From assembly GCA_016932475.1 (NCBI GenBank), contig JAFGCU010000004.1, positions 1-57,885 on the forward strand: 57,885 nucleotides of DNA. The letters are read 5' to 3'. Under the pieces are notes generated by a model. It saw only the letters and a program-made list of their open reading frames with translations. It searched no databases and had not been told where the DNA came from. Position numbers and translations under genes: made by a program. Source of the stretch: Anaerolineales bacterium (GTDB lineage Bacteria; Chloroflexota; Anaerolineae; Anaerolineales; RBG-16-64-43). Shown here piece after piece: positions 1 to 57,885 of this stretch. The first letter of the stretch is position 1; each line of letters begins with the position of its first letter.

Positions 1-41
1 CGATATGTTTCATGATTTCTCCAATTTGAAAAAGATTTCTA

Positions 42-1007
42 CTATATATAACACCGAAAAACGGAATAGTTTTCACACAGGCTCCGGAGGGAAACGACGA
101 TCCGCGTTACATCGACGGCCTGCGCCAGCGACCACGACATGGGTATAAACGAGCCGGGCAGCGTCGATCCGCTGAGCTTTTCCACCGGCAGAATGCAGGT
201 GCCTTCCCGGATCGCGCCGGCTGCCCGCCATTTTTCACAGATGGCGAACAGCGTCGAGTGGCTGGGCGTGCCGGAAAGGTATACGGCGCCGAATGCCAGC
301 GCCGCCGGGATGTACAACAATCCGGTCCACAAGGCGGCCTGCTTGAAGCCGCGCGGGGCATTCCACCCCAGGACTGTCAGGGAAATAATCCCGTGCAACG
401 GCACAAACAATAGGAAATTCCCCTCGTGGATGAGGATGATCGCCGGGAGGAGGAGCGCGGCAATGGGCAGCAATCCCCGGATGTAGCGCCGGACGATCCC
501 CGCCGGAAGCGCGGAGCGCGCGCCGGGCGGAAACGTTTTTTCGACGACGAACAGATGCAGAAGCAGGGTGGCGTAGCCGAGAATTTCCTTCCGGGCGATG
601 GCGTTGTGGTCATGGAGGTAAAAAAGGAACAGCGAAGGCAGGAACAACAGCCCGAACAGAGTCAACGGGTGATAATCCTTCCATGAGCGCGTCAGCAGCC
701 GGAGATAGCCGCACACGACGGCTAGGATCAGGATCCAGGAAAATACTGCGATCGAGGCTTTCGGTGGGATCCCGGCTGGAACCAGGCGCCAAATTTCACC
801 AGACAGCCCGCGGCGGATAAACCCCTGGGAATAATCGATCAGCCAATCGGTATAAGCCCAATAATTCAGGCCGGCTCCGGAGGAATCCGGAGGCAGCCAA
901 TACAAGAGCGCCCGGATCCATGCGGCGGAGAAAATAAACAACAACAGTGAATTGAGAATGAAACGGGGTTGGCCGGGAATGGACTTGGTCCGCGTAATGA
1001 AGGGCAT
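42..1007 (-). CDS. Polytopic membrane protein of unknown function
   Basis: About 321 residues with roughly seven or eight hydrophobic segments, so an integral membrane protein. I chose the ATG at 1007 because a hydrophobic first segment follows within about 20 residues, while the 37 residues available upstream are proline/arginine-rich and unlike a coding start. Visible motifs are YSQGFIRRGLSGEIWR near the N terminus and DHNAIARKE in a loop after the fourth segment; the first resembles the periplasmic loop of bacterial polytopic proteins linked to surface-polysaccharide synthesis, but I cannot name a family. The C terminus stops soon after a soluble stretch without a final membrane helix, so the gene may be 3'-truncated or frameshifted. 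It stands alone, transcribed in the same direction as the kinase gene to its right. Confidence 0.6.
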   Translation of the reverse strand: MPFITRTKSIPGQPRFILNSLLLFIFSAAWIRALLYWLPPDSSGAGLNYWAYTDWLIDYSQGFIRRGLSGEIWRLVPAGIPPKASIAVFSWILILAVVCGYLRLLTRSWKDYHPLTLFGLLFLPSLFLFYLHDHNAIARKEILGYATLLLHLFVVEKTFPPGARSALPAGIVRRYIRGLLPIAALLLPAIILIHEGNFLLFVPLHGIISLTVLGWNAPRGFKQAALWTGLLYIPAALAFGAVYLSGTPSHSTLFAICEKWRAAGAIREGTCILPVEKLSGSTLPGSFIPMSWSLAQAVDVTRIVVSLRSLCENYSVFRCYI

Positions 1008-1135
1008 CGGCAGGGCTCCATGGCGGTAATCCGGTGCCGCCGCCGGACCGCCCGGCAAAAACCTGTTTACCGCAAAGCCTGCCCCGGTTGGGGTAGGCCG
1101 GGGGCGCGAAGCTCGCATTTATTATTTTTAAAAAA

Positions 1136-1180
1136 AAGAAACCTTTGCGTCCTTTGCGGCTTCGCGGTGAAAAGGTCTTG
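1136..1180. repeat. CTTTGCGTCCTTTGCGG-type dispersed spacer repeat
   Basis: The spacer between the membrane protein and the kinase carries the words CCTTTGCGTCCTTTGCGG and CTTCGCGGTGAAAAGG. Close relatives occur in other intergenic spaces of this window (around 24220-24305, 35398-35475, 53637-53672 and 55085-55122). None lies inside a gene. Confidence 0.6.
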
Positions 1181-1187
1181 ATCTTCC

Positions 1188-2495
1188 CTAGAATAACCCC
1201 TTCTGCGCGGCGAAATACACCAAACTGATGATCAGGATGAACACGACAAAGACCAAAATCGGAATTCCGGACGCCTTCTTCTCGAGCGGCTTGGGCGGCT
1301 CGGTGTAGGAGGCGGCGGGTTTCGTCGTGGCAAACGGCGAGACGGCGGGTGCGGCGCTCCCTGCCGGAGGGAGGGGGGTGCTGTCCGCCTGGGGAGTCCA
1401 CTCCAGCCGGCGCCGTTCGGTCGGGATCGCGCGGAAGTCGAGCGCGTTGGTGGCCTCGGAGTCGTCGCTCATTTCTGGAAAGGCGGAGCCCGCGGCGGCG
1501 GGGATTTTCCCCGGCGCGAAGGAATCTTTGCGGGTGGGCATGTCTTCGCCCCGGGCGGGCTCGCCCGCGCGCGACGCGCGCAGCGATTCGAACGAGACCG
1601 GCGGCGCGGATTCGGTCGCGGGGGCGGATGCGGAGCTGGATCCCCATCCAACCGGCGCCTGCGGGCGCGCGGGTTCCGGGGCGCCGGAAGCCGCCCGATC
1701 CACGTCTTTGGCCATCTCGCCGGTCGTGGCGTACCGGTCGGCCGGCAGTTTCGCCATGCCGCGCTCGATCACCTTCTGCAGGGCGGCGGGCAGATCCGGC
1801 GCCGTGGCCGCCAGTTGCGGGATCGGATCCGCGACGTGTTTCATCAGGAGCGCCATCGCGTTGTTGGATTCGTAGGGCGGGTTGCCGGTGACCATGTGGA
1901 AGAACATCGCGGTCAGCGAGTAGACATCCGCCCGGCCGTCGATCTCCTTATCCCCCTGGCACTGCTCCGGGCTGGTGTAGGCCGGCGTGCCGAAAAACTC
2001 GCTGTGGGTCAGCTGGACGCTGGATTCGACCATCTTCACCAGGCCGAAGTCGGTGATGTAGGGGTTGTCTTCCAGGTCGAAGAGGATGTTCCCGGGCTTG
2101 ATATCGCGGTGGATCATGCCCATCGAGTGGGCTTTATCCAGCGCCGAGGCGACGCGCCGGATGATCGTTGCGGCGGCGGGCAGCGGGATCCGCCCGTGGG
2201 TCAGGCGGTCCTTGAGCGAGCCGCCCTGCATGTAGCGCATGACGAGGAACAGCTGCTCGCCGTCCTGGCCGTAATCGTAGACCGGGACGACGGCGGCATG
2301 CTCGAGCGAGGCGATCGCCTTGGCTTCGCGCCGGAACCGTTCGCGGTTGTCGGGATCCTGCCCGAGGTGGGAGGGCAGGACCTTGACCGCCACCTGGCGC
2401 TCGAAGACTTCCTCCTGCCCGAGGTACACCACGGCCATGCCGCCGGCGCCGACCTTGTCGAGGATCCGGTACTTGCCGATGTTTTTTGGAAGCAT
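1188..2495 (-). CDS. PknB-type Ser/Thr protein kinase with C-terminal membrane anchor
   Basis: 435 residues. The Hanks-type kinase domain spans about 7-270: glycine-rich loop GAGGMA at 16-21, ATP-binding Lys38, catalytic loop HRDIKPGN at 129-136, DFG at 149-151, and an APE-like TSPEQ. All catalytic residues are present, so it should be active. A proline/alanine-rich linker of about 130 residues leads to one hydrophobic helix at the extreme C terminus, followed by only a few residues. It is therefore tail-anchored with a cytoplasmic kinase and no extracellular sensor such as PASTA. A consensus-like promoter places the predicted transcript start on the ATG itself (see the promoter entry). No phosphatase is adjacent; a second kinase with a PP2C lies near 25 kb. 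Confidence 0.93.
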   Translation of the reverse strand: MLPKNIGKYRILDKVGAGGMAVVYLGQEEVFERQVAVKVLPSHLGQDPDNRERFRREAKAIASLEHAAVVPVYDYGQDGEQLFLVMRYMQGGSLKDRLTHGRIPLPAAATIIRRVASALDKAHSMGMIHRDIKPGNILFDLEDNPYITDFGLVKMVESSVQLTHSEFFGTPAYTSPEQCQGDKEIDGRADVYSLTAMFFHMVTGNPPYESNNAMALLMKHVADPIPQLAATAPDLPAALQKVIERGMAKLPADRYATTGEMAKDVDRAASGAPEPARPQAPVGWGSSSASAPATESAPPVSFESLRASRAGEPARGEDMPTRKDSFAPGKIPAAAGSAFPEMSDDSEATNALDFRAIPTERRRLEWTPQADSTPLPPAGSAAPAVSPFATTKPAASYTEPPKPLEKKASGIPILVFVVFILIISLVYFAAQKGLF

Positions 2496-2501
2496 GGGAT
2501 G

Positions 2502-2530
2502 ATTATAATGGCCTATCGTTTGAGGGGCAA
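2502..2530 (-). promoter_or_regulatory. Sigma-70-like promoter giving a probably leaderless kinase mRNA
   Basis: On the minus strand TTGCCC (2530-2525), a 17-base spacer and a perfect TATAAT (2507-2502) precede the kinase ATG at 2495 by only 6 bases. Transcription normally starts about 7 bases after the -10 box, which is the A of the ATG. No Shine-Dalgarno sequence fits in between. Confidence 0.6.
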
Positions 2531-3411
2531 CGCGGGAAAAGCAGCGGACCTATCCGGGCACGGTTCCCAAAGGGAAATCACCGTTTTGCCGAATGCAATA
2601 CGCGGAGGGTATCCGCTCAGGCCTGAAATGCGCGCATGGAAATTACCGAAGCAGGCCGAAGACACCGAACCCTTTTTTTATCTTTTCCCGGTGTTGTCGG
2701 CTCTTTTCCGCGTCTTCCGTGTACAAAGTAGGAAGCCCGGCTGAGCAGTTGCAGGTAATCCATAAAAGTTACGGTGCAACAATCGCGCTGCAGCGGGTTT
2801 GGCCTTCGGCCAGGGGTCAAGGCGCCTAGAGTCTTCGATAATAGGAAGTATAAAAACAGGAATATTAAATGAAAGAATGCAACTGCTCCGCCGGCGATCG
2901 TCATGCCGGCGCCTGCCCCCGCGCCTGCCCTCCGGGCGATGAGCGCCGGCGGTTTCCCGGTGCGAAGTTCCCGCGAGCGGGGGACGCATCCCGGCTCGCT
3001 TCTGGTTTATGAGCCGGGAAGAATGCAAAGCGGGGGTGAACTTGGCCGGCATCCATGAAACGCGAAAATCACTGGACCCCGGCCTCGAGCACGCCGGGGT
3101 GACGGACAACACCAGGAACCCCTGTGACGCTCAGCCGGCATCCATGGAATCGCGGAAAAACACTGAACCCCGGCTTCGAGCACGCCGGGGTGACGGACAA
3201 CACCAGGAACGCCTCTGACGCTACGTTGAAAAAAACCGTGAAAAATTCGGCCTGAGCAAATACGAAAGAATAGTGTAGAAGTAAACGGGAAAAGAAGAAG
3301 AAAAAGCAGAAAGACCGTTGAAAAAAGCCCGGCCGGGCGCTGCCCCGATGTAAACTCTGGCTCAGAGTCTTCGACGGCATGCACGTCAGGTGCGTTTCGA
3401 GTAGAATGTTT
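2531..3411. other. Gene-free spacer at the left edge of the island
   Basis: I see no gene here. Reading frames are short, interrupted and without recognisable motifs. The right part (from about 2879) is a copy of the roughly 300-bp repeat. Fragments near 2805-2835 (GGGGTCAAGGCGC followed by GAGTCTTCG) resemble spacer pieces found between the plus-strand genes further right, so the stretch may be decayed island sequence. Confidence 0.6.
2879..3266 (+). repeat. Copy 1 of the ~300-bp intergenic repeat, with internal duplication
   Basis: Shares long blocks with 12331-12620 and, inverted, with 38091-38390: GATCGTCATGCCGGCGCCTG, then GAGCGCCG, CCCGGTGCGAAGTT, GATGCATCCCGGCTCG-like and GAATGCAAAGCGGGGGTG. 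The final unit (CGAGCACGCCGGGGTGACGG plus flanks) is present twice, at about 3045-3130 and 3133-3225. The repeat is noncoding and rich in short inverted repeats. Confidence 0.85.
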
Positions 3412-3458
3412 CTATTCTTGCGCGGCCGGCCAATCGGCTGAGCGCCGGATCGTTGGGC
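3412..3458 (+). repeat. Spacer element A, attC-like right end
   Basis: Contains GCGCGGCCGGCC, then GGCTGAGCGCCGG (3436-3448) and GTTGGGC (3452-3458), just before the first plus-strand island gene. The GGCTGAGC...GTTGGGC arrangement resembles the right half of integron attC sites (consensus ending GTTRRRY). The matching left half (GCCYAAC) is not visible, so the assignment is tentative. Confidence 0.4.
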
Positions 3459-3472
3459 GAAAAGAGGTGTGG

Positions 3473-3898
3473 ATGAATAATAAAGATGAAATAATGGGAA
3501 GGATCTTCGATATATTCCACAAATTAAATTCATCACGGAATACTTTTACCGATAACCAAAATATTTATGCAATATCTGGAAATATTACGGAAATCACTAA
3601 AATGGTACACGATGAGATATTTCGAATAATGGAAACAGTAACAAATGAAAAATTTGAAATAATCCATTATGGCGCGAATTATTTGAATCCCGCATTCCTG
3701 GTATTTTGGGTATGTGTTCGGAGCGACAAAGAACGGGATAGATTAAAACGTGACGCTGCTTTGCGGAAAATGCTCAGAAAATCATTGGACAACAACCATT
3801 ATCCGGAAGAAGGACGCGATGGTGTGGTGATCGATTTCGAATCACAAGAGACTGTGAATAGGAAGTATGGCGGAGACTGGCAGGCGTTTTTCAAGTAA
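3473..3898 (+). CDS. Small protein of unknown function, island gene 1
   Basis: About 141 residues, soluble, charged, with no signal peptide or membrane segment. The ATG at 3473 is preceded by AGAGGTG. I do not recognise the family. The sequence looks like an alpha/beta fold with an Arg/Lys-rich helix (SDKERDRLKRDAALRKMLRK) and a conserved-looking acidic end before a C-terminal aromatic GDWQAFFK. Base composition is clearly more AT-rich than neighbouring housekeeping genes, suggesting recent acquisition. It begins 14 bases after spacer element A and ends just before element B, so it occupies one unit of the island on its own. Confidence 0.7.
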   Translation: MNNKDEIMGRIFDIFHKLNSSRNTFTDNQNIYAISGNITEITKMVHDEIFRIMETVTNEKFEIIHYGANYLNPAFLVFWVCVRSDKERDRLKRDAALRKMLRKSLDNNHYPEEGRDGVVIDFESQETVNRKYGGDWQAFFK

Positions 3899-3899
3899 T

Positions 3900-4038
3900 T
3901 CTTCCGCTTGTCCCGCGGGGGCGGGCTCCGGCCTTCGGCTTGACGGCTTTGTTGGTATGTTCTTCGGCGGCGCGGGAAGCAGATTGAACCCGGTTCTGCG
4001 CAACCGGCCAAACCGCTGAGCGCCGGGCGGCGGTGGGA
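3900..4038 (+). repeat. Spacer element B
   Basis: A mosaic of blocks shared with the other island spacers: CCGC...GCGGGGGCGGGCTCCGGCC (3903-3932, also in C and F), TGTTCTTCGGCGGCG (also in F), and the right end CCGGCCAAACCGCTGAGCGC (nearly the same as in A). GCGC...CGG...CCG...GCGC can pair. The terminal heptamer is degenerate (GGTGGGA instead of GTTGGGC). Confidence 0.5.
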
Positions 4039-4063
4039 CAAACACAATTCGTCGGGAGAAAAA

Positions 4064-4945
4064 ATGAGCGACCCAATCATTCTAATAACAGGCGGCAACT
4101 CGGGGATTGGAAAGGCGGCAGCCATTAAATTTGCTTCTCAGGGCGCGAAAGTCCTTATCGCGGTTCGGAATCCCGAACGTGGAAAAGAAGCCATATCGGA
4201 TATCCGGAAAAAAAGTGAAAGTAATACTTCATCCATGCTGACGATGGATTTATCCTCCATGAATTCCATACGCGCCGCATGCGAAGAATTTCAAAAAACG
4301 AATACCCGGCTGGATTGCCTAATTCACAACGCTGCCGACTTTGACATTGGCCGAAAGATGCCCGAATATTCCGAAGATGGAATCGAAAAAATCTGGGCAA
4401 CGAACCATCTGGGGCCGGTAAGGTTGACAAAACTTTTGGAAAAAGAACTTGCGCGAAGCGATAAGGGGCGGATTATCACGATTGCTTCAAAGGGGTTGAT
4501 GGTGCATCCATTCCTGAAGGTGCGTATGGATGACCCGGAATTTAAAAAAGGCGGGTATAGCGTGGAGAAGGCTTACTACCAGTCAAAATTGGCGCAAATC
4601 ATGTATACCTATTGGCTGGCAGAGAAGTATCAAAAAACCTCGATCACGGCTAATTGCATTCGAGTTACAAATGTGCGGATAGATATTTCAAGATATCCGA
4701 ATATATCGCCCATCGCCAAGAAATTATATGCCTGGAAAAGCAAGTATTCGATATCGCCTCCTCAAATGGCGGAAGTCTATGTCTGGCTGGCGACGTCACC
4801 GGAGGCCCGGAAATATTCAGGCGAGTATTTTGATGAAAAGTGCCGGAAAGTATCCTCGGGAAAATACAGCAAAGATCCGAAAAATATACACGAGCTTATG
4901 GAAATAACCGGAAAATATATTCCGGAACTTCTCTTGGAGAAGTAA
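4064..4945 (+). CDS. Short-chain dehydrogenase/reductase, island gene 2
   Basis: 293 residues of the classical SDR family, closest in style to retinol-dehydrogenase/WW-oxidoreductase-like members. Seen: the cofactor-binding TGGNSGIGKAAA at residues 8-19, an Arg/basic cluster after strand 2 (AVRNPERGKE) that favours NADP(H), the NAA motif, a Ser (TIASKG) and the active-site YYQSK with catalytic Tyr and Lys. The substrate cannot be deduced. Length is usual for the subfamily. It sits alone between spacer elements B and C, with codon usage less GC-rich than the flanking chromosome, and has no operon partner. Confidence 0.88.
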   Translation: MSDPIILITGGNSGIGKAAAIKFASQGAKVLIAVRNPERGKEAISDIRKKSESNTSSMLTMDLSSMNSIRAACEEFQKTNTRLDCLIHNAADFDIGRKMPEYSEDGIEKIWATNHLGPVRLTKLLEKELARSDKGRIITIASKGLMVHPFLKVRMDDPEFKKGGYSVEKAYYQSKLAQIMYTYWLAEKYQKTSITANCIRVTNVRIDISRYPNISPIAKKLYAWKSKYSISPPQMAEVYVWLATSPEARKYSGEYFDEKCRKVSSGKYSKDPKNIHELMEITGKYIPELLLEK

Positions 4946-4949
4946 GCGC

Positions 4950-5178
4950 ACCCGTTCATCCCGCGGGTGCAACCGACCCCGGCTGGAATCATGCGGGGGC
5001 GGGCTTTGTACATCCGCTCCGCAACCGGGATTGATCAAAGACCAGGAGAGAGCAATTCCGCTTCGCGAGGGCGGGCATCGGCCCGGGGTCAAGGCGCTGG
5101 TGTCTGCGTTGGCGCTTGTTGTATACTGGCCCTGCATAAGCTCCGTTGGCCAGGCGGCTCCATCACAAGCCGTTGGGC
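4950..5178 (+). repeat. Spacer element C, attC-like right end
   Basis: Holds CCGCTTCGCGAGGGCGGGC (5058-5076, block shared with B and F), GGGGTCAAGGCGC, the 20-base word TATACTGRCCCYGCATAAGC (5122-5141, shared with E), then GGCCAGGCGGCT and GTTGGGC (5172-5178). TATACT could serve as a -10 box for the gene downstream. Confidence 0.5.
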
Positions 5179-5330
5179 AACAAATTACTGCGGGATGGGG
5201 CGGGCCTCGTGGTTCATAATTCCAGACGCGAGCCAGGCATTCCCCAACCCCGCTTTTCCTTTCAGGAAATGTAAAATAAACGCCGTGAACTACCGATCGC
5301 GGTTATTCTATCCTTCTCAGGAGACGAGAA

Positions 5331-5771
5331 ATGGTCATCCCAATCGATCCAACGCGGTTCTTGAAAAGCCCCGTTTCGCCAGCCGAGCCCATACGGCCCC
5401 AGGATATCGGGCACATACTGGATGCGGAAACGGGCTACGTTTATAACCTGGTTACTTACCCGAACCGGCCCGAGTCGTCATTTCTCACGATCGACGGCGG
5501 GAATGGCCAAAAAATCAATGTCAAGGGAAATGCGGCCAGGGAAATCTGGGCCGAGCTCAACCACTCCACCCCCCGCCGGTATTTACAGCTTTCTGACTCC
5601 GCCGAATTCGCCGGCCAAAAACAGTTTTTCGATCTTGGGAGCATCGTGCTGTACCTGTATCGTCCGGGAGGCCGGCTGACGATCTTCCGGCCAACAGGCG
5701 GATCCGAGATCACGATCGCGGAGCAGGCGGAAGCGCTCTGGAATGCGCTGTGCGAGAAGGGCAACGCCTGA
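5331..5771 (+). CDS. Small protein of unknown function, island gene 3
   Basis: 146 residues, apparently soluble, no signal peptide. The ATG follows CAGGAGACGAGAA, a convincing ribosome binding site. The N-terminal 30 residues are proline-rich; the rest alternates short strands (VYNLVTYPN, SSFLTIDGG, GSIVLYLYR, GRLTIFRP) and ends in a helix (IAEQAEALWNAL), suggesting a small beta-rich domain with a C-terminal helix. I do not recognise a family. It occupies its own unit between spacer elements C and D, with about 150 bases of featureless sequence in front. Codon use is typical of real genes (third-position GC bias), and the protein has no repeats. Confidence 0.7.
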   Translation: MVIPIDPTRFLKSPVSPAEPIRPQDIGHILDAETGYVYNLVTYPNRPESSFLTIDGGNGQKINVKGNAAREIWAELNHSTPRRYLQLSDSAEFAGQKQFFDLGSIVLYLYRPGGRLTIFRPTGGSEITIAEQAEALWNALCEKGNA

Positions 5772-5924
5772 TCGGAACCGTTGCGAAACAGGATCGTATG
5801 GAGGTATTGCCGGAGAGTAACCTATCGAAAGACGATGGCAAAGCGCCTATGGTGTTATGGTGAAGCCCTCTTTTCCAACAAGCAGCCACGCAATCTTCTG
5901 AAGATTTCTGTTGGATTGGCACTC

Positions 5925-6043
5925 GCGCATCGCGGGTATCCTAAGCCTGCGCTCGCGAGAGCGCACAGGTCCGCGTAGAGTTACACCCTTGTGCGGTTGC
6001 GAAGCGAGGTCCGGCCAGGCGGCTTCACCCCGGGCCGTTGGGC
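5925..6043 (+). repeat. Spacer element D, attC-like right end
   Basis: Contains a perfect hairpin TGCGCTC-GCGA-GAGCGCA (near 5948-5965), CTTGTGCGGTTGC (5988-6000, identical in E) and GCGGCTTCACC...GTTGGGC (right heptamer 6037-6043). The CGGCTT...GTTRRRY layout is the closest of the set to a textbook attC right half. The 5.77-5.92 kb stretch before it has no gene. Confidence 0.5.
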
Positions 6044-6086
6044 ACTTGTTTCCATCACGGAAGACCAGGCGCAACAGAACCCAACC

Positions 6087-8318
6087 ATGAGAACCGAAAT
6101 TCTATTGATCTTGCCGCTGATCATCAGCGCTTGCGCTGGTCCCGCCGCTTCTCCGGCAGCGCCGGCGTCTTCGCCAACCCCTGAGGCCGCAACGCAGGCT
6201 CAACCGTCTGCCTCGCCGCGATTCGAAACACTCCCTGCGCCCGACAGGCAGCCCTACGCGCTCGGGATCAGCCTGGAAGCCGGCTCTTATGGAGCGCGCG
6301 CCTTCGCCAATATCTTCAAAAACGATGCGCGCGTCTGGGTTCCCGGAACGATGGACCCGGGCCCGGTGGATGAACGGGGGATGCCCGTCAGCGATTTTGA
6401 TTTGTACGCGCTGGATGGCGCCTACATCCGCGAAACATCCGGCTTTAACGGAACCTACACCCTTTACTTCAACGGGCTGGCGGATGTCGACGCCATGAGT
6501 GGGACCGTCCAGGACCAACACTACGATGATGCACAAAACCTGACGAAAGCCCGCCTGCTCGTCACCGAACCCTATCCAACAATTATTCTTTATTTTCGCA
6601 ACACGCAGCGCACCGCGGAGAGCGCGGTCGATACGGGGGTGACCGGATTGAAGCTCATGCGCCCCCTGGGCATTGGCGGCGGCGAGAGTTACCCCCCGGA
6701 CGCAATCTTCACCGCCGAATACCTGGAACTGCATGCGCGCGGGGAAGTCCTGCGCTTCATGGACTTCACGGCCACCAACGGGAATATCCAGCGCGCGTGG
6801 GCGGACCGCAGCACTCCGGATGACCTGACCTTCTACGGCGAAACCCCCGGTTACTGGTGGCAGGGGAAAGGCGCGCCCTGGGAATATGCCATATTGCTGG
6901 CAAACACGCTGGAGAAAGACATCTGGATCAACATCCCCGCCTTCGCCGGCGACGACTATGTTGCGCAACTGGCCGACCTGCTCTACACCGCACTTGATCG
7001 AGATCTCAAAGTCTATGTCGAGTATTCCAACGAATTGTGGAATTTCGGCTTTCCGCAGTGGACGCACATGGAGGAGCTGGTGGACCGGGATTTGGCCGGC
7101 AACCCGCATACCAGCATCAACTTTGACGGCCTGGTCAGGAGTGCCGGCGGCGAAACCGACTACGGTTTGGGCGTGCCGCGCTACTGGGCGCGGCGGGTGA
7201 TGGAGATCAGCGGCAATTTTCGCGACCGTTTCGGTGGCGACGCCATGTTCAGCCGGGTCCGCCCGCTGTTCGAGACGCAAGCCGCATGGCGGCACTGGCT
7301 TGCGACCGGCTTGCTCTTCCTGGATATGTACTACAACAACGCCGACGGTGTGGCGCATGTAGACGACCCGCATCCGGTCAACTCCTACTTGTGGGGCGGC
7401 GGCGGATCTGGATACGTCCACGGGATGCCCGAAGAGCTGGCCGATGACCCGAATATCCGCGTCGATGATATTTTTGACGCGTATGAGAAAGCCTGGCCCG
7501 AACACTACAGCACGATGGCCGCAGATGTCTACTGGCTTTCGGCGTTCGGCCTGAAGCGCGTGGCGTACGAATCCGGTCCCGGCCTGGACGATTTCGCCGA
7601 TAAGGATAGCGCCGTCCAGCAGGCGCAAATCGACCCGCGCATGGAATCTGTCTACCGGCGCGCTGCGGATACGTTTTTTGAGGCGGGCGGCGACCTGTAT
7701 GTCACATTCCTGGGTGTCGGCCTGGCGCACGGGCTCCTCCCCTATGATGCGGTCATCGGCTCGCAGCCAATTCCCAAATTGAAGGCCTTCGATGCCATGC
7801 TGGCGGCAACAGAACGCCCCGCGCCCACAGCCGGCTATCGGATTCCGGGTGCCATTCCCGGCGGGCGCTACCACATCCGCGAAGATGGCTGGAGTATGGG
7901 CGACCACGATGGATCCATCCGGTTGGAAGGCGCGTATGCCTGGGCAGGCTACACCATCCATGCCGCGACGGCGGGCCAATACAGCATCACACTCGAAACC
8001 GCCAACAGCGAGGGCGGACAGGCAACCCTGTGGGTGGATGGAGCAGCCGTCAGTACCGGGCTGTATTGCCCCGATGGCGGCGCAACCGAATCCGCAACGG
8101 TGACTTTGGCTCCCGGCGTTCACGCCGTGCGTGTGAAAGCCAACGCTGGCGGCTTCGAATTGAATACTATCCGCGTAAAATTAACCGCGACTGCCCCGCG
8201 TTTGCAGGCGGCTTGGCCTTCTGGCGGCGAAAAAATGTTGATTTGCGATTTTTCCTTTTCGGATAGAATGATTCTTGGATCAAGAAGGAGGCCAAGCGAC
8301 CCCGGCCTCGCCCGATGA
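6087..8318 (+). CDS. Secreted glycosidase-like lipoprotein with C-terminal carbohydrate-binding-like domain, island gene 4
   Basis: 743 residues. The chosen ATG opens a lipoprotein signal (hydrophobic core then lipobox ISAC, Cys near residue 16) and a Ser/Pro/Ala linker. The large central part looks like a TIM-barrel glycoside-hydrolase-type domain: LEKDIWINIPAFAGDDYV, then KVYVEYSNELWNFGF, where ExxNExWN recalls the acid/base strand of clan-A enzymes, and a later AYESGPG that could carry the second acid. Residues of about 610-700 form a beta-rich module (GQYSITLETANSEGGQATLW) like CBM6-type binding domains. It should act outside the cell on a polysaccharide; the substrate is unknown. The last ~35 residues run out of the domain into spacer sequence, so the natural stop appears to be lost. 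Confidence 0.75.
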   Translation: MRTEILLILPLIISACAGPAASPAAPASSPTPEAATQAQPSASPRFETLPAPDRQPYALGISLEAGSYGARAFANIFKNDARVWVPGTMDPGPVDERGMPVSDFDLYALDGAYIRETSGFNGTYTLYFNGLADVDAMSGTVQDQHYDDAQNLTKARLLVTEPYPTIILYFRNTQRTAESAVDTGVTGLKLMRPLGIGGGESYPPDAIFTAEYLELHARGEVLRFMDFTATNGNIQRAWADRSTPDDLTFYGETPGYWWQGKGAPWEYAILLANTLEKDIWINIPAFAGDDYVAQLADLLYTALDRDLKVYVEYSNELWNFGFPQWTHMEELVDRDLAGNPHTSINFDGLVRSAGGETDYGLGVPRYWARRVMEISGNFRDRFGGDAMFSRVRPLFETQAAWRHWLATGLLFLDMYYNNADGVAHVDDPHPVNSYLWGGGGSGYVHGMPEELADDPNIRVDDIFDAYEKAWPEHYSTMAADVYWLSAFGLKRVAYESGPGLDDFADKDSAVQQAQIDPRMESVYRRAADTFFEAGGDLYVTFLGVGLAHGLLPYDAVIGSQPIPKLKAFDAMLAATERPAPTAGYRIPGAIPGGRYHIREDGWSMGDHDGSIRLEGAYAWAGYTIHAATAGQYSITLETANSEGGQATLWVDGAAVSTGLYCPDGGATESATVTLAPGVHAVRVKANAGGFELNTIRVKLTATAPRLQAAWPSGGEKMLICDFSFSDRMILGSRRRPSDPGLAR

Positions 8319-8487
8319 AGCCGGAGCGGGGTTGCAGGCTGCTGGAGTCTTCGCAAATGTATGATGTATACTGACCCCGCATAAGCACAGCCTGCCCTCG
8401 CGGGAGTGAACAAGTTCGCTTTGACTTAAAACTTGTGCGGTTGCACAGCGATGGCCGGCCGGGGCGCTGAGGGGCGAACCGTCGGGC
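8210..8487 (+). repeat. Spacer element E, overlapping the end of gene 4
   Basis: Starts inside the gene 4 reading frame (GGCTTGGCCTTCTGGCGGCG, a relative of the B/F block). It contains GGAGTCTTCGC, the shared word TATACTGRCCCYGCATAAGC (8367-8386), CTTGTGCGGTTGC (8432-8444) and a right end GGCCGGCCGGGGCGCTGAGG...GTCGGGC (8481-8487). CGGTTGC/CAGCG can pair with CGCTG/GCGAACCG to form a hairpin of about 50 bases. Confidence 0.5.
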
Positions 8488-8722
8488 AGAGTATGAGAAG
8501 TATTGCTAAATGGAAGGTGACTGCTCAATCCAGAGGAACTAGTACGCGGATTTCGCGGAATCCCTCTGTAAATAAAACCCTGAGAACATTCATGCACTAT
8601 CCGTGCAATCCGTCTTTTTCCGGGAAATCCGTATACTTTCTATCCAAACACAATTACACCCCCAAGCAGTTCCAAAGGAAATTGATATAGAATGGAAATT
8701 CATCGTAACAAAAGGTGAATAA
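8488..8722. other. Spacer before gene 5
   Basis: No gene. The segment contains short direct repeats of AATCC and moderately AT-rich sequence. AAAAGGTGAATAA just before 8723 provides the ribosome binding site of the next gene. Confidence 0.4.
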
Positions 8723-10987
8723 ATGGAGAAACATGCACTGGGTGGCCGGCAATCCCGCATACATAAATTAGTGTCCCGGGAGTCGCGCATGTCTATTCCA
8801 CGGTGGATGAAAAACCTCAAAAACCAGGCAATCCTGATCATGGCGCTGACCCTGGTGCTGCTCGTGGCGACGGAGCCCAAGATCGGCCTTACCTGGGACG
8901 AGCCGGATTATATCGTCGCTTCCGAAGCCTATACCTCCTGGTTCGGCAAACTGATCACGCAGCCGGCCGCCGCTTTGTCGAAGGAGGGCATTGACGAAAG
9001 CTGGTCGTCCAATCACGAGCACCCGCCGCTGGATAAAATCTGGTCGGGGATCGTCTGGTCCGGAGCCCGTTTTGTCTTCAATGATCTTACCGCCCACCGC
9101 CTGGGCAACATGATCCTGGTGAGCGTCATGGCAGGCCTGCTTTTTCTGCTGATGGCCGAGTCCTACGGGCAGGCGGCCGGATTCGCTGCCGCCGCGGCGC
9201 TGCTCACGCTGCCGCGTTTCTTCTTCCATGCCCACCTGGCCGCCCTGGATGTGCCCGCCGCCTGCGCCATTTTTTTTGTCACCTTCCTTTTTTGGAAAAC
9301 CAAGGAAAACCTGAGCTGGAAATGGACTGTTCTCCTTGGGCTGGTTTGGGGATTGGCCTTCGCGACCAAAATCAATGCCGTCTTCCTGCCGCCCACTTTG
9401 TTCCTCTGGGCGCTCCTCTTCCGCCGGCGATGGATGTTGTTCATCCGCATAGTCGTCATGACGCTGATCGGCATTCTTTTCTCTTTTGCCATTTGGCCCT
9501 GGCTCTACCCGGATTTCCCCGTCCGGATGATTGACTACCTGGAATGGATAACCGCGGAACACTGGAAGATCGGGCAATGGTATTTGGGAACGATGTATAT
9601 GCCTCCTCCCTGGCATTTCCCGTTCGTGATGATGTGGGCCGTCGTCCCGCTGACGCTCACCGCGCTGTACTGGGTCGGCATCTTCCGCGCCGGATGGAAG
9701 TGGCGAGAAGCCAACAGCTTGGGCGGGCTCCTGTTTATCAGCGCCCTGGTGCCGCTCCTGGCTTTGACCACCGGGAAAAGCATGGTCTATGACAACGATC
9801 GCCTGTTCATGCCGGCCTTTCCCTTCCTGGCTGCGCTGGCCGGCATGGGGTTTGGCTGGCTCGTGGCCGGAGTCCGGAGGACTGCCGACCGAATGGGTAA
9901 ACCGCTCTTGGTAATGCCGGCGACCGTCCTGGCTGCTTTCCTGGTCTTTCTGCCGCAAAGCATCAGCCTGGTCCGGCTCTATCCGCATTTGCTTTCGTAT
10001 TATTCCGAAACCGTCGGCGGGCTGCCCGGCGCCGCCCGCCTGGGTTTGGAAACCACGTACTGGTGCGAATCTTACGCCGCCGCCATACCTTACCTGAATG
10101 AACATGCCAAGCCGGGGGATACGATTTGGGTCGATCCATGGAGTCACAATGTTATGATTTACTACCAGGTCCATGGCTGGCTCCGCTCCGATATCAAGAT
10201 CGCATTTCCGCCGTATGCGCAGGCGAGTCTTTTCCCCGAGTACGGTCCGTCGACGTTCGCGACGCATGCCGCTTCCGATTTCATCGTGGTCCAATACCGC
10301 CAAACCACCACCGAATCGACCCGGGAGAATCCCGGCCGTGAATCCTTCATCCCGCACCCGGATCCCCAATGGATAGGCGCTCATGAACCGATTTTTCAGC
10401 TGAGTTACGACGGCGTGCCGATCATGGAGATCTACGCCAATCCGGCGGCTCAGGCCTCCGCGAAGGAACAGATATCCGGATCGGATACGGGGCAACCGGT
10501 TCAGAATCCCGCGAATATGCAGCCGTTCACGTCCGCGGCGGGGAACTTTACGGTTCAGGTTCCCGCCCATCTCGAGTTCGCCGAGACCACCCGGGATGTG
10601 GATGACGCCGGAGGTCTGCGCCTGAACATCCTGACGGGCGTCGGCGAAGGCAACTCGATCTATAACATCATCTATTTCGACTATCCGGAAGAATGGGCCG
10701 CCGATCCCAATGCTTCGCAGGCCCTGCTGCACGGCGCCCGGAACGGCTGGTTAATGCAGATCCAGGGAACGCTGATGGAAGAGCATGCCATGACCCTGGG
10801 GAATTATCCGGGTTTGGAAGGTATTGTCGAAGCGTCCGACAACAACCTGCCGGTTAAGATCAAGTACCGCCATATCCTGGTGCGGAATCGCTGCTACCAG
10901 ATCTCGGTTTGGATTCCGAAAGACGGGACGTTCACCGCGGAGATGGAGGAATTTCTGCAATCGTTCGCGATAGTAGAGGATTTGTAA
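8723..10987 (+). CDS. GT39/ArnT-like integral membrane glycosyltransferase, island gene 5
   Basis: 754 residues. An N-terminal hydrophobic helix is followed by GLTWDEPDY: the Asp-Glu pair in the first external loop is the catalytic/metal-binding hallmark of dolichyl/undecaprenyl-phosphate-mannose protein mannosyltransferase and ArnT-like (GT-C) enzymes. Around ten more hydrophobic segments follow to about residue 420. A soluble region then carries a GT-C style CESYAAAIPYLNEHAKPGDTI, and a second soluble module of about 160 residues (from PFTSAAGNFTVQVP) ends the protein. Such enzymes transfer a sugar from a polyprenyl-phosphate donor on the outer membrane face. The acceptor is unknown. It forms one unit of the island, flanked by elements E and F. 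Confidence 0.82.
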   Translation: MEKHALGGRQSRIHKLVSRESRMSIPRWMKNLKNQAILIMALTLVLLVATEPKIGLTWDEPDYIVASEAYTSWFGKLITQPAAALSKEGIDESWSSNHEHPPLDKIWSGIVWSGARFVFNDLTAHRLGNMILVSVMAGLLFLLMAESYGQAAGFAAAAALLTLPRFFFHAHLAALDVPAACAIFFVTFLFWKTKENLSWKWTVLLGLVWGLAFATKINAVFLPPTLFLWALLFRRRWMLFIRIVVMTLIGILFSFAIWPWLYPDFPVRMIDYLEWITAEHWKIGQWYLGTMYMPPPWHFPFVMMWAVVPLTLTALYWVGIFRAGWKWREANSLGGLLFISALVPLLALTTGKSMVYDNDRLFMPAFPFLAALAGMGFGWLVAGVRRTADRMGKPLLVMPATVLAAFLVFLPQSISLVRLYPHLLSYYSETVGGLPGAARLGLETTYWCESYAAAIPYLNEHAKPGDTIWVDPWSHNVMIYYQVHGWLRSDIKIAFPPYAQASLFPEYGPSTFATHAASDFIVVQYRQTTTESTRENPGRESFIPHPDPQWIGAHEPIFQLSYDGVPIMEIYANPAAQASAKEQISGSDTGQPVQNPANMQPFTSAAGNFTVQVPAHLEFAETTRDVDDAGGLRLNILTGVGEGNSIYNIIYFDYPEEWAADPNASQALLHGARNGWLMQIQGTLMEEHAMTLGNYPGLEGIVEASDNNLPVKIKYRHILVRNRCYQISVWIPKDGTFTAEMEEFLQSFAIVEDL

Positions 10988-11034
10988 CTTCTCATGCTCC
11001 GTATCTGCTCGGGCTGGGAAAAGCGTCCATGGAC

Positions 11035-11349
11035 GGGTCCGCTCGCGTATGCCGTTCGCGGGGCGGGCTCCGAAAACACCCGGCGGGAGGAGTATTGGAA
11101 TATTTTCGTTCGGCGGCATCGGTTCTTTCGGTGAAATCCCTGCAAAAAAAGGAAAATCCGGCTGGGTGGTTGCGTAGATTGCGGTTTTTCGGTTTCGGAT
11201 GTTCCTCCGGCCTGCCGAGTGCATGGAGCCGGCTTGGCCTTCCGGCCCGGTGCCGGCGTTGAAATGTTCTTCGGCGGCGGATAAAGTATACGGATCGTAA
11301 TCCTGCATGGCCGGCCGTTCGGCTGAGCCCGGACCGGTGCGCGTTGTTG
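11035..11349 (+). repeat. Spacer element F
   Basis: Shares CGCGGGGCGGGCTCCG (near 11055) with B and C, TGTTCTTCGGCGGCG (11264-11278) with B, a TATACG word, and the right end TGCATGGCCGGCCGTTCGGC / GGCTGAGC (11321-11328). The terminal heptamer is degenerate (GTTGTTG, 11343-11349). Confidence 0.45.
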
Positions 11350-11376
11350 TCATGTGACCAAGGGAGGTGGATGGTT

Positions 11377-11733
11377 ATGTTGGATTATATAATCTCACAA
11401 ATAGAGAATATGTCGCAAGCGGCACGCGAAACCTACGGCGTCGACCCAATCATATTTTTAACCATATACATAATCAGCGTCCCGATATTCTATTATTCAT
11501 TATTTCGCACTTTGCGGGCGATCGCAAAAAAGCTGGGCGGGGAAACCATGCTCTGGAGCACATTATTTCTTTGCGCCACTGTCGCACCGTTTTTGTATGT
11601 GCTTTTATTTGGGAGAAATATCCCCTGGTGGGTGTATATCATTATCACCATAGTGGCGGGTCAGGGCGTGTTCTCATTTATCAGGAGGCTATCAAAGAAA
11701 CCGGAAAAAGAATCCAACATATTGATTAAGTAG
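11377..11733 (+). CDS. Small membrane protein, island gene 6
   Basis: 118 residues with three predicted membrane helices (around IIFLTIYIISVPIFYYSLF, LWSTLFLCATVAPFLYVLLF and WWVYIIITIVAGQGVFSFI), short basic loops and a lysine-rich tail, so probably Lys-rich end inside. GGGAGGT lies 9 bases before the ATG at 11377; ATG 11371 in the same frame is the alternative. I do not recognise a family and no catalytic motif is visible. It is AT-richer than chromosomal neighbours and is the last intact single-gene unit of the island, between elements F and G. Confidence 0.7.
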   Translation: MLDYIISQIENMSQAARETYGVDPIIFLTIYIISVPIFYYSLFRTLRAIAKKLGGETMLWSTLFLCATVAPFLYVLLFGRNIPWWVYIIITIVAGQGVFSFIRRLSKKPEKESNILIK

Positions 11734-11754
11734 GGAATAATCATGGATTGCGAT

Positions 11755-11895
11755 CAGCCAGGTGCTTTGCCCTGCCCGACCTTCGGTTTGATGCCGTGGC
11801 GGTATGGTCTTTTCCTGCGGTTAATGTTTACGTACTCCGCTTTGGCATAACCTTCTTGGCTCACGCACCGTCGTTGCGCGCTTTGCCGGTAAGAG
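11755..11895 (+). repeat. Spacer element G, most diverged
   Basis: GACCTTCGGTTTGATGCCG resembles the block GCCTTCGGCTTGACGGC of element B. Further right GGCATAACC and a GTTGCGC heptamer (near 11873) echo the GCATAAGC and GTTGGGC words of C and E. Similarity is weak and the element looks eroded. Confidence 0.35.
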
Positions 11896-11975
11896 GGAAA
11901 AGAATGCCGGATAAAAAAAGCCCCAAATGTAAATGGCGGAATTCTTGAAACGCCGAAATTTGCGATTGCGGATAC

Positions 11976-12323
11976 ATGTTCCCCATCATCAGAGCCGGGG
12001 ATATGAAGAAAGTGGATGCGCACAAAATCGGGAAAAATTCCGAAAGGGGAACGCCGGAGAGAGAAGATCCGGGAGTGGAAATATGCCCAAATAACAGCGA
12101 GCAACTGTTGGGAAACAGCCAATTATTGGAAGCGCTGTCGGAATGTGAAAAGGCCATCGCCGTCGATCCGAAAATGAACTTCGCCCATAATTTGGCGGGA
12201 TATACCCAGGTGCGGCCGGGGGGATACGATGAATCCATGGAATCAATTAAATCCGCCATACGAATATCCCTGGATTATTTTGGGGCAGGGGAAAATCTTC
12301 GAAATGCAAGAATCGAAAAATAA
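11976..12323 (+). pseudogene. TPR-protein remnant
   Basis: The second half of the frame (LLEALSECEKAIAVDPKMNF then AHNLAGYTQVRPGGYDESME) matches the tetratricopeptide pattern: a helix-turn-helix with Ala8, Gly and Pro positions, about one and a half repeats. The N-terminal half has no TPR character and no good ribosome binding site, and the frame stops after the partial repeat. It is more likely the tail of a decayed TPR gene than a functional 115-residue protein, though a small TPR protein cannot be excluded. Confidence 0.5.
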
Positions 12324-12330
12324 AAAGAAA

Positions 12331-12620
12331 CGCAACTGCTCAGCCAGCGATCGTCATGCCGGCGCCTGCCCTCCGAGCGATGAGCGCCGACGATTTCCCG
12401 GTGCGAAGTTCTCGCGAGCGGGGAACGCATCCCGGCTCGTTTCTGGTTCATGAGCCGGGATGAATGCAAAGCGGGGGTGGACTAAGCCGGCACACATTGA
12501 ATCGCCGAAAAACACTGGAACCCGGCTTCGAGCACGCCGGGGTGACGGGCAACACCAAGGACGCCTATGACCCTACGTTGAAAATAATCCGTGAAAAAAT
12601 CGGCCTAAGCTGTTACAAAG
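12331..12620 (+). repeat. Copy 2 of the ~300-bp intergenic repeat
   Basis: Collinear with copy 1 (2879-3266) but with a single terminal unit. It shares GAATGCAAAGCGGGGGTG, CGGCTTCGAGCACGCCGGGG and ACGTTGAAAAT words. It starts directly after the TPR remnant and ends in an AT-rich stretch. Confidence 0.85.
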
Positions 12621-12905
12621 AAACCTAAAAACAATTAGCCCGGGGTAATTTGGAATACCCATTGGGCTATGATATTGAGGGAAAGGTGTATGGAGAATCG
12701 GAGCTCCCGGGAAATTATTATTTGGGAATTAATGCATTTATGTGTGGAGGATTCCCGGGGCGCCGGAATCTTCCCGGGAAAAGCGGATATGATCCAATGG
12801 ATACCTATAGGGAACAGGGGTTTATGGGAGGAGCCCTGCTTGTTAAATTCGAGGCTCTTGTCATTTCCATATCCATTGGTCTCGAACAAGATGATTGCGC
12901 AATCA

Positions 12906-13191
12906 TTTTTGCGCATTTATGGTAGAAACTTAATCCGGCTCACAATCCGCCCAATCCACTTAACTGATACCGCCGAAAAAACCTGCCATAAAAAATTGGT
13001 CTCCCTCGTGGTTCAAATGCTTGCCTTGCATAGATGAAAGGCGGAAGCCAAATTTGCCGGTGAGCAGGAACGATTAATGTAAATAATCGATTCCACCGAC
13101 AAAAAAATTAAAACGCCGGTTTATGCCCTGCGGGAGTTATCGCCGGAGGATATTGCGATTGTGGAAGGCGCCAATCAGCCCATTAAATGTA
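12906..13191 (+). pseudogene. DNA methyltransferase / restriction enzyme C-terminal remnant
   Basis: One frame, interrupted by two stops (at about 13035 and 13080), reads LIRLTIRPIHLTDTAEKTCH, KKLVSLVVQMLALHR, KAEAKFAGEQERL, IIDSTDKKI and VYALRELSPEDIAIVEG. This succession is characteristic of the C terminus of Eco57I/TaqI-like adenine-specific DNA methyltransferases and fused type II enzymes (LV..MLxLHK, IxxTDxxID, VYxLYGLTxEEIxIVE). The N-terminal catalytic region is missing, so this is a dead fragment of a restriction-modification gene. Confidence 0.75.
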
Positions 13192-13850
13192 AAAGCCAAA
13201 TACCAGAGGGGGGCTGGCATTCGGCTCTTACGCCTTTATTATACACCCATTTGTTCAGCTGTCTATATATAGAAGGGTGTGGAAAAGGCAGAGGATGTCA
13301 TCGCAAGCACAGCCTCGGCTTCGCCGTGGAGGGGTCGGGGCTTCCCGCTCCCGGAACTTGCCCTAAGTGCGACCAAAGGCTCATTCGCAATATCTCTTGT
13401 TTATTCTTTTTTCAAAACCATGATAGCTAAAAACAATTCGAGGCTTGAGAAAAACTCCAGGTGAATACTTGGTCGAGAGGAACGAGTGCATGGATTATGC
13501 TGAATACAAGGGTTTTACGGAACATCTTTTTGCGCAAACCCTGAGATCATTGATAAATCATTCGCGCAGTCCGGCGTTCTCCTTGGAATTCCCGTTCGGT
13601 TTATCCCGTCACTTGAAAATCCCTGAAGCACTTGCTCCATTCCTTGATTATGGATACCCGGTATTATTTCGACAACGGATTTTGCGCCGTACAGCGCCGT
13701 AAAAAACTTGTCCCGGCGGCACGGCTCATCCGTGGGGGATTATCGTGGAATCCGCCAGATATTGGGTGAACCCGTTCGAATAACCATTTCAGGAAAAATA
13801 GAAAATATCGAGAACTCTCTGAATTTGGAATTCCAACGAGCCTAGATAAT
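13192..13850. other. Degenerate gene-free stretch
   Basis: Only short interrupted frames with no recognisable motif. A frame at 13445-13702 has plausible composition but neither ribosome binding site nor family resemblance. I read this as decayed DNA at the right border of the island. Confidence 0.5.
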
Positions 13851-13880
13851 AAAAAACCGCCGCCAAAGGCGGTGGTTTTT
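13851..13880. terminator. Bidirectional intrinsic terminator
   Basis: ACCGCC-GCCAAA-GGCGGT stem bordered by AAAAAA on the left and TTTTT on the right, so it can end transcription on both strands. It separates the decayed island from the two-component operon, whose last gene ends at 14112. Confidence 0.8.
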
Positions 13881-14111
13881 ACACGCCGCACCTGGAAGGT
13901 GCGCTCATACCAATATTTTTCGAACAACTGCATTGCATGCCCGCAAGGTCCCCCTTTCCGCCTTTTCATATTTACACATCGGGGGTATTGGGTGGACAGT
14001 ACACACCGTCTTCGAACAGACTCTCGGCCGGTGGAGCGGATGAAAGGGAACCTCGATGCCTGTGCCCCTTCCGCATTTACTGCTGAAGATCGTCGTGAAG
14101 AAGGGCGGCGG

Positions 14112-14702
14112 TTACCCCGCCGGCTTGCGCGCCGCCGCTCCGGACGATTGCAGCACTTCGTTCGCCGCCAGCCGCATGGAGACCCGTTTGGAGCGCGCCT
14201 GCTGCTGGATCTCCCGGTAGGCCTCCTCCTCGCTCCGCCCGTGCGCCATCAGCCAGGCCTTGGCCCGGTCGACCGTCTTGCGGGATTCCAGGTCGTAGCG
14301 CAGCTCCGCCGCTTCGCGCGCCAGGACCTGCGATTCGTCGAAGCGCGCGGCGGCCACCTCTATCGCGGCCGCCAGTTCGACCTCGTCGACCGGCTTGATC
14401 AGGTAGCCCTGGATCGGCAGCGCGGCGGCGCTTTCGATCAGGCTCTGCTCCCCGAAGGCGGTGAGGATCAGTATCGGAAGCGGGCGGTGGCGGTACATCG
14501 CCTTGGCGGCCTCCAGCCCGTCGGTGAACGGCATGCGGATGTCGAGGATCGCCATATCCGGCGCGCGGGTGTGAAAGATGTTCAGGGCCTCGTGCCCGTC
14601 CGCGGCTGTCAGCACCTCGTGGCCGAGCGTGCTTAATATGGTTTTCAGCCCCATGCGGATCAAGGATTCGTCGTCGGCGATCAGGATTTTCAACCGTCTC
14701 AT
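14112..14702 (-). CDS. ANTAR-domain response regulator (RNA-binding antiterminator)
   Basis: 196 residues: receiver domain about 4-120 (acidic pair in IADDES, phospho-acceptor Asp in MAILDIRMP, Lys in YLIKPVDE), a short coiled linker, then an ANTAR domain at about 130-185 (DRAKAWLMAHGRSEEEAYRE followed by a basic helix). ANTAR proteins of the AmiR/NasT/EutV type bind tandem hairpins in mRNA leaders and prevent terminator formation once phosphorylated. The ATG overlaps the stop of the kinase gene by 4 bases, so the two are translationally coupled partners. The likely targets are nearby leaders with terminator hairpins, notably amt. Confidence 0.9.
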   Translation of the reverse strand: MRRLKILIADDESLIRMGLKTILSTLGHEVLTAADGHEALNIFHTRAPDMAILDIRMPFTDGLEAAKAMYRHRPLPILILTAFGEQSLIESAAALPIQGYLIKPVDEVELAAAIEVAAARFDESQVLAREAAELRYDLESRKTVDRAKAWLMAHGRSEEEAYREIQQQARSKRVSMRLAANEVLQSSGAAARKPAG

Positions 14703-16342
14703 TCTGCCTCCTCGAACGCTTCCGGGAGCGGGATGCGCACCACCGCCCGCGTTCCGGCGGTGTCGCTCAATAATTCGATCTTCCCGCACAGGTCGTCGCG
14801 CACCAGGGTGTTTATAATCTCCATGCCGAGCCGCCGGCGCGGGGCGTCCGGGGAAAACCCGGTTCCGTCGTCGCGCACTTCCACCAGGGTTTCTTCCGGC
14901 GTGCGGGTGATGAGGATCCGCACGCTGCCGGTGCTGCGGCCGTGAAACGCGTGCTCGAGCGCGTTGTGAACCAGTTCGTTGATCACAAGCGCCAGCGATG
15001 TGGCCGGCCGCGAGGGCAGGAGCAGCGATTCGCCCTCGACCGTGATCGCCGCCTTCAGGTCCGGGCGCACCATGTGCTGCGCGGTCAGGCGCGCGATCCG
15101 CTCCGCCACCGGAAGGATATCCACCAGCCGGAATCCCTGCCGGGAAAGGATCTCGTGCACGGCCGCGATACTCAGGACCCGCCCGATGCCGGCCTCCAGC
15201 GCCGCGTCCGCCGGGCCGCCGCCAGCGCCGTCCTTCTGCATCGCCAGCAGCATCGCCACCGTTTGCAGGTTGTTCTTGATGCGGTGGTGCATCTCGCGCA
15301 CGACCGCGGCGCTGGTGGCCAGGCGCGCGTTGTCGATCGCGAGCGCGGTCTGGTTGGCGAGCGTCGCGCACAGCGCGATCCGCTCGCGGGAGAATCCGGT
15401 CGGCTCCCCGGTGTAGCAGTTCATCACGCCGATCGTCTTGCCGCGCACCAGGAGCGGCACCGAAAGCATCGAAGCCAGCCCTTCGCGCCGGGCCATTTCG
15501 CGGAAGCGGTAGCGCGGATCGGTGCGGACATCCTCGACCACGACCGGTTTGCCGCTGCGGATGACCTCGCCGACGATGCCTTCGTCCGGCCGCAGGCGCG
15601 GGCGGCGCCGGTAATCGGCGCTGCGGCTCCAGGCCGCGCGCATCACCAGTTCGCCGCGTTCCTCGTCGATCAGCTGCAGCGAGCAGACTTCGGTGTCCAG
15701 CGCGCCGGCGGCCATTTCGGCCACCAGCTCGAGCATCTCGTCCGGCACCATCGGGGATGTGACCGTCCGGCTGACTTCCGCCAGGGTCGTCAGTTCGTCC
15801 AGGCGCTGGTGCATGCTGTCGTACAGCAGCGCGCGGTCGAGCGCGCCGGCCGCCAGGTCGCCGATCAGCTGCAGCAATTCGGTTTCGTCTTCGGTGAAAT
15901 CGCGCGGCGCGGCGGTCTGAACGTTCATCGCGCCGATGATCCGCCCGCGGTTGGTGAGCGGGACGGCCAGCAGCGAACACAGCGCTTCCTCCCCGGTTTC
16001 CGGGAGCAGCTTGAAGCGCGGGTCGGATTGCGCCTCGCGCACGGCGGCCGGCCGACCGCATTGCGCCGCCCAGCCGGTCAGCCCCTCGCCCAGGCGCAAA
16101 GATGCCCGGCCGAGCGATTCGCGCGCCAGGCGGGTGGACGCCCGCAGGCGCAGGACCTCGCCATTCGGATCCAGGAGGTACAGCGAGCAGGAATCGGTCC
16201 CCATGACGTGGTTGGTGCGCCGCGCGATCAGGTCGAGCGTGGTGTCCACATCCCATTCGGCCGAAAGCGCCTGGGCGATTTCGCGCAGGGGAGTGAATAT
16301 GGCGTCACGGGGAGGAGCAAGGTCGGGTGTCTGGGTCGCCAT
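14699..16342 (-). CDS. GAF-GAF histidine kinase (HisKA_2 type)
   Basis: 547 residues from the ATG at 16342; the upstream in-frame extension would run through a leader terminator, so I reject it. Two GAF domains (about 20-170 and 190-335) precede a HisKA_2 dimerisation motif with phospho-acceptor His in MHHRIKNNLQ (near 354) and a HATPase domain with N box NELVHNALEHA and G box DDGTGF. There is no membrane segment, so this is a cytoplasmic sensor. HisKA_2 kinases typically pair with ANTAR regulators, as in EutW/EutV, and the partner gene follows with a 4-base overlap. The GAF ligand is unknown; proximity to glutamate synthase, amt and PII suggests nitrogen or redox status. Confidence 0.9.
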   Translation of the reverse strand: MATQTPDLAPPRDAIFTPLREIAQALSAEWDVDTTLDLIARRTNHVMGTDSCSLYLLDPNGEVLRLRASTRLARESLGRASLRLGEGLTGWAAQCGRPAAVREAQSDPRFKLLPETGEEALCSLLAVPLTNRGRIIGAMNVQTAAPRDFTEDETELLQLIGDLAAGALDRALLYDSMHQRLDELTTLAEVSRTVTSPMVPDEMLELVAEMAAGALDTEVCSLQLIDEERGELVMRAAWSRSADYRRRPRLRPDEGIVGEVIRSGKPVVVEDVRTDPRYRFREMARREGLASMLSVPLLVRGKTIGVMNCYTGEPTGFSRERIALCATLANQTALAIDNARLATSAAVVREMHHRIKNNLQTVAMLLAMQKDGAGGGPADAALEAGIGRVLSIAAVHEILSRQGFRLVDILPVAERIARLTAQHMVRPDLKAAITVEGESLLLPSRPATSLALVINELVHNALEHAFHGRSTGSVRILITRTPEETLVEVRDDGTGFSPDAPRRRLGMEIINTLVRDDLCGKIELLSDTAGTRAVVRIPLPEAFEEAE

Positions 16343-16416
16343 CGTCGTGCCTGGGCTTTCATCGGCCGCGGCGCGGCCGTCGCGCCCCTGTTTCCGAGCC
16401 GGAAGAGCGCCTGTGG

Positions 16417-16458
16417 AAAAAACAACGGCCTGAGCAAGGGCGGGGACATGCTCAGGCC
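16417..16458 (-). terminator. Intrinsic terminator in the leader of the GAF kinase gene
   Basis: Read on the minus strand: a perfect 10-bp stem GGCCTGAGCA/TGCTCAGGCC (16458-16449 with 16436-16427), 12-base loop, then GTTGTTTTTT. It lies about 75 bases before the kinase ATG and 340 bases after the glutamate synthase stop. It may end the upstream operon or act as an attenuator. A further hairpin CCCG-AACAGC-CGGG with a six-base loop lies upstream at 16536-16549. Confidence 0.75.
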
Positions 16459-16675
16459 AAATGGCATACCGGAGCCTGTTCGGACCTTCACGGTACACCG
16501 ACATCCGGATATATCAATTGCATGCCCAGTGTATTCCCGGCTGTTCGGGCTGTCTTCCCGCATGCAGGCCATTCGCGGATACCCCGTTTGGGGTATAGGC
16601 GAGGGATCCGCATCCGCGAAATGAGTGGGATTTATTGCAACGATCGCTTCGATACTCGAAATTGACCCATCCTAA

Positions 16676-16735
16676 AATTTTTGCTCTTTGTGTTCTTTGT
16701 TGTCACTCATTGCCACAAAGGGCACAAAGAAAAAA
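16676..16735. repeat. Long hairpin of the CTTTGTG repeat family
   Basis: TCTTTGTG...TTTGT pairs with ACAAA...CACAAAGA, bordered by T-rich and A-rich runs. It may work as a bidirectional terminator after the glutamate synthase operon. The words are variants of the dispersed CTTTGCGTCC repeat. Confidence 0.5.
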
Positions 16736-16796
16736 TCAAACAGAAATCCTGTCTATTAATTTCCAGCCGCGCCTTCATCCATCGAAGGCCGCGGGG

Positions 16797-19121
16797 CTAC
16801 AGGGTCTCGGCTTCCAGCTCGTGCTTCGGCACCATCGTCCAAATTCCGCTCGGACAGGCGGCCGCGCAGAAGCCGCATCCGGTGCACAATTCCTCGTCCA
16901 CCGTGAAGGAAATCTCTCCGTTCTCCACGATCCGCCGGATGGCGCTCTGGCCGCAGACGGAAACGCAGATGGTGCAGTCGCGGCAGGTGCCGCATGAGAT
17001 GCATCGGTCGGCTTCGGCCAGCGGCTCGGAGGGCGGGTAGCCCGGCTGCGGGATGAAGTATTCCAGGTGCAGCCGCTCGCGCGGAATGGCTTCCTTGCGC
17101 GGCGGACGGAAGGGTTCGCCGGTGGCGTCGGCGTGCGCCGCCAGGGCGGCGGTCCGCCCGCTGCCGATCGCGTCGGCCAGCAGGCCGGGCTTGACCGCAT
17201 CCCCGGCCGCGTAAATTTTCGGATCGGCCGTCCGGCCTTCCCGGTCGGCGGCGAGGTAGGAATTCTTCACCCGCCCGAGATTCTCCGGCAGCCAGTCCAG
17301 CTCGGGGATTTCCCCGACCGCGACGATGACGGCGTCGGCGGGCAACGGCTCTCCGTTTTCGAAAGCCAGAATGCCGTCGCGATACTCGCGCACGTTAAGC
17401 GGCCAAAGGATGCGGGTCCCCAGCGCGAGCGCGGCGGCCCGTTCGCGGCTGGAGGAAGCCGGCGCGCGCACGTCGACCGCGGTAACTTTTCGCGCGCCCT
17501 CTTTCCATGCGATCGAACAGGCGTCCATTCCCACATCGCCGGCGCCGATCACGGCGACCTGCCTGCCGCGGAGGTCCATGGGGAGTGCGCCGGCATTGGC
17601 CGCGCGCAGGAATTCCAGCGCGGAGACGGTTTGTTCGTGGCCCGGGAAGGAAAGACAGCGCGGCTTGGTCGCTCCGGCGGCGACGATGACTCCATCGTGC
17701 CGGCGGCGGAGGTCTTCGAACAGCTCCCGGTCGATCCGGACGCCGGTGCGAACCTCGACCCCCAATCCCAGCAGGCGCTCGATCTCCCGGCGGACGATGT
17801 CCTTATCCAGCCGGTCATGCGGGATGGCCGAAAACATCTTTCCGCCGAGGCTGGAATCCCGTTCATACAGGGTGACCTTGTGCCCGCGCAGCCCAAGCTG
17901 CCAGGCGGCGGAAAGCCCGCCCGCTCCCGAACCGACGACCGCGAAGGATTTTCCCGTCGGCGAAGCCGGTTCCGGCGCGGGCAGATCCAGCGAGTATTCC
18001 CCGAGCGGGCCGGCGAGGACCGGAAAATCGATCGCCCCGCGGGTGCAGGCAGCCATGCACGGGTTGGGGCAGGCGACTCCGCAGACCGATCCGGGGAAGG
18101 GGCTGTACTCCAGCACCAGCTCGAGCGCCTCGCGGATCCTGCCCAGGCGCAGCAACCGGATGCGTTCCTGGGTCGGGATCCCGTTCGGGCAGGCGTACTC
18201 GCACGGCGCGGCGAAGACCGCGTTGTTCCACAACGGGACGGCGGCGCGGTATTTCCCGCGCGGAACGAGCGCGGTCACTTCGCCGGAATCTTCGAGCACG
18301 TCGCTGAAGATTCCGCCTTCCACCCATTGCGTGGTGTGGAATTCGGACAGCGCCCGCCGCGCTTTTGCGGTTTTCCGTTCCTTCGCGGTTTTGGGGACGA
18401 TCTTGCGCCACTCCGCGCGGACCATCAGCGCGCCCAGCAGATCCATATGCCCCGTGGCTTCCAGGAAGCGCGGCATGCCTTCGGAGAGAAACCCCCAATC
18501 CCCGTCGTCGAGCGCTTCCACGACTTTCACCTCGTTCGAGAGATCCTGGAGCGGGCCGCGCACGTACACCGTCCCGCCCACCATCCCGACGCAGGCGCGT
18601 TGCCCGAGGACCGAAGGCAGCGCTTCGCTTTCGTGACCGCACACGACCGCGATCCCGCCGCCCATGAACTCGAAGGGGAACGAGCCGGTATGCTTGAGGA
18701 TCCAGAGTTGGGGCGCGGCAAAGGCCGGATCGTGCTTCATCAGCGACCCGGTCCGCGCGCCGGCCCGCCCGCCGATGTAGATCACCCCGTCGGCGGCGCA
18801 ATGGCCGGTGGTGTCGCCCCCGTCGCCGCGCACGACGATCCGCGCGCCGGCGTTGAGCCAGCCCACGTCGGCCGGCGCCGGGCCTTCCACCACAATCTCG
18901 GTTCCCGGCATGCCCATCGAACCCGCGCGCTGGCCGGGGTTTGTCACCGTGAAATGCAGCTGCCGCCCGAGCGTATCCCACAGCGGGCCGCCGATATCGT
19001 GCTGGCCGGCCGCGTCGATGACGAAGTCGGTTTCGCCCTCCGCCATGGCGGCATAAATCCGCTGCAGGAGGTCCTGGGTGGAGGAGCGTTGATTATCGGA
19101 GAAAGTCGATAAGTGGAGCAT
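16797..19121 (-). CDS. Glutamate synthase GXGXG domain fused to GltD-like FAD/NAD(P) and ferredoxin domains
   Basis: 774 residues. About 1-240 is the GXGXG beta-helix found at the C terminus of GltB (repeated glycine turns, GDGGDTTGH, VYIGGRAGARTGSL). About 290-370 carries the Cys-rich GltD N-terminal Fe-S region (CEYACPNGIPTQERI, CGVACPNPCMAAC). About 390-680 has two dinucleotide folds (VGSGAGGLSAA, VIGAGDVGMDA) of the GltD/DPD oxidoreductase. The C-terminal ~80 residues add two [4Fe-4S] motifs (CISCGTCRDC.., CTGCGFCAAAC). It would feed electrons to the FMN subunit that makes glutamate from glutamine and 2-oxoglutarate. This joins a small-subunit function to one piece of a split large subunit. 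It is last of the three-gene set. Confidence 0.88.
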   Translation of the reverse strand: MLHLSTFSDNQRSSTQDLLQRIYAAMAEGETDFVIDAAGQHDIGGPLWDTLGRQLHFTVTNPGQRAGSMGMPGTEIVVEGPAPADVGWLNAGARIVVRGDGGDTTGHCAADGVIYIGGRAGARTGSLMKHDPAFAAPQLWILKHTGSFPFEFMGGGIAVVCGHESEALPSVLGQRACVGMVGGTVYVRGPLQDLSNEVKVVEALDDGDWGFLSEGMPRFLEATGHMDLLGALMVRAEWRKIVPKTAKERKTAKARRALSEFHTTQWVEGGIFSDVLEDSGEVTALVPRGKYRAAVPLWNNAVFAAPCEYACPNGIPTQERIRLLRLGRIREALELVLEYSPFPGSVCGVACPNPCMAACTRGAIDFPVLAGPLGEYSLDLPAPEPASPTGKSFAVVGSGAGGLSAAWQLGLRGHKVTLYERDSSLGGKMFSAIPHDRLDKDIVRREIERLLGLGVEVRTGVRIDRELFEDLRRRHDGVIVAAGATKPRCLSFPGHEQTVSALEFLRAANAGALPMDLRGRQVAVIGAGDVGMDACSIAWKEGARKVTAVDVRAPASSSRERAAALALGTRILWPLNVREYRDGILAFENGEPLPADAVIVAVGEIPELDWLPENLGRVKNSYLAADREGRTADPKIYAAGDAVKPGLLADAIGSGRTAALAAHADATGEPFRPPRKEAIPRERLHLEYFIPQPGYPPSEPLAEADRCISCGTCRDCTICVSVCGQSAIRRIVENGEISFTVDEELCTGCGFCAAACPSGIWTMVPKHELEAETL

Positions 19122-19134
19122 GAAATTTCCTTCC

Positions 19135-19249
19135 TGACCTTACCTCCTCTCCCCCGTCCCCTCCCCTCCTTCCCTTAAGGGAAGGAGGGGAGGGGTGCCT
19201 GAGTCCCGGAGTTCTTCCGGGACGAAGGTGGGGTGGGGAGGTTAGGTCA
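19135..19249. repeat. GC-rich palindromic repeat with CCTNACC / GGTTAGG ends
   Basis: Ends TGACCTTACCTCC and GGAGGTTAGGTCA are inverted copies. Inside lies a perfect 38-bp palindrome (19158-19195, centre CCCTT/AAGGG, arms of CCTCCCC). It fills the space between two glutamate synthase genes and overlaps the stop of the second. Related elements are at 53481-53594 and 54912-55018. Confidence 0.75.
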
Positions 19250-21010
19250 GCACGCGTATGCGATCTGCAGCCGGTCGGCGACCACCTTGTCCATCGAGAT
19301 CAGCGCATCGCTGCGCCCGATGGGCAGGCTTGAATTTCCGATCGGCGCCATGAGCTTCTTGAATTCCTGGTCGGTCGCCAGGAAATAATCGACGATGTTC
19401 TGCGCCGCCGCGTCGACATCCAGGCGCGCCACCAGCGCCGGATCCTGGGTGCAGATCCCCACCGGGCACTGGCCGGTGTTGCAGGCGTTGCAGCGCCCCT
19501 TCTCGTCGCCGACGCACCCGGCCGCCTGCAGGAAGATCTTGGCCGCGAAAACGCCGTTCGCGCCGAGGCAGATGGCTTTGAAGGCATCCGCCGCCAAGTT
19601 GCCAGACTGGCCGAAGCCGCCCCCCGCGAAAATCGGGATCTGCCCCTGCAGTCCCTGGGCGGCCGCGTCCAGATAACAGTCCCGCAGTTTGGACAGCACC
19701 GGGTGCCCGGAGTGATCCAGGCTCACTTCGTGCGCGGCGCCGGTCCCGCCCTGGATCCCGTCCAGGAAGAATCCGCCGACGATTGTGTACGGATCGCGGA
19801 CTAGGTTGTTGAATACCGAGACCGAGGTCGAGGATGCCGCGACTTTAATCGCCACCGGAACCCGGAACCGGAACGCGGCGTTCATGCTCAGGAACATTTT
19901 CTGGACGCTCTCCTCGATGCTGTACAACCCCTGATGATTGGGCGGGCTCAGGAGGTCGGCGCGCGGCACGCCGCGGATCGCCTGGATGTGGGGCGCCACC
20001 TTCGCCGCCGGAAGCAATCCGCCGTCCCCGGGCTTGGCGCCCTGGCCGATCTTGATCAGGATCGCGGCCGGGTCAGCCGTCATCTTCGGCATCGCCTTGA
20101 TGATCCGGTTCCAGCCGAAATGCCCGGAGGCGATCTGCAGGATCATGTATTGAAGATATTTCGAGGTGAGCAGTTTCACCGGCAAGCCGCCTTCGCCGGA
20201 GCACATCCGCACCGGGAGGCCGCATTCCTCATTGAGGTATGCCGTGGCCAGCGCCAGCGCCTCCCACATCCGCCAGGAGAGCGCGCCGATCGACATGTCC
20301 CCGATCAGGATCGGGTAGATCCAGCGCACGGGCGGCACCCGGCCGGCCGGCACGAGTTTTCCGTTTTCCACCTTTAGCGGAAGCTGGTCGGCGGGCAGGC
20401 TCCGGCCGAGCGGGGCCAGAAGTTCGAAGGTGTGCCGGGCGGCGTCGAGGGAGGGGTCCGTCATCTGGCTGATCCGCCCGACCTTGATCGAATCCAGCAC
20501 GCGCCCGGGGATCAGGTGCGCGCGCCCGCCGCGTTTGATCGGGGCTCCGCCCCGGCGCGCCACGACCGCGAACCGGTTGTGCAGGTTCGCGACCGGGCGG
20601 ATCGAACCGGTCGGGCACACCTTCTCGCACATCCCGCAGCCGCGGCAGGCCTGAGCCGGGTCGTTCGATTGCCGGATGGCGAGGATGACCTCGGTTGTAT
20701 CCAGCGGGACGGGAACGCGGCCGGCCGAGACGGTATGCCCGCGGCGTTGCAGGCGGGGCTGCAAGGACCCGAACGTGCAGGTGGCGACGCAGGCGCCGCA
20801 GCGGATGCAGGTGTCGGGATTCCATTTGATCTTCCAAGGCTGGTCGACGGCATGCGCGTCACGCACAAACACCGGCGCCGCAAGCGGAACGCGGGTCCCC
20901 GTCACCGGCTTGGCGCTGTCGCCGCCGAGCAGCCGCGCTCCGGCGGGTTTGCGCCCGAGGAATTCGGATCCCCGCCGCTGGTCCACCTCCCAATCGGTCA
21001 TTGCCGCCAT
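19247..21010 (-). CDS. Glutamate synthase FMN-binding central subunit with N-terminal ferredoxin domain
   Basis: 587 residues, archaeal-type GltB2 architecture. About 65-155 carries two [4Fe-4S] motifs (CIRCGACVATC, CRGCGMCEKVCPTGS). About 210-560 is the FMN-binding alpha/beta barrel of glutamate synthase: MCSGEGGLPVK, KIGQGAKPGDGGLLP, GGFFLDGIQGGTGAA and the late Cys cluster CNACNTGQCPVGICTQDP near 510-530 that holds the [3Fe-4S] centre in the family. This subunit combines ammonia with 2-oxoglutarate. The gene overlaps the amidotransferase gene upstream by 13 bases, so the two are coupled. ATG 21010 is used; 21001 is an alternative. Confidence 0.9.
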   Translation of the reverse strand: MAAMTDWEVDQRRGSEFLGRKPAGARLLGGDSAKPVTGTRVPLAAPVFVRDAHAVDQPWKIKWNPDTCIRCGACVATCTFGSLQPRLQRRGHTVSAGRVPVPLDTTEVILAIRQSNDPAQACRGCGMCEKVCPTGSIRPVANLHNRFAVVARRGGAPIKRGGRAHLIPGRVLDSIKVGRISQMTDPSLDAARHTFELLAPLGRSLPADQLPLKVENGKLVPAGRVPPVRWIYPILIGDMSIGALSWRMWEALALATAYLNEECGLPVRMCSGEGGLPVKLLTSKYLQYMILQIASGHFGWNRIIKAMPKMTADPAAILIKIGQGAKPGDGGLLPAAKVAPHIQAIRGVPRADLLSPPNHQGLYSIEESVQKMFLSMNAAFRFRVPVAIKVAASSTSVSVFNNLVRDPYTIVGGFFLDGIQGGTGAAHEVSLDHSGHPVLSKLRDCYLDAAAQGLQGQIPIFAGGGFGQSGNLAADAFKAICLGANGVFAAKIFLQAAGCVGDEKGRCNACNTGQCPVGICTQDPALVARLDVDAAAQNIVDYFLATDQEFKKLMAPIGNSSLPIGRSDALISMDKVVADRLQIAYAC

Positions 21011-22104
21011 CGCTGCACCTCCAGGTCCTCACTCACCATTACCAATTCCCGTTCGCCGGGGTAAATGTCCTCGTCGCTGTTGCGGGCCGGGAGGATCCGG
21101 TTGAGCCCGCACACCTCCGACGCCGCCACGACCATCCCCCCGTCCCTGCCGATCACCATCGGGCGCAGTTTTTTTGCGTCGCAGGCGATTCCCATCCGCC
21201 CGTCGGGGAGGATGAAGACCACCGTGTTCGGCCCGTTGATCTCCAGATTCTGGCAGGACTGGCGGATTTCATACAGGACCGGGGAGTCGGGGCGGAGCGC
21301 CATCTCTTCGAAGGGGAGGGGGGTGATCACGTGCTTGTAATACTCCACCGGCCAGCCGAGGGTCTCCACCACGTAATGCAGCGTGTAGAGAAAGCACTGG
21401 GTGTCGGATTCAAATCCGATATACGCCGTGCTCAGGGTCTGCTGGAAATCCCGGTTCTTCTGGAAGAAAGTGTTCTCGCCGTTGCCCATCAGGGTGTACC
21501 CCTCGAGGAAGAACGGATGGGCGGCGTAGCGGACGATCTGGTAGTTGGTGTTCTGCCGGCATTGGGCGCTGATCACCCGCGCCCGCAGCGGATGGTCTTC
21601 GTGCCACAGGCCGAATGCGGAACCGATGTCGCGCGGATCGCCGATCTCCTTGAGGGTGAGCACATCCGGCCAGAAGGAATAGACGTAGCCTTCCCCTCCT
21701 TCGGCCAGCAGGTGCCGCAGGGAAAGCTGGGTCTCCACCAGCAATTTCTTCTGCTCGTCGATCGGCCGGTTGCGGTACTCGTCCGGATACCGGTAGTTGC
21801 GGAAGACATACAGCGGCATGCGCTGGATGTCCAGCCCGGAGGAAGGATCCACCTCGGGCTGCCAGTCGAACTCCAGCCCGAAGCCCAGCCGGGTCATCAT
21901 CCGCTCGGCTCGTTCCAGCCCGGCCGGAGTGCAGGCCATCGAAAGCAGGGGATGCATCTTGTGCGCGGCGAACGCGCCGTCCAGATCCTGCATCACCATC
22001 GCGAAGCCGGAATTGTCGTGGCCCTTCTGCATGGCGGCCATCATTCGCAGGATGGGCGCGGGCGGGATCGGTTCTTTGGATTTGATTGCGGCAATACGGC
22101 ACAT
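20998..22104 (-). CDS. Glutamate synthase glutamine-amidotransferase subunit (class II)
   Basis: 368 residues. It begins Met-Cys, and Cys2 would be the N-terminal nucleophile of class II (Ntn) amidotransferases after Met removal. GHDNSGFAMVM matches the conserved glutamine-binding region of GltB1/GlxB-like proteins. A later segment GNGENTFFQKNRDF and a DTQCFLY motif fit the same domain. It would hydrolyse glutamine and pass ammonia to the FMN subunit encoded just downstream (13-base overlap). This is the first gene of the three-gene operon. The 330-base region before it is shared with divergently transcribed amt. Confidence 0.88.
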   Translation of the reverse strand: MCRIAAIKSKEPIPPAPILRMMAAMQKGHDNSGFAMVMQDLDGAFAAHKMHPLLSMACTPAGLERAERMMTRLGFGLEFDWQPEVDPSSGLDIQRMPLYVFRNYRYPDEYRNRPIDEQKKLLVETQLSLRHLLAEGGEGYVYSFWPDVLTLKEIGDPRDIGSAFGLWHEDHPLRARVISAQCRQNTNYQIVRYAAHPFFLEGYTLMGNGENTFFQKNRDFQQTLSTAYIGFESDTQCFLYTLHYVVETLGWPVEYYKHVITPLPFEEMALRPDSPVLYEIRQSCQNLEINGPNTVVFILPDGRMGIACDAKKLRPMVIGRDGGMVVAASEVCGLNRILPARNSDEDIYPGERELVMVSEDLEVQRWRQ

Positions 22105-22384
22105 GCTTCTATCCGCCTTTCGGACGAACCATTCGATCGGCTTGTTTTTCCTTGGTTTTCAAGCTTAAGTCTAGGCCCGGACGGGCAAATCGTCGTCCTG
22201 ATAGCAGGCCATTTCGCCTCTTAACCCGTTTGGGGGGGAAGCCGCGGGAGGCGGGAGCGGACCTGTTATGGAATACGGCGCAACATTCCGGGGGAGAGTA
22301 AAAAAACACCCAAATGGGGAATTGCCCGCCGGGCCGGTCTGCGCGAATATAAAGCAAATCAAATCGCTGTCTTGGCCGCGAAGC

Positions 22385-22421
22385 CCCCGGAGAAAGCCCG
22401 CCTCTCCGGGGATTTTTGTTT
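22385..22421 (+). terminator. Terminator hairpin directly before amt (probable attenuator)
   Basis: CCCCGGAGA (22385-22393), 9-base loop, TCTCCGGGG (22403-22411), then ATTTTTGTTT, immediately followed by the ribosome binding site AAGGAGAGA and ATG at 22435. No plus-strand gene lies upstream, since both neighbours to the left read leftward, so the hairpin has no transcript of another gene to end. It most likely controls read-through into amt-PII. Confidence 0.78.
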
Positions 22422-22434
22422 AAGGAGAGAACCG

Positions 22435-23658
22435 ATGCCTGAAATCAACACCGGAGACACCGCTTGGGTCCTCATCTCCGCCGCGCTTGTGCTGGTCATG
22501 ACTCCGGCGCTCGCATTTTTCTACGGCGGTATGGTTCGGCGCAAGAACGCGCTCTCCACGCTCAACCTCAGTTTCGTCACGATCGCGCTGATCAGCCTGC
22601 AGTGGGTGCTGTTCGGCTACTCGCTTGCCTTCGGCGAGGGCGGCGGGGCGTTCCTGGGCGGCCTTTCGTACCTCGGATTGAACGGGGTGGGAGATGCGCC
22701 GAACGCCGATTACGCCGCGACCATTCCGCACTCGGCCTTCATGGCGTTCCAGATGATGTTCGCCATCATCACCCCGGCGCTCATCACGGGAGCGTTCGTG
22801 GAGCGGATCAAGTTCAAAACGTACATCCTGTTCACGCTGATCTGGGCGACCCTGGTGTACGACCCGGTCGCGCATTGGGTGTGGGGCACGGGGGGAATCC
22901 TGCGCTCGTGGGGCGCGCTGGATTTCGCCGGCGGGAATGTGGTCCACATCCTGGCCGGGTTTTCCGCGCTGGCGTTCGCGCTGGTGATCGGCGCGCGCAA
23001 GGGGTTCGGCAACGCGCCGATGGAGCCGCACAACATCCCGTTTACGGTTCTCGGAGCGGGCCTGCTGTGGATGGGCTGGTTCGGGTTCAACGGCGGCAGC
23101 GCCCTGGGTGCCAACGGCCTGGCGGTGAACGCGCTGGTGACGACAAACACGGCGGCGGCCGCGGCGGCCCTCAGCTGGATGTTGATCACCTGGCGCCAGC
23201 GCAAACCCAGCGTCCTGGGGACCGTGACCGGCGCGGTGGTCGGCCTGGTCGCGATCACGCCGGCCGCGGGATACGTCACCCCGCTGGCGGCGATTGCGAT
23301 CGGGGCGCTGGCTTCGCCGATCAGCCTGCTGGCGATCAAAGCCCGCCAGAAGATGGGCCTGGATGAATCGCTCGACGTCTGGGCCTGCCACGGAATCGGC
23401 GGAACCTGGGGCGCGCTCGCCGTCGGCCTGTTCGCCTCAAAGGCGGTCAACTCCGCCGGGGCGGACGGTTTGTTCTACGGGAACCCGTCGCAGTTCCTGA
23501 TCCAGGCCGCGGCCGCGGCGGTGTCGATCCTGTTTGCTTTCGGGATGACGTACCTCTTGGCCCGCGTCCTCAAGGCGGCGGTCGGCTTGCGGGTGACGCA
23601 CGACGAAGAGGAAGTCGGGTTGGATATCAGCGAGCACGGTGAGCCGGCCTACGCTTAG
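22435..23658 (+). CDS. amt: Ammonium transporter
   Basis: 407 residues, eleven hydrophobic segments as expected for the Amt/MEP/Rh family. Family landmarks: FYGGMVRRKN after the first helix, DPVAHWVWG with the His-containing pore region, ALVIGARKGFG, GLLWMGWFGFNGGSALGA, and DVWACHGIGGTWGALAVGLF with the twin-His partner. The start at 22435 has AAGGAGAGA in front. The product conducts NH3/NH4+ across the inner membrane as a trimer. A PII gene follows 25 bases later, the classic amtB-glnK pairing. Expression is probably set by the leader terminator and the ANTAR system 6 kb away. Confidence 0.95.
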   Translation: MPEINTGDTAWVLISAALVLVMTPALAFFYGGMVRRKNALSTLNLSFVTIALISLQWVLFGYSLAFGEGGGAFLGGLSYLGLNGVGDAPNADYAATIPHSAFMAFQMMFAIITPALITGAFVERIKFKTYILFTLIWATLVYDPVAHWVWGTGGILRSWGALDFAGGNVVHILAGFSALAFALVIGARKGFGNAPMEPHNIPFTVLGAGLLWMGWFGFNGGSALGANGLAVNALVTTNTAAAAAALSWMLITWRQRKPSVLGTVTGAVVGLVAITPAAGYVTPLAAIAIGALASPISLLAIKARQKMGLDESLDVWACHGIGGTWGALAVGLFASKAVNSAGADGLFYGNPSQFLIQAAAAAVSILFAFGMTYLLARVLKAAVGLRVTHDEEEVGLDISEHGEPAYA

Positions 23659-23683
23659 CGCGCGGGCCAAAGGAGAAATCAGC

Positions 23684-24130
23684 ATGACCAAGAAAATCGA
23701 AGCCATCATCCGGACCGAGAAGCTGAACGACGTCAAGGAAGCGCTCCATGCGATCGGAATCATCGGCATGAACGTGATCGAGATCCGCGGCCATGGCCGG
23801 CAGGGGGGCATCAAGCTCAACGGGCGCAACGGAAATTACAAAGTGGATCTCCTCCCGCGGATCCAGATGAACATCGTCCTGAGCGACCACAACGTCGAAA
23901 AAACCGTGGAAACGATCCGCCGGTCGGCGGCGACGGGCAAGATCGGCGACGGATTGATCTTCATCTACCCGGTGGATAATGTGATCCGCATCCGGACCGG
24001 CGAACGCAATTGCGAAGCGCTCCATTACCCGGACGACATCGACGAGAAGCGGGATGTTCAGGGGGAATCGATCGGGGTGAAAATGGCGGCGGAACCGCTC
24101 ATGAACGATATTCTGGCTTTCACGGAATAG
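23684..24130 (+). CDS. glnK: PII-family regulator with altered T-loop and C-terminal extension
   Basis: 148 residues; usual PII length is about 112. The core is clear: KKIEAIIRTEKLNDVKEAL, GHGRQGG (Q39 equivalent kept), VDLLPR, TGKIGDGLIFIYPV and the ATP-binding VIRIRTGER. In the T-loop the position of Tyr51, uridylylated in enteric PII, is Gly (KLNGRNGNYKV), so control by uridylylation is not possible there. About 35 extra residues follow the normal end, with an acidic then mixed composition. RBS AGGAGA precedes ATG 23684. Paired with amt, it should bind ATP/ADP and 2-oxoglutarate and gate the transporter. A terminator at 24393-24423 closes the operon. Confidence 0.88.
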   Translation: MTKKIEAIIRTEKLNDVKEALHAIGIIGMNVIEIRGHGRQGGIKLNGRNGNYKVDLLPRIQMNIVLSDHNVEKTVETIRRSAATGKIGDGLIFIYPVDNVIRIRTGERNCEALHYPDDIDEKRDVQGESIGVKMAAEPLMNDILAFTE

Positions 24131-24138
24131 ACGCGCGC

Positions 24139-24200
24139 TTCCTCATCCCCCGCTCCCTTGTCCTGCTATATGCCAGGCGAAGGGGGCGGGGGATGAGGCG
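24139..24200. repeat. Palindromic spacer repeat
   Basis: CCTCATCCCCCGCTCCCTTG pairs with AAGGGGGCGGGGGATGAGG around a TATATGCCAGGCG centre. A close relative with a GGCATAGGCCAGGCG centre is at 47617-47676. Confidence 0.65.
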
Positions 24201-24392
24201 CCTTCCGCAAAACCGTTCCTGTCCACGGAGTTCACGGAGGGTCACGGATTTATTTTCCGGATTTTCTTCGCGCCTATCTGCGTTCTCCGTGGATGGTAAA
24301 GCACAGATCCGGGCGGGGGAGAATTGGGATTTGCGGATCGTGCACAATAAAAAATGAACCGGTAACGGCACGCCTTCCAGATGCGGTATATC

Positions 24393-24423
24393 AACGCCGC
24401 CGCCTTTGGCGGCGTTTTTTTTT
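24393..24423 (+). terminator. Intrinsic terminator of amt-PII operon
   Basis: AACGCCGCC-GCCTTT-GGCGGCGTT followed by at least seven T. It lies between the PII stop and the convergent kinase gene. Confidence 0.85.
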
Positions 24424-24476
24424 GTGATAATCGTGTCTTGTAAGGTCGATCTTGATCGCCGTAAGAAATCCCCCGT

Positions 24477-25454
24477 TTATTTCCCGAACCGGACCCACTG
24501 CAGGACAAGCCCCGCCAAAGCCAGGAGGAGCAGGATCCCGATGCTGACCGCCAGCGCCACCAGCAGCTGGTTCCGCAGATAAGGATCGGCCGGCATTTTC
24601 CCGCCGGCGGTTTCCAGAATGGCCAGGTCGACTGTTTCCGGGTGATCGAGCGCATGCAGGAATGCGCGGATATCCACGAAGCGGTCGGCTGGTTTTTTCT
24701 GAAGGCAGCGGACGATGACCGCGGTCAGGAATTCGGAAACGGCCGGCCGTTCCCTGTCCAGCCGGGGAATCGGGCGGAAGACGTGCTGGCCCATCACCGC
24801 CGCCGGGCTGTCGCCTTCAAAAGGGGGGTGCCCCGCAAGCATCTCGTGAAAAATAATCCCGATCGCGTAGAGGTCGGTCCGCGGATCGCCGCGCTGTCCG
24901 TCCACCTGCTCGGGCGCCATGTATTCGGGCGTGCCGGCGATCGAGGAGAGTTTCGGGTATGTGATCCGGCGCCCCTTGCGGGTGAAGGCCAGGCCGAAAT
25001 CCAGGATTACCGGCTGGCCGGCGGCCGTTACGAGGATATTTTCCGGCTTCAGATCCCGGTGGATGACGCCGTGTTCGTGGCAGTAGGCGATGCCGTCGGC
25101 GATTTTTCGTACCAGCTCCTGCGCGCGCTGCGGGTGCAGGGGCGCTTCGGAGTCGATCAGCTCGCGCAAAGAGCGGCCTTCGACGTATTCCGCCACCAGG
25201 TAGGGAGCGCGCTCAAAGGTTCCCGACCCGAGACCGCGCTGGATCGTCGGATGGTCGAGGGTTTGGGTTATTTCCAGTTCGCGTTGGAAGCGCTCGAATT
25301 GGACCGGGTCGCCCCAGCCCGAGGAATCCGGGATCTTCAACACCACGTCCCGCCGCGCGGCGGGCTCGAACGCGCGGTAAATGTCGCTCATCCCGCCGCG
25401 CGCGATGTGCGCCCGTATCTCATATCCGTCGAATCGGTCTCCCGGTTTTAACAT
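24477..25454 (-). CDS. Ser/Thr protein kinase, single C-terminal membrane helix
   Basis: 325 residues. Kinase domain about 11-270 with glycine loop ARGGMSD (18-24), Lys40 (VVLKIP), catalytic HRDLKPEN near 134-141, DFG (VILDFGLA) and TPEYMAPEQ in the activation segment, so it appears catalytically complete. One hydrophobic helix (LLVALAVSIGILLLLALAGL) near the end leaves about eight residues outside. Like the kinase at 1.2-2.5 kb, it lacks an extracellular sensor. It follows a PP2C gene by 11 bases, forming a kinase/phosphatase pair that probably acts on the same substrates; no FHA protein is adjacent. Confidence 0.92.
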   Translation of the reverse strand: MLKPGDRFDGYEIRAHIARGGMSDIYRAFEPAARRDVVLKIPDSSGWGDPVQFERFQRELEITQTLDHPTIQRGLGSGTFERAPYLVAEYVEGRSLRELIDSEAPLHPQRAQELVRKIADGIAYCHEHGVIHRDLKPENILVTAAGQPVILDFGLAFTRKGRRITYPKLSSIAGTPEYMAPEQVDGQRGDPRTDLYAIGIIFHEMLAGHPPFEGDSPAAVMGQHVFRPIPRLDRERPAVSEFLTAVIVRCLQKKPADRFVDIRAFLHALDHPETVDLAILETAGGKMPADPYLRNQLLVALAVSIGILLLLALAGLVLQWVRFGK

Positions 25455-25465
25455 GGTGATTCGGA

Positions 25466-26416
25466 TTATAGCATCGGGGCATCCGCCGGACGCCGCGGCG
25501 GAGAGTATTGCGCGGCCGCTTCATTGCGTCCCAGCAGGCGGCGAAGGAAACCGCCGGCGCCCGGCATTTCCTCCGCGGGACCCGCCGGAATCCGGTGCAG
25601 CTGGATCACGATCGCCGATACGTTGTCTTCGCTCCCGCGCTCCATCGCGAGGTCGACAATCGTCCGGCCGAATTCGAGGGTGGATTCCGACGCCGCGGAT
25701 GCCGCCGCAAGCTCTTCGTCCTCGACGACCGACCACATCCCGTCCGTGCAGAGCACGATCCGGTCCCCTTCGCGAACCTCCACCCGGTGGATATCCGGCT
25801 GCGCGAAGAGGCCCAGCCCGAGCCCTTTGGTCAGCTCGGACCGGCGGGCATGCCCGCGGATCTTCTCCGGGGAGAGGATCCGCATCCTCGCCAGTTCGCC
25901 GGCGGTCGAATGATCGTGGGTCAGGCATGCCGCGCGGCCGCCGCGGATCCGGTAAGCCCGGCTGTCCCCGATGTGGACCAGGCTCATGCGCGGCCCGTCC
26001 ACGCACGCCGCGGTGAGGGTTGTCCCCATCTGCGGGATGGCGAGTTTCTGCATCGCCTGCTGCAGCCCGAAATGCGCCTCCGCCGCCGAATGGCGCAGCG
26101 CGTGCGCCGCGGCGGAGCGGGTATCGCGGAGGAACGATTCGAAGAACAACTGCAGGGCGACGGCGCTGGCGAATCGGCCGTGCATCAGCCCGCCCATGCC
26201 GTCCGCCACGGCGAACAGCGCGCGCAGGCGGGAACCTCCGCCGGATGCGTCGGCCATCCGAAAGGCATCCTGATTGTCACCGCTTTGCGTTCCGCTGTCG
26301 CTGATGCCCACCCCCGTCAGAAACGGGAAGATGTTCATCGTGGTGGCTGCCATGGAACGGTGCGGAGAGCCCGCCGAAGGCAATACCGCTGTTTGGACGC
26401 TGACCTCAAGACCCAT
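25466..26416 (-). CDS. PP2C-type Ser/Thr protein phosphatase
   Basis: 316 residues from ATG 26416, chosen because GGAGGAGG lies just ahead; upstream in-frame starts lack one. It is a PPM/PP2C fold: GDNQDAF with metal-binding Asp, FAVADGMGGLMHG, HIGDSRAYRIRGG, ILCTDGMWSVV and the final SEDNVSAIVIQL carrying Asp/Asn metal ligands. It needs Mn2+/Mg2+ and removes phosphate from Ser/Thr. It is cytoplasmic, with no membrane segment, and ends in a roughly 30-residue low-complexity tail. The kinase gene starts 11 bases downstream, so the pair is co-transcribed. Confidence 0.92.
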   Translation of the reverse strand: MGLEVSVQTAVLPSAGSPHRSMAATTMNIFPFLTGVGISDSGTQSGDNQDAFRMADASGGGSRLRALFAVADGMGGLMHGRFASAVALQLFFESFLRDTRSAAAHALRHSAAEAHFGLQQAMQKLAIPQMGTTLTAACVDGPRMSLVHIGDSRAYRIRGGRAACLTHDHSTAGELARMRILSPEKIRGHARRSELTKGLGLGLFAQPDIHRVEVREGDRIVLCTDGMWSVVEDEELAAASAASESTLEFGRTIVDLAMERGSEDNVSAIVIQLHRIPAGPAEEMPGAGGFLRRLLGRNEAAAQYSPPRRPADAPML

Positions 26417-27333
26417 TGCGCCTCCTCCTGATCTCCGCCGGCCGGTAGAATTCTGCAGGCCGGCGAATGGGCGAACTCCTGTCATTTCCTCTCAAGGCCT
26501 TGCACGGATGGAAGGATCGGCCGGCCGGGAGCGCGGCGGTTCCACATCCGTTTTGCGCCGCTCGCCGCCCGGCCGGATTAATTTGGATGCGCGTGCGAAA
26601 CGCCGGTGGCCGGCACGCCGCGGTCCAGGGTTGCCTTCTGAGGAAGCAGCAGGATCCTCCGGCGTCTGGGTGTTTTCGCGCCGGTTCGGCAAACGAGTGC
26701 GCGGCGACAAAGGCGATGATCAGGGCGAACGGCAGGCCGCCCCGGATGTCTTTGTCCATGCCGGCGGCCGCCGGCAATTGGAATGTGATCCATGGAAAGC
26801 GGCCCGGGGCGATCCGCGCCATGGTGTTGACCGGTACGCCCGTCAGGCCGGGGATCTTCCGCATCGTCATCTTGTTCGGATGGTTGCCCATCGCATCCCC
26901 CCGGTTGCAGATATTCATCCGCTCCCGGATCGTCCCCGGCACGCGGGGCGGGGATTTCCGTATGGGGCCAACCGGCTTTGCCCCCGGGTCCGCAGCTCGG
27001 CGCCCTGCAAGAGGAAACCCGATCGCCGGATTGATTAACGCGGACGCCTCCGGATGGATTCCATCCGGAGGCGTCTTGGCCGGTTTGCGTTAACCGTTAA
27101 TCATGCGGTTCGGATGTTTTTTTCACGCACCCAACCGGGCCAGTCCTCGGGGTATTTCGTGCGGGAACCAATCGCCCGTTTCGCAATCGGATTGCGGCCG
27201 GAGGGTGTTTCCATCGCGGAAGGAGAATGGGAAACAAGAGGAGCAAAACAGTGCGGCCCCCACCACCCCGGTGTGACCCCGTGCTTTGCTCCTCTTGTTT
27301 CACCACCTCCGCCGGAGCGGAGACCGCCGAAAT
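26417..27333. other. Gene-free spacer between phosphatase and catalase genes
   Basis: About 0.9 kb with open frames on several strands but none with a ribosome binding site or known motif; I consider them chance frames in GC-rich DNA. It contains a 15-bp-arm hairpin (GACGCCTCCGGATGG, 27043-27075) without a T-tract. Confidence 0.5.
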
Positions 27334-27372
27334 TAAAAAAAGCCTCCGGCGTGTTTTTTACGCCAGAGGCTT
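27334..27372 (-). terminator. Intrinsic terminator after catalase gene
   Basis: Minus-strand AAGCCTCTGGCGT pairs with ACGCCGGAGGCTT around a 7-base loop and is followed by TTTTTTT. It lies about 120 bases beyond the catalase stop. Confidence 0.8.
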
Positions 27373-27492
27373 CGCGGCCCGTCTCAAATGTTCTGTTGTC
27401 TTACTATTCGCAAGTATATCGCGAAGAAACCGTTTATCCACCCCCGAATGGGCCAGTTCTCCCTGGCCAATCCGGAGGAGTGTCGGCAGCGC

Positions 27493-28956
27493 CTATTTCG
27501 GCACTTCGCTCAAAGGGATGCCCAGTGCCCTGGCCACTCCTTCGCCGTAGGCCGGGTCGGCTTTACGGCAGTTGCCGATATGGCGGATCTTGATTTCTGC
27601 GGGCGCATCTCCCATCGCGCGGGCGGTGTTCCCGAAGAGCAGGTCTTTTTTCTCGGCGGTCATCAGGCGGAAGAGCTTGCCGGGCTGGGAGTAATAATCC
27701 TCGTCCTCCCGGTGATCCCAATGATCCGCTGCGCCGTCCAGGTCCAGCGGCGGCTCCTTGAACTCCGGTTGCTGCTGCCATTCCCCGTAGCTGTTGGGCT
27801 CATACGCGAGTGTGCCGCCATAATTGCCATCCACCCGCATGGCGCCATCGCGGTGGAAACCGGTGACCGGGCAGCGGGCCGCGTTCACCGGGATGAGATG
27901 GTGATTGACGCCAAGCCGGTAGCGCTGGGCATCGCCGTAGGAAAATAGCCGCCCCTGCAGCATTTTGTCGGGCGAGAAGCCGATGCCGGGCACGATCTGA
28001 GCCGGATTAAAAGCCGATTGCTCGACTTCCGCGAAATAATTTTCCGGATTGCGGTTCAATTCGAAGAAGCCCACTTCCATCAGGGGATAATCCTTGTGGA
28101 ACCATACTTTGGTCAGGTCGAAGGGATGGTAGGGGCACTTGGCGGCGTCCTTCTCCGGCATGATCTGGATGAACATAGTCCAGCGCGGGAATTCCTTCCG
28201 CTCGATGCTCTCGAACAGATCCCGTTGATGGCTTTCCCGGTCTTTGGCGACGACCGCCTCAGCCTCTTCATCGCTCATGGTGCGGATTCCCTGTTGTGTC
28301 CGAAAGTGGAATTTCACCCAGAAGCGCTCATTCTTGGCGTTGATCAGGCTGAAGGTATGGCTGCCAAATCCGTGCATGTGGCGGTAGGAATACGGGATGC
28401 CGCGGTCGCTCATGGTGATCGTGACCTGATGCAACGCTTCCGGCAGCGAGGTCCAGAAATCCCAATTGTTCTTCGCGCTGCGCATGTTCGTCCGGGGATC
28501 CCGCTTCACGGCGTGGTTCAGGTCGGGGAACTTGAGCGGATCGCGCAGGAAGAAGACCGGCGTGTTATTGCCGACCAGATCCCAATTCCCCTCTTCGGTG
28601 TAATACTTCATCGCAAAACCGCGGATATCCCGCTCGGCGTCGGCCGCCCCGCGCTCGCCGGCCACGGTGGAGAAGCGGACGAACATGTCCGTCTTCTTTC
28701 CGACGCTTGAAAAAATTTTTGCTTTCGTGTATTTGGTTATATCGTGCGTGACGGTGAACGTGCCATAGGCGCCGGATCCCTTGGCATGCATGCGCCGTTC
28801 CGGGATCACCTCCCGGTCAAAATGGGCCAGCTTCTCGAGGAACCACACATCCTGAAGCAGCATCGGGCCGCGCCGTCCGGCGGTCAGGGAGTTCTGGTTG
28901 TCGGGCACCGGCGCTCCGCCGGCGGCGGTGAGTTTTTTCTTTGTCTTCTCGGCCAT
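27493..28956 (-). CDS. katA: Monofunctional haem catalase (small-subunit type)
   Basis: 487 residues from ATG 28956, which has GGAGGAGA 5 bases before it; 11 extra residues upstream are possible but lack a ribosome binding site. Catalytic His in [13 protein letters not shown], catalytic Asn in [13 protein letters not shown], and the proximal haem-ligand Tyr in [14 protein letters not shown] are all present. The length fits small-subunit catalases and there is no C-terminal flavodoxin-like domain. It disproportionates H2O2 in the cytoplasm. The promoter carries an inverted repeat over the -10 box, so peroxide-responsive repression is likely. It is transcribed alone. Confidence 0.96.
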
Positions 28957-29033
28957 GGTATTCTCCTCCAGGGTATTGCGCCTTAACAATGCGTCCGTGC
29001 CGCACGACGACGGACGGGGACTTACACAATTTT

Positions 29034-29070
29034 GCTATATTCACTATAGCACGTATCCGGCGACATCCAA
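29034..29070 (-). promoter_or_regulatory. Catalase promoter with inverted-repeat operator
   Basis: Minus strand: TTGGAT (29070-29065), 16-base spacer, TATAGT (29048-29043). The -10 sits inside GCTATA-GTGAA-TATAGC (29050-29034), a 6-bp inverted repeat. A repressor bound here would block RNA polymerase; a Fur-family (PerR-like) regulator is a reasonable guess, but the site is not a canonical PerR box. Confidence 0.55.
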
Positions 29071-29314
29071 TTCTTTTGTGTGGAAATGGTCAATTCTCGG
29101 CGGGATGTAGATAAGCATTAGGAACGGCGAATTCGGCAAATTGGCCGTGTTTCGCGACCTCCTTCAAGGAAAGCGGCCGTTTGCGTTCATAGAGGTTTCA
29201 CAATCGCGGATCCGGAATCCGAACTGTGAAAGAATAAAATTTTTCCACAATAATTGACCCCTGCAAACCTCAGGCTGGCGCATACCATCCCGCTGAAAAG
29301 AAAAGCCCTCCGAA

Positions 29315-29350
29315 ATAAAAACAGCCCCGGGTGTCTTGGTGCCCGGGGCC
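29315..29350 (-). terminator. Intrinsic terminator of the DUF362/DUF6599 operon
   Basis: GCCCCGGG (29324-29331) pairs with CCCGGGGC (29342-29349). On the minus strand the stem is followed by TGTTTTTATTT. It lies 38 bases after the lipoprotein stop. Confidence 0.8.
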
Positions 29351-29387
29351 TGATAAAAAATTTCTGTTCCGTTAAAAAACCGGGGAA

Positions 29388-30281
29388 TTACCTGCCCAAG
29401 GCCTGCGAAAGCATGGCGGCGGCCGGAGTATCGCCGGTCAACCCGAATGCCGCACCGAGCAGCGGGCCGTTGGCGTCCGCGGCGATGAAATCTTCGAGCC
29501 CGCCGTTCCTCACCCCCTGAACCCCCGCCTCCGCCCTCGCGGCATCCGGATATTGCACGAGGAGTAGCTGCCATTCGGCCGCGCCTGAGCGGTAGCGGGC
29601 GGCGACGGCGTCGGTGTCCGCTCCCAATCCGAGCAGGTTTTCCCCGCCCAGCCAGAGCCGGTCCTGGATCGCCAGTTCCAGGTGGAAAAACTTTTCGGAA
29701 CCGGGGATCAGGCCGTCGGCGGGCAGGCGGCCGAGGATCTCCGGTTTCCCGCCTCCGGTGGGCAGCGCTTTGGAGATGAACTCGGCGAACAGGCGCAGGT
29801 CCGTATCGGTCATCGCCTCGATGGCGGTCAGGCTGACGTAATACCGCTCCTGCCAGAACACAAGCCGGCTGCCCGGCTCCAGGATTGCTTCGTTGGCGCC
29901 GCCGACGGCAACGGCCTCGCCGCCCGTGCGGCCGGAAAATAATCCGAACGCATCTTCCGCGACGGCGAGCCGCCAGACCTCCGCGTTCAACGATCCCCCG
30001 CCTTCTCCTGCATACCGGCAGACCTCCACCTCCTCGAAGGTATAGGTGAAGAAATATTCCGATGAACCGTTAATGTAATCGAAGAGGGTCTCGCGGTTGT
30101 AGGTCTGCGCCTTTGCGGCGGCCGACCAACCGGCGATTGCATTCGAGCCCGGCAGAATATTTCCCGGCCGTGCGGACGCGGATGGCGAGCATCCGGCCGA
30201 CAACGCGGCGCAGACGGCAAGAGCCGCCGGGAAAAGAATCCGGCGGTTCTTCGATGACTTGAAAATGTCAACGGATGTCAT
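29388..30281 (-). CDS. DUF6599-like lipoprotein
   Basis: 297 residues. A basic N terminus, hydrophobic stretch and lipobox LSAGC (Cys near residue 31) mark a lipoprotein anchored outside the membrane. Conserved-looking segments are ETLFDYINGSSEYFFTYTFE, DAFGLFSG, FWQERYYVSL, and a later EKFFHLELAIQDR. This pattern is that of the DUF6599 family, usually encoded beside DUF362 proteins, as here (26 bases after the DUF362 gene). Function is unknown; the genomic link suggests an exported partner of DUF362. A terminator follows. Confidence 0.75.
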   Translation of the reverse strand: MTSVDIFKSSKNRRILFPAALAVCAALSAGCSPSASARPGNILPGSNAIAGWSAAAKAQTYNRETLFDYINGSSEYFFTYTFEEVEVCRYAGEGGGSLNAEVWRLAVAEDAFGLFSGRTGGEAVAVGGANEAILEPGSRLVFWQERYYVSLTAIEAMTDTDLRLFAEFISKALPTGGGKPEILGRLPADGLIPGSEKFFHLELAIQDRLWLGGENLLGLGADTDAVAARYRSGAAEWQLLLVQYPDAARAEAGVQGVRNGGLEDFIAADANGPLLGAAFGLTGDTPAAAMLSQALGR

Positions 30282-30307
30282 GATCGGTCCTCCTGCAAGC
30301 AGCGCCC

Positions 30308-31387
30308 TCAGACGGAGGCCTCCACGACCTCAATGTTCTCGGGGAGGTTCGTGCCGATGCCGGACGTCGCGCCGCTATCTAGGCAGCGCTGGGCGCTGTC
30401 GAGCAGCGAAACGCTCGAGCCTTCCGCGGCCAGGAGCTCGGTGAGCACATCCAGCCCGACCGTGTCGTGCGCGACCGGATCGAAACTCATCAGGATCGAA
30501 TCGCCGCGGTAATCCGGTTTCCAGTACGGGTATGAACCGGAATAATGCAGGTTCGCCTCAAGCATGTCCCCGATGATCAGCCGGGTGCGCTCTTTGATCG
30601 GGGCGAGGGCGTTGAGCCCCGCCATTTTATCCCAGGCCGGGTTGTGCAGCAGTTCCGGGGTCTGGGTGGAACCGAAGTGGTTCTTCATCGCGAAGGTGAT
30701 CCCGGTGATTATGTGGGATTTCAGCACCGGCATGTTTATGAGCGCGGTGCAGCCGGTGATGATCGGGCTCAACTGAATTTTGGTACCGGCGACCTCGAAA
30801 TTATCCGGATAATCGTAATCGCTGCCGTAGCAGCGGACTCCCGCGCCGTCGCGGTTTTCGGTGAATCCCGCTGTCGTCAGCTCGGTGGTATAAGCGTCGA
30901 AGATGACGATCTGCTCAGCCGGCATGCCGGCTTCCTGAAGGCTGTCGGTCACCGCCGTCACCAGCGGCACATGGGTCCAGATCAGGCTGTTGCGGAACGC
31001 GTTGACCTTAATCGCCACCTTGTCGTCCGCAGAAAAAAGCGCCGCCCACGCCTCGCGCGCATCGCTCTTGCCCGTCAGCTTGGTGATGGAGGCGTCGAGC
31101 ATCCGCCGCAGCACCGCGGGGGAAAGCGCGTCGCCCTCCCAGACTCCCGCTCCCTTCGTCTTGACGACCCGGCTGAGCGCATCCGGATATTTCCGGATGA
31201 TCTCCGGCAAGCCGGCCGCGGCGGCGGTGGGTTCCGCGGTCGGGGTGGCGGGAATGACGGTTTCGGTCGGCGCGGCGGCCGGCGCGGCCTGGCATCCGGT
31301 CAGCAGCCCCGCCGCCGTTCCGACCGCCGACAGCTGGAGGAACTGCTTGCGGGAGAGAGATCTCTTTAAGTTTCCAATGTTGGCCAT
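30308..31387 (-). CDS. DUF362 family lipoprotein
   Basis: 359 residues with a signal sequence (SLSRKQFLQLSAVGTAAGLL, lipobox LTGC) that resembles a Tat signal but has Arg-Lys in place of the Arg pair. The mature part is a DUF362 domain: DDKVAIKVNAFR, IWTHVPLVTAVTDSLQEAG, INMPVLKSHIITGITFAMKN and a C-terminal SFDPVAHDTVGLDVL. Related proteins often carry ferredoxin domains; this one has none, so it is the domain alone. The biochemical role of DUF362 is not established. It is the first gene of a two-gene operon with the DUF6599 lipoprotein. Two paralogues lie at 46.6-48.8 kb. Confidence 0.82.
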   Translation of the reverse strand: MANIGNLKRSLSRKQFLQLSAVGTAAGLLTGCQAAPAAAPTETVIPATPTAEPTAAAAGLPEIIRKYPDALSRVVKTKGAGVWEGDALSPAVLRRMLDASITKLTGKSDAREAWAALFSADDKVAIKVNAFRNSLIWTHVPLVTAVTDSLQEAGMPAEQIVIFDAYTTELTTAGFTENRDGAGVRCYGSDYDYPDNFEVAGTKIQLSPIITGCTALINMPVLKSHIITGITFAMKNHFGSTQTPELLHNPAWDKMAGLNALAPIKERTRLIIGDMLEANLHYSGSYPYWKPDYRGDSILMSFDPVAHDTVGLDVLTELLAAEGSSVSLLDSAQRCLDSGATSGIGTNLPENIEVVEASV

Positions 31388-31470
31388 TTTTCTGCTCCGA
31401 TGAAAAAAGAGTGCGGGGAATATGATATCCGTTTCTCGGCCACGGATGATATTTGAAAACCTCTGAAAAT

Positions 31471-31583
31471 GTCACCCTGAGCGCCTGCCCCGCGCTTTTT
31501 GCAGGGAAGCGAAGAGTCTGGGAAACGCTGAAACGGATGCTTTGCTTTCCCTCGCAGCGCTCGGGGAAGGCGCTCAGCATGAC
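31471..31583. repeat. Imperfect inverted repeat, GTCACCCTGAGCG type
   Basis: GTCACCCTGAGCGCC at the left pairs with GGCGCTCAGCATGAC at the right, with GGGAAGCGAAGAGTCTGGG in between. It fills the spacer between a histidine kinase stop and the DUF362 gene. This type of element is common in spacers of environmental bacterial genomes. Confidence 0.6.
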
Positions 31584-31641
31584 AACTTTTTTCGGAGATC
31601 TCATTTGTATTGTAGTGCTATTAAAATGAAGAAATCTGTGT

Positions 31642-32817
31642 TTATGCTGAGAAACCAGGGGGCGAAAACGGAATCCAAAAATGAATCGTCGTCCCGTTGC
31701 CCGGGATACTTTCCGCATGAATCCCGCCGCCGTGCGCTTCGACCAGCCGTCTGGAGATCGCGAGCCCGAGGCCGGTGCCTCCTGAATCCACGGATTTCAC
31801 ATAACGGTCGAAGATATGCGCCAGCAGTTCCGGGGGGATCCCGCGCCCGTTATCCTCGACCCGGAATTCGAGACGCGCGGGATTCTCCGGCCGGCGGCGG
31901 CAGGCGACCCGGATAGTCCCGCCGGCGGGCGTATGCCGGATGGCGTTGGCGACGAGGTTCTCAAGCACTTCACGGATGCGGGCGCTGTCCAGTTCGGCCG
32001 GGGGCGTGCCGGCCTGCGCCTGATCGACCAGCTTCACCTCCCGCCTGGCCGCATAGGCCTGCATCGCATGCACCAGGTCGCGCACCATCCGGACCGGATC
32101 GCACGGTTCCTTCTGCAGGACCAGCTTCCCCGTTTCCACCAGCGAAAACGTGCGCAGATCCTCGATCAACCGGGCGAGGATCCGGGTTTCCTCCAGCAGC
32201 AGCTGAATGTGCTCCTCGTCGCGCGGGTAGACGTTGTCGAGCATTCCCTCCAGGTTGCCCTGCAGGACCGTCAGCGGGGTGCGCAGTTCGTGGGAGATGT
32301 CGGCCAGCATGCGCTTGCGTTGTTCGTCGTAGGCCTGCAGCCGTTCCGTCATCGTGTTGAAGGAATGCGTAAACGCTTTCACCGGGCGCGGCCCCGCTTC
32401 CTTCAGCCGCGTGCTGTAATCGCCGGCGGCGACCTTGTCGGCCGCTTCCATGACTTCATCGAGCGGGTTGACCATCCGGCGCAAAAAGCCGCCTAGAATG
32501 ATTGTCAACAGAAGGAACACCAGGATCGGAAAGAGTATGTATCCGCGCGGGACATCCCGCGAGAAACCGTATTGATAATAGGAGATCAAACCGGCGGCGA
32601 TGCATCCGAAGGCGGAGAGGGAAAAAAACAGCGGGAGCAGGCACCCGATCCGGAACCGGAACGGGTGCTGGAATAACAGCCGCCGGTGATGGCCCTCTTC
32701 GGGCCAGCGGGGCATCCGGCGGCGCATAAATGGAATGCCCGGCGAAGGAGATCCCGGCGCTTGTGCATCCCCGCGCTCGTCGGGAGGATCGGAGGAAGCC
32801 CGGCGGCTGTTTCTCAT
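31642..32817 (-). CDS. Membrane sensor histidine kinase (HAMP, HisKA, HATPase)
   Basis: 391 residues. Two membrane helices (about 57-82 and 92-112) are separated by only about ten residues, so there is almost no periplasmic sensor. HAMP at about 112-165, HisKA with phospho-acceptor His in MLADISHELRTPL, and a HATPase domain with N box LENLVANAIRHTP and G boxes VEDNGRGIPP and GGTGLGLAIS. The short sensor suggests intramembrane sensing, perhaps together with the small membrane protein encoded upstream. ATG overlaps the response regulator stop by 4 bases. It is last in the three-gene operon 34045-31642. Confidence 0.92.
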   Translation of the reverse strand: MRNSRRASSDPPDERGDAQAPGSPSPGIPFMRRRMPRWPEEGHHRRLLFQHPFRFRIGCLLPLFFSLSAFGCIAAGLISYYQYGFSRDVPRGYILFPILVFLLLTIILGGFLRRMVNPLDEVMEAADKVAAGDYSTRLKEAGPRPVKAFTHSFNTMTERLQAYDEQRKRMLADISHELRTPLTVLQGNLEGMLDNVYPRDEEHIQLLLEETRILARLIEDLRTFSLVETGKLVLQKEPCDPVRMVRDLVHAMQAYAARREVKLVDQAQAGTPPAELDSARIREVLENLVANAIRHTPAGGTIRVACRRRPENPARLEFRVEDNGRGIPPELLAHIFDRYVKSVDSGGTGLGLAISRRLVEAHGGGIHAESIPGNGTTIHFWIPFSPPGFSA

Positions 32818-33524
32818 GGAGTTGCCGCGCCGCTTTCGTTCGATTCGGCCAGCTTGTACCCCACCCCGTACACCATGATCAGGTAGACCGGCTCCTGCGG
32901 ATTGGGTTCGATTTTCCGCCTCAGGTTCTTGACGTGGGAGTCGACCGCGCGTTCGAAGGATTCGAAGGATACGCCGTGGATGGCATCCAGCAGCTGGGCG
33001 CGGGTGAACACCCGGCCGGGCTGGCGGGCCATGACCGCGAGCAGTTCGAATTCGGTCGCGGTGAGCTCCACTTCCTGGTTCTTCACCCGGACTTGGTGGC
33101 GGGCCAGGTCGATTTCCAGATCTCCCGCGCGCACCATGTCGCTCGGGGAACCCTGTATCGACATTTCACTCCGCCGCAGGACCGCCCGGACGCGGGCGAC
33201 AAGTTCCTTCGGGCTGAAGGGCTTGGTCATGTAGTCGTCCGCGCCGAGTTCGAGCCCGAGGATTTTATCGGTTTCTTCGTCGCGCGCGGTGAGGATGATC
33301 ATCGGAACGGGGGATTCCCTGCGGAGGGTGCGCGTGACATCCAGCCCGTCGATGTCCGGCAAGCCCAGATCGATGACCAGCAGATCCGGCTTGCGTTCCC
33401 GCGCGGCGTCCAGCGCCTCGCGGCCGTCGGCGGCTGTCAGCACCTGAAATCCTGCCCGGACCAGGTAATCCCGGACAAGATTGGTGATTTTCCGTTCGTC
33501 GTCCACAACCAGGATGGTCTTCAT
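32814..33524 (-). CDS. OmpR/PhoB-family response regulator
   Basis: 236 residues: receiver at 3-118 with acidic pair in VVDDERK, phospho-acceptor Asp in LLVIDLGLP, Thr/Lys switch (ILTARD, YMTKPFSP); winged-helix DNA-binding domain at about 135-230 (ELTATEFELLAVMARQPGRV, VDSHVKNLRRKI, VYGVGYKL). It should activate or repress its own operon and unknown targets when phosphorylated by the kinase encoded immediately downstream (4-base overlap). The residues of the recognition helix give no specificity clue. Confidence 0.94.
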   Translation of the reverse strand: MKTILVVDDERKITNLVRDYLVRAGFQVLTAADGREALDAARERKPDLLVIDLGLPDIDGLDVTRTLRRESPVPMIILTARDEETDKILGLELGADDYMTKPFSPKELVARVRAVLRRSEMSIQGSPSDMVRAGDLEIDLARHQVRVKNQEVELTATEFELLAVMARQPGRVFTRAQLLDAIHGVSFESFERAVDSHVKNLRRKIEPNPQEPVYLIMVYGVGYKLAESNESGAATP

Positions 33525-33542
33525 GGCGCTTGCGGTCGATTA

Positions 33543-33650
33543 TACCTTCGGGGTCCAATCTCCATCCCCATTCCCGTAAGGGCGGCATTCCCGTAGGGGC
33601 GACCCATTGGATCGCCCCTACGGGAAATGGGATGGGGTGTGGGAAGCGGG
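33543..33650. repeat. Palindromic spacer repeat
   Basis: CATTCCCGTAGGGGCGA pairs with TCGCCCCTACGGGAAATG around CCCATTGGA. A further partial copy of the left arm (ATTCCCGTAAGGGCGG) sits just before. It may act as an intraoperon processing or pausing site between the membrane protein and regulator genes. Confidence 0.6.
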
Positions 33651-33655
33651 AAGGA

Positions 33656-34045
33656 TCAGACTTTTTCTTCCTTTTCCTCGTGCATCCGCCGGTGCCATTC
33701 CGCGAACGGGGGCGGAACGTCCGGGCCGTATCCGCGGTCATATCCGCGGCCGTGCATGTGCATTAGCATGCGGTGGGGTCCGAAGATCATCCGCAGCGGC
33801 ATGCATATGAAAAAGCCCAGGAACAACGGCGCCAGGCACAGCAGCGCGGGGAAGAACATCATTCCGCGCATCGGGAGAAAACCCCATCCGGCGCGCGCCG
33901 GAACCGCATCGCCGGTTTCCACAACGGCGGGGACGGCCGTCTGCCCCTGCGCCACGCCGGCGGTGTAGGAGAAATAGCCGACCGCGGCGATCCCGGCCAG
34001 CAGGACGATCACTCCCGCTATCCGCAAAATCCATAAATATTTCAT
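33656..34045 (-). CDS. Small membrane protein upstream of two-component genes
   Basis: 129 residues from ATG 34045 (AAGGAG eight bases ahead). Two membrane helices (about 3-25 and 60-80) with an exported loop between them (TAGVAQGQTAVPAVVETGDA). The C-terminal cytoplasmic tail is Met/His/Arg-rich (HRMLMHMHGRGYDRGYG), ending in a charged EEKEEKV. A Met/His-rich tail may bind metal such as copper, but this is only a suggestion. It heads the operon with the OmpR-type regulator and the kinase lacking a real sensor domain, so it may be the sensory partner or the main target of that system. No family recognised. Confidence 0.7.
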   Translation of the reverse strand: MKYLWILRIAGVIVLLAGIAAVGYFSYTAGVAQGQTAVPAVVETGDAVPARAGWGFLPMRGMMFFPALLCLAPLFLGFFICMPLRMIFGPHRMLMHMHGRGYDRGYGPDVPPPFAEWHRRMHEEKEEKV

Positions 34046-34357
34046 CGTATGCTCCTTGAAAGACGGTCGGATAATGTTTCGCGCGCCACGAGACCGTCGG
34101 CCCGATGCGTCGACAGTTGAACTATGCACAGAAAATATGGAGAATTTATGGATGTGCCGAGGAAAAAAGACGGAGAGCTTCCCGGTCCTGAACTCTCACC
34201 CAGCGTCGCCTAATGGATTGAGAAACATTCTTCTTCTCCATTCCCCCCATAGGCGGAAGGGGGAAGGGATGGGGATCAACCCATAACGCAAAGGATCGTC
34301 ATCGGGGCAGGGGGGTGGGAGAATCCCATGCGAAGGGAAAGGGGGCGCTGCCGCGAG

Positions 34358-35368
34358 CTATTTCCCCATCCCCGCGCGCGCGGCGATCGCCGCAGCCGCG
34401 GACCGGGTCCCGACGCCGAGTTTTTGCAGAATATGATCGACGTGTTTTTTGACCGTGTTGGGCGTGATCGTCAGAGCCTGTGCGATCTGGCGGTTGGTGT
34501 TCCCCTGCGCCAGCAGGGCGAGCACCTCATGCTCCCGTTCGGTCAGCTCGCTCAGCGGATCCGACGCTGCGGACGGATGCGGAGATGCGGGAGCGTCGGG
34601 TTGCGCTTCGGAAGCGAGGATCGCGTCGGCGACGGTCTGTTTGAACGCTTTGCGGTCGAAGGCTTCCTTTTCGATGAAGGCGAACACCCCGAACTCGTCG
34701 TAGGCCCGGTCGATATCGTCCGGCGCGCCGAGCGCGCTGACGACGATCGTCGGCAGGTTGCGCGCCCCGGCCACCCGCAGCAGCGCGTATCCGTCGCGGT
34801 TCTCCTCCGGATCGGCGGAGGAGATCAGGTGCAGGTCGACCACCGCCGCCTGGAACCGCGCCCGCTGCAGCTGGCCGCGTGCCTCTCCGTACGATACGGC
34901 GAACTGGAGTTCGTACCCGGATTCCCCCAGCACATCGGTGTAGATATCGCGCCAGCCGGGATCGTCCTCGACAATAAGGATTTGCGCCGCCTCGCGCCGC
35001 GGAGCGGCTTTCGCCAGGGTGCGCCCAAGCAGCGCAATCAGGTTGTCCTTGCGGAAGGAGGATTTTTCGATGTGCCCGGCGATGAAGGGGCGCGCCCGCG
35101 TAAATTCCGCGATCTCGGATTCGGGTGCGCCGGAAAGCAGGATCACCGGCGTCGGTCCGAGTTTCGCGGCGAGCGCCAATCCGTCGCGGTTGCCCGGATC
35201 GTCCGGATCGAGCGAGACGTCCACCACCGCCGCCTGGCAGGGCGGGAGCGGGGTGGGCGCGGCGGGGGAGAGGACGGTTTTATATCCGGCGTCCGCCAGG
35301 ACATCCGCCACGATCTGCCGCCAGCGCGGGTCGTCATCCACTACGAGGATTGTCTGCGAATTGGTCAT
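34358..35368 (-). CDS. REC-REC-LuxR response regulator
   Basis: 336 residues. Two receiver domains in tandem (about 6-118 and 130-245; each has an acidic pair, VVDDDP and IVEDDP, and a candidate acceptor Asp in AAVVDVSL and AAVVDLHL), then a LuxR/GerE helix-turn-helix at about 272-332 (LTEREHEVLALLAQGNTNRQ, TVKKHVDHILQKLGV). Both receivers have insertions after the acceptor Asp and lack the usual Asp-x-x-Pro, so one or both may be atypical. Start uncertain: ATG 35368 or 35374, with no strong ribosome binding site. It lies 123 bases downstream of the GAF kinase gene on the same strand and is its probable partner. Confidence 0.85.
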   Translation of the reverse strand: MTNSQTILVVDDDPRWRQIVADVLADAGYKTVLSPAAPTPLPPCQAAVVDVSLDPDDPGNRDGLALAAKLGPTPVILLSGAPESEIAEFTRARPFIAGHIEKSSFRKDNLIALLGRTLAKAAPRREAAQILIVEDDPGWRDIYTDVLGESGYELQFAVSYGEARGQLQRARFQAAVVDLHLISSADPEENRDGYALLRVAGARNLPTIVVSALGAPDDIDRAYDEFGVFAFIEKEAFDRKAFKQTVADAILASEAQPDAPASPHPSAASDPLSELTEREHEVLALLAQGNTNRQIAQALTITPNTVKKHVDHILQKLGVGTRSAAAAIAARAGMGK

Positions 35369-35394
35369 GGACATCCCATAAACAGCAAAAGAAA

Positions 35395-35478
35395 TCATAC
35401 CGCAAAGATGCGAAGAACGCCAAGATTTTCTCCGTTTTTTTCTTTGCGTCCTTTGCGGCTTCGCGGTGGGGTTTGTTG
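35395..35478. repeat. Inverted CTTTGCGTCC repeat
   Basis: ACCGCAAAGATGCGAAGAAC on the left and CTTTGCGTCCTTTGCGG plus CTTCGCGGT on the right form an imperfect hairpin between the GAF kinase and its regulator. It belongs to the dispersed family also seen near 1.1 kb. Confidence 0.6.
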
Positions 35479-35491
35479 TTGATGCAGTGGA

Positions 35492-37816
35492 TTATGGAGT
35501 ATCGCCCGGCGCCGCGGGGAGCCCTCCGGGGCGAGCGCCCGAGGGCAGGCGGATCCGGAACGAGCATCCCTCGCCGCAATCGACCAGCCGGATCTCGCCG
35601 CCCAGGCGCGTGATCAGCGTCTTCACCCACCATAATCCAAAACCCAGTTTGCGCGGCGAACGTTTGGTCGAGAAGGCCAGGTCGAATATATTCTCCCGCC
35701 GCTCGGCGGGCACGCCGGGGCCGTTGTCGGAAAGCAGAATCTCCACCATCGGCGGCGGCCCGCCGGACGGATCCGCGGCCGCATGCCCCGACACCCGGAT
35801 GAGCCCGGATGGACCGCCGGATGGCTGCATTGCGGCGAGCGCGTCGGCGGCGTTTTCGATCAGATTGAAAAAAACCAGCCGCAGCTGCTCCTCGCCGGCC
35901 ATCACGTTCGGGAGCGAATCCAGGCCGTCCGTCTCCACTTTAATTCCCGGCGGAAGCTCCAACCGTTCAAGCGCGGTGCGGATACAAACTCCGACCGATG
36001 TGGGCAGAAGCTTAACCGGACGCAGGTAGGCCATCGCTTCCCGGGCGGCGGCCATCGCCGCGCGGGCGTTGTCTTCGATCTCCGTCAGCGCTGCGGAGAG
36101 GTACGCGTCCTCGCTCAGGGCCGGCCGTTTTTCCAGCACGCCCTGCACCCGCACCGGGATGATCCCGACCAGGTTATTGACCCGGTGCAAAAGGTTGGCG
36201 GATACGTCGCCGAGCGCGGCGAACGTTTCCGCCAGAGTCTGGCGTTCGCGCGCCTGGGCCAGCTGGTCGAGCGCCTCGGCGTCCTGGACGGCGATCGCGG
36301 TGTGATTGGCGAGCCAGGTCAGCAGGCGCTGATCCCATTCGGAAAAGGCCCGCGGTTCGGATGAGTAGAGGGTCAGCGCGCCGCGCGGGGTCCCGTCGCG
36401 CATAAGAAGCGGGACGATTAATCCGGATACCCAGCCCATCTTGGCCGCCAGGTCCCGCCGCAGGAAGCGCGGATCGCGCCCGACGTCCGGGCTGATCAGC
36501 GGCTGGCGTTCGCGCAGGGAAATTCCAATCATGCTCCCCGCGATCGGCAGCGTTTCGCCCGGCGTGTGCCCGGCAGTCGCCGCGCGCACCACCAGCGTCT
36601 CCGGATCCTCCGCCGAGAGCACCCACACCACGCCGTGCGGCGCATTGATCAGGTCGCAGGCCTGCTGGATGATGAACTCGAGCAGCCGGTCGAGCGGCCA
36701 GCGCACCATCCGGACCGTGACTTCCTCGAGCGCCTCGAGCAGCCGCGCCTCCTGCAGCGCGATCACCGCTTGGGTGGCGAGCGCCTCCATCAGGCGCTGA
36801 TCGTCCTCGCCGAAGGCGCCCGTCCGCGGGCTCTCGAGGTTGATGACACCCTCCAATGTGCCGCCGGCCCCCAGTAGCGGGGTGGCGAGTTCGGAAAGCA
36901 TCCGGCCTTTGGAATGCAGCGGGCGGTAAATCCGGTTCCATGGTTCGATCCGCAGGTCGTCGATCCGCACCGGCTGCCGGCGTTTGGCGGACCAGCCCAC
37001 CACGCTTGACCCTTCGTCGACCGGAAGATCCGGCTCCGCCGGATCGGACGGCGTCGTTTCCTCCCCGGAGATCGCGGCCAGGCGCAGCGTGCCGTGGCGC
37101 TTGTCGATCAGGCGGAAGGAGCCGTGCGAGGCGCGGGTCAGTTCCACGGCGGTGCGCAGGATCCCGCGCAGCGTTTCTTCCAGGCTGCTGCGCGAGGAGA
37201 TCAGCTGTTCCGCGTTGTGCAGCCGTTCCAGTTCGTCCACCTTGCGCTGCAGGACGCGGTTTATCCCCTCGAAGCGCTGCGTGTTGTGGAGCGCCACCGC
37301 CGCCTGATCGGCCAGCAGGTCCAGGCTCAGAAGCTCCTCCGGCGTAAACCGCCGTTCGGATCTCAGGGAGATGTACAGTGCGCCGGTCGGTTTCTCCGCC
37401 GCCATCAGCGGGTAACAGGCCATCGTGCGGATCCCTGCCTGTGTTTTCTGCTCCTGCATCGGGATCGACGGTTCTTCGTAGGAAAGAAGCCGCTTCCGGT
37501 GGCGGATCGCCCGGGCGCCCATCCCGTCGGGACGTGGAAAATCGTCCGCCGCCGGCCGGCCGGGTTCGCCGGCGCTCGTCCGCGAGGCGCCGTCGAACGC
37601 CGCCCGATCCGTGTCGTACGCGTAGATCACCGCCGCAGGGCCGTCCCCATCCTTCCGGTCGACCAGGCGCACGGCCGTATCCGCGATCAACTGCAGCGCT
37701 TCGGCGGCCGTGTTCTCCACCGATAGGCGGTTGATCTCGGCGGCGGATTCCCGGAGGATGGTCAGCGCCGAGAAGAGGTAAGTTTCGGAGGAGGACGCAG
37801 CGATGTTGGTTCCCAT
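35492..37816 (-). CDS. Multi-GAF cytoplasmic sensor histidine kinase
   Basis: 774 residues without a membrane segment. Three GAF domains can be traced (about 35-190, 215-375 and 390-540; repeated patterns ending in HNTQRFEGINRVLQRKV, ALQEARLLEAL and AIAVQDAEAL), joined by helical linkers. A dimerisation/phospho-acceptor region follows with His in GDVSANLLHRVNNLVGII, then a HATPase domain with N box FNLIENAADAL and G boxes LLSDNGPGVP and KLGFGLWWVKTL. The ligands of the GAF domains are unknown. The C-terminal ~15 residues are disordered. The REC-REC-LuxR gene follows on the same strand. Confidence 0.9.
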   Translation of the reverse strand: MGTNIAASSSETYLFSALTILRESAAEINRLSVENTAAEALQLIADTAVRLVDRKDGDGPAAVIYAYDTDRAAFDGASRTSAGEPGRPAADDFPRPDGMGARAIRHRKRLLSYEEPSIPMQEQKTQAGIRTMACYPLMAAEKPTGALYISLRSERRFTPEELLSLDLLADQAAVALHNTQRFEGINRVLQRKVDELERLHNAEQLISSRSSLEETLRGILRTAVELTRASHGSFRLIDKRHGTLRLAAISGEETTPSDPAEPDLPVDEGSSVVGWSAKRRQPVRIDDLRIEPWNRIYRPLHSKGRMLSELATPLLGAGGTLEGVINLESPRTGAFGEDDQRLMEALATQAVIALQEARLLEALEEVTVRMVRWPLDRLLEFIIQQACDLINAPHGVVWVLSAEDPETLVVRAATAGHTPGETLPIAGSMIGISLRERQPLISPDVGRDPRFLRRDLAAKMGWVSGLIVPLLMRDGTPRGALTLYSSEPRAFSEWDQRLLTWLANHTAIAVQDAEALDQLAQARERQTLAETFAALGDVSANLLHRVNNLVGIIPVRVQGVLEKRPALSEDAYLSAALTEIEDNARAAMAAAREAMAYLRPVKLLPTSVGVCIRTALERLELPPGIKVETDGLDSLPNVMAGEEQLRLVFFNLIENAADALAAMQPSGGPSGLIRVSGHAAADPSGGPPPMVEILLSDNGPGVPAERRENIFDLAFSTKRSPRKLGFGLWWVKTLITRLGGEIRLVDCGEGCSFRIRLPSGARPGGLPAAPGDTP

Positions 37817-38440
37817 AGGCGGATCGTCGGGGTGTCGGTTCCCGGGAGATATTATAAGGTTATTGATGACTCCGCTGCAAAGAGGTGTCGGTCACATCCT
37901 TGCCCTCGCGAACGTGGCGGGAATCCAGAAAGCGTCCGGGAGCACCAGCGTGAGTGTGGTGCCAATCCCCCATCCCGCGGAGCAGGACAGGGGGAAGGTG
38001 AACTTGGGGGGGCGAGGGGGGTAAAAGGGAAGAGAGGACAGGATTTTCAGGATTGTATAAGGATTGACAGGATATTCGGAGATAAAAAATCGTAACAGCC
38101 TGGGCCGTTATTTTCACGGATTATTTTCAACGTAGCATCACAGGCGTTCTTGGTGGTGCCCGTCACCCCGGCGTGTTCGAAGCCGGGGTCCAGTGTTTTT
38201 CGGCGATTCCATGGATGCCGGCCAAGTCCACCCCCGCTTTGCATTCATCCCGGCTCATGAACCAGAAGCGAGCCGGGATGCGTCCCCCGCTCGCGTAAAC
38301 TTCGCACCGGGAAACCGCCGGCGCTAATCGCTCGGAAGGCAGGCGCGGGGGCAGGCGCCGGCATGACGATCGCTGGCTGAGCAGTTGCAAAAATTCCTGT
38401 AAATCCTGAAAAAATCCAGTCCAACGTATTTGATCGTTTT
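37817..38440. other. Spacer holding repeat copy 3
   Basis: No gene. Left of the repeat copy (38091-38390) are short pieces related to the same repeat (GCCCTCGCGAACGTGGCGGG at about 37901). Flanking words such as AATCCTGAAAAAATCC and GACAGGAT also occur beside copy 4 at 45 kb. Confidence 0.6.
38091..38390 (-). repeat. Copy 3 of the ~300-bp intergenic repeat (inverted)
   Basis: Reverse complement of copies 1 and 2: GTCACCCCGGCGTGTTCGAA, CACCCCCGCTTTGCATTC, GAGCCGGGATGCGTCCCCCG and GGCGCCGGCATGACGATCGC all match. It lies between convergently unrelated operons, on the downstream side of the ABC-kinase gene. Confidence 0.85.
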
Positions 38441-40048
38441 CTAATTATTGTACGAGGGGTACGGATTGGGAATCTCCACTTGCAGCGCAAATCCGCCGCC
38501 GGGAGGGGGGACGATCTGCATTGATCCGCCGAGCAGCGCCACGCGTTCGCTGACGCCCACCAATCCGAAGTGTTTGTGCGCGGACAGACTTGCCAGATCG
38601 AGGGGTTTGGTCGATCCCTGCCCGTCATCGCTCAGATGCAGGAGCAGGCTGGCGGTCGGGGTGCGTTGAACCTGGAGAAACGCGTTCTTGGCCGCGGCGT
38701 GTTTTCGGATGTTGTTCAAGCCCTCCTGGACGATTCGGAAAACGGACAGTTCGATGCCTTCCGGAAAGCGCCCCAGGTTGGGATCGATCTCAAGGTGCAG
38801 GGAGATATGATTCCGCTCGGCCCATTCATGGGCAAAGGAGCTGATGGCCGCCGGAAGGCCGTGGGTGTCGATGGTGGGCGGACGCAGATCGCCGCAGAGC
38901 TGGCGCAGGTCGCCGACCACACCCCGGATTCCGTCCCGGAGTTCCGCGAGCTCCGACTGCTGGTTCTCCGACTCCGACTTGGCGCCGGCTTCCTCCAGCC
39001 GGTAATTGAAGCTGAGCAGGTCCTGAATGACCTGGTCGTGCAATTCCCGGGCGAGCGATTTCCGTTCTTCCTCGCGCTCGACATCCAGGCGGCGGTGGGC
39101 GGCTTGAAGCGCCAGGTTCAACTGGTTCAACGCTTTCACTTGCGCCTGCAGCCGGCCGATCAGCTGCCGGTTCAGGGAGTCTTTTGCTTCCAGGCTTTCC
39201 TGCAGCGTGGTTTGCGCGCGGCGCAGTTCTTCGGTTTGTTTTTCCGCAAGGTAATAGCTTTCCAGCGCCCAGATGATCGGGGTAACCTGCTCCTGGCGGG
39301 TGGTCCCGATGATCTGCTCGACGATTTCGCGGGGAGTGGTCTCCGATGTGCGGCGGTCGTTGGTCAGCCGCCCTTCGTAGAGCACCAGGATCCGGTCGGT
39401 CACCATGAAGAGGTCGTTGAGGTTGTCGCTGCTGACGATGACGCCGACGTTCTGCTGGGCCAGTTCGCGAATGATCTCCAGGAGGATTTGCTGCCGCTGG
39501 AAACTCAGCGAATCGAGGGAGGCGTCCAGCAGCAGCAACCGCATCGGACGGCAGAGGGCGTGGCACAAGGCCACCACCAGGCGGACCTCATCCGACAGGG
39601 TGCTTACCTGTTTGTTCAGCAGGTCCGGGGGAAGGTTGAACCGGGCAAGCAGCCGGCGCGCCGTGCGGTTCATCCCGCCCCAGTCCGAAAGGTACACAAT
39701 CGGAAACCAGCTCGGCCGGAACAGGAAGACCTCCCGGTCGAAAAATATATTTTGAAGGACATTGCCCCACTCCACCAGCAACGGCTTCTGATACACCAGT
39801 TCGATGCCCAGTTTCTGCGCTTGGTGGGGGTTCGGCAAACTCACGGGCGATCCGTCAAACCGGATTGTCCCGTTGGAGGGAGGATGGACGCCGCCCAGCA
39901 GATTGAGCAGGACGGTTTTTCCGGCGCCGGTCCGGCCGACGATCCCCAGCACTTCCCCCGGATCCAGGGAAAAGGTAATCCCTTCGAGCGCCGTGCGCTT
40001 TCCGAACTTTACCGAAGCGTCCTTCACGCTCAAAAGGGAATGCGCCAC
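38441..40048 (-). CDS. Degenerate sugar-ABC ATPase fused to NarL-type histidine kinase
   Basis: 535 residues, GTG start. Residues 1-250 are an ABC ATPase of the ribose/xylose (CUT2) type: Walker A GRTGAGKT (38-45) and Q-loop Gln87 are intact, but the signature is LSDEV (151-155, normally LSGGQ), Walker B is LLLLDAS (catalytic Glu replaced by Ala176) and the H-loop His is Ser207. It should bind but hardly hydrolyse ATP. A coiled coil (about 265-330) leads to a HisKA_3 domain with phospho-acceptor His337 (SLARELHDQVIQDL), N box EGLNNIRKHA and a HATPase G region (SDDGQGS, GLVGVSERVALLGG). It is fourth gene of an ABC importer operon. I infer that it pairs with the intact ATPase on the permease and converts transporter state into phosphotransfer to the divergent regulator. 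Confidence 0.9.
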   Translation of the reverse strand: MAHSLLSVKDASVKFGKRTALEGITFSLDPGEVLGIVGRTGAGKTVLLNLLGGVHPPSNGTIRFDGSPVSLPNPHQAQKLGIELVYQKPLLVEWGNVLQNIFFDREVFLFRPSWFPIVYLSDWGGMNRTARRLLARFNLPPDLLNKQVSTLSDEVRLVVALCHALCRPMRLLLLDASLDSLSFQRQQILLEIIRELAQQNVGVIVSSDNLNDLFMVTDRILVLYEGRLTNDRRTSETTPREIVEQIIGTTRQEQVTPIIWALESYYLAEKQTEELRRAQTTLQESLEAKDSLNRQLIGRLQAQVKALNQLNLALQAAHRRLDVEREEERKSLARELHDQVIQDLLSFNYRLEEAGAKSESENQQSELAELRDGIRGVVGDLRQLCGDLRPPTIDTHGLPAAISSFAHEWAERNHISLHLEIDPNLGRFPEGIELSVFRIVQEGLNNIRKHAAAKNAFLQVQRTPTASLLLHLSDDGQGSTKPLDLASLSAHKHFGLVGVSERVALLGGSMQIVPPPGGGFALQVEIPNPYPSYNN

Positions 40049-40278
40049 TTCAGATTTCTCCTCCCGCGGGATCGGTCGATGGCGTCCGGGATGGAATCCG
40101 GCTCATTGTTTTTCCCAAAGGGCCGGGATTATGAATGGCCAAGCGGAACGGGATGCAACCGCTTCCGGCGATGGATGGATTCTTTCCGCATCGGTTTTCA
40201 TCGGGGAGCCCGTTTGTTCCATCCGGTGAAAATTCTGTCATCCAAATTCTGTCCCGGGCCCGCCGGGCAACGGCGGCC

Positions 40279-41310
40279 TCAGGTCAGCCGCTTGCGCAGA
40301 ATGGATTGCAGAGCGACGGATACGACGATGATAAATCCGTAGATGAGCTGCGTCCAATACGCCGTCCAACCCGCGGCAACGATGCCGGGATTGATGATGG
40401 CGATGATGAAGGCGGCGACGAACGTGCCGAACACGGTGCCGGTTCCGCCGAACACGGAGGTCCCGCCCAGAAACACGGAGGCCAGAGTATTGAGAAGATA
40501 GCCGTCCCCGAGGGTGGGCCAGAGGAACAAAACCTGTTCGCTGACGACGAAGCCCGCAAACGCCGCCGCCACGCCCACGACCGCGAAGGTGGCGATCTTG
40601 GTGCGCTCTACATCCACGCCCATCAGGCGGGCGCTGTCCACGTTGTCGCCGACCAGATAGACATGGGCGCCGAATTTATGGTGATTTAAGAAGAACCATA
40701 CGATGATCCCGAAGGCGATGGTCCATAGGAATTGCGCGGGGATCACACCGAGGAAGCGGCCGACGAAAAGGTTGTATAGGATGGTCTCCTTCACCACCGT
40801 CATGCCCAATCCCTGGCCGTCCGTGACCACCAGTACCACGCCCCGCCAAAAGAATTGCGTTCCGATGGTCGTGACCAGGGAAGGTATTCCCAGTTTGACG
40901 ACGATAAAGCCGTTCAGCCATCCGGCAAACAACCCCGCCAAGAGGCAGGCAAGAAAACCCAGATACACGCCCAACTGGGGATTGGTATCTCTCAGCGCCA
41001 TGAAAACCACGGAAAAAGCCGCCATACCCCATGCCATGATCGATCCAAAGGAAAGATCGATCTCCTTCGCCACGACCACCAACGTCAACGGGATCGCCAT
41101 TAAGGCGAAGTAAGGGGTGGTGGACATCAGCGAGTTGTAGATGGCGTATGAGCCCCAGGTCAGCGGCGACCTCCAGAAGAAAAACGCCCACAACAACAGG
41201 GCGACAAATACGATCGCGATCTGCAAAGCGTACTTGCGGAGCAGCCTTGCGAACTTTCCCCGTTCCTTGGCGGGCGAGAGCGGTCTTTCGGTGGTATTTG
41301 CGGAAGCCAT
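40279..41310 (-). CDS. CUT2-family ABC sugar transporter permease
   Basis: 343 residues, eight to ten membrane helices, of the BPD_transp_2 (RbsC/XylH) family. Landmarks: VVVAKEIDLSFGSIMAWGMA (the EIDLS motif), GWLNGFIVVKLGIPSLVTTIG, GDNVDSARLMGVDVERTKI (the EAA-like coupling loop that contacts the ATPases) and VFLGGTSVFGGTGTVFGTF. It forms the membrane dimer that receives substrate from the binding lipoprotein. The ATPase gene ends 15 bases upstream. The 230-base gap before the ABC-kinase gene could hold an internal promoter or a processing site. Confidence 0.93.
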   Translation of the reverse strand: MASANTTERPLSPAKERGKFARLLRKYALQIAIVFVALLLWAFFFWRSPLTWGSYAIYNSLMSTTPYFALMAIPLTLVVVAKEIDLSFGSIMAWGMAAFSVVFMALRDTNPQLGVYLGFLACLLAGLFAGWLNGFIVVKLGIPSLVTTIGTQFFWRGVVLVVTDGQGLGMTVVKETILYNLFVGRFLGVIPAQFLWTIAFGIIVWFFLNHHKFGAHVYLVGDNVDSARLMGVDVERTKIATFAVVGVAAAFAGFVVSEQVLFLWPTLGDGYLLNTLASVFLGGTSVFGGTGTVFGTFVAAFIIAIINPGIVAAGWTAYWTQLIYGFIIVVSVALQSILRKRLT

Positions 41311-41325
41311 GGGGTATATACCTCC

Positions 41326-42105
41326 CTACCGTGCCTTCGGATGATTGGTTTCCAAGTGGCCGGTTTGGGCGAGATGGGTTAATCGGTCGATCAGTTCGTC
41401 GAATTTTAATTCGCCCTTCTGGAACTGGCCGGCGATCGTGCCGCGGTCGAGCACCACAATGCGGTCCGCCACCGGGTAGACGTGGACGATGTTGTGATCG
41501 ATGAAGATCGCCGATTTTCCGGCTTGTTTTATTCCGTCGACAAAATCCAGGCATTTCCTGGTCTCGGAAATGGAAAGGCCCATTGTCGGTTCGTCGAGGA
41601 TGATCAGCTCGGCTTCGAAATACAGCGCGCGCGTGATGGCGACGCCCTGCCGTTCGCCGCCGGAAAAAGTGCCGACGGTGGATTCCGGGGTTACCGCCGA
41701 GGAGGTGAATCCCATGGCGGTGGACATGAGCTTGCGGGTTTCCCGAACCATCCCGCGTTGATCCAGTACCCCCAGGCGGTTGGAGAGTTCGCGGCCCATG
41801 AAAATATTCCGCCATAGGGATTGCAGGTCGGCCAGCGCCCGCTCCTGGTAGACCACTTCGATTCCCAAATCGCGCGCTTTCGAAACCGTCAGGTGGCTGA
41901 CCTTCTCCTGCTTCCAGAATATCTCTCCGCCGGGATCCGGGCAGTGATAACCGGTGATGATCTTGACCAGCGTGGATTTGCCCGCGCCGTTGTCGCCAAG
42001 CAAGCCCACGATCTCGTTGGTTCCAACTTCGAAGTTCACGTGGTGGAGGGCGGCCACCTCGCCGAATGTCTTGGAAATGTTTTTCATCTGGAGCACATAT
42101 TCCAT
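41326..42105 (-). CDS. CUT2-family ABC sugar transporter ATPase, single catalytic domain
   Basis: 259 residues, one complete ABC domain: Walker A GDNGAGKST, Q-loop VYQERALADL, signature FSGGERQG, Walker B LIILDEPT with catalytic Glu, H-loop FIDHN. Classical RbsA/XylG proteins contain two ABC domains in one chain of about 500 residues; here there is only one. The missing second half may be supplied by a homodimer or, more interestingly, by the ATPase-like domain of the histidine kinase fusion encoded downstream. It would energise import through the permease encoded 15 bases further on. Confidence 0.92.
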   Translation of the reverse strand: MEYVLQMKNISKTFGEVAALHHVNFEVGTNEIVGLLGDNGAGKSTLVKIITGYHCPDPGGEIFWKQEKVSHLTVSKARDLGIEVVYQERALADLQSLWRNIFMGRELSNRLGVLDQRGMVRETRKLMSTAMGFTSSAVTPESTVGTFSGGERQGVAITRALYFEAELIILDEPTMGLSISETRKCLDFVDGIKQAGKSAIFIDHNIVHVYPVADRIVVLDRGTIAGQFQKGELKFDELIDRLTHLAQTGHLETNHPKAR

Positions 42106-42125
42106 GAAACCACCTCGCTAGTCTT

Positions 42126-42155
42126 CGCGGCGCGGGGCGTACGCCCCGCGCCGCG
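42126..42155. repeat. Perfect 30-bp palindrome between binding-protein and ATPase genes
   Basis: Arms CGCGGCGCGGGGCGT / ACGCCCCGCGCCGCG without a loop, followed by a CCCGGTCGTCACCGGG hairpin. Lying directly after the binding-protein gene, it probably stabilises or partly terminates the transcript so that the lipoprotein outnumbers the membrane subunits, as REP sequences do in the maltose operon. Confidence 0.7.
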
Positions 42156-42212
42156 ATGGGCCGCAACCCGGTCGTCACCGGGCTGCGAAAACCGTCCGCG
42201 CACCCCCGTATT

Positions 42213-43286
42213 TTATCGGATGTTCTTTTCCGCGAGCGGCTTGATGATGTCGATATTATCCTTGGTGACAAACCCCGCCCCGGTGTTGATGTCGAGGCCC
42301 GAGAAGCCGTACACCTTGGTCAGGCAGATGTTCAGGATGGGAAGGTAGCCCTGAAGCCACGGCTGCTGGTCGATCACCAATCCGGTGTACCCGCTCTCGA
42401 TCGCAGAGGCTGTCGCGGCGGAAAGATCGAATCCGGCGATGGCAATGGAGCCCGGAGCTTTCCCGGCCGCGTTCATGTACACCTCGGCCGAGGCGGTCAA
42501 CCCGCCGTGATCCAGCACGATCAGTTTAACGTCGGGATGCGACGAAACATAGCCGCTGAATGTCGGAGCGCCCGAGGGCGGATCCGCGTTGGTGGCATCG
42601 TCGATCTCAAGATTGTCCACCACCAATCCGGCGGCTTCCAAGGCGTCGATCACGCCCTTGGTGCGCAAGCCGCGGGTGGGCTGGGAGAGCAAGCCCCAAA
42701 CCATGGCGCGGTCGCCGGCTTTGAGGTTGAAGTACGATACGGATTTGGCGCCCAGCGCATAACCCGCCGGATAGTTCTTGGCCCCGACATAACCGAATCC
42801 GTCGCCGGCATATTTCTCTTGCGCCAGCGGCAGCTCGGAGTTCTGGCTGGTCACGATGATGCCCTTGCTGACGGCATCGTCGATCAACGCATCGAAGGCT
42901 TCATCGCCCGGGTGCCCCATGACGGCGATGCCGTCCGGTTTGGTCGCGGCCACTTCGCTGAATTGTTGGATCATCTTCTGCGGATCCCAATCCGACCATA
43001 CATAATCCACTTTGGGCCCCAGATCCGCCTCGGCCTGCCGGGCGCCGTTGTAAACGTTCACCGCAAACACCCCGCCCTCCGGGCCGCCCGGAAAGAATAC
43101 AATGCGGGTCCCGGCGCACCACTTCGCGGCGGCGGGTTCCGCCGTGGGGCATGGAGCGGCGGTGGGACAGGATCCGGTCCCGGAACCCGTGGATGGAGCG
43201 GCGATGGGATTGGCCGATCCGCAGGCGACGAGAATCCCGGCGAGAAGGACCGCTCCCAAGAGAGAAAACAGTGCGATGCGTTTCAT
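42213..43286 (-). CDS. Sugar-binding lipoprotein of CUT2 ABC transporter
   Basis: 357 residues from ATG 43286 (AAGGAGG about 10 bases ahead). Signal sequence with lipobox LVAC, then a Pro/Thr/Ser linker, then a type I periplasmic-binding fold (Peripla_BP_4, RbsB/XylF-like): GGVFAVNVYNGARQAEADLG, KPDGIAVMGHPGDEAFDALI, IIVTSQNSE, a lobe-swap hinge, IAIAGFDLSAATASAIESGY and VIDQQPWLQGYLPI. Binding residues look like those of pentose/ribose-type receptors, but the ligand cannot be told. It delivers substrate to the permease and, in this locus, would be the primary input of the signalling pathway. It is the first gene of the operon. Confidence 0.92.
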   Translation of the reverse strand: MKRIALFSLLGAVLLAGILVACGSANPIAAPSTGSGTGSCPTAAPCPTAEPAAAKWCAGTRIVFFPGGPEGGVFAVNVYNGARQAEADLGPKVDYVWSDWDPQKMIQQFSEVAATKPDGIAVMGHPGDEAFDALIDDAVSKGIIVTSQNSELPLAQEKYAGDGFGYVGAKNYPAGYALGAKSVSYFNLKAGDRAMVWGLLSQPTRGLRTKGVIDALEAAGLVVDNLEIDDATNADPPSGAPTFSGYVSSHPDVKLIVLDHGGLTASAEVYMNAAGKAPGSIAIAGFDLSAATASAIESGYTGLVIDQQPWLQGYLPILNICLTKVYGFSGLDINTGAGFVTKDNIDIIKPLAEKNIR

Positions 43287-43689
43287 TTTTTCCTGCCTCC
43301 TTTTGTTGAAAAACCTCTGGCTTTCGGATAGCGATCGTTTTTCCAGCGCTTGCCGTTGGAAGAATTTTCTTCCTTCGAGCTCGGGAACCATTGACGATCC
43401 GGCGAGAAGTGACCGTGGATTACGGGAAGCCCTGGTTCTCTCCCGGCCGGTTCTTCGCAACGGCGAGGGAACACCTCCTTTCCTCCCTCTGGACCGGGGA
43501 GCGGTAATGGAAACAGTTGTCGGCTGTCTTGGAAGGACGGGACGTCTTCACCCGCCATTGTTCATTCTATGGAATGTCCGGCTCGGAACAAGTTATTTTT
43601 CCCCTATCGCGGCCGTGGAATCCTCCCGATCCATCCGGGGGATATCCCCGTCTCTGGAAGATTCCCGCCAAATGTAGTCTAATGGCTGC
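43287..43689. promoter_or_regulatory. Divergent control region of importer operon and regulator gene
   Basis: Gene-free stretch of 400 bases between the binding-protein gene (leftward) and the REC-LuxR-REC gene (rightward). It must hold promoters for both and is the natural place for binding sites of the regulator. I see no clear inverted repeat of the NarL heptamer type. Confidence 0.55.
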
Positions 43690-44730
43690 ATGTGCGATGC
43701 CCTGCTTGCGGATGATCATGCCGTGGTGCGCGCGGGATTGCGGAAGGCGATGGAAAGCGACTCGGCGATTCGCATCGTCGGCGAGGTGGGAGACGGCAAA
43801 TCGCTGGAGCAATCCCTGGACCGCCTTCGTCCGGATTTGCTGGTGATCGATGTCGCGATGCCGGAGTTCGAACCGATTTCCGCGATTCGACGCATCAAAA
43901 ACCTCTATCCGCAAATAAAAATCCTTGTGGTGAGCGCCTACGACGACGAAGCTTATGTGGTGGGTTTGCTGGAGGCCGGCGTGGACGGATACCACCTGAA
44001 GGACCAGCCGCTTTCGGACCTCCAACTCGCCGTCCAGCGGGTGCTGTCGGGGGAGCGCTGGATCTCCAGCCCGTTGATCGATCGATTGCTGCATCGCCGC
44101 CCCGCTTCTTCCGCGACGAACCTCCCCCCGCTTACCCGGCGCCAACGGGAATTGCTGCGTCTGATCAGCCAGGGTTGCGACAACCGCAAGATCTCCCAGG
44201 CCATGGAGTTAAGCGTAAAAACGGTGGAAAACCATCTGACCGGCCTCTACCGCGTGTTGGGGGTGGACAGCCGGTTGGAGGCGATGAATTACGCCGTTCA
44301 TCACCCGGAGGTGCTTGCCGTGTCGGGGCGCGAAACGGAGGAGCCGGACCCCAGCTCGGAATCGGCGATCCAGATATTGGTCGTGGACGACAGTTCCCGC
44401 TATCGGCAGCAGCTTTGTCGGTTGATCGGCAAAACCTGTCCGTCGTCGCAACTGTACGAGGCCGAGGATACTGCCGAGGCTGTGCGTTTGGCGGAGCGAA
44501 TCCGTCCGCGCCTGGCGTTGGTGGATGTGGTATTAACGGATGAGGATGGAATCCAATGCGCCAGGCGCTTGAAAACCATCGCTCCTTCCACCCGCATCGT
44601 CTTGATCAGCGCCTATCCCGACCGGGAATTCCGCCGTTTGGGGTTGGCGGCCGGGGCGGTTGCATTGCTAGATAAAAAGGATCTGGATGCCGCCGCCGTG
44701 CGGCAGGTGCTGGAGGATGCGCTGGGGTAA
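43690..44730 (+). CDS. REC-LuxR-REC response regulator
   Basis: 346 residues with an unusual order. The first receiver (3-120: acidic ADD at 7-9, acceptor Asp54 in VIDVAMPE, Lys in YHLKDQPL) is NarL-like. A LuxR helix-turn-helix follows at about 140-200 (LTRRQRELLRLISQG, SVKTVENHLTGLYRVLGV), and a second receiver at about 228-346 (VVDDSSRYRQQ, acceptor Asp in ALVDVVLTDEDG, Lys in LLDKKDLD). NarL-family regulators pair with HisKA_3 kinases, and the only such kinase nearby is the ABC fusion, so this is its likely partner. It is transcribed away from the importer operon. The start is uncertain because no good ribosome binding site is visible. Confidence 0.9.
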   Translation: MCDALLADDHAVVRAGLRKAMESDSAIRIVGEVGDGKSLEQSLDRLRPDLLVIDVAMPEFEPISAIRRIKNLYPQIKILVVSAYDDEAYVVGLLEAGVDGYHLKDQPLSDLQLAVQRVLSGERWISSPLIDRLLHRRPASSATNLPPLTRRQRELLRLISQGCDNRKISQAMELSVKTVENHLTGLYRVLGVDSRLEAMNYAVHHPEVLAVSGRETEEPDPSSESAIQILVVDDSSRYRQQLCRLIGKTCPSSQLYEAEDTAEAVRLAERIRPRLALVDVVLTDEDGIQCARRLKTIAPSTRIVLISAYPDREFRRLGLAAGAVALLDKKDLDAAAVRQVLEDALG

Positions 44731-44877
44731 GAAGGAAGATGGTTTGTCATGCCCGTGTGTACGTGGCGGGCATCCAGGAAGCGGCGAGTTGAAACCATTA
44801 TCAATTACGGACTGGATACCCGCTAAAAAGACCCCCGCTTCGCTGACATCACCACTCAAAAAGCAGAACCAAGTGGA

Positions 44878-44975
44878 GATGCTCCCCCCACTCGCGAATT
44901 CTTTGCGCCGGGAGATCGCCAGCGCTCATCGCTCGGGGGGCGGGCGCGAGGGCGGGCGCGGTAATGACGAACAAA
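44878..44975 (-). repeat. Partial copy 4 of the ~300-bp intergenic repeat
   Basis: GATCGCCAGCGCTCATCGCT and neighbouring CTCGCGAATTCTTTGCGCCG match, inverted, the first third of copies 1 and 2. The downstream piece AAATCCTGAAAAAACCTGTC resembles the flank of copy 3. The whole spacer 44731-45062 has no gene. Confidence 0.7.
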
Positions 44976-45062
44976 AAAGGTATTATCAGGATTTTACGAA
45001 AGATAAAATTCTGTAAATCCTGAAAAAACCTGTCAATCCCGTCTATTGCATTTCCTCGTTTT

Positions 45063-46595
45063 CTACACGCTGTCCCTTCCGGGGGCGTATACGCGGATCG
45101 CGGCTTCGCCGTTCACCGGGCATTTATATTCGCACGTGCCGCAGCCGATGCAATTCGTGCGGTCCACGACCGGCGCGCCGCCGGAGAACTCCGAGTAATC
45201 CACGGTGATCGCTTTTTCCGGCAGCGGGCACATCTCCTCGCACACCAGGCATTCCTGGTGGTCGGACCAGGCGATGCAGCGATTCCGGTCGACGTAGGCG
45301 GCGCCGAGCACCTGCTGCTGCTTTTCCTCAAGCGGCAGGGGAGGGATCGCCTCGACCGGGCAGACCTGTCCGCAGGCGTTGCACGAATACTGGCAGAAGC
45401 CGGCGCGCGCGATCAGGACCGGGGTCCAAAAACCTTCCACGCCGGCCTCGCCCACCGCCGGGTGCAGCACCCCGGTCGGACAGATGCGCACGCATTCCCC
45501 GCAGCGGATGCATTTCGAGAGCAGATCGTTTTCTTTGGCGCCCGGAGGGCGGAGCAGGTGCGGGAGGTCGCGCCGCAGGTACTGGTCGGTCCGCAGGAGC
45601 GCGACGCCGCCGACAGCCGCACCGATCGCGGCCAGCGCCTGCCTTCTGCCCGGATCGTAGGAATTCCAGCCGGCCGGGCGGAGGTGCGCCGGAAATGTTT
45701 GGCCGGAGCGCGGGCACACCGTCACGCAATCCAGGCACATAATGCACTCGGCGGGGTCGCTGGCATCGGCTTTGTCCGGGCGGATCGTGCCGGTCGGGCA
45801 GACGCGGGCGCAGGCGCCGCAGTTGGTGCATGTGGCCGGGTTCACCTCGCGCCGGAAGATCGCCAGCTTGCCGGTCAGCCCGAGCAGGGATCCGAGCGGG
45901 CACAGGTAGCGGCACCAGAAGCGGGGGGCCAGCGCGTTCAACGCGACGACCCCGATGAAGAAGGCCGCGATCAGAACGCCGCCAGCGGTGAACGCGGGAT
46001 CGGCTGGAAGCAGCGCCGGGCGGAGAATTCTGTCCAAACCGGAGATGGAGTCGCGCAGCGCGGAGACGCTGTACAACGCTTCCTCCACGGCGAAAACGAT
46101 CCGATCCAACGCCGGGTAGACAGCCTCGGTCAGGGTCCGGATCATGATCGTCAGCGGGTCGAGGAGCATCAGCCATAGGCTGCCCAGCAGCGCGGAGGTC
46201 AGGATCGCCGTAAGCAGGAAGTGTTTGATCCCGCGCGCGGCTTCGGGGATGGAAGGTTGTTTGTTTTTCCAGCGGCGCGGATGAAAGAGGTCGAGCGTGG
46301 TTCCAAGCGGGCAGATCCAGCCGCACCACACGCGCCCCAGAAGGATGGTCAAAAGGACGGTCAGCAGCGCGAGTGCCATGCCTCTGACGTATGCCTTCGA
46401 TGCGAGCAGGCCCGCCAGCATCGCCAGCGGATCCAGATGCAGGAACAGGCTTCCGGCCTGCGGGGGCACCCCGCCGCGCACCGTCCGCAGGAAGAGAAAC
46501 AGAAAAAGCGCGAGCGCAACCGCCTGGACGGCGGAGCGCGCCACCCGCCAGTAGCGGTCTTTCCATTGGAACGGTTTGCGCGGTTCGTCAGCCAA
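45063..46595 (-). CDS. Membrane-bound polyferredoxin (NapH/FixG-like)
   Basis: 510 residues. About five membrane helices in the N-terminal half, with two copies of the NapH-type motif (CGWICPLGTTLDLF and CRYLCPLGSLLGLTG). Then a chain of [4Fe-4S] motifs: CTNCGACARVCPTG, CIMCLDCVTVCPR, CIRCGECVRICPTG, CNACGQVCP, CLVCEEMCPLP and CIGCGTCEYKCPVN, that is, at least five clusters. A hydrophobic segment at about 320 (AAIGAAVGGVALL) may be a further helix. It probably moves electrons between the quinone pool and an exported partner. The stop overlaps the start region of the DUF362 gene upstream by 8 bases, so the two form one unit. Confidence 0.88.
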   Translation of the reverse strand: MADEPRKPFQWKDRYWRVARSAVQAVALALFLFLFLRTVRGGVPPQAGSLFLHLDPLAMLAGLLASKAYVRGMALALLTVLLTILLGRVWCGWICPLGTTLDLFHPRRWKNKQPSIPEAARGIKHFLLTAILTSALLGSLWLMLLDPLTIMIRTLTEAVYPALDRIVFAVEEALYSVSALRDSISGLDRILRPALLPADPAFTAGGVLIAAFFIGVVALNALAPRFWCRYLCPLGSLLGLTGKLAIFRREVNPATCTNCGACARVCPTGTIRPDKADASDPAECIMCLDCVTVCPRSGQTFPAHLRPAGWNSYDPGRRQALAAIGAAVGGVALLRTDQYLRRDLPHLLRPPGAKENDLLSKCIRCGECVRICPTGVLHPAVGEAGVEGFWTPVLIARAGFCQYSCNACGQVCPVEAIPPLPLEEKQQQVLGAAYVDRNRCIAWSDHQECLVCEEMCPLPEKAITVDYSEFSGGAPVVDRTNCIGCGTCEYKCPVNGEAAIRVYAPGRDSV

Positions 46596-47544
46596 CGGCG
46601 ATCTCCTCGATCTGCAGATGTTTCCAATCGCTGCGCCCGATTCCGCGCTGGGCGCCGTACTTCACATACAGAAGCTTTTCCGGATCCTCCCATCCGAAGA
46701 GCGTGGTGGCATAAGCGTCCGCCGCCACCGTGTCGTGCGTGGCAATCACCGTATCCAGCTTGCGCACGTCTTGGAGGTTGCCGCCGGTGGGCCCGTTGGC
46801 GGTGAGGATCCGCACCGCGTCGACGATGGTCAGCGTCGGCACCAGGAACTGGTTGAGGTCCACCAGTTTTTGATTAAGCGCGGCGTGCATGATCGGCCGG
46901 TCGCGGATCACTCCCAGCATATTCTTCATCCCGATCGTCAGCTGGGCCAGGCTGTGGTGCTTCGGGAGCGGGACGTTGATCAGCACATCGGCGTCGTGCA
47001 CGTCGCCGTACACGACGGTGGATTTGAGCGTCTCCCCGGCGGGGAGGTCGACCGAGACGAATTTCATCGCGGCCGGATATTCCACTTCGCCCCCCGCGGC
47101 CGCCACCTGCGCGGCGATTCCGCTCGAGGCGAAGGCGTCCTCGGCCGTGCCGCCGAACGGGTTGTCGAAGACACGCACGCGCGCGGCGCCCGCTTCGCGC
47201 GCCAGTTTCACCACCGCCCCGACCACACACGGGTTGGTGGTGGCTGCGTATTCATAGGCGCGCCCGGCCGTGCAGACGTTCGGCTTGACGACGACGTTCG
47301 CGCCTTTCGGGACGAAGCGCTCCATCCCGCCGAGCGCGGCCACCGCCCGGCGCACCAGCGCCTCCGGGTCGTCCCCTCCCCTCGCGACGGCCAGGTAGGT
47401 GGATCCCGCTGCGGGGGCGGGGGGCGGCAGGCGGGTCATGCCGCCGGATGCCGCCGGCGCGCACCCGCTCAAAACCGGCGCGCCCATTGATGCGCCCGCC
47501 CCCAGCACCGTCCAGCGTAGAAATTCCCGTCTTGTGAGTTTCAT
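46588..47544 (-). CDS. DUF362 family protein with Tat-type lipoprotein signal
   Basis: 318 residues. TRREFLRWTVLGAGASMG with a twin Arg and lipobox LSGC indicates Tat export and lipidation, implying folding (perhaps with a cofactor) before export. The DUF362 core follows: VAALGGMERFVPKGANVVVK, PNVCTAGRAYEYAATTNP, VVGAVVKLAREAGAARVRVF, LINVPLPKHHSLAQLTIGMK and a C-terminal LDTVIATHDTVAADAYA. No Cys clusters, so the adjacent polyferredoxin (8-base overlap) may supply electrons. Closely similar to the next gene, a likely tandem duplication. Confidence 0.85.
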   Translation of the reverse strand: MKLTRREFLRWTVLGAGASMGAPVLSGCAPAASGGMTRLPPPAPAAGSTYLAVARGGDDPEALVRRAVAALGGMERFVPKGANVVVKPNVCTAGRAYEYAATTNPCVVGAVVKLAREAGAARVRVFDNPFGGTAEDAFASSGIAAQVAAAGGEVEYPAAMKFVSVDLPAGETLKSTVVYGDVHDADVLINVPLPKHHSLAQLTIGMKNMLGVIRDRPIMHAALNQKLVDLNQFLVPTLTIVDAVRILTANGPTGGNLQDVRKLDTVIATHDTVAADAYATTLFGWEDPEKLLYVKYGAQRGIGRSDWKHLQIEEIAVG

Positions 47545-47616
47545 GGCGTCGCTCCGGTTTTCTGATAATTGGAAATTCTACTCTTATTCTCTGTGGGTTC
47601 GTTGTGAAACCCTTTC

Positions 47617-47676
47617 CTCACTCCCATCCCCCTCTCCTGGCATAGGCCAGGCGAGGGGGGATGGGAGTGAAGCGGG
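47617..47676. repeat. Palindromic spacer repeat, copy of 24139-24200 type
   Basis: CACTCCCATCCCCCTCTCC pairs with GGGGGGATGGGAGTGAAG around TGGCATAGGCCAGGCG. It separates the two DUF362 genes. Confidence 0.65.
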
Positions 47677-47680
47677 GAAA

Positions 47681-48766
47681 TCACACCACCGGGATTTCCT
47701 CGATCTCCAGGTTTTCCAGGTCGCTGCGCCCAAGCCCGATTTCATGGCCGATCCGCACGTAACCGAGCCGGTTCGGATCCGTCCAGCCGAACAGGCGGGT
47801 GGCGTAAGCGTCGGCCGCGACGATGTCCGCCGATGCGATGACCGTATTCATCACCCGCACGTCGTTAAGGCTTTGGCTTATCGGACCGTTGGCGGTTAAA
47901 ATCCGCACGGCGTCTATGACGGTTAATTCCGGGCGGATAAAATCGGCCAAATCCGCGATCCGGGGATGGAGGTCGCCATGGATGGCAACCCGATCCTGGA
48001 CCACGCCCATCAGGTTTTTCATGCCGAGCGTCAGGCCGGCCCCTCCGTGGTGTTTGGCAATGGGCGCATTAATGACCACGTCCGCATCGATCACCGCGCT
48101 GTAGAAAGCCGCGGAACGCAAACTCCGCGCGGATGGAAGTGAAGTTTGTCGGAATTTATTCCAGTCCACGCTTTCCAGTTCGCCGCCGGCGGCCAGAACC
48201 TGGCCTGCGATTCCGCTGGTTTGGTAATTCGCCGGCGAACTCCCGTTGAACGGATAATCGAATACGCGCACCCGGCCTGCGCCTGCTTCGAAGCACATTT
48301 TAACCAGCGCGCCGACCACCCATGGATTGGTGGTGGCGGCACCCTCATAAATTCGATTGGACGTGCAGACGTTGGGTTTGATGATCACATTCGCGCCCGA
48401 GGGCACAAACCGCCCCATGCCGCCGACGGCCTCCACCGCGGCGCGGACGAGCGCTTCCGGATCGTCCCCTCCGCGCGCGACCGCCAGGTAGGCAGGGTTC
48501 GCGGCCGGAGTTGACGTTTCGGTTGCGGGGGGCGTCGTCGGGGTGGGGGTGCCGCTGGGGAGGGGAGTACCGGTCGGGACGACCGCCCCGGCGATCGAAC
48601 CCATTTTTGTCAACTGCTGTCCGGCGGGTCCGAAAGGCGTGTTGGTCGGAGTTGCGGAATCAACCGCGGGGGTCATCCCGCAGGCGTTCAGCAGTTGCAT
48701 CGCGGCGGCCGCGCCGGCGCTTTTCGATATCAGACGGATGAATTCCCTGCGGGATATTTTCTTCAT
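47681..48766 (-). CDS. DUF362 family protein with Tat-type lipoprotein signal (paralogue)
   Basis: 361 residues. SRREFIRLISKSAGAAAAMQ with twin Arg and lipobox LNAC, followed by a Thr/Pro/Ser linker of about 60 residues longer than in the neighbour. The DUF362 core is nearly parallel to that of 46588-47544 (AVGGMGRFVPSGANVIIKPN, VCTSNRIYEGAATTNPWVVG, INAPIAKHHGGAGLTLGMKN, MNTVIASADIVAADAYATRL). Both end in a similar EIP(V) tail after GRSDLENLEIEE-like sequence, supporting a duplication. It is first of the three-gene group with the second paralogue and the polyferredoxin. Confidence 0.85.
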   Translation of the reverse strand: MKKISRREFIRLISKSAGAAAAMQLLNACGMTPAVDSATPTNTPFGPAGQQLTKMGSIAGAVVPTGTPLPSGTPTPTTPPATETSTPAANPAYLAVARGGDDPEALVRAAVEAVGGMGRFVPSGANVIIKPNVCTSNRIYEGAATTNPWVVGALVKMCFEAGAGRVRVFDYPFNGSSPANYQTSGIAGQVLAAGGELESVDWNKFRQTSLPSARSLRSAAFYSAVIDADVVINAPIAKHHGGAGLTLGMKNLMGVVQDRVAIHGDLHPRIADLADFIRPELTVIDAVRILTANGPISQSLNDVRVMNTVIASADIVAADAYATRLFGWTDPNRLGYVRIGHEIGLGRSDLENLEIEEIPVV

Positions 48767-48962
48767 AATCCGGCTCCCATCATGCGGATGGATTCTGATG
48801 CGTGAGCGCTGTTTTTTGAATGGTAAGAGATTCCTAATCGCGTAATCCTGATGAACCGGGCGTGTTTCCTATTTAAGTGAAGAAGGTTATGAAAACCGCC
48901 CGTGTTGCAGCATTAATCGAGGATTATTCGGAGTCTGCAGTCTATAATGGATATATTATATC

Positions 48963-49991
48963 TTATTTAACCAAATACTTCAACCGTTCGGCTGCGGATT
49001 CGGGAGTGATGTCTCTTTGCGGCTGGGCCAGCAATTCGTATCCGACCATGAATTTGCGGATCGTTGTCGAGCGCAGGAGCGGCGGGAAAAAATGCGCGTG
49101 GAAATGCCACTCCGGGTGCTGCCCGCCGTCCGTCGGCCTCTGGTGGAAACCCATGCTGTACGGGAAGGGCGCGTCGAATATCCGGTCGTAGGCGCGGATC
49201 AGGCGCGGCAGGATGTCCGCCAAGTCGTCGCGCTCCTTTTCCGTGAAGTCCGGAAGCGCCCCGCGGTGAGCGCGCGAAAGAAGCATCGTCTCGTACGGCC
49301 ACACCGCCCAGAAGGGGACCAGCACGGTGAAGGAATCGTTGCGGCATACGATCCGTTCCTGTTGGGAATCTTCCACATCGAGATACTCGCACAGCAGGCA
49401 GGATTTTTCGGATTGCCAATGCCGGAGCTGGCGGTCCGTTTCCTTGGCGGGCTCGTTCGGGATCTGCTCCTCCGCCCAGATCTGGCCGTGCGGGTGCGGG
49501 TTGCTGGCGCCCATCATCGCGCCGTTGTTCTCGAAGATCTGCACGTGGCGGATAAAAGGCAGCGCTCCGAGTTCGGCGTATTGGTCCGTCCAGGCATCCA
49601 CCACTTTCCGGAGGGCGGCGCTCTCCATGTTGCCGAGCGTCAGGTCGTGGCGCGGCGAATAGCACAGCACGCGGCACAGGCCGCGTTCGGTTTCCGCGCG
49701 CAGCAGCCGACCGCGTTCGAACGTTTCCGGCCCGGCGCCGGGAAGCAGCGCCGCATAATCGTTGTCGAACACGAATGTTTCCGTGTAGGCCGGATTGCGC
49801 GCGCCGCCCGCCCGTTCGTTCCCGGGGCAGAGGTAGCAGCCGGGGTCGTACGGCGGCCGGCCGGCGGCCGGCGCGGCATCGACCATCCCGAGCCAGGGGC
49901 GCTTGGTGCGGTGGGGCGAAACCAGAACGTGCTCGCCCGTCAGAAGATTCAGCCTGCGATGCGGTTTTTCAAATAGCGTTTCCATCATCAC
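48963..49991 (-). CDS. galT: Galactose-1-phosphate uridylyltransferase
   Basis: 342 residues, the usual length for class I GalT. Active-site SNPHPHGQIW contains the His-Pro-His with the nucleophilic His that forms the uridylyl-enzyme; ENNGAMMGAS precedes it. CYLCPGNERAGG near residue 55 could supply Cys ligands for zinc, and EWHFHAHFFPPLLRS matches the conserved C-terminal His-rich segment. It exchanges UMP between UDP-glucose and galactose-1-phosphate in the Leloir pathway. It lies 4 bases downstream of the universal-stress fusion gene, so the two are co-transcribed. No galK or galE is in view. Confidence 0.95.
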   Translation of the reverse strand: MMMETLFEKPHRRLNLLTGEHVLVSPHRTKRPWLGMVDAAPAAGRPPYDPGCYLCPGNERAGGARNPAYTETFVFDNDYAALLPGAGPETFERGRLLRAETERGLCRVLCYSPRHDLTLGNMESAALRKVVDAWTDQYAELGALPFIRHVQIFENNGAMMGASNPHPHGQIWAEEQIPNEPAKETDRQLRHWQSEKSCLLCEYLDVEDSQQERIVCRNDSFTVLVPFWAVWPYETMLLSRAHRGALPDFTEKERDDLADILPRLIRAYDRIFDAPFPYSMGFHQRPTDGGQHPEWHFHAHFFPPLLRSTTIRKFMVGYELLAQPQRDITPESAAERLKYLVK

Positions 49992-49995
49992 CCGC

Positions 49996-51753
49996 CTAGC
50001 GGCAGATCAACATCGGGAGGCGGCTTTGGCGCAGGACGGAATCCACCTGGCTGCCGAGCACCGCCTCCAGCACCGGATTGCTTCCATACCCGCCCAGGAT
50101 CAGCAGCTGGCTGCCGCTTTCCCCGGCGGCGCGCAGGATCGCCTCGGCCACCGGTCCGGCGCGCAGAATGAGCGACGCCCTCACACTGCGGGTGTGGAGA
50201 TATTCGTCCGCTTCCTCGAGTATGTCTTCGGCATCCACGCCGGATTCTTCCACCGAGAGAACCGTCAGCGGGATCTTCCAGCGCGAAGCCAGGTACGCCG
50301 CGACGAACAAAGCTTCCTTGGATTTTGCGCCGCCGTCGTACGCGACCAGCGCACTGGAAAGCTCCGTCGGATCGGCCGGAATGGCCAGGATCGGCCGCGG
50401 ACATTTTTGTATCAGCGCCCGGAAACCGGAACTCAGGCGCAGGAAGGGCTGGTCCGCGGGAGGGTGGGTGAGCGTCAACACGACCAGGTCCACCAGCCGC
50501 GCGCGGTCGCAAATGGCGTCGGTGACGTCGCTCTCCTCGATCGCCAGTCCGCCGGTCAGCCCGGCCTGTTCACAGCGGCGGGTAAACGCCTCGCGCAGGG
50601 AATCCATCTTCTGGCTGCCGGATTCCTTTCCGCCGCGAAGGACGTGCAAGCCGTGAATCCGGGAGGACTCGCGCCGGGCGAAGATGAGCGCCTGGTCCAG
50701 CGCCGTCCAGCCGGCATCCTCGCCGCTGATCGCCACGAGGAGATTGCCGAACAGGGTCTCCTCGTCCTGATCGGCTTTCGATTCCCGCCATGCGCCGGTC
50801 GGCGGACCGCTCTCGAGCGCATCCGGGACGACCGCGCGCGCCAGGCTCTTCCCGATCCGCGCCGCGACCCGTCCGGCCCGGGTTCCAAATTTGTCCGCCA
50901 GATCCTGGGCGGCGGATACCGGGGAGATGAAATCCCCCAGCCCCTGCTGCAGTTCCGCCCGGTGCTCCGATACCCACAGGTACAGGTCGGTTTCCGTCCG
51001 GCCGGGGAATTCCCTGAGCAGATTCCGCTCGCGGATGGCTTCCACCACCGGCCGGTAAACATTGTCGTACCAGTGCGCGGCGGCCTCGTCGGTTGGAACG
51101 TCGCGTTTTTCGTTAAGCCCGGTGAAATATTTGTGGACCTGGATGTGGTCCAGCAGATCCTCGTACATTCCCGGAACGGTCAATTCCAGATCGGCATCCG
51201 GACGCGTCTTCTTCAACCGGGTGGTTTCCAGAAATACCGCGAATTCCTCCTTGAGGATCAGATCCTCCGGGTCGGAATCGGGGGATAGCGGCACCTTCGT
51301 GGTGATTTCGTTGACATAGGCCTCGATCGTCTGGGCCCCAAGCTGGCGCGCGACCGATACGCGGTGATGCCCGTCCTGGACAAAATAAACGTCGCCGAGC
51401 TTGATCACCTCGATCGGCGGAAGGCCTCCGCCCTGCGGATCGGTCACCAGTGTCATGACCTTGGCCCAGCGTTCCTCGTCGCTCGGATTCTTCGGCAGGA
51501 AGGTCCGCGAAAAATCGGTGTAGCGCCCCACGCTGCCTACGATCGAATCCAGCGGGATGTTCTGGACGCCGCGGTTCACGCCCGTGCCGATGGCGTGCAG
51601 TTTTTCCCGGACTTCCTCGAAGGAAAGCAAATCGGCCGATTTCCCCGTTAGTCGGCTGACCACCTCCTGAAGCGAAGCCCGCTGGCGGGCGTGCTGAAAA
51701 TCGGCGCGGGCAAGCGAGAATCCGTATTCGTTGTCTTTCGGATCAAACGGCAC
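49996..51753 (-). CDS. ParB-like / DUF4032-like / tandem universal-stress fusion protein
   Basis: 585 residues. About 60-160 resembles a ParB/sulfiredoxin-type domain (IPLDSIVGSVGRYTDFS, PPIEVIKLGDVYFVQDGHHR with GHHRVSVAR). About 195-280 matches the DUF4032 pattern (VHKYFTGLNEKRDVPTDEAA, VYRPVVEAIRERNLLREFPG, DLYLWVSEHRAEL). From about 335 two universal stress protein domains follow: the first ends RPILAIPADP, the second has LVAYDGGAKSKEALFVAAYL and ILGGYGSNPVLEAVLGSQ then LICR. The second keeps a G-x9-G-S/T-like ATP-binding stretch. It appears cytoplasmic, and the role is unknown. It precedes galT by 4 bases, suggesting a link to sugar metabolism or starvation. Confidence 0.82.
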   Translation of the reverse strand: MPFDPKDNEYGFSLARADFQHARQRASLQEVVSRLTGKSADLLSFEEVREKLHAIGTGVNRGVQNIPLDSIVGSVGRYTDFSRTFLPKNPSDEERWAKVMTLVTDPQGGGLPPIEVIKLGDVYFVQDGHHRVSVARQLGAQTIEAYVNEITTKVPLSPDSDPEDLILKEEFAVFLETTRLKKTRPDADLELTVPGMYEDLLDHIQVHKYFTGLNEKRDVPTDEAAAHWYDNVYRPVVEAIRERNLLREFPGRTETDLYLWVSEHRAELQQGLGDFISPVSAAQDLADKFGTRAGRVAARIGKSLARAVVPDALESGPPTGAWRESKADQDEETLFGNLLVAISGEDAGWTALDQALIFARRESSRIHGLHVLRGGKESGSQKMDSLREAFTRRCEQAGLTGGLAIEESDVTDAICDRARLVDLVVLTLTHPPADQPFLRLSSGFRALIQKCPRPILAIPADPTELSSALVAYDGGAKSKEALFVAAYLASRWKIPLTVLSVEESGVDAEDILEEADEYLHTRSVRASLILRAGPVAEAILRAAGESGSQLLILGGYGSNPVLEAVLGSQVDSVLRQSRLPMLICR

Positions 51754-52251
51754 GGCAAATCCCTCTCCCCGAAATTATCCCATACCGTTACCGATTTTTC
51801 CATCGCCGGTCTGCCGATGGAAAGGCGATTTTTCCCCCAGCCATGACACAAAAAACCGGAGAAGCAATAGGAATACAACACAAAGACACGAAGACACTAA
51901 GCAGAAGTAAGGTCCGGGAAATTCTTGGTGTCTTCGTGTCTTCGTGGTTCAATACTCCCACGAATAAAAAACTTCTAACCCCGGAAAACTGCGCTTTTTC
52001 CGGCTGGGGAATGCGGGGGAGTGCGCCGGCCCGCGGGCGGCTTGTCTGCGGTCGAATTGACGCTGTCCATCCGCTATGGTACACTCCGCCCCGAAAATTT
52101 GCTGGCGCTGCTTCTTTCCATTTCCCAAAAAATCGATCCTGTCCATGCGGCGGGATAATCGACAACGGGCGCTTTTTTTTAGAAGCGCCCGCTTTGTGGC
52201 GAATGTCCCCGGAAAGAACGACCGGCGCGAATTTGCAGCCTGGGAGGCTTA
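51754..52251. other. Divergent control region and leader of the methionine adenosyltransferase gene
   Basis: No gene. The stretch 51876-51957 is an inverted repeat of ACACAAAGACACGAAGACAC / GTGTCTTCGTGTCTTCGTGG type. A stem CGGGCGCTT / AAGCGCCCG with a T-rich loop lies at 52166-52191, about 60 bases before the ATG. I cannot identify a known SAM riboswitch. Confidence 0.5.
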
Positions 52252-53439
52252 ATGGAACGGAATATCGTGGTCGCGGAAGCCGTTGGACGGTTCATCGAAG
52301 AATATCCGGTGGAGATCGTTGAGCGCAAGGGTATCGGCCATCCGGATTCGCTTTGCGATGGAATCGCCGAACGCATTTCGGTGGAATACACGCGCTGGTG
52401 CCAGGAAAATCTTGGCACGGTGCTGCATCATAATTTCGACAAGGTCCAGCTTGTGGCGGGCGAGGTCCAGGTCGGGTTCGGCAAGGGGGAACTCCTCAAG
52501 CCGATCCACATCCAAATCGCGGGCCGCGGCACCCCGGAATACCGCGGGCGGATGATTCCCATGGATGCGATCGCCATCAACGCCGCCAAATTGCACATCC
52601 GCGAGACGATGAAGAACCTGGATCCGGACAAGCACATGGTCATCGACTGTTTCGCCGGCGCCGGAGCGGTCGAACTGGCGCATACGGTCGATCATATCCG
52701 CGCCAACGACACCTCCTTTGGCTGCGCGCACTGGCCGCGGTCCCAGGTGGAAAACGCCGTCTTCGAGACCGCCCAGTTCCTCAATTATGAACTGATCAAG
52801 AAATTCCCCGTCGGCGAAGATATCAAAGTGATGGGCATGCGCAAAGCCGATCAGATCATCCTCACTTGCGCGGTTCCCTTCATCTCCACGGAAATTCAGG
52901 ATCTCGGCGAGTACATCGAAGCGCGCAAAGGCGTGCACAATTCCCTCCAAACATATGCGGAAAAACTCGCGCCGGGGCGCGCCCTGACGGTGGACGTGAA
53001 CACCGCCGACGACGATGCCAGCGGCGAGGTCTACCTGACGATGACCGGCACATCCGCCGAATGCGGAGACGATGGTTCGGTCGGCCGCGGCAACCGCGTG
53101 ACCGGACTCATCACTCCGTTCCGGACCGCTTCGCTCGAAGCGGCCGCGGGCAAAAACCCGATCTCCCACGTCGGGAAGATCTACAACGTCCTCTCCTTCC
53201 TGGCGGCGCAGGAAATCGTCCGCGAAGTCCCCGAGATCCATGAGGCAAGCGTCTACATCCTCTCCCAGATCGGCCATCCTCTGGACCAGCCGCTGATCGC
53301 CACCGCGACCATCAAACCGGCCAAGGGCGCGATGACCAAGGAACTGGAAGCCAAGGTCCGCGCCGTCCTGGACCGGCGTCTCGAAAAAGTGCACGAGATC
53401 CGGGTGCTGATGGCGGAACAAAAAGTCAATCTCTACTAA
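52252..53439 (+). CDS. mat: S-adenosylmethionine synthetase, archaeal type
   Basis: 395 residues, the length of the archaeal-type methionine adenosyltransferase family (not MetK). Motifs: VEIVERKGIGHPDSLCDGIA, LVAGEVQVGFGKGELLKPI, a Gly/Ala loop DCFAGAGAVELAHTVDHI, ADDDASGEVYLTMTGTSAEC-GDDG and GRGNRVTGLITPFR, then GKIYNVLSFL. It makes S-adenosylmethionine from ATP and methionine, with PPi and Pi released. GGGAGG precedes the ATG. It is monocistronic, with a strong terminator 4 bases after the stop. Bacteria with this type usually lack MetK, which could be checked in the rest of the genome. Confidence 0.95.
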   Translation: MERNIVVAEAVGRFIEEYPVEIVERKGIGHPDSLCDGIAERISVEYTRWCQENLGTVLHHNFDKVQLVAGEVQVGFGKGELLKPIHIQIAGRGTPEYRGRMIPMDAIAINAAKLHIRETMKNLDPDKHMVIDCFAGAGAVELAHTVDHIRANDTSFGCAHWPRSQVENAVFETAQFLNYELIKKFPVGEDIKVMGMRKADQIILTCAVPFISTEIQDLGEYIEARKGVHNSLQTYAEKLAPGRALTVDVNTADDDASGEVYLTMTGTSAECGDDGSVGRGNRVTGLITPFRTASLEAAAGKNPISHVGKIYNVLSFLAAQEIVREVPEIHEASVYILSQIGHPLDQPLIATATIKPAKGAMTKELEAKVRAVLDRRLEKVHEIRVLMAEQKVNLY

Positions 53440-53442
53440 ACG

Positions 53443-53476
53443 AAAAAACTCCCGCGGAAATGGCGGGAGTTTTTTT
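53443..53476. terminator. Bidirectional intrinsic terminator after mat
   Basis: AAAAAACTCCCGC-GGAAATG-GCGGGAGTTTTTT: an 8-bp GC stem with A-run and T-run, directly after the stop. Confidence 0.9.
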
Positions 53477-53480
53477 CCGT

Positions 53481-53594
53481 CCTAACCCCATCTCCCCGCC
53501 TCCGACTTGGGAAAACGCCAAGGCGTCGGCACCCCTCTCCCCCTTGCCTTTACGGGGAGGGGGGAGAGGGAATCGGGGCGAGGGGGTTGGGACA
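53481..53594. repeat. GC-rich palindromic repeat, CCTAACC type
   Basis: Begins CCTAACCCCATCTCCCC and ends GGGGCGAGGGGGTTGGGA, with CCTTTACGGGG at the centre. Same family as 19135-19249 and 54912-55018. Confidence 0.7.
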
Positions 53595-53673
53595 GAAGCG
53601 GGAGAATTCGAAATAAGGAATTTCTTTCCGAAGAAGAAATCTTCGCGCGCTTCGCGGTTCCGCGGTGAAAAGG

Positions 53674-54384
53674 TTATAAGAACTTTCCCCGATTGTTCAT
53701 GAATGCGTGGTAGATCTTGAAATAATCGGTTTGTTCGTATTCCACCTCGCGGATATCCGCATCGGTAAAATGGTAAATCGCCGCGCCCGGACAGGCCAGG
53801 AGGATCGGCGAGTGGGTGGCGATGAAGAATTGGGCGTGTCCGTCCCGGCCGTCCGTCTGCAGATGCTTCAGAAGCTCCACCTGGCTGCGGGGCGAGAGCG
53901 CGGTTTCCGGCTCGTCCAGGAAGAAGATCCCTTCGATCGCGAACACCTTTTTAAAATACTTCAGGATCGATTGCCCGTGGGACAGGGTCAGGAGCGAACC
54001 TCCGCCGAAATAGTCCAGCTGGCCGGGGTCGTTGATTGCCCACTCATCCAGGGTCTCCGAGAAAAATTGAAAATAGTTGGATCCGAAATAGATCCCGGGC
54101 ACCCGCTTCCCGCACCAATCGATATCGACCGAATTCGGGAATTTGTGGACGAAGGGATTGTTGATGCAGCGCCGGCGTTCGGTTTCCCTCCAGATATGCA
54201 GACCGCAGCGGATGGCGAGCGCCTGAAGCAGGGTGGTCTTGCCGCATCCGTTCTCGCCGATGAAGAAGGTGACATTGGTCCGGAAGGGAATGGTGAGCGG
54301 TTTCCGGAATACCGGAAGGTTGAACGGGTAGTGCTCCCGGGTGGGATACCGCGCGGTATCCAGCGACGCCTGGCGAATGTACAT
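53674..54384 (-). CDS. AAA family (ABC-like) ATPase, soluble
   Basis: 236 residues. Walker A GENGCGKTT at about 43-51, a signature-like TLSHGQS, Walker B IFFLDEPE and a switch His in IATHSP: the pattern of SMC/OLD-like AAA_21/AAA_23 ATPases, with only a short insertion between Walker A and signature. There is no nuclease or membrane domain, so the function is unknown; relatives act in DNA repair, defence or phosphate regulation. The start region carries a C/H-poor N terminus MYIRQASL. It lies 24 bases downstream of the adenosine-specific kinase gene on the same strand, probably in one transcript. Confidence 0.85.
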   Translation of the reverse strand: MYIRQASLDTARYPTREHYPFNLPVFRKPLTIPFRTNVTFFIGENGCGKTTLLQALAIRCGLHIWRETERRRCINNPFVHKFPNSVDIDWCGKRVPGIYFGSNYFQFFSETLDEWAINDPGQLDYFGGGSLLTLSHGQSILKYFKKVFAIEGIFFLDEPETALSPRSQVELLKHLQTDGRDGHAQFFIATHSPILLACPGAAIYHFTDADIREVEYEQTDYFKIYHAFMNNRGKFL

Positions 54385-54408
54385 GGAGTTTATATTTTTC
54401 CCGCGGGG

Positions 54409-54891
54409 CTACAGCTTGTAGCCGAATTTGCGCAGCATGGTCTTCCGGTCGGCGATATCCGTCTCGGTTTCGATCCCGCGCACGGCGCTGCCGTCGATCA
54501 CGCCCAGAATGCCGCGCCCCGCCGCGGTTTCCGCCACCACCACCTCCACCGGATTGGCGGTGGCGCAGAAAATCCGGCACACCTCGGGGACATTCTTGAC
54601 GGCGTTCAGGACGTTTACCGGGTAGCAGTTCTCGAGGAAGATGATGAAGGAATGCCCGGCGGCGACGGCCAGCGCATTCTTCTTCGCCAATCCAATCATC
54701 GCATCGGAAGTGCCGGACCAGCGGACCAGGCACGGGCCGGATGCCTCGTTGAAGGCCAAGCCGAACTTGATCCCGGGCACGGCGCCCGCGAGCGCCTCGT
54801 GCAGATCCTCGACGGTCTTGATGAAATGGGATTGCCCGAGGATGACGTTGATATCTTCCGGTTTTTCGATGGGGACCAGTTTAATTTCCAT
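54409..54891 (-). CDS. Adenosine-specific kinase family protein
   Basis: 160 residues, full length of the family (PF04008), which is common in archaea and scattered in bacteria. Visible signatures: INVILGQSHFIKTVEDLHEA, FGLAFNEASGPCLVRWSG, GHSFIIFLENCYPVNVLNAV, CRIFCATANPVEVVVAETA-AGRGILGVIDG. Described members bind adenosine nucleotides and have been assigned adenosine kinase activity, but the physiological role is not settled. The gene is close to the archaeal-type SAM synthetase, so a role in recycling adenosine from SAM-dependent methylation is conceivable. It is the first gene of a pair with the ATPase. Confidence 0.85.
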   Translation of the reverse strand: MEIKLVPIEKPEDINVILGQSHFIKTVEDLHEALAGAVPGIKFGLAFNEASGPCLVRWSGTSDAMIGLAKKNALAVAAGHSFIIFLENCYPVNVLNAVKNVPEVCRIFCATANPVEVVVAETAAGRGILGVIDGSAVRGIETETDIADRKTMLRKFGYKL

Positions 54892-54911
54892 TGGACCTCC
54901 ATTTTCTCTGT

Positions 54912-55018
54912 CCTAACCTCCCACCCCCAGACGGTAATACATGGTTCGATAATTTCCTCCCCTCCCCCCTTCCCCTTACGGGGAAGGGGGGAGGGGCTTG
55001 GGGTTGGGGGGGGTAGGA
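54912..55018. repeat. GC-rich palindromic repeat, CCTAACC type
   Basis: CCTAACCTCCCACCCCC at the left, centre CCCCTTACGGGG, right end GGGTTGGGGGGGGTAGGA. It lies between rpoB and the adenosine-specific kinase gene. Confidence 0.7.
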
Positions 55019-55050
55019 CTGATTTTTCCGAAGTCTACCATAGCAGGGAA

Positions 55051-55085
55051 AATAAAACCGGCAGGTACCCTGCCGGTTTGTTTTG
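55051..55085 (-). terminator. Intrinsic terminator after rpoB
   Basis: Minus strand: AAACCGGCAGG, 3-base loop, CCTGCCGGTTT, then TTATT; stem of 11 bp. It ends the transcript 40 bases after the rpoB stop. A CTCTGCGTTCTCTGCGTCTC repeat word lies between the two. Confidence 0.82.
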
Positions 55086-55124
55086 CTGCACTCTCTGCGT
55101 TCTCTGCGTCTCTGCGGTGAAAAA

Positions 55125-57885
<2,761 letters not shown>

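Follow-up and report, generated by a model that had tools for sequence, protein, structure and literature searches.

A histidine kinase fused to a degenerate CUT2-type ATPase domain in Anaerolineales: an importer apparently rebuilt into a nutrient receptor

A 57,885-nucleotide stretch of DNA from an Anaerolineales bacterium (the whole of which we call the window) carries, at 38441–40048 on the minus strand, an open reading frame of 535 amino acids that joins a CUT2/XylG-type ABC domain, through a long helix, to a complete HisKA_3 histidine kinase. The ABC domain has lost several of its catalytic motifs, as a preliminary description of this DNA had noticed; that observation is confirmed here, with one position corrected. 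On balance we favor the reading that this pseudo-ATPase serves to dock the kinase on a sugar permease, producing an importer-derived receptor whose output runs through a linked response regulator (RR2), so that an importer has apparently been converted into a receptor for nutrients outside the cell.

The reading frame of the fusion starts with a GTG codon, downstream of GGGAGGAG. Its ABC domain (the nucleotide-binding domain, or NBD; residues 1–253, 39290..40048, minus strand) matches Pfam ABC_tran over residues 21–175 (E 6.9e-21), is modeled by AlphaFold with a pLDDT of about 90, and in a Foldseek comparison with the PDB has best matches that are all ABC NBDs; the closest family models are YtfR, xylose, XylG and RbsA. 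The kinase part (38441..39070, minus strand) matches HisKA_3 (E 1.1e-11) and HATPase_c (E 2.9e-05), the latter at 24.9 bits, slightly below the curated Pfam cut-off of 26.4, and UhpB is among the top NCBIfam matches of the kinase half (1.4e-26). The residues His337, Asn446, Asp474, Gly476 and Gly478 are intact in 50/50 relatives, so that the sensory role proposed earlier fits the protein to which the ABC domain belongs, a sensor kinase with intact kinase residues. Between the two parts lies a linker (residues 252–357; 38990..39292, minus strand) predicted as one continuous helix that leads from the ABC domain into the dimerization helix of the kinase. Across 50 aligned relatives there is a single one-residue gap in residues 249–353, and such near-constant length is what a rigid transmitter would need. 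No clear transmembrane segment was found in the window fusion (maximum 19-residue hydropathy 1.48), and one of 50 relatives exceeds 1.6.

In the window fusion the Walker A motif reads G38-R-T-G-A-G-K44-T45 and the Q-loop Gln is Q87; both had been described as kept, and both are. The signature LSDEV (L151-S-D-E-V155) and the Ala in place of the Walker B Glu (LLLLD175-A176) were likewise read correctly. The loss of the H-loop His also stands, but not its placement at Ser207: when the segment I204-V-S-S-D208-N is aligned jointly with 17 canonical domains, the His column falls on Asp208, with Ser207 corresponding to the Ser found just before the His of working domains. Compared with an active CUT2 NBD, the domain thus has the fold and Walker A, and lacks the signature, the Walker B Glu and the H-loop His.

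These losses are shared widely. The fusion family was found in 69 of 400 genomes of the order and in 27 of 400 genomes of the phylum (E <= 1e-80), as well as at 17 named loci, including one of the isolate Ornatilinea apprima. Full-length relatives were taken from the order, the phylum and the named genome collection, covering Anaerolineae and further families of Chloroflexota, and motifs were counted in an alignment of 50 of them, the window fusion included. In all 50 the H-loop His is absent and the second Gly of the signature is Glu; two losses fixed in 50/50 relatives are not chance. The Walker B Glu column is mixed (Asp in 27, Glu in 16, Asn in 4, and Ala, Gly and Ser in one each), with at least eight changes on the tree. 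Of the three substitutions whose fixation in homologues had been proposed as a check, therefore, the His and signature losses are fixed and the Walker B change is not. Homologues with intact motifs, which would have spoken against a crippled domain, do not occur among the 50 relatives. By comparison, linked single-domain ATPases and N-half ATPases have the Lys, Glu and His in 17/17, with Gly or Ala at the second signature Gly. The conserved motif losses support the proposal that hydrolysis has very probably been lost, and the loss is old and conserved. Nucleotide binding, which had been thought to be retained, presents a less uniform picture: the Walker A Lys is kept in 46 of the 50 and replaced by Val, Ile or Thr in the other four (two losses on the tree), so retention would be common in the family and not universal. 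To judge by this Lys, some nucleotide role for the ABC domain probably remains.

All fusion ABC domains form one clade with one origin (SH-aLRT 99–100), which stands in the tree beside the single-domain and N-half CUT2 ATPases, not the C-halves. The degenerate C-half of CUT2 ATPases was rejected as their ancestor on the tree and on Walker A. Purifying selection acts on the ABC domain (dN/dS about 0.04–0.33 in pairs where it was computable); a decaying pseudogene was rejected in view of this selection, the open frame and the invariant kinase residues, and a misannotated canonical ATPase was likewise considered for the ABC domain and rejected. A segment of the NIFLGRE type near fusion residues 100–106 (NIFFDRE in the window), which we take, from importer structures, to be part of the permease-facing region, has the same majority residue in fusions and working ATPases in 7/7 columns, with conservation of 0.85 in the former and 0.83 in the latter. 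The Walker B and switch segments have drifted in the fusions, where their conservation is 0.60 and 0.58, against 0.88 and 0.75 in working ATPases.

Loss of Walker A was also rejected for a subgroup whose match began at residue 79, since the motif is present and a 27-residue insertion had broken the match. The 27-residue insertion in L183–L187, at fusion residues about 90–135, looks as if the permease-facing segment had been duplicated in tandem: LINRFDFSSHIFSYRD..., followed by LVEEFDVTQNILLGRE.

The fusion follows an importer operon in the window. A sugar-type substrate-binding protein (Peripla_BP_4, Pfam 6e-29; 42213..43460) comes first, then a single-domain CUT2 ATPase with all motifs (Pfam 4.9e-25; 41326..42105), a CUT2-type permease (BPD_transp_2, Pfam 1.5e-39; 40279..41310) whose coupling loop reads GDN, not GGN, and, after a gap of 230 bases, the fusion, all on the minus strand. 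The ATPase carries GDNGAGKST, FSGGE, LDEPT and the His, which agrees with the earlier statement that the neighboring ATPase has all its motifs, its signature being slightly off-consensus; in the tree its end branch (2.18) is long by comparison with those of other single-domain CUT2 ATPases. Divergent from the operon is RR2, a REC-LuxR-REC response regulator by Pfam with both receiver Asp (43690..44730, plus strand). Downstream of the fusion are a GAF-rich histidine kinase (35492..37816, minus strand) and a REC-REC-LuxR regulator (34358..35398, minus strand), both recognized by Pfam, the regulator being the probable partner of that kinase; among the compared loci these two genes (34358–37816) stand beside the fusion only in the same genus (L047). 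A cysteine-rich, ferredoxin-like membrane protein with CxxCxxCxxxCP motifs, read by eye (45063–46595, minus strand), adjoins the cluster.

RR2 is a conserved genomic partner of the fusion and is of the LuxR type expected of partners of HisKA_3 kinases. Of 52 loci retrieved, several of them contig ends, 39 contain it, with 48–69% identity among relatives and both receiver Asp kept in 35/35. A CUT2 importer is usually present at fusion loci as well. The binding protein of this linked importer has two tandem Peripla_BP_4 domains in one chain at L055 (5944–8130), L063 (10969–13200), L066 (3297–5573), L183 (10287–12425), L187 (5668–7830) and L191 (11649–13814), and three at L070 (713–3952).

The preliminary description had gone further and proposed an asymmetric ATPase dimer with one active site, and here the placement of the defects argues against it. 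The charged residue at the second signature Gly of the fusion lies at what we take to be the position of CFTR G551D. G551D is a gating-defective mutant, and ABC sites are composite, assembled head to tail; in CFTR-like asymmetric dimers, one subunit brings the Walker B and switch defects and the other the signature defect to a single composite site, and the second composite site is intact (PMC3434365). The fusion resembles these dimers in the altered Walker B, switch and signature of their non-hydrolytic site; there, however, each subunit carries part of the damage and one site still functions (PMC3434365), whereas in the fusion all of the defects are on one chain. With sites built head to tail, the fusion signature would spoil the site of its neighbor, and the missing Glu and His its own, so that a pair with a canonical ATPase would have no consensus site and a pair of two fusions no working site. 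This composite-site pattern, together with the charged residue at the G551D position, leaves the loss of hydrolysis well supported and the single active site not.

The same evidence bears on the idea of an asymmetric ATPase formed on a shared permease by the fusion ABC domain and the canonical ATPase, the kinase reading transport flux. Such pairing would suit the order of binding protein, single-domain ATPase, permease and fusion, which is found in the window and at L051, L053, L066, L070, L182 and L194, and would suit the Walker A kept in 46/50; it is nevertheless unlikely, since the signature Glu (50/50) would lie opposite the partner's ATP and leave no consensus site, the single-domain ATPases have a full set of motifs and do not require a partner, and the ATPase at other loci already consists of two fused halves. 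A non-hydrolyzing hetero-pair of the fusion ABC domain and the ATPase, serving as a brake, is possible. At the window locus, whose single permease would serve both the fusion and the working ATPase, the fusion may read flux or act as a brake.

A different arrangement is found at 11 loci (L045, L046, L048, L049, L067, L178–L181, L188 and L193), where the fusion is immediately preceded by the genes of a binding protein and a permease that have no ATPase gene of their own, unlike the window, in which the sole permease adjoins the ATPase gene. The binding protein of the short type of these pairs has strong matches (>570 bits) in 6 of 400 phylum genomes, each of them at a fusion locus; weaker cousins (at most 351 bits) occur elsewhere, and at the cousin loci L203–L205 there is a two-domain ATPase, no fusion, and a permease that keeps GGN. 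This coupling motif is present in 34 of 35 ATPase-linked permeases (L203–L205 and 31 others; GDN in the window permease), is lost from 8 fusion-only permeases of the short type (GRD, GRN, GRS, GSD or GNS) and is kept as GGN or GGS in three fusion-only permeases of the long type, an imperfect signal that may reflect few evolutionary events, as the permeases are not independent and the short-type ones may descend from one event. Many fusion loci have one permease only, and at L176–L177 no permease or binding protein was found within about 8 kb of the fusion.

Several of the ATPase-less clusters also hold a complete importer, whose ATPase the extra permease could borrow. It might accordingly be one half of a heteromeric permease that uses the linked two-domain ATPase, with the fusion regulating by some unrelated contact, and at L045, L178–L181 and L193 both permeases do follow one ATPase gene in the same direction. 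We consider this improbable: importers of the same type do without an extra permease at L050, L062, L063, L065, L071 and L073, and again at L175, L183, L187, L189 and L191, the cousin permeases (L203–L205) form one-permease importers of their own, and the extra pair comes with a binding protein of its own and, at L048, is oriented divergently to the importer. Marginally less probable still is that the ABC domain acts as a soluble sensor of nucleotides or energy and regulates the kinase without touching a permease, since this fits the Walker A Lys in 46/50 and a fusion protein without a clear transmembrane segment, but leaves unexplained why CUT2 binding proteins and permeases are linked to the fusion, why some of these pairs have no ATPase and why NIFLGRE is kept, and is at odds with the four relatives that have no Walker A Lys.

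Docking of the kinase onto the permease, the reading we prefer, would work as follows. The ABC domain would be a pseudo-ATPase serving as a docking and coupling module, one that retains from a CUT2 (ribose/xylose-type) ATPase its fold and the surface facing the permease and, as far as its sequence tells, could not run the ATPase cycle. Two fusion chains, dimerized through their kinases, would sit under the two-fold permease at the usual ATPase positions. On the outside, the sugar-loaded binding protein would move the permease, and this movement would pass through the pseudo-ATPase and the rigid helix of fixed length to alter kinase activity; RR2, the REC-LuxR-REC regulator, would then receive the phosphate, and the linked importer is its plausible target. 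At loci with a further, ATPase-less pair of binding protein and permease ahead of the fusion, the complex would be a dedicated receptor assembled from importer parts. That a whole ABC importer has been turned into a transmembrane receptor kinase, in which substrate capture drives signaling instead of transport, is a stronger claim, which we put forward more tentatively and lean slightly away from.

If docking proves true, it would offer a compact way to read external sugar through the importer's own substrate specificity, would account for an ATPase fold kept after catalysis was lost, and would provide a system in which the movement of an ABC permease could be followed through the activity of a kinase. 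Some sensor kinases are known to take their input from transporters; in the open-access literature we found no account of a dead importer ATPase as the input of a kinase, and no earlier description of a fusion between an ABC NBD and a kinase.

Among known systems, UhpC-UhpB-UhpA pairs a transporter homologue, the MFS protein UhpC, with the kinase UhpB, which has a membrane part of its own, and the LuxR-type regulator UhpA. This system, which senses glucose-6-phosphate, likewise leads from a membrane sensor of an external solute through a kinase to a regulator that induces an importer (PMC11077982). The sensor proposed here, in contrast, would consist of ABC importer parts, and its kinase is joined to a pseudo-ATPase and lacks a clear membrane segment. 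BceAB-BceS also combines an ABC transporter and a histidine kinase into one sensory unit, but BceS contacts BceB via membrane helices and the ATPase is active, whereas the kinase described here is joined to a probably inactive CUT2-type NBD (PMC10314905). Nor is the fusion part of a Bce-type module, as it has no clear membrane helices by hydropathy and the permease is BPD_transp_2. The CUT2 ATPases RbsA, XylG and MglA are the closest relatives of the fusion ABC domain, and their second half is also degenerate (PMC11466899). The manner of degeneration differs, however: the CUT2 C-halves that we compared have no Walker A Lys and no His and keep LSGGN and the Walker B Glu, whereas the fusion mostly keeps the Walker A Lys and loses the signature and the His.
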